Origin: Balneolia bacterium | GTDB lineage: Bacteria; Bacteroidota; Rhodothermia; Balneolales; Cyclonatronaceae | Reading direction: 5' to 3' | Length of the DNA: 34,451 nucleotides | Assembly: GCA_022565795.1 (NCBI GenBank) | Contig: JAIUMA010000035.1 | Location: 1 to 34,451 of the forward strand | Shown: positions 1 to 34,451 of the stretch, in pieces | Numbering within the stretch: position 1 is the first letter of the stretch | Layout: the number at the start of each line of letters is the position of its first letter | Notes under the pieces: model-generated | What the model was told of the DNA's origin: nothing | Database searches by the model: none | The model's input: only the letters and a program-made list of their open reading frames with translations | Translations under genes and position numbers: made by a program

Positions 1-427
1 AAAGCAGCCGAGGGCCAAAAGACCGGAGTCAATAGAAACCCGGAACCCATCCCGGCAATCCCTTAATCCTGTACATCATGGTCGGTTGTTGTGATTTTTA
101 AACTACAACGGATGCTGATTTCGGGCATATATGTTTTTATCACCATCGTTCGGAACTGTGATATATGACGGGTTTCGGGGAGTTTAAATGGTGCTTTATC
201 CTCAAATACATCAATTTATCCCCTTCCAGCTTTGAAAATCCAACATATCTTTTCAGGAATCTCACTTCACTAATCAGCCTCTAAAAAACGTATATTCTTT
301 TTTACTTCAGCAATGACATTATTCGGCCGTCTTATGTGTTATGTGTGATGATTGTAGCCAAGGCCGTACGCATTCGCTCCCGAACTGAACACCTTTACAT
401 TGACACTGATCCATCTTCATTGAATTG
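1..427. other. Gene-free leader with a dispersed repeat
   Basis: No convincing gene lies in this stretch. Positions 58-146 hold one copy of a dispersed repeat (listed separately). The rest is AT-rich and should contain the promoter of the winged-helix gene at 428, but no clean TAnnTTTG or TATAAT box at the right spacing could be fixed. Any gene to the left is outside the window. Confidence 0.6.
58..146 (+). repeat. Dispersed repeat, copy 1 (inverted relative to 12743-12831)
   Basis: An ungapped 89-base alignment to the reverse complement of 12743-12831 shows about 14 mismatches (about 84% identity, counted by hand). Shared blocks include ATCCCTTAATCC, GTTGTTGTGATT and TTTTTATCACCAT. Both copies keep one short open frame reading SWSVVVI...MLI.G.YVFITIV. 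Phrases like 'cccttaatcc' recur in intergenic repeats of Bacteroidota; this is remembered, not searched. Confidence 0.75.
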
Positions 428-736
428 ATGAAAACCAAATACAAAAGCTTTAGCCATAAACGACTCGATCCGATTATTCACAACCGATTGCGTCTGGCCA
501 TACTTTCATCGGCCGCGCACTCCGATGAAGTCGACTTCATGAGCCTGAAAAAGTCGGTACAAACCACCGACGGCAACTTGCACATTCAGCTCAAGAAGCT
601 TGAGGAGGCAGGATTGATCATCATGAATAAAAGCGTGCAGCAGGCGCGTCAACAAACGAACGTTGCTCTCACTAACAAAGGCTACACCGCGCTAACCGAG
701 TACCGTGAGATCATTAGCGGCTGGCTTGAAATATAG
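428..736 (+). CDS. Small winged-helix DNA-binding protein (HTH_34 type)
   Basis: This 102-residue protein is nearly all one winged-helix domain. Around residues 10-30 is the helix HNRLRLAILSSA. The recognition-helix region NLHIQLKKLEEAGLI follows at about 50-65, with a wing around residues 66-84. The pattern matches the stand-alone 'winged helix DNA-binding' family (PF13601-like, MarR/ArsR-related), usually about 100 residues. The ATG at 428 is preferred over the TTG at 425. It sits 38 bases before a membrane methyltransferase gene on the same strand, so it may regulate that operon or itself. No ligand-binding domain is present. The family is fairly sure; the target is unknown. Confidence 0.8.
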   Translation: MKTKYKSFSHKRLDPIIHNRLRLAILSSAAHSDEVDFMSLKKSVQTTDGNLHIQLKKLEEAGLIIMNKSVQQARQQTNVALTNKGYTALTEYREIISGWLEI

Positions 737-774
737 CCTTACTGAATAAATCAAAGCAGCAGTACGTAATCTCC

Positions 775-1407
775 ATGTATTTCGCCGCAGCATTTTTACT
801 TTTTGCAGTTCTACACAGCCTTCTCGCCAGCAGAAGTCTGAAGAGACACATTATTACCAGATGGCCGCAAATGCGGTTTTATTACCGGTTTTTATACAAC
901 ATTGTCGCGCTGCTTACTTTCGCACTCGTATGGTTTTCCATACCTGTCAGCACATCAACTATCTATTCCGTTGATGCACCTTTTTCTTACATCATGCATC
1001 TGGTTCAGCTTTTGGCCCTTTATGGAATCTACAAAAGCGTACATGTTGCCGGAACGGGTAATTTTACTGGAATCAAACAGCTGGGTCATGCGGCTCAGGC
1101 TCAGAAACATGATTACGATCTTGATGAGCCAAAGGAGAATGGTTTCGTTGTACAGGGGCCTTTCAAATTTGTGAGGCATCCGCTGTACCTGTTCAGCATC
1201 ATATTCTTTGTGTTTCATCCGTACATGACCGTCAAGTGGCTGCTTTTAACCGTTCTTGCCATTATATACTTCATAATCGGTTCCCGTTTTGAAGAAATGC
1301 GGCTGACCGACCGGTTCGGTGATGCGTACAAAACATATAAAATGCGGGTTCCTGCAATACTGCCCGATTCGCGCTCTTTTTCAAAGTTAAGATCCGATGA
1401 TGCATAA
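775..1407 (+). CDS. ICMT/MddA/NnrU-like membrane methyltransferase
   Basis: A 210-residue integral membrane protein with about five hydrophobic segments. The C-terminal half carries the isoprenylcysteine methyltransferase-type signature: GPFKFVRHPLYL at about 132-143, then E(E)MRL..FGDAYKTYK..VPAILP. The order 'VRHPLYL...MT...FEE..L...FG..Y..Y...VP' resembles MddA (methanethiol S-methyltransferase) and NnrU-like proteins more than eukaryotic ICMT, though at 210 residues it is shorter than typical MddA. The family uses S-adenosylmethionine to methylate small thiols or lipid-linked cysteine; the substrate here cannot be read from sequence. It ends directly against the ATG of the Nudix gene (TAAATG), so the two are probably co-translated. 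Confidence 0.75.
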   Translation: MYFAAAFLLFAVLHSLLASRSLKRHIITRWPQMRFYYRFLYNIVALLTFALVWFSIPVSTSTIYSVDAPFSYIMHLVQLLALYGIYKSVHVAGTGNFTGIKQLGHAAQAQKHDYDLDEPKENGFVVQGPFKFVRHPLYLFSIIFFVFHPYMTVKWLLLTVLAIIYFIIGSRFEEMRLTDRFGDAYKTYKMRVPAILPDSRSFSKLRSDDA

Positions 1408-2052
1408 ATGAGCTTTACTACGATGAGAGACCTGGAGCAATATCTTACCAAAAGACTTAAGGAGCCACTGCCGGGCTTCGAGGCCCAGAGCAAAATGGGA
1501 CCGTACAGAACCGACGGCAGCTTTACGCACCGTGTTGAGCCTCCAAAGGGATGCCGTACCAACGCCGTAATGGTACTGCTTTATCCCTATGAAGGCACTC
1601 ACCATCTGGTGCTCACCATACGGTCGTCTAAAATGCCAAGCCATGCCGGTGAAATTAGCTGCCCCGGAGGCGGCATTAATCAGGGTGAAACGCCGGTCGA
1701 AGCTGCCCTACGGGAAACCAGAGAGGAAGTAGGAGTGCCTGAATCTGACATTCGCATCGCGGGCAGGCTGAGCAGGCTCTATATTCCGGTCACCAACAAC
1801 ATCATCTATCCGCACGTGGGATTTATCTCTGAAAAGCCGGAGCTCCGCCCTGATCCGCGCGAGGTAAGCGGGATTCTTACGCCAAAACTCCCGGATATCA
1901 TAACGGACAAGCACCGGCGGCAGGAGCTATGGCAGCTTGGCGAAAACGAACTCTATGTCCCCTTCTGGAGCCTGTACGACATTCCGCTTTGGGGAGCCAC
2001 GGCCATGATCCTAAGCGAATTTGCCGAAATCGTGAAGCAAAAGCCCGAATGA
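1408..2052 (+). CDS. Nudix hydrolase, CoA pyrophosphatase type
   Basis: A 214-residue Nudix protein. The Nudix box spans about residues 88-110 and matches GX5EX7REUXEEXGU (GINQGE, then RETREEVGV). Just before it, RSSKMPSHAGEISCPGG at about 72-88 matches the UPF0035 signature (RS..L..H.G...FPGG) that marks the CoA pyrophosphatase subfamily (NudL/YeaB, Pcd1p), which splits CoA or oxidised CoA into phosphopantetheine and 3',5'-ADP. One change from the usual motif is Cys for Phe at position 85. The start codon directly follows the stop of the upstream methyltransferase gene. The subfamily is well supported; activity on CoA is inferred. Confidence 0.88.
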   Translation: MSFTTMRDLEQYLTKRLKEPLPGFEAQSKMGPYRTDGSFTHRVEPPKGCRTNAVMVLLYPYEGTHHLVLTIRSSKMPSHAGEISCPGGGINQGETPVEAALRETREEVGVPESDIRIAGRLSRLYIPVTNNIIYPHVGFISEKPELRPDPREVSGILTPKLPDIITDKHRRQELWQLGENELYVPFWSLYDIPLWGATAMILSEFAEIVKQKPE

Positions 2053-2101
2053 GGCTTTAGCACCTGATTCCCCTGTTTCTATTGAAATAAAAGCCTTATG
2101 A

Positions 2102-2131
2102 TTGTTTGCCTAAATTATTTAGTTATATTTG
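2102..2131 (+). promoter_or_regulatory. Bacteroidetes-type promoter before the Lrp gene
   Basis: TTG at 2102-2104 is followed by 19 bases and TATATTTG at 2124-2131. This matches the -33 TTG / -7 TAnnTTTG consensus of the Bacteroidetes primary sigma factor. It lies about 67 bases before the ATG at 2199, in the first sizeable gap after the Nudix gene. Confidence 0.5.
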
Positions 2132-2198
2132 GCTTCAATAATTTTAAACGGCCGGATATACGGTGCTATGGTTGTATAAATTAAGTTAATTCAAAACT

Positions 2199-2669
2199 AT
2201 GTCTCAAAACCTCGACAATACAGATCTCAAAATTCTTCACGAATTACAGCAAAACGGACGCGCACGCCGTAACAAACTGGCTGAAATCGTGGGCTTATCC
2301 GTTCCTTCCGTTTCAGAGCGTATGAAAAAGCTGGAGGAAAAAAATCTGATTGAGGGCTATTACGCGGTGCTCAACCCGAGGAATTTCAACTTCGACATTA
2401 CCGCCTTCATTTTCGTACAGGTTGATAACTCTTCATTCTATCAGGATTTCGTTGAAGCATGCCAAAATGAAGCAGAGGTTTTAGAATGCCATTCTATCAC
2501 AGGCGACGGCTCCCACTTTCTCAAGATCCGTACCTACAACACCGAATCCCTGGAGAAGCTGCTGTCGAAAATCCAGACCATGCCCGGTGTAAAAAAGACG
2601 CGCTCGAATATCGTGCTTTCTACATTTAAAGAAACGCGTCAGCTCCCGCTCAAAGCTGAACTCGACTGA
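2199..2669 (+). CDS. Lrp/AsnC family transcriptional regulator
   Basis: 156 residues, the normal length for Lrp/AsnC proteins. The N-terminal helix-turn-helix covers about residues 5-60: LDNTDLKILHELQQNGRA, then LAEIVGLSVPSVSERMKKLE. A C-terminal RAM domain follows (about 65-145), including ECHSITGDGSHFLKIR, the usual position of effector contacts (the family's G.DY-like motif is GDGSHF here). These proteins form octamers and sense amino acids or related metabolites; the ligand cannot be told. The gene has its own probable promoter and is followed 19 bases later by the exported membrane-protein gene, so the two may share a transcript. Confidence 0.9.
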   Translation: MSQNLDNTDLKILHELQQNGRARRNKLAEIVGLSVPSVSERMKKLEEKNLIEGYYAVLNPRNFNFDITAFIFVQVDNSSFYQDFVEACQNEAEVLECHSITGDGSHFLKIRTYNTESLEKLLSKIQTMPGVKKTRSNIVLSTFKETRQLPLKAELD

Positions 2670-2688
2670 GACTCCGACCGCCAGCTAA

Positions 2689-4137
2689 ATGCCCGCTCTT
2701 AAAAGCACTCTGTTTGGATTCCTGCTCCTACTCCTGATTACCAGCGCCAGCGATGCTCAGCTTCGTTTTGGTGTAATTCTTGATGAAGAACAGACGGAGT
2801 CGCTTAGTGCTTCAGATTTAAATAACTTCTCGTCAAACGGCATCAACCTTATATCCCCCAGCGGTTTAGTTTCTACATCTCTAATCACTGATACCCTCAG
2901 GGTGATGCCCTCCCTGCCCTTTTCCTACCTCACACCGGGATCGCGGATGCTTCGGGAAAATGCCGCAAACCAAATCATCCGTTCTTTCCGTACACACTAC
3001 TACGAAAGCGGCAGCTTCAGCACGGAAAGCATCATCACCGGTCTCCATCCTGATTTGAGAAGCAGCCGCGTGCGATCATTTTATGAAAATGTGCGCAGCA
3101 GTTTTGCGGGCGAAAACCTGTACATCATTACCGATATGGTTGATGTACTCCCAGACGGTTTCACCGCTATTGCCTATGCAGGAATCTCGGCGGAGCAAAC
3201 CTCGGGCACGGGTGATATCATGCTGCTTTCATCGCACCGAAACCCAAACGGAGTTCGCGCTTATTACGATGAAATAAAGGCTGCAGCTGTATCTGGCTTT
3301 TCCACGCTGCTTATCCGCTACGATGACTATATCTGGCTTACTGAACAAGATGAATTCGGTTCTGAAATGCTGTATGCATTCAGCAATCAGCTGGCCGGGT
3401 CTGCCACGGTTCCCCTGCCTGCGCTTCAGCCGGAAACGCCTTCCATCCGTCTGGACGTGATTATTTTGCTGCTGCTATGGCTGTCGTTCAGCATTCACTT
3501 TCGGTTCAACCCGAACTACAACCGCTCGGTTATCCGCTATTTTGCCAGCTACTCGTTTATGGTTGAAGACATACTCCGCCGGCACATCATTATGGGCGGC
3601 TCTGCTTTGGTTGTATTTGTTCAGATATCGGTACTCTGGGGGCTTGTTCTGTCATCGGCTTTTACCGGCCTGTTCGGCACCGCGGGGCACGAGGCCTTCG
3701 GCTATCACTATTCGTTTATTCCGGGTACTTGGGGTGTTTTCGCGATTGGAGCAGTTGCCGGGACCCTCTTTAACGCGGTGGGCTTAATCTGGCTGATGAG
3801 CACATGCTTTCGTCAGGATATTTTCTCCATGGCCTCTACCTTTTTCCTGTGGCCTATGCACATCGGCTTTGTGCTTGCCACCATCCTCGTTACTGTTGCC
3901 GTTCTGATGCCGGGAAGCATCATTATCGTCGTTTTGTGCTTCGTCTTTCTTCTCCTTAACTATGTGGCCTTTTACCTGGCATCATCGGCCTTGGGCAGTG
4001 AGCCGACCCTCAGTCCGGCTATTCACTTCCTCACCGCACCGGCCCTGTATACTTTTGTCACCGTGCTTCTTGGCTACCTTGTCTACACCTACACGGATTT
4101 GTTCAACGTGCTAATGCTCAGCTTTAGACTGAGCTGA
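2689..4137 (+). CDS. Unrecognised exported protein with a C-terminal membrane domain
   Basis: 482 residues, family not recognised. The N-terminus looks like a signal peptide (basic start, then a hydrophobic run, residues 1-23, ending SASDAQ). Residues 24 to about 250 form a soluble, presumably periplasmic domain. From about 253 onward there are six or so hydrophobic segments (about 253-270, 298-328, 348-372, 379-408, 409-434, 447-478). The arrangement, a periplasmic sensor-like domain followed by a membrane block, has no catalytic motif that I can see. It is 19 bases downstream of the Lrp gene. Its stop is only 10 bases from the stop of the convergent rpoN gene, with no terminator hairpin between. 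Confidence 0.7.
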   Translation: MPALKSTLFGFLLLLLITSASDAQLRFGVILDEEQTESLSASDLNNFSSNGINLISPSGLVSTSLITDTLRVMPSLPFSYLTPGSRMLRENAANQIIRSFRTHYYESGSFSTESIITGLHPDLRSSRVRSFYENVRSSFAGENLYIITDMVDVLPDGFTAIAYAGISAEQTSGTGDIMLLSSHRNPNGVRAYYDEIKAAAVSGFSTLLIRYDDYIWLTEQDEFGSEMLYAFSNQLAGSATVPLPALQPETPSIRLDVIILLLLWLSFSIHFRFNPNYNRSVIRYFASYSFMVEDILRRHIIMGGSALVVFVQISVLWGLVLSSAFTGLFGTAGHEAFGYHYSFIPGTWGVFAIGAVAGTLFNAVGLIWLMSTCFRQDIFSMASTFFLWPMHIGFVLATILVTVAVLMPGSIIIVVLCFVFLLLNYVAFYLASSALGSEPTLSPAIHFLTAPALYTFVTVLLGYLVYTYTDLFNVLMLSFRLS

Positions 4138-4147
4138 GAAGTCTGGC

Positions 4148-5668
4148 TTAAATTACTTTTTTGCGAAGCCGGGCCGGAGGCAGCTTTAGCTGTTCACGGT
4201 ATTTGGTTACCGTACGGCGGGCGACCTTAAAGCCCTTCTCTTTCAGCATTTCCATAAGCTTCTGATCGCTGTAAGGCTTATCACCAGGCTCGTTTTCGAT
4301 AATCTCAGACAGGATATTTTTCACCTCAAGATTTGAAACTTCCTCACCGGATTCAGTTGTGATGCCTTCGTTAAAGAAATAGCGAAGTTCATAGACGCCA
4401 AAGGGAGTCTGAACATACTTTCCGTTAACCACTCTTGAGATTGTGGAAACATCCAGCTTTACTCGCTCGGCAATGTCCTTGAGGATCATCGGCTTTATCG
4501 ACTTCCCCGTTTTGAAAAACGTATCCTGAAGCGCAACAATCGTTTGCATTACTCCCATAAGGGTTTGCTGACGCTGACGAAGCATCTCCATAAACCACTT
4601 GGCCGACTCTATCTTACTCTTTACGAAAACGTGCGTTTCCTTCTGCTCGCGGTTTTTCTTGCTGCGGGCTTCCATGTCTTTGAGCATCTGCTCATAGCTT
4701 TTGGAAACGACAAGATCGGGCATATTCCGTCTGTTCATCGTGATGGTGAAGTCGCCTTGCTCATCGTTATCATCATCGGGTTCGTAGCGGACCTCGAAGT
4801 CGGGCGTTATATAATTTCCGGCGTCGGCAGCTGCCGTTTCGAATGAGCCGGGACGCGGATCGAGCATTCGCAGGCATTCATAGGCGGCGCGAAATTCATC
4901 TTCGGTTACGCCCAGCTTACGAATGATTTTCTCGAAGTGCTTTTTCTCGAACTCGTCCCATGTGTCTTTTACAATCTTTTTAGCCGTTTCCAGTCCTGCG
5001 GTATCCGGGTCCAGAATTTCGAGTTGTATGGAAAGGCATTCGCGCAAATCACGCGCCGCAATGCCGGGTGGATCGAGCCTCTGAATGCCCTGAAGGACTT
5101 CAAGGACCTCTTCTCTTGAAACAGGGATTCCGTTCTGAAACGCGATTCCGTCAGCTACGGAAGCGATGTCACGACGAAAATAGCCATCATCATCAATCGA
5201 GCCGATTATCTGGTCGGCTATAAGCTGCTGCTTCTCGTCAAGATCAAGCAGTATGACCTGCTGTTCGAGTTTCTCGAGCTGTGTCTCCCGGTATGGAGTC
5301 GGAATATCCTGCCAGTTGATGGCATCCGGATTGTATGTAGTCTGCGACGGATACTCGTCAATATCGTCGGTGTGATAGGCATCCCAGTCGACATCAGGGC
5401 CATCGTCCTCCCAGCTGTCGGCCGAAGCATCCGTATCCGTTGCGCTGTCGCCGGATTCACTGATTGAATCGTAATCAGCATCGTATTCATCAGTACTGGT
5501 TTCAGAGTCCTCGAGAGCAGGATTGGATTCCAGCTCTTCCTTGATTCGCTGCTCGATATGCTGCGAGGACATCTGCAGCATTTTGATATATTGTATCTGC
5601 TGAGGCGACAGCTTTTGCTGCTGCGTCTGCTTCTGAAACTGACCCTGCTTGATAGATTGTGAAAGCAT
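4148..5668 (-). CDS. rpoN: RNA polymerase sigma-54 factor
   Basis: 506 residues with all sigma-54 regions. Region I (about 1-50) is Gln-rich and has the activator-interacting pattern SPQQIQYIKMLQMSSQHIEQRI and ELESNPALED. Region II (about 51-120) is a long linker rich in Asp, Glu and Ser. The core-binding domain covers about 120-310, followed by a helix-turn-helix at about 375-410 (LKDIAERVKLDVSTISRVVNGKY). The RpoN box ARRTVTKYRE lies at 483-492, which reads the -24 element. The protein drives transcription only with AAA+ enhancer-binding activators; none is encoded in this window. The start codon overlaps the stop of the upstream DUF3109 gene by one base (TGATG), suggesting translational coupling. 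Confidence 0.97.
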   Translation of the reverse strand: MLSQSIKQGQFQKQTQQQKLSPQQIQYIKMLQMSSQHIEQRIKEELESNPALEDSETSTDEYDADYDSISESGDSATDTDASADSWEDDGPDVDWDAYHTDDIDEYPSQTTYNPDAINWQDIPTPYRETQLEKLEQQVILLDLDEKQQLIADQIIGSIDDDGYFRRDIASVADGIAFQNGIPVSREEVLEVLQGIQRLDPPGIAARDLRECLSIQLEILDPDTAGLETAKKIVKDTWDEFEKKHFEKIIRKLGVTEDEFRAAYECLRMLDPRPGSFETAAADAGNYITPDFEVRYEPDDDNDEQGDFTITMNRRNMPDLVVSKSYEQMLKDMEARSKKNREQKETHVFVKSKIESAKWFMEMLRQRQQTLMGVMQTIVALQDTFFKTGKSIKPMILKDIAERVKLDVSTISRVVNGKYVQTPFGVYELRYFFNEGITTESGEEVSNLEVKNILSEIIENEPGDKPYSDQKLMEMLKEKGFKVARRTVTKYREQLKLPPARLRKKVI

Positions 5669-6252
5669 CAGGCCGCGGCCCCCTCTTCCCTGATCTTTCT
5701 GCAGACATCAATAAATTCACTGTACCAGGCCGCGCCATATTTTCGTATAAGTGGCCTTTCCAGGTATTCAGCAAGGTAGGTTCCCGTAGCTTCTGCATGA
5801 TCGCAGGCCGGCGAACACATATCGGGAATGTACTCGAAATTGACATAATCAGATCCACCTGACTCCAGGATGCGTAGCGGGTACAAATGGCAGCTGATGG
5901 GCTTTTCCCAGCCGATCCGGCCTTCGTACATCGCTTTCTGTATGGAGCAAAGGGCAACGCCGTTATCATCATACTGCACAAAAACACACTCTGCGCCGTT
6001 GGTGCAGGCCAGCTCAAGATCATCCCCGCTGCCCAAAACCAAGCCTGAATCGGCTACCTGATCGCGGGCTTTCTGGCTGAGCTCCTCTCTGAGAAGCTTC
6101 CACGCCTTATTAAGCACCGGAAGCTCTTTGGAAGAAACGGGCGCACCGGCATCGCCTCGCACGCAGCAGTCACCCTTGCAAACACTGATGTTGCAAGCGA
6201 ACTTAGCCGTCGCTATATCATCCGATAAGTACACATTTCCAACGCAGAACAT
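5668..6252 (-). CDS. DUF3109 family cysteine-cluster protein
   Basis: 194 residues matching the Bacteroidota DUF3109 family (PF11307), related to YkgJ-like putative zinc- or iron-chelating proteins. Visible cysteine motifs are FACNISVCKGDCCVRGDAGAP (about 18-38), ACTNGAECVFV (about 81-91), then single cysteines in ALCSI, PISCHLYPLR, DMCSPACDH and DVCRK. The spaced Cys and His residues suggest a metal site, but no function has been shown that I know of. Its TGA overlaps the rpoN ATG by one base. The upstream gap to trxA contains trxA's terminator, so this gene probably has its own promoter in 6253-6358. The family is secure; the role is open. Confidence 0.85.
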   Translation of the reverse strand: MFCVGNVYLSDDIATAKFACNISVCKGDCCVRGDAGAPVSSKELPVLNKAWKLLREELSQKARDQVADSGLVLGSGDDLELACTNGAECVFVQYDDNGVALCSIQKAMYEGRIGWEKPISCHLYPLRILESGGSDYVNFEYIPDMCSPACDHAEATGTYLAEYLERPLIRKYGAAWYSEFIDVCRKIREEGAAA

Positions 6253-6359
6253 AAGAATACAAATTTGCTCTAAAAATACGGAAAAGACGTCTAAATATTC
6301 CGTTTTTTAGGCGCGTGACACATCTTTTTATTTTCCTGTATGAGGTATCCGATACGAAT

Positions 6360-6388
6360 AAAAAAGGCAGTGTAGGTTGTACACTGCC
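6360..6388 (-). terminator. Rho-independent terminator of trxA
   Basis: On the minus strand GGCAGTGTA pairs perfectly with TACACTGCC (9 base pairs, 5-base loop; plus-strand arms 6366-6374 and 6380-6388). It is followed at once by six T residues. It lies about 45 bases beyond the trxA stop and before the DUF3109 gene, so it should separate the two transcripts. Confidence 0.88.
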
Positions 6389-6402
6389 CTGAATTTAAAA
6401 CC

Positions 6403-6420
6403 GGTGAGAGTCTTCTCACC
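6403..6420 (-). other. Second hairpin just after trxA
   Basis: GGTGAGA (6403-6409) and TCTCACC (6414-6420) form a perfect 7-base-pair stem with a 4-base loop between the trxA stop and its terminator. There is no T run after it on the minus strand, so it is more likely an RNA-stability or pausing hairpin than a terminator. Confidence 0.5.
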
Positions 6421-6433
6421 TGAAACTAAACAA

Positions 6434-6763
6434 TTAAAGCTGAGCGTCGAGCTGCTTTTTGAGAACTGATTTTGGCACGGCGCCTACAATCTGATCAACA
6501 ACTTCGCCACCTTTGAAGATAAGCAGAGCAGGAATGCTGCGAATCTGATACTTCATGGAGACTTCCGGATTGTCGTCTACGTTCACTTTTCCAATTTTGG
6601 CTTTTCCGGCATACTCGCCAGCCAGCTCTTCAACTACCGGACCAATTTTCTTGCACGGTCCGCACCACTCAGCCCAAAAATCTACGAGTACCGGAGTATC
6701 GGAGTTCAGAACTTCTGCTTCAAAATTGCTGTCTGTTAGCGCTACTGTTGTTTCTACTGACAT
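6434..6763 (-). CDS. trxA: Thioredoxin
   Basis: 109 residues, a single thioredoxin fold of standard length. The active site WCGPC has its cysteines at 34 and 37, preceded by VLVDFWAEW. The buried Asp (D28), the cis-proline segment [10 protein letters not shown] and the C-terminal GAVPKSVL helix are all in place. It reduces protein disulfides in the cytoplasm using electrons from thioredoxin reductase. The gene lies 125 bases downstream of dnaE on the same strand and ends at a strong terminator, so it is transcribed alone or as the last gene of that run. No reductase gene is in the window. Confidence 0.97.
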
Positions 6764-6888
6764 AATGATTCGGTTTTTGAGACCTTGCCCTGCCCCGGCT
6801 TTCGAGCGTTAAACAAGGAACTTAGTGTTTTAATGATTTAAAGAATATACTATTTCTTTCTGTTGCTGTAAACGCATGAGAACGAGCA

Positions 6889-9800
6889 TTAGTTCTCTGC
6901 CTTAATCAGCTCCACATGCTTCTTACCGATAATTTTACGAGCTGCTTTTACAAATTCCTCCGAAGGGTCGACCACAAAGCGGCGGGCGTTCATGCGCAGG
7001 TTTTTCACGTGCGGACTGTCTATACGAATGGCCACCGGAGACTGCCCCTTATGCTGCTCGCAAAGTCGGGCAATTTCAACAATATCTTCATCGGAAAGCA
7101 AGGTGGTATCAAGGGTGAGCCTGAGCCTGATCTTGTTCTGATTTTTGATGCGCATGTTCTCGATACGCTCAAAATTCCTCGCGATAATTTTTGGAGCCCC
7201 GCTTCGGGTGTCGGTATTCCCCTCAACCACCACGATGTTATCCTGATGAATGAGGTTCATGCACTTATCGAAGGTATCAGAAAAAGCAATCACTTCAATG
7301 CTTCCGTACTCATCCTCAATCGTCGTGAAGGCAAACGGGCGTCCTTTTTTATCACGAACTTGCTTCACAGAAGTGATGATACCTGCGACCATCACCTGTG
7401 CCCTGTCACCCAGTCCGGCCAGCTCGGAGGGCGCCAGCGTATGTGAGCAGAACAGCCTGATATCATCTTTGTATTTATCCAGCGGATGACCGCTCAGGTA
7501 GAATCCGATCAGGTCTCTTTCCCGCTTCAGGCGCTCGATATTCGACCAGGGCTTGGTTTCACGAAGTTTCGGCTCCGCCATATCCATTCCGTTTTCGCCG
7601 CCACCAAACAGGCTGATCTGATTTCTGCTTTCCTCCTCCTGCTTCCGAATAGCATACTGAATAGCATCATCCAGACTTTCCATAAGCTGCGCACGATTCT
7701 TATGAAGCTCGTCGAAGGCACCGGCCTGAATCAGACTCTCCATTGTTTTCCGGTTGCAGGACTTGAGGTCGACCCGGAAAGTGAAATCAAACAGGCTTTT
7801 GTAGACTCCGTTTTCCGTTCGTTCTTTAACCAGGCTCAGTACAGCATTACTGCCAACGCCTTTGATGGCGTCCATACCGTACTGAATACGTCCTTCCTTA
7901 ACCACAAACTTGCCGGCTCCGGTGTTGATGTTCGGCGGATCGACCGAGATGCCCAGCGCGTTAGCTTCCTCAATAAACGACGACACTTTTTTGATGTCGC
8001 CCATATTATGCGTGAGCACGGCCGCCATAAACTCCGCGGTGTAATTCGCTTTGAAATAGGCCGTCTGATAAGCCAGTACCGAGTAGGCTGCCGAGTGGGA
8101 TTTATTGAATCCGTATCCGGCAAACATCGCCATTTTATCGAAAACATCTTTGGCAACTTTCTGCTCATAGCCGCGCTCTACAGCCTGCTTTACGAACTTC
8201 TCTTCCTCCGGGGGAAGAAGCTCCGGCTTTTTCTTACCCATGATCCGGCGAAGAATATCCGCTTCACCGAGCGAGTAGCCGCCCATCTGCTGGGCAACTT
8301 TCATGATCTGCTCCTGATAGATCATAATTCCGTACGTCGGCTCGAGAAGCTCGCGAAGATCCTCATGCGGATACTCAACGGTTTCCTGCCCGTGCTTCCG
8401 CTTAATGTAGTCCGGGATAAACTGCATTGGACCCGGACGATACAGGGCGTTCATGGCAATAAGATCATCAATCACCGTTGGCTTCAGCTCGCGCAGATAC
8501 TTACGCATCCCGTCGGACTCAAACTGGAACGTACCCACCGTCTCACCCCGCTGATAAAGCTCGAAGGTCTTCTCATCATCCAGCGGTATATCGTCCAGAT
8601 CGTACTCTTTGCCGTGATTTTCCTTCACAAAAAGGATGGCCGTTTTAAGGATGGACAGCGTCTTCAGACCAAGGAAGTCCATCTTTAGCAGACCGCACAT
8701 TTCTGCGTTCGGCCCGTCGTACTGTGTGATTACGTCTTTCTCTTTCGAAAGCGCCACCGGAACGTAATTAGACACCTCACCCGGGGCAATAATTACCCCC
8801 GCCGCGTGGATTCCCGTCTGTCTGGCGCAGCCTTCAAGCACCTGCGCATATTTCATCATCTTACGCACCTGATCATCGGGGTGCTCAAACAGTGATTTCA
8901 GCTCCTCGGCCGTATCCGGATTTTTCTCCGGACTGAGCACTTTGGCAAAAGTATCCAAACCCGGTTTTTCCGGGAAGAGCTTCGCAATGCGGTTCACCTC
9001 CTGAAGAGGAACGCCGAGCACACGGCCTACATCACGAATGGAGGTTTTAGCCTTCATCGTGCCGTACGTAACAATCTGGGCCACGTTCTGACGGCCGTAC
9101 TCTTCAACCACGTAGTCAATTACAGCCTGTCGGCCAACATCATCAAAATCGATATCAATATCGGGCGGACTTACGCGCTCCGGGTTGAGGAAACGCTCGA
9201 AGAGCAAATCGTACTTCAGCGGATCTATATTAATAATCCCGATACAGTACGCCACAATGCTTCCCGCAGCTGAACCACGTCCCGGGCCTACATATACACC
9301 TCTCTTACGCGCAATAGTCGTGAAGCTCTCCACAATGAGAAAGTAGCCCGCGAACCCCATCTTTTTGATGATCTGCAGCTCCATATCAATTCGCTCGCTG
9401 ACCTCAGCCGATATCTCACCGTATCTCGATTTTGCACCCTCGTACGACTTGAAGCGCAGATAATCGTCCATATCCTTGTAGGGCTCAGGCACCGGATAGT
9501 GAGGAAGCAACAGCTCTGAACTCAGCTTGATGTCTTCAACCTTATCGACGATTTCTGCCGTATTATCGATGCTTTCCGGAACGTCTTTGAACAAGTCGAG
9601 CATCTCTTCGGGCGTCTTGAGATAGAACTCCGGATTCAGATTGTTATGGTCGTCGGTAAAACGGAAACGGTTCGGATCATTAAGGTCGGCATTGGTCTGA
9701 AGCGCAAGCAGGATATCATGAGCTTCAGAATCGTCCCGATCCACATAGTGCGAATCGTTTGTGGCGATAAGCTTCACGCCGAATTCCCTGCTCCAGCGAA

Positions 9801-10359
9801 TCAAAACCTCGTTACAGGTATTTTGGTCGCGCAGTCCGTGACGCTGGATTTCGATGTAGTAATCCTCACCGAAAAGATCCAGATACCATTTGAAAATTTC
9901 TTTGGCCTCATCCTCACCCTTGTGAAGTATCGTTTGATTTACTTCACTTGCGATACAGCAGGTTGAAGCAATCAAGCCTTCGGAATACTTCTGAAGCGTT
10001 GGCTTATCGATGCGCGGCTTATAGTAAAGACCGTCTACATAGCCGATGGAGCAGAGCTTGACCAGATTTTTGTAGCCGGTCATGTTTTTGGCCAAAAGAA
10101 CCTGATGATAACGGGTGCGGTTCTCCCTGTCGTCCATAGTGGCCGGAGTGATGTAAAACTCACAGCCAATAATCGGCTTGATGCCCTCACTTTTAGCCTC
10201 GCTCACGAATTTCGGTACACCGAACATATTGCCGTGATCGGTAATCGCAATGGCGGGCATTTCGTGCTTCTTGGCTTTGTTCACCAGATCCTTGATACCC
10301 GCAGCTCCGTCGAGCATGCTGAACTGAGTATGGCAGTGGAGGTGGGAAAAACGATTCAT
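6889..10359 (-). CDS. dnaE: DNA polymerase III alpha subunit
   Basis: 1156 residues, the normal DnaE size. The N-terminal PHP domain (about 1-280) opens with FSHLHCHTQFSMLDGA and has AIAITDHGNMFG and GCEFYI. The polymerase core carries the paired catalytic aspartates in PDIDIDFDD (near 400) and the third in LLKMDFLGLKTL. The fingers motif region ALYRPGPM and the helix-hairpin-helix and beta-binding region follow. An OB-fold at about 990-1070 (VMVAGIITSVKQVRDKKGRPFAF) completes the protein. It is the chromosomal replicative polymerase. The 221-base gap upstream (10360-10580) holds no gene and must contain its promoter; a TTGACA at 10453-10458 on the minus strand has no good -10 partner. Confidence 0.97.
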   Translation of the reverse strand: MNRFSHLHCHTQFSMLDGAAGIKDLVNKAKKHEMPAIAITDHGNMFGVPKFVSEAKSEGIKPIIGCEFYITPATMDDRENRTRYHQVLLAKNMTGYKNLVKLCSIGYVDGLYYKPRIDKPTLQKYSEGLIASTCCIASEVNQTILHKGEDEAKEIFKWYLDLFGEDYYIEIQRHGLRDQNTCNEVLIRWSREFGVKLIATNDSHYVDRDDSEAHDILLALQTNADLNDPNRFRFTDDHNNLNPEFYLKTPEEMLDLFKDVPESIDNTAEIVDKVEDIKLSSELLLPHYPVPEPYKDMDDYLRFKSYEGAKSRYGEISAEVSERIDMELQIIKKMGFAGYFLIVESFTTIARKRGVYVGPGRGSAAGSIVAYCIGIINIDPLKYDLLFERFLNPERVSPPDIDIDFDDVGRQAVIDYVVEEYGRQNVAQIVTYGTMKAKTSIRDVGRVLGVPLQEVNRIAKLFPEKPGLDTFAKVLSPEKNPDTAEELKSLFEHPDDQVRKMMKYAQVLEGCARQTGIHAAGVIIAPGEVSNYVPVALSKEKDVITQYDGPNAEMCGLLKMDFLGLKTLSILKTAILFVKENHGKEYDLDDIPLDDEKTFELYQRGETVGTFQFESDGMRKYLRELKPTVIDDLIAMNALYRPGPMQFIPDYIKRKHGQETVEYPHEDLRELLEPTYGIMIYQEQIMKVAQQMGGYSLGEADILRRIMGKKKPELLPPEEEKFVKQAVERGYEQKVAKDVFDKMAMFAGYGFNKSHSAAYSVLAYQTAYFKANYTAEFMAAVLTHNMGDIKKVSSFIEEANALGISVDPPNINTGAGKFVVKEGRIQYGMDAIKGVGSNAVLSLVKERTENGVYKSLFDFTFRVDLKSCNRKTMESLIQAGAFDELHKNRAQLMESLDDAIQYAIRKQEEESRNQISLFGGGENGMDMAEPKLRETKPWSNIERLKRERDLIGFYLSGHPLDKYKDDIRLFCSHTLAPSELAGLGDRAQVMVAGIITSVKQVRDKKGRPFAFTTIEDEYGSIEVIAFSDTFDKCMNLIHQDNIVVVEGNTDTRSGAPKIIARNFERIENMRIKNQNKIRLRLTLDTTLLSDEDIVEIARLCEQHKGQSPVAIRIDSPHVKNLRMNARRFVVDPSEEFVKAARKIIGKKHVELIKAEN

Positions 10360-10580
10360 GCAGTAGTCTGAGTTAAAATAGGCAATTCCGAAACACAGAC
10401 TTTCTTATTACACCTTAATTTTAAATAGCTTAGGGACAATAAAATAGTCTGTTGTCAAACAGCCAATCTACGGAAAAACGAGCTCTGATTCATCTTCTAA
10501 TTGCCGGAAGTTATCAACATTGGTCTGAAAAAAAGGTCATTCCAAACCCGCACAATTTGAATAAGCTTCGATTTAAAGAC

Positions 10581-11099
10581 CTAGTTTCGCACTGGCGGAG
10601 AAACGGCAATGCGATAGCCCCGGCTGAGGTCAATGGCGTGCCGCCGATCTCTGGTGATGATAATTTCCACAAGGCTCCCCCCCGGAAAATCGAGGTCAGC
10701 GTCCGGGTCTAGCACTCTTCGGGTGGTGCCATCAGCCAAAAGCAGCCTGCGCTGCTCCTGATCAGCCATCAGCAGGCTGGTTCGAAAACCTTCGTTTAGT
10801 CCGGGCTCGCCTGATAATAGCGTAACCGGCACGCTTTTTCCGTTGAAATAGGCAATTCCGGAACGACTCCCCCGCTGATTAAGAATCACCGCCGGCCCCT
10901 CATAGTCCTGAACTTCACTCTCCATCATTCTCCAAACAGCATCATCTGAGGTAATCAGATTTCCGTTCTTTAGCTCTGCCGTTTCGGAATAGCTAAAGGT
11001 GATGGTGTCCGTTGCGAAAACACGCTCTCCGGCAGCGGCTGACATCGAAAAAAGCAGGGTGATAAGTACAGTTGTTGAAAGCAGGCTTATGAGCTTCAT
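10581..11099 (-). CDS. Unrecognised small secreted protein
   Basis: 172 residues when started at the ATG at 11099; a longer frame from 11126 would put nine polar residues before the signal sequence. Residues 1-24 (MKLISLLSTTVLITLLFSMSAAAG) look like a cleavable Sec signal peptide. The mature part has no motif I recognise: FSYSETAELKNG..., a run of beta-like segments, and a basic, Arg-rich tail. It lies 63 bases downstream of the 11163-11846 gene and 221 bases upstream of dnaE on the same strand. Its location is inferred to be periplasm or outer surface; function unknown. Confidence 0.65.
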   Translation of the reverse strand: MKLISLLSTTVLITLLFSMSAAAGERVFATDTITFSYSETAELKNGNLITSDDAVWRMMESEVQDYEGPAVILNQRGSRSGIAYFNGKSVPVTLLSGEPGLNEGFRTSLLMADQEQRRLLLADGTTRRVLDPDADLDFPGGSLVEIIITRDRRHAIDLSRGYRIAVSPPVRN

Positions 11100-11162
11100 T
11101 GCAAAGAATTTGTTGTGGTTCAACAATTAAACGGCTCCGGTGGATGAATTATTAGACGATTT

Positions 11163-11846
11163 CTAAAGCCGCATGAAGTCGGCTGCATCGCAGGTTCGAC
11201 CTGGAAACCAAAGCTGCATTTCAACCTGCTGGAGCATGGTTTCCGGCTCCGGCTGTACCAGTATCTCTTTGGAATCCCGGCTCAGCTTCATAACGGGCCA
11301 GTAGCAGATTCCGGCTCCTGCAGCATGGTTCAGAAGAAACTCTGAGAGCCGGCGCACGTGCTCATCTTCTCTTGGAATGTGCTCCGGCGGACGCAGACAA
11401 AATCCGAACATTTTCACACCGGACACCTGGGTCGAATCATAGCTGTTGGCCTTTCCGTTTTCATGATTGTACCCAAACTCGAGCTCGCACAGCCCTGCTT
11501 TAATCTCCAGTACAAACGGAAGCTCCGTATTGAAACCCGAATTTTCAGCTATGTGAACCACATCCTGCACCAAAGCCGATAGGTAAACATTCTGATTCCC
11601 GGTTGTCTTAACGCTTAATGATGCCGCGCCTTTCACGCCTGAAGCGAAATGAATGGCTTCGGAAGAAACCGGAGGGAGATCATTACTGAATAACTCTTTT
11701 TCGCCATATCCGACGTAGCTGAAATCAGGACTCGAAAGCCCGGCAATCTGGGCGGTGGTTACCAATCCCGGTGAGGCGAGCTCGTTGCGGTACACCTCAT
11801 AGCTGTTCTTTTCTATCGTAACCGTTCGCTTCATGGGGTTTTGCAT
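11163..11846 (-). CDS. Unrecognised soluble protein
   Basis: 227 residues with no signal peptide or membrane segment. An alternative ATG lies four codons in (11834). No family is recognised. The sequence alternates charged and beta-forming stretches (KSYEVYRNEL-like start, LEIKAGLCELEFGYN near 113-127) and contains several isolated cysteines. A loop PPEHIPREDEHVRRLSEFL sits at about 155-173. It begins 19 bases after the phosphoesterase gene, so the two are probably in one transcript, but that enzyme's family is too general to suggest a role. Confidence 0.6.
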   Translation of the reverse strand: MQNPMKRTVTIEKNSYEVYRNELASPGLVTTAQIAGLSSPDFSYVGYGEKELFSNDLPPVSSEAIHFASGVKGAASLSVKTTGNQNVYLSALVQDVVHIAENSGFNTELPFVLEIKAGLCELEFGYNHENGKANSYDSTQVSGVKMFGFCLRPPEHIPREDEHVRRLSEFLLNHAAGAGICYWPVMKLSRDSKEILVQPEPETMLQQVEMQLWFPGRTCDAADFMRL

Positions 11847-11865
11847 TCGGGAGTGTGAAAACCTG

Positions 11866-12360
11866 CTACCGTTTACCTAAAATTATAACTTCAACGTTGA
11901 AGATCTTGCCGTTTTCAATTTCGAATCGCACGATTGTCCGTTCAACCTGAAAGCCGTGCCGTCCGGCAGCTCCAGGGTTCATAAACAGCATTTTGTTATT
12001 ATTCGGATCGCGCGCAATTTTGAGGATGTGGCTGTGTCCGCAGATCATCAGGTCGGGGGTGTCTTCGTACAGCTGCTTGCGAATCGGAATAGCATAACGC
12101 CCCGGATTGCCACCTATATGGATCATAAATACGTCCACACCCGCAGCGTCGAAACGAAGCGTATGATCGAACTCATTACGAATATCCTGACCGTCGATAT
12201 TTCCATACACACCACGTACCGGCGCGATCTCGCGAAGCTCGTTGGCAATACCAATATGGCCAAAATCGCCGGCATGCCAGATTTCATCGCAATTGCTGAA
12301 ATAGTCCTTAACCTGAGGGTCCAGATACGAATGCGTATCAGAAATAAGACCGATTTTCAT
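11866..12360 (-). CDS. YfcE/MJ0936-type metallophosphoesterase
   Basis: 164 residues, typical of the short YfcE family. All metal-binding motifs are visible in order: SDTHS (residues 7-11), HAGDFGH (about 30-36), GNIDGQ (about 53-58), a central histidine in FMIHIGG, GHSHI (about 109-113) and MNPGAAG. The members are di-metal (usually Mn) phosphodiesterases active on small phosphodiesters in vitro; the natural substrate is not settled. It is the first gene of the minus-strand run leading through two unknown genes to dnaE, with the repeat-rich non-coding block upstream. Confidence 0.92.
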   Translation of the reverse strand: MKIGLISDTHSYLDPQVKDYFSNCDEIWHAGDFGHIGIANELREIAPVRGVYGNIDGQDIRNEFDHTLRFDAAGVDVFMIHIGGNPGRYAIPIRKQLYEDTPDLMICGHSHILKIARDPNNNKMLFMNPGAAGRHGFQVERTIVRFEIENGKIFNVEVIILGKR

Positions 12361-12502
12361 GGGATCTGATTAGAATAATTTTGTGATGTCATAAGGTAAC
12401 AAAAATTCCTTCCGGCAAATTCACAATTTTGCACGTCGATCAGTGAACAGGCTATTTAATAGTCTAAAAGGTAAACTGGTCACAATCCCGCTCTGAAAAG
12501 AC

Positions 12503-12648
12503 GGACGCAGATAGCACAAAGTTTTGTGCGAAGTATGCAAAAGTGACGATGGGAATGTAGTTAAACAATCAGCTCTTGGCCAAAGCCAACATCGTTATGG
12601 CTTCTGCTTCGCTCAGCCAGCGGACTTCAAAAGAAACCAAGGTATTCG
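12503..12648 (+). repeat. 146-base direct repeat, copy A
   Basis: About 90% identical by hand count to 13150-13294 over its whole length, same orientation, beginning GGACGCAGATAGCACAAAG and ending AAGGTATTCG. Long exact blocks include GCGAAGTATGCAAAAGTGA and AACAATCAGCTCTTGGC. Not coding in any frame. Confidence 0.85.
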
Positions 12649-12742
12649 TAAGACCAGGCACCATACCGGGAAATATTGTCTGCTTCAGCCACTAACCACC
12701 CTGATCATCGCACACACATCCTGAAAATCATACCCGCAGACA

Positions 12743-12831
12743 ATGGTGATAAAAACGTAAAAGCCCAAAATAAGCATCGGGTGTAGTTTAAGAATCACAA
12801 CAACTGACCAGGATTTGTGGGATTAAGGGAT
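12743..12831 (-). repeat. Dispersed repeat, copy 2 (inverted relative to 58-146)
   Basis: Reverse-complement partner of 58-146, 89 bases without gaps, about 84% identical. On the minus strand an open frame runs from just after a TAA and stays open past the repeat to a TGA inside direct repeat copy A's side of the block; it reads MLILGFYVFITIV and then CGYDFQ. In copy 1 the equivalent frame stops sooner. Confidence 0.75.
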
Positions 12832-12877
12832 GTCCCGGTTGGGGATCTGAACTTTGGCGACACCCCGCCCCTTACCC

Positions 12878-12922
12878 GAGGCTGTAGGCCTCAACGGTCA
12901 TAGCCTGAGGCAACGCCTCAGG
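12878..12922. repeat. Tandem GC-rich hairpins inside the repeat block
   Basis: GAGGC-TGTAG-GCCTC (12878-12892) is followed by CCTGAGGC-AAC-GCCTCAGG (12904-12922), a perfect 8-base-pair stem. The word CTGTAGGCCT recurs at 12882-12891 and in the segment around 12952-12961. No T run follows either arm, so these are not simple terminators; they resemble REP-type palindromes. Confidence 0.6.
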
Positions 12923-13149
12923 TGTTCAATCCACCCATGTTGCGCAGTCTGTAGGCCTGCACGAGACCAAAGGGCGAAACCATATAAAAGGTGAAATTCC
13001 ATCGAGAGGACTGAGGGCAACTGCATCACCCTGAATCCGAACCATCAGATAATTCTGACCTCGTCTGATCCAAACCTAAAGCCTGAGGATTTCGGCCACA
13101 AAAAATCATCTCCCATCATTTTAATCACATGAATCACAGTTCCGAAATT

Positions 13150-13294
13150 GGACGCAGATAGCACAAAGTTTAGCGCGAAGTATGCAAAAGTGACGATGGG
13201 AGTGTATACAAACAATCAGCTCTTGGCAAAAGCCACCATCGTTATGGCTTCGGCTCCGCTCAGCCAGCGGACTTAAAAACAGCTAAGGTATTCG
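13150..13294 (+). repeat. 146-base direct repeat, copy B
   Basis: Partner of 12503-12648, 145 bases, about 500 bases away. Just upstream, ATCACAGTTCCGAA (13133-13146) also occurs inverted at 149-162, next to dispersed repeat copy 1. Confidence 0.85.
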
Positions 13295-13515
13295 CAATAC
13301 CAATCGAACTTTTGGCCAGTGCTATCTGCTTCTGCTCAGATCAATTAACAATTCACCCCCCTACACCTGCAGCTTAGCAGGGTCGAAATTTCGCTTTCGC
13401 CGGGAGTCGGACAGGTCGCTCAACATTCCCAATTCCTAAACTACTTCATCCAAGCTACTGAGCATACAAACTCTTATATTCGTGCGACTTCATTTTTCAC
13501 CATCATCAGATAGAT

Positions 13516-14622
13516 TTGACTGACCCTCAATCATTTAAGCCCTTAGTTTCTGTTATCATCCTGAACTGGAACGGACTGCATCACCTTAAGAACTACCTGC
13601 CTTCCGTTGCGGCGACCCGATATCCGAAGTTCGAAATCATACTTGCCGACAATAACTCTGATGATGAGTCCTTAGCGTTTGCGTCTGATAACTATCCGGA
13701 CATACGCATTATCCGTCACGATCACAACTACGGCTACTGCAGGGGCAATAATCTGGCTGCAAAAGAGGCAAATGGTGAGCTAATCGTGTTCCTCAACAAC
13801 GATGTGCGCGTTGAGCCCGACTGGCTCGATCACCTTACGGCTCTGTTTGGTAAGTATCCACGGCTTGCTGCGGCACAACCCAAAATGCTATCCGACCGTA
13901 ATCCGGAATACTTCGACTATGCCGGAGCAGCCGGAGGTCAGCTGGATCATTTGGGCTACCCCTGGTGCCTCGGGCGCGTTTTCGATTCGGTTGAAAAAGA
14001 CAAAGGACAGTATGATGCCTATCCATCCCGGATTTTCTGGGCTTCCGGTGCCGCACTCTGCGTACGAGCGGACCTTTTTGAGGAAGCAGGCGGCTTCGAC
14101 GAAAATTTCAGGCTGCATATGGAGGAAATTGATCTTTGCTGGCGGCTTCAGCGGATGGGCTATGAAATCCGGGCAGAACCGTCTTCAGTGGTCTATCACT
14201 ATGGCGGCGGGACCCTCAGCATGGACAATCCCGGCAAAGTCTATTTTAACTTTCGCAACAGTCTGGCCATGCTTGCTAAAAATGTGCGCCCCGGTTCTCT
14301 GCTACCGGTTTTGACCACGCGACTGGCGCTTGATGCTGTGGCTGGGCTGCGCTTTCTGATTACCGGAAACTGGGCCTCGCACAAGGCTATCTGGAAAGCG
14401 TACAAGGACTTCTACCTGAATCTGCCCTACTGGCTTAAGGTGCGCGGGGATTTGGAGAGAACATCAGAACCGGATGTACTGCACGGTTTTGGCCCCAAAA
14501 GCATCGTTTGGGACTATTACGTCACCGGAAGACGCAAGGTTGAAGACAGCATGCCTTTTTCCATAGTGCTGCTCACGTTTTTTTCGGCCACGCGCTCCGA
14601 TCGCGGTGGTAAGGAGCTGTAG
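13516..14622 (+). CDS. Family 2 glycosyltransferase
   Basis: 368 residues, GT-A fold of the rhamnosyltransferase/WcaA-like GT2 class. VSVIILNWNGLHHL at 11-24 starts the nucleotide-binding fold; ADNNSDD at 44-50 and NYGYCRGNN at 71-79 bind the nucleotide sugar. FLNNDV at 92-97 is the DxD-like metal motif and HMEEIDLCWR at 201-210 holds the catalytic acidic residues. The C-terminal 100 residues are a membrane-associating tail. The start is TTG at 13516, since the fold begins at residue 10 and no ATG is available. It likely adds a sugar to a surface polysaccharide or lipid-linked glycan. No other glycan genes are nearby, so acceptor and sugar are open. Confidence 0.88.
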   Translation: MTDPQSFKPLVSVIILNWNGLHHLKNYLPSVAATRYPKFEIILADNNSDDESLAFASDNYPDIRIIRHDHNYGYCRGNNLAAKEANGELIVFLNNDVRVEPDWLDHLTALFGKYPRLAAAQPKMLSDRNPEYFDYAGAAGGQLDHLGYPWCLGRVFDSVEKDKGQYDAYPSRIFWASGAALCVRADLFEEAGGFDENFRLHMEEIDLCWRLQRMGYEIRAEPSSVVYHYGGGTLSMDNPGKVYFNFRNSLAMLAKNVRPGSLLPVLTTRLALDAVAGLRFLITGNWASHKAIWKAYKDFYLNLPYWLKVRGDLERTSEPDVLHGFGPKSIVWDYYVTGRRKVEDSMPFSIVLLTFFSATRSDRGGKEL

Positions 14623-14679
14623 CTTATATCCCGTTTCAGCATTCCTTATTAAGCACAAAAATTCATATATTTTAATATT

Positions 14680-14717
14680 AAAGGCTTTACGGCTGTGATG
14701 GCTGTGGAGCCTTTTTT
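14680..14717 (+). terminator. Probable terminator after the glycosyltransferase
   Basis: AAAGGCT (14680-14686) pairs with AGCCTTT (14708-14714), running into a stretch of six T residues. The 21-base loop is long and includes two GGCTGTG words, so the fold is less certain than for the other terminators. Confidence 0.45.
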
Positions 14718-14782
14718 AAGGAATCTGTGATGAATTCGGCTTTTCGGTCTGCTTTAGTTTCTATTCAGGGATAACTCTACGA

Positions 14783-14788
14783 TATAAT
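14783..14788 (+). promoter_or_regulatory. deoC: Possible -10 element for the deoC operon
   Basis: A perfect TATAAT lies about 125 bases before deoC and 33 bases before the small frame at 14821. No convincing -35 element is found 16-19 bases upstream. Confidence 0.3.
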
Positions 14789-14820
14789 CAAATGTATCTG
14801 GTTTCTGTTTTTTGAGGAGG

Positions 14821-14889
14821 ATGAAGATGGACGCAGGAGCGATTCGGCTCAGTTTTCCTGCAACTACAACTACTGATTACTTTACGTAA
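14821..14889 (+). CDS. Possible leader ORF before deoC
   Basis: A 22-codon frame (MKMDAGAIRLSFPATTTTDYFT) ends 23 bases before the deoC ATG. The sequence GAGGAGG at 14814-14820 is an unusually strong Shine-Dalgarno for this window and is well spaced for the second ATG (14827). It could be a leader peptide or a chance frame; the threonine run ACT-ACA-ACT-ACT is notable. No terminator-like hairpin is visible between it and deoC. Confidence 0.3.
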   Translation: MKMDAGAIRLSFPATTTTDYFT

Positions 14890-14912
14890 CGTAACGATTT
14901 AAGAACAAATAC

Positions 14913-15827
14913 ATGAAGCAAACTGTCAGCGAAATACCTGATTTCAAAAAAACAATTCCAATCGATCAGGTTGGCGTTGAGGAACGGGTAGCTAAATTCA
15001 ATACGCGCAGTATTAAAAAGGACTCCAAGCTTTTTGCTCTTAAACTGTCTCTTAGCATGGTCGATCTAACCACCCTCGAGGGTGCAGATTCACTGGGCAA
15101 AGTACGGCAGCTCTGCTACAAAGCCATGCACCCGCACGACAAACTTGAGGATATTCCGAAAGTTGCCGCCGTGTGTGTATATCCAAGCTTTGTAAAGCTG
15201 GCTAAACAAACTCTGGAGGGATCCGGAGTGAATGTTGCCAGCGTGGCCACCGCTTTTCCAAGCGGCTGGGCCCCACTTAAGGCCAAACTCGACGAAGTAC
15301 GCTACTGCGTTGAGGAAGGTGCCGACGAAATTGATATGGTGATTTCACGGGGTGAGTTTCTGAGAGGAAACTACTCTTATATTTTTGATGAAGTTGCGGC
15401 TGTTAAAGAAGCCTGCGGCGATGCGCACCTGAAAGTGATCCTGGAAACAGGCGAGCTTCAGACGCTGGATAATGTGCGCAAGGCAAGTGATATTGCCATG
15501 TACGCCGGGGCCGACTTCATCAAAACGTCAACAGGGAAAATCAGCCCGGCTGCCACCCAGCCCGTAACCCTGGTGATGCTTGAGGCCATTCGCGACTACT
15601 ACTATAAAACCGGTGTTAAGATAGGGATGAAACCCGCCGGTGGTATACGCGACTCAAAACTGGCATTGCGATACCTTGTTATGCTGCGCGAAACGCTTGG
15701 CAACGACTGGATGAATCCGGATATGTTCCGTTTTGGCGCCAGCTCGCTTGCCAACGATCTGCTCATGCAGATTACCAAGCAACAGACAGGTATTTATCAG
15801 TCTCTGGATTATTTCTCGAAAGATTAA
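14913..15827 (+). CDS. deoC: Deoxyribose-phosphate aldolase
   Basis: 304 residues, longer than the E. coli enzyme (259) mainly by an N-terminal extension of about 40. The TIM-barrel class I aldolase has its Schiff-base lysine in GADFIKTSTGK (K204) and the second lysine in IGMKPAGGIRD (K240). EIDMVISRGEFL (139-150) supplies the acidic residue next to the active site. It splits 2-deoxyribose-5-phosphate to glyceraldehyde-3-phosphate and acetaldehyde. An aldehyde dehydrogenase gene starts 4 bases after its stop, and an ALDH-like gene follows that, so the acetaldehyde is probably oxidised at once. The nucleoside phosphorylase at 24766-26130 feeds the same pathway. Confidence 0.96.
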   Translation: MKQTVSEIPDFKKTIPIDQVGVEERVAKFNTRSIKKDSKLFALKLSLSMVDLTTLEGADSLGKVRQLCYKAMHPHDKLEDIPKVAAVCVYPSFVKLAKQTLEGSGVNVASVATAFPSGWAPLKAKLDEVRYCVEEGADEIDMVISRGEFLRGNYSYIFDEVAAVKEACGDAHLKVILETGELQTLDNVRKASDIAMYAGADFIKTSTGKISPAATQPVTLVMLEAIRDYYYKTGVKIGMKPAGGIRDSKLALRYLVMLRETLGNDWMNPDMFRFGASSLANDLLMQITKQQTGIYQSLDYFSKD

Positions 15828-15831
15828 AAAC

Positions 15832-17313
15832 ATGCTAAAAGAAACAGATATTCAAAAAAAGAACCGTCTCGATTTCAGCACCGGATGGAGTTATGATCCC
15901 GCTCCCGAGAGCACCGATCATATCGCCATTAAGGAGCGTTACGGGCATTTCATAAACGGCGAGTTTGTGGAACCGGCTGAAGGCGAATACTTTGCCACTA
16001 TCAACCCGTCTACCGAAGAAAAGCTTGCCGAAGTGGCTATGGGAAGCCAGGCCGACGTAGATGCTGCCGTAAAAGCAGCGCGCAAAGCCTACACCAAAAC
16101 GTGGTCCAAAATGTCGGGCCGCGACCGTGGTCGTTACATCTACCGCATCGCCCGCCTTATTCAGGAACGCGCCCGCGAATTTGCGGTAATCGAGACCATG
16201 GATGGCGGAAAGCCCATTCGCGAATCCCGTGATGTAGATGTGCCGTTGGCTGCTGCTCACTTTTTCTACTACGCAGGATGGGCCGATAAGCTGCAATACG
16301 CTTTCCCGGGCCGCAGGCCTGAAGGAATTGGCGTTGCCGGACAGATCATTCCCTGGAACTTCCCGCTGCTGATGGCAGCATGGAAAATCGCCCCGGCTTT
16401 GGCTACCGGAAACTGCGTGGTGCTTAAACCGGCCGAAACAACTCCCCTCACCTGCCTCAAGCTTGCCGAAATCATTCGTGATGCCGGCCTGCCTGCAGGA
16501 GTGGTAAATATTGTTACCGGAGCCGGCGACACGGGCGCTGCAATCGTTAATCACGATGATGTAGACAAGATTGCCTTCACAGGTTCAACGGCGGTTGGCA
16601 AGATTATTCAGAAGTCGATAGCTGGTACGCCTAAGAAGCTTACCCTTGAGCTCGGTGGAAAAGCAGCAAACATCATTTTTGAGGACGCTGCTATCGATCA
16701 GGCTGTTGAAGGTATCATCAATGGTATTTTCTTTAATCAGGGGCATGTATGTTGCGCCGGATCGCGCCTGTTTGTGCAGGAGAGCATTGCTGATATCGTT
16801 CGCGACAAGCTTGTAGATCGTATCGAAACTCTTCGCGTGGGCGACCCGCTCGATAAGAATACCGATATTGGTGCGATCAACTCGAAAGAGCAGCTCGAAA
16901 CGATTAACCGCTATCTGGAAATCGGCCTAAACGAAGGCGCTGATATCTACCAGTCGAAGTGCGATCTCCCCGAAAAAGGATACTGGTGCTGCCCTACTCT
17001 GGTGGCCAATGTATCGCAGTCGCACCGAATCGTACAGGAAGAGGTTTTTGGTCCGGTACTAACCATACAGACGTTCCGTACGCCTGAGGAAGTGCTGGAA
17101 AAAGCTAACAACACTCCATACGGCCTTTCAGGCGGTGTATGGACCGACAAAGGCTCCAAAATCTTCAATATGACAACCGGAATTCGTGCCGGCGTGCTCT
17201 GGGCCAACACGTTCAACAAGTTCGACGCAACGTCACCATTTGGTGGCTACAAAGAGAGTGGCCTCGGACGCGAAGGCGGCCTGCACGGTTTAATCCCATA
17301 TCTGAATCTGTAA
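15832..17313 (+). CDS. NAD(P)-dependent aldehyde dehydrogenase
   Basis: 493 residues, full-length ALDH. The ATG at 15832 is 4 bases after the deoC stop; an earlier in-frame ATG lies inside deoC and is not credible. PWNFP (N176) stabilises the thiohemiacetal. KPAETTP and FTGSTAVGK (249-257) bind the cofactor. LELGGK holds the general base (E273) and FNQGHVCCAGSR the nucleophile (C307). EVFGPVL and GGYKESGLGRE close the fold. The likely substrate is the acetaldehyde from DeoC, inferred from the operon. Linked deoC-ALDH-ALDH clusters are known in other bacterial groups. The next gene starts 2 bases after its stop. Confidence 0.93.
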   Translation: MLKETDIQKKNRLDFSTGWSYDPAPESTDHIAIKERYGHFINGEFVEPAEGEYFATINPSTEEKLAEVAMGSQADVDAAVKAARKAYTKTWSKMSGRDRGRYIYRIARLIQERAREFAVIETMDGGKPIRESRDVDVPLAAAHFFYYAGWADKLQYAFPGRRPEGIGVAGQIIPWNFPLLMAAWKIAPALATGNCVVLKPAETTPLTCLKLAEIIRDAGLPAGVVNIVTGAGDTGAAIVNHDDVDKIAFTGSTAVGKIIQKSIAGTPKKLTLELGGKAANIIFEDAAIDQAVEGIINGIFFNQGHVCCAGSRLFVQESIADIVRDKLVDRIETLRVGDPLDKNTDIGAINSKEQLETINRYLEIGLNEGADIYQSKCDLPEKGYWCCPTLVANVSQSHRIVQEEVFGPVLTIQTFRTPEEVLEKANNTPYGLSGGVWTDKGSKIFNMTTGIRAGVLWANTFNKFDATSPFGGYKESGLGREGGLHGLIPYLNL

Positions 17314-17315
17314 TT

Positions 17316-18179
17316 ATGAGTAAACGACTGGACGTAAAGAAAACCTACAAGCTGTACATTGGCGGTGCTTTTCCGAGATCGGAATCCGACCGTTACTACA
17401 GCCTGAATGATAAATCCGGAAACTTTGTGGCCAATATCTGCCGCGGATCCCGGAAAGACTTCAAAAATGCTGTTGTTGCAGCCCGCAAGGCGCAGTCCGG
17501 CTGGGCTTCCCGTACGGCATACAACCGAGGGCAGATTCTGTACCGTATTGCCGAGATGATGGAAGGCCGCAAGGATCAGCTCATAGCCGAACTGAAGCTC
17601 GAAGGCAGCACCGAGAAACAAGCCGTTAAAGAGGTGGAAGCAGCGATAGACCGCGCGGTCTACTTTGCCGGCTGGAGCGACAAGTACCAGCAGATCTTTG
17701 GTACCATCAACCCGGTGGCTTCATCGCACTTTAATTTTTCCGTGCCTGAGCCAACCGGCGTTGTAGCCATTGTATTGCCGGAATCAGCCTCTTTGCTTGG
17801 TTTTATGCAATATGTGCTTCCGGCCATTGTCGGGGGTAATACGGTTGTTGTCCTGGCATCCGAGAAGAAGCCTCTGGCCGTGCTCACGCTGGCCGAGATT
17901 CTGCACTCATCGGACGTTCCCGGTGGCGTAATTAACATTCTGTGCGGTTTCCGCGACGAGCTGCTGTCTAACTTCAGCTCACATATGGATGTGAACGCGC
18001 TTATGCTCGGAACCAACGACAAAGACGCCATCACCCTTGCACAACAGCAGGCTTCACAAAACGTTAAGCCCGTGTTGGTTAAGCATGATGATGACTTCCT
18101 GGATGAGAAGCACGAGAATCCGTACGCGATTCTGGAGCTCCAGGAAATCAAGACTACATGGCATCCGATTGGAATTTAA
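17316..18179 (+). CDS. Half-length ALDH-like protein without catalytic domain
   Basis: 287 residues, against about 490 for a complete ALDH. It aligns with the N-terminal Rossmann half: KLYIGGAFPRSESDRYY, VAAARKAQSGW, EPTGVVAIVLP (where active ALDHs have PWNFP) and LAEILHSSDVPGGVINILCG. After about residue 250 it diverges: the LELGGK glutamate is replaced by KPVLVKHDDDF, and there is no QxCxAG cysteine. The frame is intact and ends cleanly in EIKTTWHPIGI, followed by a strong terminator, so it does not look like a recent pseudogene. It is likely a non-catalytic partner of the full ALDH just upstream, perhaps scaffolding or binding cofactor. Such a role is inferred. Confidence 0.85.
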   Translation: MSKRLDVKKTYKLYIGGAFPRSESDRYYSLNDKSGNFVANICRGSRKDFKNAVVAARKAQSGWASRTAYNRGQILYRIAEMMEGRKDQLIAELKLEGSTEKQAVKEVEAAIDRAVYFAGWSDKYQQIFGTINPVASSHFNFSVPEPTGVVAIVLPESASLLGFMQYVLPAIVGGNTVVVLASEKKPLAVLTLAEILHSSDVPGGVINILCGFRDELLSNFSSHMDVNALMLGTNDKDAITLAQQQASQNVKPVLVKHDDDFLDEKHENPYAILELQEIKTTWHPIGI

Positions 18180-18203
18180 ACTCATTTAGTTCCTGTCTAT
18201 AAA

Positions 18204-18240
18204 GGGTGATGCCACCTCAACCGGCATCACCCTTCTTTTT
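18204..18240 (+). terminator. Terminator of the deoC-ALDH operon
   Basis: GGGTGATGCC (18204-18213) pairs perfectly with GGCATCACCC (18223-18232) over a 9-base loop, followed by TTCTTTTTT. It begins 24 bases after the stop of the half-length ALDH gene. Confidence 0.92.
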
Positions 18241-18276
18241 TAACCAGACAATCTCCATCATACTACAAATTCGTTG

Positions 18277-18807
18277 ATGAGCACTTCTGCAAAATTAGCA
18301 ATCCTGAGCGTAATATTGCTGCTTCTGGCATCCTGTGCCTCTACAGGTGAACTTGCCGAAGAGGCTGAAGACGCTGCCGCCGAAGAGGAAGAAATGGCCG
18401 TCTCAACCCTTCTGAGTCCGGAAGAGCTTTCCGAGCTTCGGCTAAACGCATCCGCGAGATTTACGAGCGGTCAAAATCCGGTTCCGGAGGTGTTTCGCCT
18501 TACCGACGAGGATACCCGTGATGTAGACACCAACGCAGGTTTCCGAATCCAGCTTCTTTCAACCGAGCGCGTTTCCCTGGCTGACTCTATGAGTCTGGCC
18601 TACTACGACTGGGCCGCAGAGTTCGATAATATCCCTTTTGATGTGCTGCCGGAAGCCTATGTAACCTATCGCCAGCCGTTCTACCGCGTCCGTATTGGCG
18701 ATTTCCGCCGAAGAAGCGATGCCAATATGTATCTGGCCATTGTTCGCGAACAGTTTCCCGGCGCCTGGGTGGTAATGGATACCATCGATCCGGAGCTGGC
18801 GCCATAA
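18277..18807 (+). CDS. SPOR-domain lipoprotein
   Basis: 176 residues. The N-terminus is a lipoprotein signal ending LLASC with the lipidated cysteine at 20. An acidic stretch (AEEAEDAAAEEEEMA) follows, then a probable SPOR domain at about 85-172 (GFRIQLLSTERVSLADS..., VTYRQPFYRVRIGDFRRRSDAN.Y). SPOR domains bind peptidoglycan stripped of stem peptides, typically at division sites. The ATG at 18277 is preferred over TTG at 18274. It begins just after the deoC-operon terminator and is followed 22 bases later by another lipoprotein gene, so those two probably form an operon. Outer-membrane anchoring facing the periplasm is expected. Confidence 0.82.
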   Translation: MSTSAKLAILSVILLLLASCASTGELAEEAEDAAAEEEEMAVSTLLSPEELSELRLNASARFTSGQNPVPEVFRLTDEDTRDVDTNAGFRIQLLSTERVSLADSMSLAYYDWAAEFDNIPFDVLPEAYVTYRQPFYRVRIGDFRRRSDANMYLAIVREQFPGAWVVMDTIDPELAP

Positions 18808-18829
18808 GCGCGGTTTCAGGAAAACTGCC

Positions 18830-20053
18830 GTGATCAGCCTTACGCTTCGCTTAATCCTTTTTTGTTCCATTTTTACCATTGGTCTCATCAGCTGTACCCA
18901 GCAGGAAGAGCCCGTGGATTCTATTTTCCATATGAAGCACTCTTTACCTGAAAACACGCTCACCATTCGCCTGAACCAGCCCGGTTCTGAACACAGCGAT
19001 CGAGCGGTCTATATCACCGGTAACTTTAACGACTGGAATCCGGCCGATGAGACAAAAAAACTATCCGCTTCATCCCACGGATTCATGGAGTTTCGCTTCG
19101 ACGACATCTCCGAACTGCCCGACACGCTTGAGTTCAAGTTCACACGGGGCGGCTGGGATGAGGGCGAAATTGATCAGTTTGGCAACAGTCCGTCGAACAG
19201 AGTGATACCAAAAACAGCAGGCTACGCCGAGGTAACCGTAGCCGGATGGAAGGAAAACGGACGCTTTCATCAGGAGCGCTACAAGCCGCTGATCAACACC
19301 ATTTCGGAAAGTTTTGAAATTCCGCAGCTTATTAAAACCCGACGTATTACGGCTTTGCTGCCCTGGAACTACTATGATACAGACCGCCGCTATCCGGTTC
19401 TCTATCTGCAGGACGGACAGAATTTATTCGATGATTACGCTCCGTTCGGAAGCTGGGAACTCGACAAACGTCTTGCATTTCTGGCAGAAAGAGGGCTCGG
19501 TGATTTCATTGTGATTGCAATCGACCACGCTGAGGCAGAGCGACTTGCTGAGTTTACCCCATCCGTGCCAACCTCACGCCTTGGGAAAGGAGACGGCCTC
19601 AAGTATGCCAGGTTTATGACGGAAACGCTCAAGCCATATATAGATGCAAATTTCAGAACATTACCCGAAGCTGAGCATACCGGGATTGGCGGGAGCTCAA
19701 TGGGCGGATTGATAAGCATATATGCCGCCATGCAGCACCCTGAGGTATACAGCAGACTTTTGCTCTTTTCTCCCTCTTTCTGGGTTACGCCGGGTCTTCC
19801 CGCTCGTTTTATCGATGAAGCCACCTCATTTCAGGGCAAAATCTATATATACGGAGGCGGAAACGAAACCGAGGCGCTTGTCGGCAGACTTGAAGCTTTC
19901 AACGCAAAAATTGAAGATGCCAGAGCAAACCACGGAAGGAACATTGAAGCTGTATTATCGATTAATCCCGAAGGCACCCACAGCGAATCGGAGTGGAGCC
20001 GTGAGTTTCCTATGGCGGCAAAATGGCTTTTCGAGAACTCCGGTGACAACTAG
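18830..20053 (+). CDS. Lipoprotein esterase with a CBM48-like domain
   Basis: 407 residues with three parts. A lipoprotein signal ends LISC (C22). Residues about 42-140 match the AMPK/CBM48-type glycogen-binding fold (VYITGNFNDWNP, LEFKFTRGGWDEGEIDQFGNSPSNR). Residues about 160-405 form an esterase D/Fes-like alpha/beta hydrolase: PVLYLQDGQNLFDD, VIAIDHAEAERL, the nucleophile elbow GGSSMGG (S290) and a catalytic-type histidine in GTHSESEW (H384). Start codon GTG at 18830. The family hydrolyses esters of sugars, siderophores or phenolics; substrate unknown. The binding domain suggests a surface or periplasmic polysaccharide as ligand. It overlaps in context with the SPOR lipoprotein upstream. 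Confidence 0.82.
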   Translation: MISLTLRLILFCSIFTIGLISCTQQEEPVDSIFHMKHSLPENTLTIRLNQPGSEHSDRAVYITGNFNDWNPADETKKLSASSHGFMEFRFDDISELPDTLEFKFTRGGWDEGEIDQFGNSPSNRVIPKTAGYAEVTVAGWKENGRFHQERYKPLINTISESFEIPQLIKTRRITALLPWNYYDTDRRYPVLYLQDGQNLFDDYAPFGSWELDKRLAFLAERGLGDFIVIAIDHAEAERLAEFTPSVPTSRLGKGDGLKYARFMTETLKPYIDANFRTLPEAEHTGIGGSSMGGLISIYAAMQHPEVYSRLLLFSPSFWVTPGLPARFIDEATSFQGKIYIYGGGNETEALVGRLEAFNAKIEDARANHGRNIEAVLSINPEGTHSESEWSREFPMAAKWLFENSGDN

Positions 20054-20146
20054 CTATTGAGGTGAAGGCATAGATATGGTCGTCTGGTTGGCAGACAGTG
20101 AGACAGTGCTACATAAGTCGCACCGGCATCTTAGCTCTTGAGAACC

Positions 20147-21433
20147 TTATAAATCGGTTGCTTTAATTTCGCATTTCACGACTTCAATGCGGGAATGGCT
20201 TGCTTTTACAATGGTGAAAACCAGTCCGTTGATGCGCACCACCTCACCAACCTTCGGGATACGTCCGATTTCGCTTATGATGTAGCCCGCTATGGTCTCA
20301 AAATCGCTGTCGGCATCATTGAGACCAATCTCCGGAAAGTTCTCCTCAATATCCTCAATTTCAAGATTACCGGAGAAGATGTACCGCCCGCCAGACAGCT
20401 TTTTCATGATGGTCTCTTCGGTATCGTACTCATCCTGAATATCGCCAACCACCTCTTCAATAAGGTCTTCGCTGGTTACAAGCCCGGCCGTTCCACCGTA
20501 TTCATCAATTACAACGGCAAGTGAGATATTCAGGCGCCGGAATTCAGACAGCAGATCCGTAGACCTCTGAGATGAAGGCACATACTTCACCGGACGAATA
20601 ATCTCCTCAATATCATTCGGCTTTTTAAACAAATCGTAGGCAAAAATCACCCCTTTGATGTTGTCTATACTTCCCTCATATACCGGGATTTTCGAATAGC
20701 CGCTGGTGATAAACGTATTCAAAACCTCCTCAAGCGAGCTGGTAATGTCAACCGCTATTATTTCAGTACGGGGAATCATGGACTCCTTCACCCTCATTGA
20801 AGACATTTCCAGCACGTTGGTCAGAATTTCGGAATCGTCTTCATCGATATCGCTTTCGACATTGGAACCGATTTCTCTGAATATCATCTCGAAATCCTCT
20901 CTTCTGAAAAACTCCTCAACCGAATCAGCATCAGGATTAATTGTCTTTACAATTTTTTGAGCAATGGTATTAGCAACCCAGATAAATGGCCTTAAAATAA
21001 TGTTAGTTATCGCAATCGGGAATATCACAATTGGTATCAATCGGTCGGCGTGTACCCGGAAAATGCCTTTCGGGATTACTTCGCCCATAATCAGAATCAG
21101 AACCGAAGCCGTAACGGTTTGGAGAATCAGCATGGCGAGCTGCGTGGGTTCAGCATCGAACGCCCAGAGCCAGATGTCGGTAATCGGGGAGATCAAAAAC
21201 AGGGTCATCAACGTGGCGTAGGCAACGTTAACCACATTATTCCCTACCAGCGTAGTAGAAAGGTAGCTGTCCGGATTACGCAGAAAATAGGCCAGATAAT
21301 GGGCGCTGAGCGTGTTCTCACGCGAACGGATTTCGAGACGAAGACGGTTCGATGCCACATATCCGATTTCGGAGCCAGAGAAAAAACCGCTGAGAAGCAG
21401 CATAAATGCGATGATGAGCAGCTGTTCTATCAT
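20147..21433 (-). CDS. CNNM/CBS/CorC_HlyC membrane protein
   Basis: 428 residues in the usual order. The CNNM membrane domain comes first (about 1-185, with FFSGSEIGYVASNRLRLE and MGEVIPKG). A CBS pair follows (about 200-320, VKESMIPRTEIIAVD... GYSKIPVYEG, then VIDEYGGTAGLVTSEDLIEEVVGDIQDE). The CorC_HlyC domain closes the protein (about 335-425). Family members act in Mg2+ or Co2+ efflux or as gliding accessory proteins (GldE-like); annotation as 'hemolysin' is historical. It is 58 bases downstream of the enoyl-CoA hydratase gene on the same strand. A 93-base gap separates it from the convergent esterase gene, with no obvious terminator. Confidence 0.92.
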   Translation of the reverse strand: MIEQLLIIAFMLLLSGFFSGSEIGYVASNRLRLEIRSRENTLSAHYLAYFLRNPDSYLSTTLVGNNVVNVAYATLMTLFLISPITDIWLWAFDAEPTQLAMLILQTVTASVLILIMGEVIPKGIFRVHADRLIPIVIFPIAITNIILRPFIWVANTIAQKIVKTINPDADSVEEFFRREDFEMIFREIGSNVESDIDEDDSEILTNVLEMSSMRVKESMIPRTEIIAVDITSSLEEVLNTFITSGYSKIPVYEGSIDNIKGVIFAYDLFKKPNDIEEIIRPVKYVPSSQRSTDLLSEFRRLNISLAVVIDEYGGTAGLVTSEDLIEEVVGDIQDEYDTEETIMKKLSGGRYIFSGNLEIEDIEENFPEIGLNDADSDFETIAGYIISEIGRIPKVGEVVRINGLVFTIVKASHSRIEVVKCEIKATDL

Positions 21434-21491
21434 GAGCTGCTCCTTTCAGACGGTTGTTTGGTTTTCGACGGAGGTTCCAATCAGATTCTAT

Positions 21492-22277
21492 TTATTTCCC
21501 GGAAAATGAGGGTTTTCGCTTCTCCAGAAATGCGGAGGTTCCCTCTTTGAAGTCTTCAGTCGCACACAGCGAACCGAATAAATCGGCTTCTGACTGATAA
21601 CCGGCGTCTTTACCGTTCTCAGAAGCGTTAATGGCTTCAATTGCTTTTGCTAATGCAACCGGACCATTTTTCATCATTTTCGATAGCATTTCAACGGCCT
21701 GAGCCATCGCCTCTCCTTTACTTCCGGCAACGCTGTTGGCTAAACCAAGACCGAGGGCTTCATCAGATTTAATCATCCTGCCGGTCAGGACCAGCTCCAT
21801 AGCTTTGCCTTTGCCCACAACGCGGGTTAGGCGCTGCGTACCGCCGTAGCCCGGTATGAGGCCAAGACTTACTTCCGGAAGTCCGAATACCACGTTTTCT
21901 GTGGCTATGCGAACATGACATGCCAGCGCAAGCTCAGAACCGCCACCAAGCGCATAGCCGTTTACTAAAGCAATAACCGGCTTTGTACAGTTTTCTATTC
22001 CTGAGAAAATACGCTGACCGTTTATAGCAAGATCCCGCCCCGTAATGGCGTCAAGGCCTGAAAGCTCTTTGATATCAGCGCCGGCCACAAAAGCTTTTTC
22101 ACCGGAGCCGGTCACAATTACAGCACGAACGTCCTCTGCTTTTTGTATCCATACGAAAGCTTCCTCCAGCTCGGAGAGCACTTTTTGATTTAAAGCATTT
22201 AGCTTGTCGGGGCGGTTGATGGTTAAGGTGCATATTCCGTTTTCTGTTTCAAGCAGAAGCGTTTCAAACGTTGGCAT
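21492..22277 (-). CDS. Enoyl-CoA hydratase/isomerase (crotonase family)
   Basis: 261 residues from the ATG at 22277, the standard crotonase length; another ATG five codons upstream (22292) is possible. LTINRPDKLNALN near the start, AFVAGADIKEL (oxyanion-hole region) and NGYALGGGSELALACHVRIA are typical. The two catalytic glutamates of hydratases are present, in GGGSELALAC and FGLPEVSLGLIPGYGGTQRL. It probably hydrates trans-2-enoyl-CoA in fatty-acid or amino-acid breakdown. No other beta-oxidation gene is adjacent. It lies 59 bases after the small 54-residue ORF and may be at the end of the PspA cluster transcript. Confidence 0.9.
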   Translation of the reverse strand: MPTFETLLLETENGICTLTINRPDKLNALNQKVLSELEEAFVWIQKAEDVRAVIVTGSGEKAFVAGADIKELSGLDAITGRDLAINGQRIFSGIENCTKPVIALVNGYALGGGSELALACHVRIATENVVFGLPEVSLGLIPGYGGTQRLTRVVGKGKAMELVLTGRMIKSDEALGLGLANSVAGSKGEAMAQAVEMLSKMMKNGPVALAKAIEAINASENGKDAGYQSEADLFGSLCATEDFKEGTSAFLEKRKPSFSGK

Positions 22278-22336
22278 TTCGCTAGTCGGCATAACAATCG
22301 GATTATTTATCTCCCCTGTTTCCGGGGGGCATTCAT

Positions 22337-22501
22337 TCAATTTTCAGTTACCCGGCTCCCTTTGAACAGAGCGTCGGTTTCTTCCATTTCTTTTTCCAGC
22401 TTTTTCAAGTCGTCAAGATACGAAGGAACATTGTTTAAATCGTAGTTAATATCATCAAAAACGTTGTCTGTATCCTCGAGATCCATCAGAAGGCTGTCCA
22501 T
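22337..22501 (-). CDS. Small acidic 54-residue protein (PspA cluster)
   Basis: A short gene, 54 codons, between the membrane coiled-coil gene and the crotonase gene. The ATG at 22501 is 6 bases after the upstream stop, and the stop is TGA at 22339-22337. The protein starts MDSLLMDLEDTDNVFDDINY and continues with a helix rich in Lys and Glu (LDDLKKLEKEMEETD) likely to form a coiled coil. Family not recognised. The tight spacing and helical, amphipathic composition argue for a real gene translated with its neighbour. Fusing it with the crotonase is excluded because the frames differ. Confidence 0.6.
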   Translation of the reverse strand: MDSLLMDLEDTDNVFDDINYDLNNVPSYLDDLKKLEKEMEETDALFKGSRVTEN

Positions 22502-22507
22502 CTGCTG

Positions 22508-23200
22508 TTAGATTTCAGCAGGGTTACCAAGAGTCATCGATTTCTCGTAAATATACCGTATGGTATCCTCGATTGTCTTAAGCTGTGAATCTGAAATTAA
22601 GTATTTTTCGTGAGCCGCTCCATATTTTTCAAGACGCTTATTTAAGATATTCAGCCTTCTTTCGAGCACACGCGCCAGCTTTGGGGAATCGGTATTGTTG
22701 ATTTCCACCTGCGTTTTTTCGACCTCTGACTGCAAATGGGTCTGCGTCGTATTATTCAGATAAAACCGGTAGCGCTCGTTTCCCTCAAGCAGCATCATAT
22801 AGCTGGTTAACAGCGCCTCAATTCTGGTGTTGATGCTATCCGCAAGCCCCTGTGAGGTATAGTTGATCTTCGAAAGATTATCCCGAACCAGCCCTGTAAT
22901 ATGCTTCAGCACTAAAAACCGTTTTTGAGAGGCTTCGCTCAGCTCGCCAAAAATCCTGCGCTCGTCGAAACGGCTGTTTCTCTCCTTAAACGCTCTCAAA
23001 TTCATGTGCTTTTGAAACCGCGCAGACCTCGGCACGGTACCCAGGTAAATTAACTCTGCGGCAACAGCACTGAAGATGATGATATTAACCAGAGAGTCGT
23101 AGCCGGCCAGAAAAAAGGCTGAAGAAAATGCGGCTATCAGAACGCCAAGATTCAGCGGATGAAGAAAAGCTTCTTTCGTGTAGTTAACAGGTTTTTCCAT
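22508..23200 (-). CDS. Two-helix membrane protein with long coiled coil (PspA cluster)
   Basis: 230 residues. Residues about 17-55 make two closely spaced membrane segments (LNLGVLIAAFSSAFFLAGY, then LVNIIIFSAVAAELIYLG). Residues about 75-220 are strongly helical and include two long charged stretches (VEKTQVEINNTDSPKLARVLERRLNILNKRLEKYG) typical of coiled coils facing the cytoplasm. No enzyme motif is seen. The family is not recognised. It follows the coiled-coil gene at 23270 with a 69-base gap and is followed at 6 bases by the small ORF. As a membrane anchor with a coiled coil next to PspA, it could be the membrane partner, the position PspB/C holds in enterobacteria; this is inference only. 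Confidence 0.75.
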   Translation of the reverse strand: MEKPVNYTKEAFLHPLNLGVLIAAFSSAFFLAGYDSLVNIIIFSAVAAELIYLGTVPRSARFQKHMNLRAFKERNSRFDERRIFGELSEASQKRFLVLKHITGLVRDNLSKINYTSQGLADSINTRIEALLTSYMMLLEGNERYRFYLNNTTQTHLQSEVEKTQVEINNTDSPKLARVLERRLNILNKRLEKYGAAHEKYLISDSQLKTIEDTIRYIYEKSMTLGNPAEI

Positions 23201-23269
23201 AACTCAGCAAACAGGTTGAAGATGAAAAGATATCAGAGCGTCCTTTTGTTTGTAACGCCTGAGCGGGGC

Positions 23270-23773
23270 TTACGTTTTTTTTCGCCCGATTGTTTTGCTG
23301 GCATTCACATTTGTCCGGGCCGGATCCGCTTCCGATTCACCGGTATCCTCTGAAGCTTTTCTAAGGCCGGTCTGCACGGTTTTTTCCGAAGTGATTTCTC
23401 CGGCCTTCTTTTCCATTTCCCGCTCGATTGTGCCCATATCAGCGCGGATTTCACTCAGGATATCCTTAGCGTTTTGTTTTCGGGTGAAGTCATGTGCGGC
23501 TTCGGCCTGCTCCGGGCTGATATTCTCACTTCCGGTTGATGCATTGTGATCGAGATACACTTCGAGACGGGCCTCAGCCTGCACGATTCGTTCGCGAACA
23601 GCCTGAAGCGCCCCCTGAAAAGATTCCAGCACGGGAGACGGATCAATTTCACGAAGGCTCTGCATCACCCTGGCTTTTCGTTCATAGGCCGCTAAACGCT
23701 TTTTCTGCTCCAGAAGCTGGCGGTAGTGCTCCTTGTACTCCTGCTTCATACGTTCACGTTCTTCCCGCGACAT
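23270..23773 (-). CDS. Coiled-coil protein with SKTIG tail (PspA cluster)
   Basis: 167 residues, soluble, almost wholly charged helix: MSREERERMKQEYKEHYRQ, EQKKRLAAYERKARVMQSL, then a helical segment VLESFQGALQAVRERIVQAEARLEVYL and a low-complexity tail. The last residues, NASKTIGRKKT, resemble the end of PspA (GSKTIGKQKES) encoded just upstream. The 14-base motif before its ATG is also shared with pspA. No known family is recognised. Its context and shared tail suggest that it works with PspA, for instance binding the same partner through the tail. Alternatively it arose by partial duplication of pspA's flanks. Sure that it is a gene; role unknown. Confidence 0.75.
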   Translation of the reverse strand: MSREERERMKQEYKEHYRQLLEQKKRLAAYERKARVMQSLREIDPSPVLESFQGALQAVRERIVQAEARLEVYLDHNASTGSENISPEQAEAAHDFTRKQNAKDILSEIRADMGTIEREMEKKAGEITSEKTVQTGLRKASEDTGESEADPARTNVNASKTIGRKKT

Positions 23774-23789
23774 GGCTGAAATCGTTTAA

Positions 23790-23803
23790 AGGATGATGTT
23801 TAC
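23790..23803 (-). repeat. 14-base motif upstream of the coiled-coil gene
   Basis: On the minus strand GTAAACATCATCCT ends 16 bases before the ATG at 23773. The same 14 bases, at the same 16-base distance, precede pspA (24653-24666). Confidence 0.7.
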
Positions 23804-23850
23804 TGTGATGGCTTCAAGCTTTCGAAACAAATAACTGAGTTCAACTGAGC

Positions 23851-24636
23851 TCAGCTTTCCTTCTGCTTGCCGATAGTCTTTGATCCGGCTTTCTCTTCCT
23901 TCACTTCATCATCACCGGAAATTTCGATGGTTTTTTCTTCAGGAGTCGTTTCCTTTTTGGGCTCTTCGGCCGGGGCCCTGCCCATTTCACGTTTAAACTG
24001 AGCCACCAGATCAGATGCACGCATGCGCTCAGCATCGAGCTCGATTTCCAACGTTTCGGTGTCCAGACTGTCCATGGCCATTTCAATACGGGCCTCATTT
24101 TTAGCTGTCCGTTCATTCAGGCGGTTTACCATTTCAGAATGGGTGGAATCCAGACCAGTGATTTCAAATTTCTCCAATGTATCCGCAATTTTTGACTGCC
24201 ATTGCGCTCTTTCGTGCGCCTGAAGCGCCTCACGGGCCTCACGGATTTTGCGGTCTTTTTCGCGCATGAAGGTTTTCTTCACCTGAAGCGATTTTTCATA
24301 CGCCTGCTCGGCAAACTTCTCCTGCTCAGCGGTTGAAATTATGTTTTCGCGAGCCTTCTCGAGCTGAAGTGCATAAGTCTCTGCGATATCGTCCCGGTTA
24401 GCGTTAATTGCCGATTTGATCTTGTTGGTGAGCTCCATCTCGTGCTTTTCGTACTTTTGGCGCTCTTTACGCAGCATAACCAGATTAGCCTTAACAGTGG
24501 CAATGTTCTCATTCATCTTGGGCACCTGATCATTAAGCTCTCTGATGTTCTGCTCCAGAATTAGCTTTGGATCTTCAATACTCGACACAAATCCACCGAA
24601 GAGAGACTTAATTGCTCTTACAAATCGATTCCACAT
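23851..24636 (-). CDS. pspA: PspA/IM30 family membrane-stress protein
   Basis: 261 residues. The N-terminal amphipathic helix MWNRFVRAIKSLFGGFVSSIEDP and the following LILEQNIRELNDQVPKMNENIATVKAN are typical of PspA/IM30/Vipp1. Residues 30-215 are the long helical hairpin that assembles into rods or rings on stressed membranes. Beyond the usual roughly 220 residues there is an acidic tail (EEPKKETTPEEKTIEISGDDEVKEE) ending in SKTIGKQKES. No PspB, PspC or PspF gene is present; instead the three downstream genes encode coiled-coil and membrane proteins. A stable hairpin lies upstream at 24673-24709. The family is certain; the local partners are not known. Confidence 0.93.
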   Translation of the reverse strand: MWNRFVRAIKSLFGGFVSSIEDPKLILEQNIRELNDQVPKMNENIATVKANLVMLRKERQKYEKHEMELTNKIKSAINANRDDIAETYALQLEKARENIISTAEQEKFAEQAYEKSLQVKKTFMREKDRKIREAREALQAHERAQWQSKIADTLEKFEITGLDSTHSEMVNRLNERTAKNEARIEMAMDSLDTETLEIELDAERMRASDLVAQFKREMGRAPAEEPKKETTPEEKTIEISGDDEVKEEKAGSKTIGKQKES

Positions 24637-24652
24637 AACTCAGTTTATTTTT

Positions 24653-24666
24653 AGGATGATGTTTAC
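24653..24666 (-). repeat. pspA: 14-base motif upstream of pspA
   Basis: GTAAACATCATCCT on the minus strand, 16 bases before the pspA ATG; identical to 23790-23803 in sequence and spacing. It might be a protein- or ribosome-related element, or a trace of duplication. Confidence 0.7.
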
Positions 24667-24672
24667 CGCAGC

Positions 24673-24709
24673 GGCAGACCGAAACTCAATTACTGAGCTA
24701 CGGCCTGCC
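24673..24709 (-). promoter_or_regulatory. Stable hairpin in the pdp-pspA gap
   Basis: GGCAGGCCG and CGGTCTGCC pair on the minus strand (nine pairs, one G-U). Inside them, after a symmetric 3x3 loop, CTCA pairs with TGAG over GTAAT. No T run follows, so it is not a simple terminator. It sits 36 bases before pspA and 56 bases after the phosphorylase stop, where an attenuator or operator could act. Confidence 0.45.
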
Positions 24710-24765
24710 TGTTCGGTTACTGCTTAATACTGATGTTTGATACGCCTCAATGCCTTCGGCAAGTG

Positions 24766-26130
24766 CTAAAGTGCCGGAACTTCATTATAATCAAAATCCC
24801 GGATTCCTTTTGCATCTACAACATGCGTGATAAGCGTTTTAATTTCACCAGGCTTGTCGGCTATGCTGTATGCCTGATTCATTAAATCGAGAGCCACATC
24901 AAACTGTTGCTGCTTGTTCGTATGCAGCACGGCAATTGTTTCACCTTTTTTCACTTTGTCGCCAATTTTCTTGTGAAGCACAATTCCGGCCGATGGATCA
25001 ACGGGCTGCGTTTTCTCCTTGCGCCCTGCCCCAAGCTCAAGCGACGCCATCCCAACCTGATAGGCATCAATAGCGCTTACGAAGCCGTCGGCGGCCGCGG
25101 TGAACTCCGTTTTATGCGAAGCCGGCTTGTAGCTGCCCGGATCGTCAATAACTGAAACGTCGCCGCCCTGCTCAATAACAATTTCACGAAGCTTTTTAAG
25201 CGCCGAGCCGTTGTTTATGGTCGCCTGAGCCATTTCGATTCCGTCATTTAGAGTATCCGCACGACCGCCAAGCTGGATCATGGAGCCGGCCAGCAGCAGC
25301 GTTACTTCGCGAACGTCATCAGGCCACTCGTCTTTCAGGCAGTAGATGCTCTCCTCAACTTCGAGCCAGTTGCCGATTTTATTACCAAGAGGCTGATCCA
25401 TGTTTGTGAGGAAAGCAACCGTCTCCTTATTAAACTCGGTGCCGATATCAACCAGACGGCGTGCGAGAATCTTGGCCTGCTCAGGATCCTTAATGAATGC
25501 TCCGGAGCCATGCTTTACATCCAGCACAAGCGCGTCGATACCTTCGGCAAGTTTCTTGCTCATAATGCTGCTGGCTATCAGTGGAATACACTCTACGGTT
25601 GCTGTAACGTCGCGAAGGGCGTACAGTCGCTTGTCGGCAGGCGCGATGTCTTCAGTCTGACCAATAAATACGAGATTATGCTTTGCAATTACCTCAACAT
25701 AGCGCTTTAGGTCCAGATTTACGTCGAATCCGGGAATCGATTCAAGCTTGTCGAGCGTACCGCCGGTATGACCAAGTCCGCGGCCGGAAATCATAGGAAC
25801 CGGAACACCTGCCGCAGCGACAATAGGCGCCAGAATAAGAGAGAGCTTATCACCAACGCCCCCCGTAGAGTGCTTATCTACTTTGATTCCGGAAATGCTG
25901 CCCAGGTCCATCACCTTGCCGGAGTGGAGCATAGCATAAGCGATAGCTGAAGCCTCTTCATCATTCATTCCCTTCATAAACACGGCCATAAGAAACGCGC
26001 TCATCTGATAATCGGGAAGCTCGTCGCGGGTATAGGCGTCGATCAGATATTGAATTTCATCTTTGGTGAGATTGCCTCCGTCGCGCTTGCGGCGGATAAG
26101 TGATACTACGTTATACGTTTTGCTCGTCAT
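24766..26130 (-). CDS. Pyrimidine-nucleoside (thymidine) phosphorylase
   Basis: 454 residues, the length of DeoA/Pdp proteins. The family signature SGRGLGHTGGTLDKLESIPGF is complete (about 114-134). The phosphate site KHSTGGVGDK (about 85-94) and the catalytic-loop residues KHGSGAF are present. The C-terminal domain HKKIGDKVKKGETIAVLHTN is the usual biotin-carrier-like fold. It converts (deoxy)uridine or thymidine plus phosphate to base and (deoxy)ribose-1-phosphate. Together with deoC at 14913 this supports deoxynucleoside catabolism. The Met/Lys-based choice between thymidine and broader pyrimidine specificity was not resolved. The upstream gap is divergent with the 26361 gene. Confidence 0.95.
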   Translation of the reverse strand: MTSKTYNVVSLIRRKRDGGNLTKDEIQYLIDAYTRDELPDYQMSAFLMAVFMKGMNDEEASAIAYAMLHSGKVMDLGSISGIKVDKHSTGGVGDKLSLILAPIVAAAGVPVPMISGRGLGHTGGTLDKLESIPGFDVNLDLKRYVEVIAKHNLVFIGQTEDIAPADKRLYALRDVTATVECIPLIASSIMSKKLAEGIDALVLDVKHGSGAFIKDPEQAKILARRLVDIGTEFNKETVAFLTNMDQPLGNKIGNWLEVEESIYCLKDEWPDDVREVTLLLAGSMIQLGGRADTLNDGIEMAQATINNGSALKKLREIVIEQGGDVSVIDDPGSYKPASHKTEFTAAADGFVSAIDAYQVGMASLELGAGRKEKTQPVDPSAGIVLHKKIGDKVKKGETIAVLHTNKQQQFDVALDLMNQAYSIADKPGEIKTLITHVVDAKGIRDFDYNEVPAL

Positions 26131-26224
26131 AGTTTGCTAAATAATAAGTTTAATCAAATAGAAAAAAGTCCTTTTGCGAATTCTGAAACCGCATTTGTGT
26201 CGCTGCATCCAAAATCGCGAATAA

Positions 26225-26239
26225 TTCTGATAATCAGAA
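26225..26239. promoter_or_regulatory. Perfect dyad in the divergent gap
   Basis: TTCTGA-TAA-TCAGAA, a 15-base perfect dyad with an odd centre, lies between the divergent phosphorylase and Gln-rich protein genes. It is compatible with a dimeric repressor site. Confidence 0.35.
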
Positions 26240-26270
26240 CGATAATGCTTAAATTCGGAAACATTCTCAC

Positions 26271-26291
26271 AGAACCTTACGTTAAGGTTCT
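26271..26291. promoter_or_regulatory. Second dyad in the divergent gap
   Basis: AGAACCTTA-CGT-TAAGGTTCT has nine-base perfect arms around three bases, 69 bases before the start at 26361. No T run follows, so an operator or RNA hairpin is more likely than a terminator. Confidence 0.4.
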
Positions 26292-26360
26292 GTAACCGGT
26301 CTGGCCGTGTCCGAATCGGTGTTGTGAAATCAAAATAACTAAAAGAACGTCCGGATATAC

Positions 26361-26930
26361 ATGGAAACCCTGATTATTCTCTTCGTCATCTATTCGCTGT
26401 TTCAGTGGCTGTTTGGTGACAATAAGAAGAAACAGCAGCAGAAGCAACGCCAGCAGCAGCAACAGCAGCGCGATCAGCGTGCTTCCGGAAGAGAAGAAGC
26501 CCAGGAGGCTCCGCAGAGCTGGGAAGACGCCATGGCTGAGCTGGAGTCCATTTTTTCGGGCGAGTCATCGCGTCGGCAAGAGCCGAAGCCTGAGCCTGTT
26601 CCCGTTCAGCAAACGGAAACCTACAATCGCCCGCAGACAAAGCGCGAACAAATATCAGAAAATCCATTCAGCGATGATATGTCCAGCAAAAGGCGCTCAC
26701 AGAATGCCGGTATTGATACCAACCAGCTGGAGTCAGCCGGAAACCCGATTTACAGCGGTGCAATCGGCGAATCGGATGAGGATTACGAAAAAATTGGCGG
26801 CATCGACAGTGGAGATGCCAAAGATGTTCTGCAATTTATCACCGATCCTGAAGCCGCCCGTAAAGCCATCATCATGAAGGAAATTTTAGACCGCCCGAAA
26901 TCACAGCGCAGATCAGCCCGTGTTTTTTAA
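26361..26930 (+). CDS. Membrane-anchored Gln-rich protein, function unknown
   Basis: 189 residues. METLIILFVIYSLFQWLF is a single N-terminal membrane helix. A Gln/Lys/Arg run follows (residues 22-41), then an acidic, low-complexity region to about 150. A more ordered C-terminal motif, DAARKAIIMKEILDRP-like (DPEAARKAIIMKEILDRPKS, about 163-182), resembles the 'RKAVI..EILNR' ends of many short Bacteroidota proteins; this comparison is from memory. The cytoplasm would hold most of it if the N-terminus is outside. It stands alone before pdxB, 40 bases away, and faces the phosphorylase gene divergently. Confidence 0.7.
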   Translation: METLIILFVIYSLFQWLFGDNKKKQQQKQRQQQQQQRDQRASGREEAQEAPQSWEDAMAELESIFSGESSRRQEPKPEPVPVQQTETYNRPQTKREQISENPFSDDMSSKRRSQNAGIDTNQLESAGNPIYSGAIGESDEDYEKIGGIDSGDAKDVLQFITDPEAARKAIIMKEILDRPKSQRRSARVF

Positions 26931-26970
26931 AGGGTGATGCCCTCCGTGAGCTTAACCTCCCTCCCTGCCT

Positions 26971-28062
26971 GTGATTACGCTGCTCAGTGACGCCCATATC
27001 CCATGGCTCGATCATCTCCTGCCGGAATCGAGCGTACGAATTCTTAGCTACGAATCCGATGCAGAGCTAAGGGATCAGATTGCGGAAGCCGATGCGCTGC
27101 TCACCAGAACGGTCACAAAAGTTAATCAGCAGACCTTTCCCTCCTTTCCGGAAAAACTTCGCGTTATTGGCTCAGCAACTGCTGGAACCGACCATATTGA
27201 TGGCGAGTGGCTCGCACAAAATAATATTCGCTTTTTCCACAGCCCCGGCTGTAATGCCCGGGCAGTAGCTGAGTACGTGATTACCGTTATGATTCACGCC
27301 TTCAAGGGTGACATTAACGAGCTCAGAAAACAAAAAACGGGAATCATTGGATATGGAAACACGGGTTCACAGCTTGGCCGTATTCTGGACAGAATCGGAC
27401 TATCCTATGTCGCGTTCGATCCTCCCAGGGAAGCACGTGACTCCTCCTTCAAAAGCGACTCATGGGAAGACGTTCTAGATTGCGACATCCTCAGTCTGCA
27501 CGTGCCTATTACCAGAGGAGGAAAGTGGCCTACACAACATATGCTCAGCGCAAAATCTATAAAGCAGAGCTCATTCAGGCTCATTGTGAATGCGGCCCGC
27601 GGAGGCGTTGCAAATGAAGCTGACCTCTTAGCTATGAAACAATCCGGAAAGCTGGGCTTTCTCGCGCTCGACGTATGGGAAAACGAACCTGACCTTAATC
27701 ATGATATCCTGAATGCTGCTGATATCGCCACGCCCCACATAGCCGGATACAGTCAGCAGGCCAAGTACGAAGCCAGTCGTATTGCCTGCAATAGCATAGC
27801 TAAAACTCTCGGTTTTGAGCTCAACACTGATGAACCAGCCTACGAAATTGCTCCTGCTATTAGTGCTTCAGAGGGCTTATATTTAGCCCTGCAAAAACAT
27901 CACCCTTTGTTTCACTTAGATGGGCTGCTCAGAAATAAACCTGAAGCTTTTTCAACTCTTCGCAACTCCTTTCCTCTTCGAAATGAATTCAGAAAGACAA
28001 CGCTTACAAATTATTTAAGTAAAGACATCTTAACCATTGAAGCACTTAAGATTAACAAATAA
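26971..28062 (+). CDS. pdxB: 4-phosphoerythronate dehydrogenase
   Basis: 363 residues of the D-2-hydroxyacid dehydrogenase class. GIIGYGNTGSQLGRIL (about 113-128) is the NAD-binding loop. VGSATAGTDHID-type residues (IGSATAGTDHIDGEWL), the arginine in NAARGGVANEADLL, the glutamate in VWENEPDL and the histidine in PHIAGYS make the active site. The GSATAGTDHID and HIAGYSQQAKYEAS stretches and the extra C-terminal dimer domain match PdxB rather than SerA. It oxidises 4-phospho-D-erythronate in the DXP-dependent route to pyridoxal phosphate. Start is GTG at 26971. The transporter permease gene begins 3 bases after its stop. Confidence 0.88.
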   Translation: MITLLSDAHIPWLDHLLPESSVRILSYESDAELRDQIAEADALLTRTVTKVNQQTFPSFPEKLRVIGSATAGTDHIDGEWLAQNNIRFFHSPGCNARAVAEYVITVMIHAFKGDINELRKQKTGIIGYGNTGSQLGRILDRIGLSYVAFDPPREARDSSFKSDSWEDVLDCDILSLHVPITRGGKWPTQHMLSAKSIKQSSFRLIVNAARGGVANEADLLAMKQSGKLGFLALDVWENEPDLNHDILNAADIATPHIAGYSQQAKYEASRIACNSIAKTLGFELNTDEPAYEIAPAISASEGLYLALQKHHPLFHLDGLLRNKPEAFSTLRNSFPLRNEFRKTTLTNYLSKDILTIEALKINK

Positions 28063-28065
28063 TAA

Positions 28066-29343
28066 GTGAGAATTAATCCAGCCAACATACAGCAGTTTCT
28101 GCGTATCAATCCGGACCGGACAAACACGGTTTCTTTTGTGCTTACGGCCCTTGTTCTCTGCTACCTTATGGCTTCTCTGGCGCTGAATTCAGAATCCGCC
28201 GGCGAGCGCATGGTTGTGGTTCGCTATCTGAATTTCGTCTTCTGCGGATTTTTTGCTTTCATCATTCCTCACGTTCGTTTTCCCGATCGGAAGCGTTATC
28301 TGATTCAAGCCGTCAACCTGAGTCCGTCTCAGCTATACTCCTACTCTGCCCGCGCGCTGGCACCCGTCTTTTTACTATTCACGCTGATGATTGCCATTAT
28401 TTCGTTTGGCGATTTGAGTCAGCCATTCGGCGAGCTCAGAGCAAAGACTATCACATTCCTCAGCGGCTGGCTGCTAATGATGGGCATTGGTATTATAGCT
28501 GCCGTACGTTATACCACCATCGGCTCGGTTAGCCAGGAATGGCAGGAAGGTATTCGCGGAAGCGGATTTATGAATACGCTCAGGAATGTGGGTCAAACGC
28601 CCTCGGTACCTTCCGGAAGCTTCCCGTCGCTGCTTACCACCATCTACATTTCCGGCGGGGGAATGATGCTGGTTGTAGCCGGTGCATATCTAAGTGGCTA
28701 CGCGGGTAACCCGGCTCTTGAGATGCTTCCAGGCCTGCTTATGCTCGGCTATGCAACCTACAGAGCGCTCTCTATCCGGGCGCTGTTCGATCGCTTTTTC
28801 TACCATACAAACGCATTCTACTCCGAGCTTTTCCTGAATCCAAAGGCGGTGCAGGAAGGCCGCGAGCCGATTCGCCATGACGCGCTCTACTGGGTTCCCT
28901 CAAAATGGAAACCCGCAGCATGGTTCTCTCTGCTTCAGCTCGACCGACGTCAGCCTTTGGGTCGCCTGCTCCTCACGGGTCACGTTGTTCTTTGGGCGCT
29001 CTTCTACGCAGGATTATCGGATGCAATCATCACCAGCTTCATCACTCTTCTGGTACTCGGGAAGTCACTTATGGTCTACATGCTTATATCCAGGCCGTTT
29101 GCTCCTCTGCTGTTCCAGTATCGACTGCTAAAACCATCTGACTGGATTGTGGTTCGCTTTTTTGTTAACCTCCGCTGGCTTCCGTTACTGGTGCTCAGCC
29201 TCTGGCTGGTTTCACTCTTCAGCGCACGGGTCGATGCTGGCTTCATTCTGAACTGGGCACTTATTGATGCTGGAATTTCGCTTCTGAGCGCCAGCATCTT
29301 CACATTTTTACATGAATTCAGACTTAAAAAACTATATGCCTGA
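28066..29343 (+). CDS. ABC transporter membrane subunit (putative)
   Basis: 425 residues with about ten hydrophobic segments (for example VSFVLTALVLCYLMASLAL, LNFVFCGFFAFIIPHV, LFTLMIAIISFGDL, LSGWLLMMGIGIIAAV, MMLVVAGAYLSGYAG). No family name is recognised. It is called a transporter membrane subunit because the downstream ATPase overlaps it by 8 bases; many two-gene ABC exporters have such a partner. Start is GTG at 28066, 3 bases after the pdxB stop. A charged loop (residues about 165-200) and a conserved-looking WVPSKWKP stretch (about 277-284) may contact the ATPase. Substrate unknown. Confidence 0.7.
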   Translation: MRINPANIQQFLRINPDRTNTVSFVLTALVLCYLMASLALNSESAGERMVVVRYLNFVFCGFFAFIIPHVRFPDRKRYLIQAVNLSPSQLYSYSARALAPVFLLFTLMIAIISFGDLSQPFGELRAKTITFLSGWLLMMGIGIIAAVRYTTIGSVSQEWQEGIRGSGFMNTLRNVGQTPSVPSGSFPSLLTTIYISGGGMMLVVAGAYLSGYAGNPALEMLPGLLMLGYATYRALSIRALFDRFFYHTNAFYSELFLNPKAVQEGREPIRHDALYWVPSKWKPAAWFSLLQLDRRQPLGRLLLTGHVVLWALFYAGLSDAIITSFITLLVLGKSLMVYMLISRPFAPLLFQYRLLKPSDWIVVRFFVNLRWLPLLVLSLWLVSLFSARVDAGFILNWALIDAGISLLSASIFTFLHEFRLKKLYA

Positions 29344-30031
29344 ATCAACAAATAAAACTGCGCTGGTAGCTGAAAACCTGAGTAAACGCTATGGCCAGGC
29401 GAAATACATCATCAAAGATTTTGACTACCGCTTCGAGCCGGGAACAGCAACGGGCCTAAGCGGACCAAACGGATCCGGGAAAACGACTCTGCTTCGATTG
29501 CTCACAACCGCCGCTTATCCCACCTCGGGACGCATTCTTTGGGGTGATGTGGACATCCATCGCCAGCCCCATATCTACCTCTCCCAAACCGGCTTTGCCT
29601 TCGACAGCAGCGAGCTTCCTCAGTTTGCCAATACCGATGAGCTGCTCGAAGTCATTCTCCGGTCGCGCGGGCTTTGGAAGGATGATGAAAGCCCAGAACG
29701 CATCAATAAGCTGCTCGACCTGCTTTCTCTGGATGAGCGCCGCACATCGCTGATTGGAACCTACTCCAGCGGGATGATGCAAAAGACGCTGCTTGCCGCT
29801 GCCCTCATCACCGAGCCACCGCTCATTCTGCTTGATGAGCCATTCCGTGCCCTTGACGTGGAGACGCGACAGGCGCTCACAGACTACCTTAACGACCGGA
29901 AGCGGACCCATGGAGACACCATCATCATTTCGTCCCACCTGCCTGAAATTGTAGAGCAGTTGTGTGATGCGGTTATTCAGTTTCCAATTCATCAGCCGGG
30001 TGAAACAGATGCGGCAGCTGGCGCAGTCTAA
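29336..30031 (+). CDS. ABC transporter ATP-binding protein
   Basis: 231 residues. All nucleotide-binding motifs are visible: the Walker A GPNGSGKTTLL, a Q-loop in YLSQTGF, the signature YSSGMMQKTLL (in place of LSGGQ), Walker B LILLDEPFRALD and the switch histidine in SSHLPEI. The ATG at 29336 overlaps the permease stop by 8 bases; an ATG at 29312 would overlap by 32. The pair is co-translated. With one ATPase of this CcmA-like class and one membrane subunit, it likely works as a homodimeric exporter-type complex. The substrate is not known. Confidence 0.93.
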   Translation: MPESTNKTALVAENLSKRYGQAKYIIKDFDYRFEPGTATGLSGPNGSGKTTLLRLLTTAAYPTSGRILWGDVDIHRQPHIYLSQTGFAFDSSELPQFANTDELLEVILRSRGLWKDDESPERINKLLDLLSLDERRTSLIGTYSSGMMQKTLLAAALITEPPLILLDEPFRALDVETRQALTDYLNDRKRTHGDTIIISSHLPEIVEQLCDAVIQFPIHQPGETDAAAGAV

Positions 30032-30042
30032 TGCTCAAAAAG

Positions 30043-30077
30043 AAAGGCTCACCTGAACGAACAGGATGAGCCTTTTT
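30043..30077. terminator. Bidirectional terminator
   Basis: AAAGGCTCA (30043-30051) pairs with TGAGCCTTT (30067-30075), with an inner CCTG/CAGG stem, a 6-base loop and one bulged A. T runs follow on the plus strand (TTTTT) and on the minus strand (TTTCTTTTT). It lies between the ABC ATPase gene and the convergent serS gene. Confidence 0.9.
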
Positions 30078-30097
30078 AAATTTAGGGATCTGTCTGT

Positions 30098-31372
30098 TTA
30101 TCCGAGCTCTTCAAGTCCTCCAAGATAGCCCTTCAGTACCTCAGGAACCTTTAGCTTACCGCTTGGAAGCTGGTATTGCTCCAGAATGGCCGCCATGATC
30201 CTCGGAAGTGCAAGCCCCGAGCCGTTCAGCGTGTGAAGCGTTTCAATATCTCCGTCGTTAGTGCGGTAGCGCACCATCATCCTGCGCGCCTGAAACCCTT
30301 CGAAGTTCGAGCATGAGCTCACCTCCAGCCAGCGCTGCTGTCCCGGGCTCCAGACCTCAAGATCGTACTTTTTCGACTGCGTAAAGCCCATATCGCCGGT
30401 ACACATAAGCAGTCTGCGATAACTCAAACCAAGCTCTTTGATGAGGTGCTCTGCATCCTCACGCAGGTTTTCAAGCTCTTGATACGAGGTATCCGGATGC
30501 ACAAATTTCACCAGCTCCACCTTATCAAACTGATGCAGTCGGTTCAGCCCGCGAACGTCTTTTCCGTACGAGCCGGCCTCGCGTCTCCAGCATGGCGTAT
30601 AGCACACATAGTTTACCGGCAGCTGCTTTTCTTCAAAAATTTCATCACGGTGGAAATTGGAAACCGGAACCTCAGCGGTTGGAATCATGAAAAACTCATC
30701 ACGTGGCACGGTGTACATCATGTCTTCCTTATCCGGAATCTGACCTGTGCCGCGGGCGGAATCTTCATTAACCAGGTAAGGAGCCATCATTTCGGTATAG
30801 CCCCGGCTGATTGCCTTATCAATAAAATAGTTTATGAGTGCACGCTGCAGACGAGCGGCAGCGCCCAAATAAAAGGGAAAGCCCGCTCCCGTTACCTTCA
30901 CACCGCGCTCAAAATCTATCCAGCCGTGCTCTTCAGTAAGCTCCCAGTGCGGCTTAATCCACTCTTCCTTAAGCAATACGCCATGACGAAACGCCTCTAC
31001 ATTTTCCTCTTCGGTCGTTCCTACGGGCACGCTTTCATGCGGAATATTCGGAACGCGAAGCATCAGGCTGAAGCGGCTCTGACGAAGCTCCTTTTCGGTC
31101 TCCTCAAGCTCCTTAATTCTGGCTTTCATGTCGCCGGTCTCCTTGATGACGGCCTGAGCTTCTTCTTTTTTGCCCTGCCCCATCAGCTGCCCGATCATCT
31201 TTGCTTTGGCGTTGCTTTCACTGCGCAGCGAATCCAGATTCTGAACGCTCTCTCTCCATTTGGCGTCGGTATCGAGAAGGGTATCAACAACCGAAGTGTC
31301 GGCTTCACCCTTGTTTTTCATGGCTTGTTTAACAAGATCGGGCTGCTGCTTAATTACAGTGATGTCTAACAT
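30098..31372 (-). CDS. serS: Seryl-tRNA synthetase
   Basis: 424 residues, normal for bacterial SerRS. An N-terminal coiled-coil arm (about 30-105) binds the long variable arm of tRNA-Ser. The class II core follows, with motif 2 in CWRREAGSYGKDVRGLNRLHQFDKVEL (about 260-288) and motif 3 in NGSGLALPRIMAAILEQYQ (about 380-400). It charges tRNA-Ser in the cytoplasm. The gene is 114 bases downstream of mutS on the same strand and ends at the bidirectional terminator. No Lys/Ser editing domain or unusual insertion is seen. Confidence 0.97.
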   Translation of the reverse strand: MLDITVIKQQPDLVKQAMKNKGEADTSVVDTLLDTDAKWRESVQNLDSLRSESNAKAKMIGQLMGQGKKEEAQAVIKETGDMKARIKELEETEKELRQSRFSLMLRVPNIPHESVPVGTTEEENVEAFRHGVLLKEEWIKPHWELTEEHGWIDFERGVKVTGAGFPFYLGAAARLQRALINYFIDKAISRGYTEMMAPYLVNEDSARGTGQIPDKEDMMYTVPRDEFFMIPTAEVPVSNFHRDEIFEEKQLPVNYVCYTPCWRREAGSYGKDVRGLNRLHQFDKVELVKFVHPDTSYQELENLREDAEHLIKELGLSYRRLLMCTGDMGFTQSKKYDLEVWSPGQQRWLEVSSCSNFEGFQARRMMVRYRTNDGDIETLHTLNGSGLALPRIMAAILEQYQLPSGKLKVPEVLKGYLGGLEELG

Positions 31373-31486
31373 GATGCAGATTAATAATGTTTTGATTGGG
31401 CCGCCCGTAAGCGACTCAGAATGATGGATTAATAATACGCGGCAAAGATACGAAACCGAACCCTTCCGGCAACGGACGAAATCGAA

Positions 31487-34213
31487 CTAAGCCTCTTTTA
31501 ATTCTTTTTTAAGCTCGATGAGAAGCATCATAGCCTGTATGGGCGTCATGCTGTTGATGTCGATATCCTCCAGTCTGGATCTGAGCTTCTCAGCAACCGG
31601 ATCGGGAGCACCGCCGAACAAGTCGAACTGAGGCACAGTTTCCTGTCTGGGAATACGCTTGCTCAGGCCCTCAGCAGCTTTTTTATTTGCGCTGGCCTGC
31701 GCCGCCTCAGGCTTACTTTCCGCCTCACCATTACCGGTAGTTTCGCCCTGAGCTTCGAGCGTGCCGTTTTTATTGGTGATGTCCAGGCTGTGCTGTTCCA
31801 GATTATGCAGAATCTCGCGGGCCCTGTTGATAACAAGAACCGGAAGGCCAGCCATACTTGCCACCTGAATTCCATAACTGTGATCAGCACCGCCCCTCAC
31901 CAGCTTTCTGAGGAAAATTACCTTACCCTCGTGCTCTTTTACCTGCACGTTGTAATTCACAATCCGGTCGTACATGCTCTCGAGCTCATTCAGCTCGTGA
32001 TAGTGGGTGGCAAAAAGCGTGCGTGCCGCGACCTTGGGCTGATTATGCAGGTATTCAGCCAGTGACCATGCAATGCTCAGGCCGTCGAACGTGCTCGTTC
32101 CGCGGCCAACTTCATCCAGAAGGATGAGCGATTTACTGGTGGCGTTATTCAGAATGTTGGCTGCCTCGTTCATTTCTACCAGAAATGTACTTTCACCGGC
32201 TGCGAGGTTATCTGATGCCCCGACGCGGGTAAAGATTTTATCCACAAGGCCGATGTTTGCCTGCTTAGCTGGTACAAAGCTTCCAACCTGCGCCATCAGC
32301 ACAATCAGACCCGTCTGACGCAGGATGATGCTCTTACCCGCCATGTTCGGCCCGGTAATGACCATCAGCTGCTCGTTGTCGGTATCAAGAAAAATATCGT
32401 TCGGGATGAAAGGCTCACCAAGTGGTAACGAGCGCTCCACAACAGGGTGCCTGCCGCCTTTAATATTTATTACGGTGGAGTCATCTACGGCGGGCTTCAC
32501 ATAGTTAAACTGAAATGCGGTCTCGGCCAGACTCTGCAGGCAGTCGATGGCAGCAATTGACCGCGCGTTTTTCTGGACCTGATCGGCATATTCGGCCACA
32601 TGTTCGCGAAGCTCGTTAAAGATTTCAAACTCCATGGTTGAAATCCGCTCTTCAGCGCTGAGGATTTTCTCTTCGACCTCCTTCAGCTCCGGAGTGATAT
32701 ATCGCTCGGCATTCACCAGCGTCTGTTTACGGATAAAGGTATCCGGCACTTTCGACTGATGTACTTTTGTGACCTCAATATAGTAGCCAAAAACTTTGTT
32801 GTAGCCCAGTTTTAGCGAATTGATGCCGGTTTCTTCAATTAGCCCTTTCTGGATCGAAGCGATATACTTCTTGCCGTTTCGGGCAATATCCCGGATTTCA
32901 TCAAGTTCTGCCGAAAACCCGTCCTTAATGATACCTCCGTCGCGCAGACTGGCCGGAGGATCTTCGGTGATGGCGGCCTTTATGCGCTCCTGCAGCTCTA
33001 CCAGCCCGGACAGCTCATCTCTGAGTTCAACAAGCAGCGGGGACTCTTGTTGCTGAAGATGAAGCTTCACCGGAATTATCCGTTCGAGTGAAAGCTGAAG
33101 CTGCACTAAATCACGAGCATTAGCCCGGCCAACAGAAATGCGTGAAATAAGACGCTCAAGATCACCAATCTGATCCAGCTCATCCCGCAGCAGTGATCTT
33201 ATTTCATGTTTGCCGTGCAGAGCCTCAACCGCATCGTGCCGGCGCTGAATATCGCGAAGACTTTTGAGCGGTCGCATTACCCATTTACGAAGTTCGCGCG
33301 CTCCCATGGCCGTGCGGGTTTCATCCAGAATCGAAAAAAGCGTACCCTCGGTTCCGCCCTGCTGCAGACTTGCCGTAAGCTCGAGATTGCGCTTTGTGGA
33401 TGCATCAAGCATCATAAATCCGCTGTTCTCAAAAGCAAAGATCCTGCGGATATGACCCAATGAAGCCTTCTGGTTTTCCTTCACATAGTGCATGAGCGCA
33501 CCAGCGGCAACCTGCGCTATATTGAGCTCATCCACACCAAAGCCTTTAAGAGAATGCGTCTTGAACTGATCGATGAGCAGCTGATAGCAGTAGTCGTGAT
33601 CGAAAATCCACTCCTCAAGATAGGTGAGCAGAAAAGGTTCGAGCCACTCCGGCAGATTACCCTTCAGCTTTTTATTAACAAGAATCTCGCTGGGATTAAA
33701 CAAGGTGAGAAAAGACTGAAGCTCTTTTTCATCCATCTGACAGAGCGCAAACTCCCCTGTTGAAATATCGGAAAAAGCCACTCCCGCCGTGCTACCGCTC
33801 CAGTGGATGGCAAAAGCGTAGTTGTTCTGCTTATGCTCCAGAAGCTTTTCACTCATTGTAACGCCTGGAGTTACAATCTCGGTAACTTCACGGTCTACGA
33901 TTTTCTTTTTCTGTGCTTTCGCCTCGGCCGGATCCTCGGTTTGGTCACAAACGGCTACGCGATGGCCGCGCCTAACGAGACGTGGCAGGTAGTTATCCAG
34001 CGCGTGGTAAGGGAAGCCGGCCAATGGAGTCTGATCTCCGCCATTGTTCCTTTTTGTTAGGGTGATGCCCAGCTCACGGCTGATTAAAACGGCATCATCG
34101 GCGAACGTCTCGTAAAAGTCCCCTACCCTGAACAGCAGAATTGTACCCGGATGTTTGGCTTTAATCTGGTTATACTGCCGCATCAATGGCGTTTCTGTGC
34201 GGGAAGACTTCAT
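31487..34213 (-). CDS. mutS: DNA mismatch repair protein MutS
   Basis: 908 residues from the ATG at 34213 (a TTG two codons upstream is unlikely). The mismatch-reading motif GDFYETF puts Phe33 and Glu35 in the expected places. Connector, lever and clamp domains follow. The ATPase has Walker A GPNMAGKS, FLVEMNEAANIL, Walker B LILLDEVGRGTSTFDG and ATHYHEL. A C-terminal tail ending LFGGAPDPVAEKLRSRLEDIDINSMTPIQAMMLLIELK is the tetramer segment. It recognises mismatches and recruits MutL, which is not in the window. It is divergent with the tRNA gene. Confidence 0.97.
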   Translation of the reverse strand: MKSSRTETPLMRQYNQIKAKHPGTILLFRVGDFYETFADDAVLISRELGITLTKRNNGGDQTPLAGFPYHALDNYLPRLVRRGHRVAVCDQTEDPAEAKAQKKKIVDREVTEIVTPGVTMSEKLLEHKQNNYAFAIHWSGSTAGVAFSDISTGEFALCQMDEKELQSFLTLFNPSEILVNKKLKGNLPEWLEPFLLTYLEEWIFDHDYCYQLLIDQFKTHSLKGFGVDELNIAQVAAGALMHYVKENQKASLGHIRRIFAFENSGFMMLDASTKRNLELTASLQQGGTEGTLFSILDETRTAMGARELRKWVMRPLKSLRDIQRRHDAVEALHGKHEIRSLLRDELDQIGDLERLISRISVGRANARDLVQLQLSLERIIPVKLHLQQQESPLLVELRDELSGLVELQERIKAAITEDPPASLRDGGIIKDGFSAELDEIRDIARNGKKYIASIQKGLIEETGINSLKLGYNKVFGYYIEVTKVHQSKVPDTFIRKQTLVNAERYITPELKEVEEKILSAEERISTMEFEIFNELREHVAEYADQVQKNARSIAAIDCLQSLAETAFQFNYVKPAVDDSTVINIKGGRHPVVERSLPLGEPFIPNDIFLDTDNEQLMVITGPNMAGKSIILRQTGLIVLMAQVGSFVPAKQANIGLVDKIFTRVGASDNLAAGESTFLVEMNEAANILNNATSKSLILLDEVGRGTSTFDGLSIAWSLAEYLHNQPKVAARTLFATHYHELNELESMYDRIVNYNVQVKEHEGKVIFLRKLVRGGADHSYGIQVASMAGLPVLVINRAREILHNLEQHSLDITNKNGTLEAQGETTGNGEAESKPEAAQASANKKAAEGLSKRIPRQETVPQFDLFGGAPDPVAEKLRSRLEDIDINSMTPIQAMMLLIELKKELKEA

Positions 34214-34364
34214 GAACAATATCTAGGTTAGGAGTTGAGACGGATTCCGGAGGTAAACTTAAATTTAACCTTTGAACGACACAGCATCAAACGTTATATC
34301 GAAATACGATAACGGGAAAAGCCGTACTCCCAGACAAAAAGGCAAACAATTCGACAATCAGCTA

Positions 34365-34393
34365 TTGACACGGGCGTATATTACCCCTATATT
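34365..34393 (+). promoter_or_regulatory. Sigma-70-type promoter of the initiator tRNA gene
   Basis: TTGACA (34365-34370), 17 bases, TATATT (34388-34393). The start of transcription should fall about 6 bases before the tRNA's first base. This is the only fully consensus -35/-10 pair noted in the window. Confidence 0.75.
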
Positions 34394-34405
34394 ACTAATC
34401 TACTC

Positions 34406-34451
<46 letters not shown>

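Follow-up and report, generated by a model that had tools for sequence, protein, structure and literature searches.

The window, that is, the whole stretch of 34,451 nucleotides that was analysed (contig JAIUMA010000035.1 of a Balneolia bacterium), was found to contain a pspA-centred cluster with all genes on the minus strand, flanked by the genes for a pyrimidine-nucleoside phosphorylase and an enoyl-CoA hydratase (ECH) (Table 1). Four open reading frames (ORFs) were found on the same strand, as the original prediction had them; however, the cluster comprises three genes, namely pspA, CC and TM, and not four. No real match was obtained in Pfam and NCBIfam for any of the three ORFs downstream of pspA. 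The ECH ORF was listed with a TTG start at 22340, and its family match starts from about residue 25-31. The scan for promoters and terminators across the locus remained at chance level and did not indicate the limits of an operon. Beside the phosphorylase gene, the window was also found to encode a membrane-anchored, glutamine-rich, probably disordered protein (26361-26930, plus strand), which gave no family match above the cut-off and was recognised in two same-genus genomes only.

Table 1. Features of the pspA locus, numbered by position in the window
Feature	Position	Strand	Length and evidence
Pyrimidine-nucleoside phosphorylase, conserved upstream neighbour of pspA	24766..26130	-	TIGR02644 above cut-off; synteny
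pspA, PspA/IM30 (ESCRT-III superfamily), amphipathic N-terminal helix MWNRFVRAIKSLFGG	23851..24636	-	261 aa; PF04012
KTIG motif in the disordered C-terminal tail of PspA (..AGSKTIGKQKES)	23867..23880	-	motif scan
CC, hairpin-less PspA paralogue (coiled-coil ORF)	23270..23773	-	167 aa; hhalign, AF2 model
KTIG motif in the C-terminal tail of CC (..NASKTIGRKKT)	23283..23296	-	motif scan
TM membrane protein, assembled as residues 1-230; coordinates include the in-frame TAA as final three bases	22508..23200	-	230 aa; two TM helices, then long helical cytoplasmic domain
In-frame TAA cutting the TM gene	22508..22510	-	Glu codon in nearest relatives
Severed C-terminal tail of the TM protein (54-aa acidic ORF, 22501-22337)	22337..22507	-	comparison with relatives
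Enoyl-CoA hydratase/isomerase (ECH), conserved downstream neighbour	21492..22277	-	PF00378; synteny
CNNM/CorC transporter-like (GldE-like) protein, conserved downstream neighbour	20147..21433	-	PF01595, PF03471; synteny

PspA and the coiled-coil protein

The product of pspA was found to match PF04012 in Pfam (55.6 bits against a cut-off of 33.9, profile positions 3-203 of 220). The PspA profile of the class was aligned end to end with the Vipp1/PspA structures 7o3w and 6zvr (Synechocystis and Nostoc) and spans a0-a5; as judged from these alignments, the protein is a genuine full-length PspA/IM30.

The coiled-coil protein had been described in the original prediction as an unfamiliar partner, and it was found instead to be related to PspA. 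In the profile-profile comparison, CC matched residues 127-221 of PspA (hhalign 99.3%, E 1.3e-20), and the control profiles (reversed, the N-terminal half of PspA, and the TM family) gave E of about 0.03-0.5 (E of about 0.5 for the reversed profiles; E 0.5 for the N-terminal PspA profile 1-126; about 1% for the TM family as the second control). A whole-genome search with PspA alone matched both pspA and the CC gene in many genomes. The AlphaFold2 model of CC (pLDDT 81) contained helices at residues 3-42, 46-79, and 87-126 followed by a disordered tail, and the three predicted helices correspond to the end of a2/a3, to a4, and to a5 of PspA. A Foldseek search with this model gave nothing useful, as expected of three extended helices. 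In PspA, a hairpin at residues 24-142 is followed by a4 and a5, and a5 swaps onto the hairpin tip of the neighbouring subunit (PMC8281802). By this anatomy, CC is predicted to keep the donor helix a5 and to lack a0 and the acceptor hairpin. The protein was labelled as PspA-derived rather than as PspA, since it matched PspA residues 127-221 only and PF04012 was not among the families matched by any of the 43 CC members; going by its sequence, CC is a paralogue without a0 and the a1/a2 hairpin and is not itself a PspA. As a5 is kept without an acceptor hairpin, we infer that CC may serve as a cap or tuner of the PspA polymer.

The tails of PspA and CC were found to share a K[TS]-[IV]-G motif. 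Counted as K/R-T/S-I/L/V/M-G, the motif was present in 106/118 PspA tails and 105/107 CC tails (1.9 and 1.5 expected from shuffled tails, respectively) and in 0/119 TM tails, and these counts are not independent since the PspA, CC, and TM sequence sets partly overlap in species. A DNA scan of the genome for the KTIG form gave ten matches, including PspA and CC; none of the other eight was located at the C-terminus of a convincing gene, and the occurrences near the ends of three very short ORFs are probably due to chance. Where PspA lacked the motif and CC was present, CC was found to contain two copies in 9/9 cases against 11/98 otherwise (Fisher p 5e-8). On the tree, this pattern comes down to a single event or two, so that a motif compensation between PspA and CC is suggestive only.

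No recognisable CC gene was found at seven loci (L120, L133, L126, L127, L157, L161, and L216), where pspA with the tail motif and TM were kept. Since several lineages have lost CC while TM and the PspA motif were kept, CC is not essential, and this suggests that it is accessory.

The TM protein and its interrupted gene

The TM protein of a full-length relative (L143) was predicted to combine two TM helices with a long cytoplasmic bundle of helices (pLDDT 83.5). The family has no name in the databases, and the members found to date all belong to the Rhodothermia/Balneolia class, apart from those of one distant genome of the phylum. A Pfam search with 52 TM members gave nothing beyond scattered coiled-coil noise, and no convincing solved-structure relative of the family was found. 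BAR domains were present among the structural matches of the cytoplasmic bundle at a best Foldseek E of 0.06 and a VIA Z of 9-10 (13 is advised for helical bundles), and these scores were tied with those of many unrelated helical bundles. The assignment of TM to PspA, Snf7, or another known family was rejected (about 1% for the TM profile against PspA). A basic [KR]x[KR] pattern was observed near the C-terminus in 98/119 TM members (e.g. L142 and L116), and it resembles the basic ends of many PspA tails.

In the window, the 54-aa ORF was found to be in frame with the TM ORF and separated from it by ATC-TAA-CAG-CAG-ATG only. In same-genus relatives, the TM and the 54-aa regions lie within a single open frame of about 290-317 codons, and 80/80 named relatives (from GTDB genomes) were found to contain a joined, full-length TM protein of 283-332 aa. 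The position of the TAA is occupied by GAA or GAG (Glu) in the nearest relatives, and the TM profile of the class runs straight through the stop. The severed tail contained no further stops, and its comparison with the three nearest relatives gave identity of 0.48-0.57 and pN/pS of 0.37-0.47, in the same range as intact pairs. The original prediction had proposed an order of PspA filament, adaptor, membrane anchor, and small regulator; the first three parts were a fair sketch, the adaptor being a PspA paralogue, and the regulator was the part that failed. With all named relatives joined and a Glu codon at the stop, the 54-aa ORF was rejected as an independent gene, and by comparison with these relatives the 'acidic protein' is the severed C-terminal tail of the TM protein. 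As the severed tail changes no faster than intact tails, the stop appears to be a very recent nonsense change, a sequencing error, or a by-passed codon. The small acidic 'gene' should be neither annotated nor pursued as a regulator, and the gene count is corrected. A second, independent disruption of a TM gene, by a frame break, was observed in another genome of the order (L135, G065:C1:2082564-2083438).

Conservation of the locus and a double-AAA+ ATPase

The pspA gene was found in 107/108 and the TM gene in 106/108 genomes of the class, and the refuting outcome named in the original prediction, neighbours not conserved with pspA in relatives, did not occur. The 40 inspected regions contained one conserved order, pspA-CC-TM, on the same strand and close together with few gene losses, and this order was also met at almost every one of the 80 named loci, which range over Balneolales, Fodinibius, Gracilimonas, Rhodohalobacter, Salinivenus, Rhodothermus, and Rubrivirga. 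One genome (G324) was found without pspA, CC, and TM, and another, small genome (G310, L134) kept pspA, with CC and TM absent and the PspA tail without the motif. The flanking metabolic genes were nearly as conserved in position as the core genes; since the nucleoside phosphorylase and the enoyl-CoA hydratase stand within the conserved block, adjacency alone is weak evidence. Outside the class, a profile search of about 220 genomes of the phylum found TM in a single distant genome (G280).

The TM homologue of G280 shows 18-25% identity over its length and is directly followed by an AAA+ ATPase gene. Two TM homologues were observed in this genome, one at L236:6881-10409 (G280:C160), with genes for the AAA+ ATPase and for a coiled-coil protein of 236 aa after it, and the other at a contig end (L239:269-1183, G280:C17). 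No PspA was detected beside the TM-AAA+ pair in G280, and no relative of the distant TM homologue was found in viral contigs.

The ATPase was found to belong to PF00004, in the classical AAA clade, and is CDC48/CdvC-related; its first AAA-like region lacks Walker A, followed by an intact second AAA domain, and Pfam gave no MIT domain match in the G280 ATPase. One clear ortholog was present in 40/40 genomes of the class. It was located within the pspA cluster, after the CNNM gene and on the same strand, in 18/19 Balneolales genomes checked, the exception being the genome of the window itself, where it lies outside the window on contig C113. The sole double-AAA+ ATPase of that genome (G000:C113:3077-4414; L251, gene 2609-4426) was found between dehydrogenase E1 and M28-type peptidase genes. 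In 21 sampled members of the class outside Balneolales, including Rhodothermales, the gene was located elsewhere than the pspA cluster. The TM-AAA+ neighbourhood was first met in one lineage, and a second lineage then showed this linkage too, which argues for more than general synteny; as judged from gene neighbourhoods, the ATPase is genomically tied to the TM protein in two distant lineages. The original prediction was incomplete in this respect, as the double-AAA+ ATPase, directly downstream in most Balneolales and outside the window here, is likely a central partner.

Relation to known systems and interpretation

PspA is the effector here as in the enterobacterial pspFABC and Bacillus lia operons, whereas the cluster contains no PspF, PspB, PspC, or Lia genes, in agreement with the original prediction that the partners differ from these. 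Two PspC-domain genes were observed on other contigs, unlinked to pspA (G000:C4:69552-69722 and G000:C15:12766-12939), and PspC-domain genes were present in 59/60 members of the class searched. The pspA product is a full-length member of PspA/Vipp1 (PF04012) by its profile match, and differs from the family at large in the class-conserved K[TS][IV]G tail, the hairpin-less paralogue, and the new membrane protein that accompany it.

A literature search on PspA in Salinibacter or Balneola gave nothing useful. The pspA-CC-TM locus was found in Salinivenus and other Salinibacter-type genomes, and the CBH accessions are those of Salinibacter ruber M8. The Bacteroidetes neighbourhood CBH24266.1, described in the main text of Ravi et al. 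2024 (PMC11237479) as containing PspA, Snf7, and a third, PspA-like coiled-coil protein, is therefore probably the same locus in Salinibacter. The same text states that bacterial PspA occasionally co-occurs with a protein of two AAA+ domains, the first of them inactive, and the regulation of assembly in PspA homologues without an associated AAA ATPase was called unknown there (Ravi et al. 2024, PMC11237479). The likeness to the present locus thus extends to the AAA+ with an inactive first domain linked to PspA and to the PspA-like coiled-coil third gene, whereas that main text, which gives one or two sentences per neighbourhood, makes no mention of the missing hairpin, the shared tail motif, the two-TM family, the class-wide conservation, or the TM-AAA+ link. 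New here are the exact extent of CC, the shared tail motif, the two-TM family with its class-wide conservation, the TM-AAA+ link in two lineages, and the correction of the gene count.

With the eukaryotic and archaeal ESCRT-III/Vps4 system, the locus shares the polymer superfamily, an AAA ATPase that falls in the classical clade, and short peptides conserved in the C-terminal tails, and the AAA+ gene is linked to that of an ESCRT-III-type protein in Balneolales clusters, being unlinked in the genome of the window. It differs in that the ATPase has tandem AAA regions and no detected MIT domain, a membrane anchor is added, and the KTIG tail motif, compared by eye, is unlike MIM. This bacterial module may be related to the ESCRT machine that remodels membranes. 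Tentatively, and with somewhat less than even confidence, the locus is read from its sequence as a remodelling module specific to the class and built on a PspA of the bacterial ESCRT-III type, together with a membrane anchor, probably a dedicated AAA+, and recruitment by a tail peptide. PspA would polymerise on the inner membrane, and CC would dock on PspA via a5, without a hairpin to receive the next subunit, and so cap or tune the polymer. Through the shared tail peptide, the filament would be recruited to a complex anchored in the membrane, made up of the anchor protein, the AAA+ ATPase, or both, and this complex would extract or remodel PspA subunits; the precedent is the recruitment of Vps4 to ESCRT-III by MIM-type tails (PMC11746142). 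On this reading, either a recent nonsense change or a sequencing error interrupts the anchor gene in this assembly.

In another reading, the locus would be a control circuit of the Psp type that has no motor. PspA would be held at the membrane by the two-TM protein, a role that PspB/PspC or LiaI play elsewhere, CC would compete with PspA for this protein via the shared tail, and the AAA+ would be a chance neighbour; this is possible though doubtful. It accords with the pspA-TM pair being nearly universal in the class while the AAA+ linkage is limited to Balneolales and G280, and PspC homologues are present in the genome, but unlinked; a chance neighbour is nevertheless unlikely, as the AAA+ was first met beside the distant TM homologue and was afterwards found in the cluster of 18/19 Balneolales. 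A dedicated AAA+-driven bacterial ESCRT-III machine, in which PspA and CC co-assemble and a double-AAA+ ATPase, held at the membrane by the two-TM anchor, is recruited through the shared K[TS][IV]G tails, is rated as rather unlikely.

The near-fixed position of the flanking metabolic genes would also fit plain conserved synteny, with the phosphorylase-pspA-CC-TM-ECH-CNNM block having no joint function beyond shared transcription, but CC is derived from PspA and carries the same tail motif, and core genes were co-lost in G310 and G324; such a block without joint function is held to be improbable. It is very improbable that the 54-aa acidic product is a true regulator in a module of four genes, as in the original prediction, or that the gene is split yet functional, with its tail made by re-initiation. 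An ATG is indeed located 9 nt after the start of the TAA, and the tail is free of further stops and changes no faster than intact tails, yet a very recent mutation or a sequencing error would account for these data too, and the split was absent from all other genomes, the named relatives being intact throughout.

Under the tentative reading as a remodelling module, the cluster bears on the question of how the PspA polymer is disassembled without a Vps4-like motor, as it offers a polymer, a hairpin-less paralogue, a tail peptide, an anchor, and a motor. The lineages with cultured members, such as Gracilimonas, Fodinibius, and Rhodohalobacter, make this question directly testable, and a dedicated AAA+-driven machine, if true, would give bacteria a working counterpart of Vps4.
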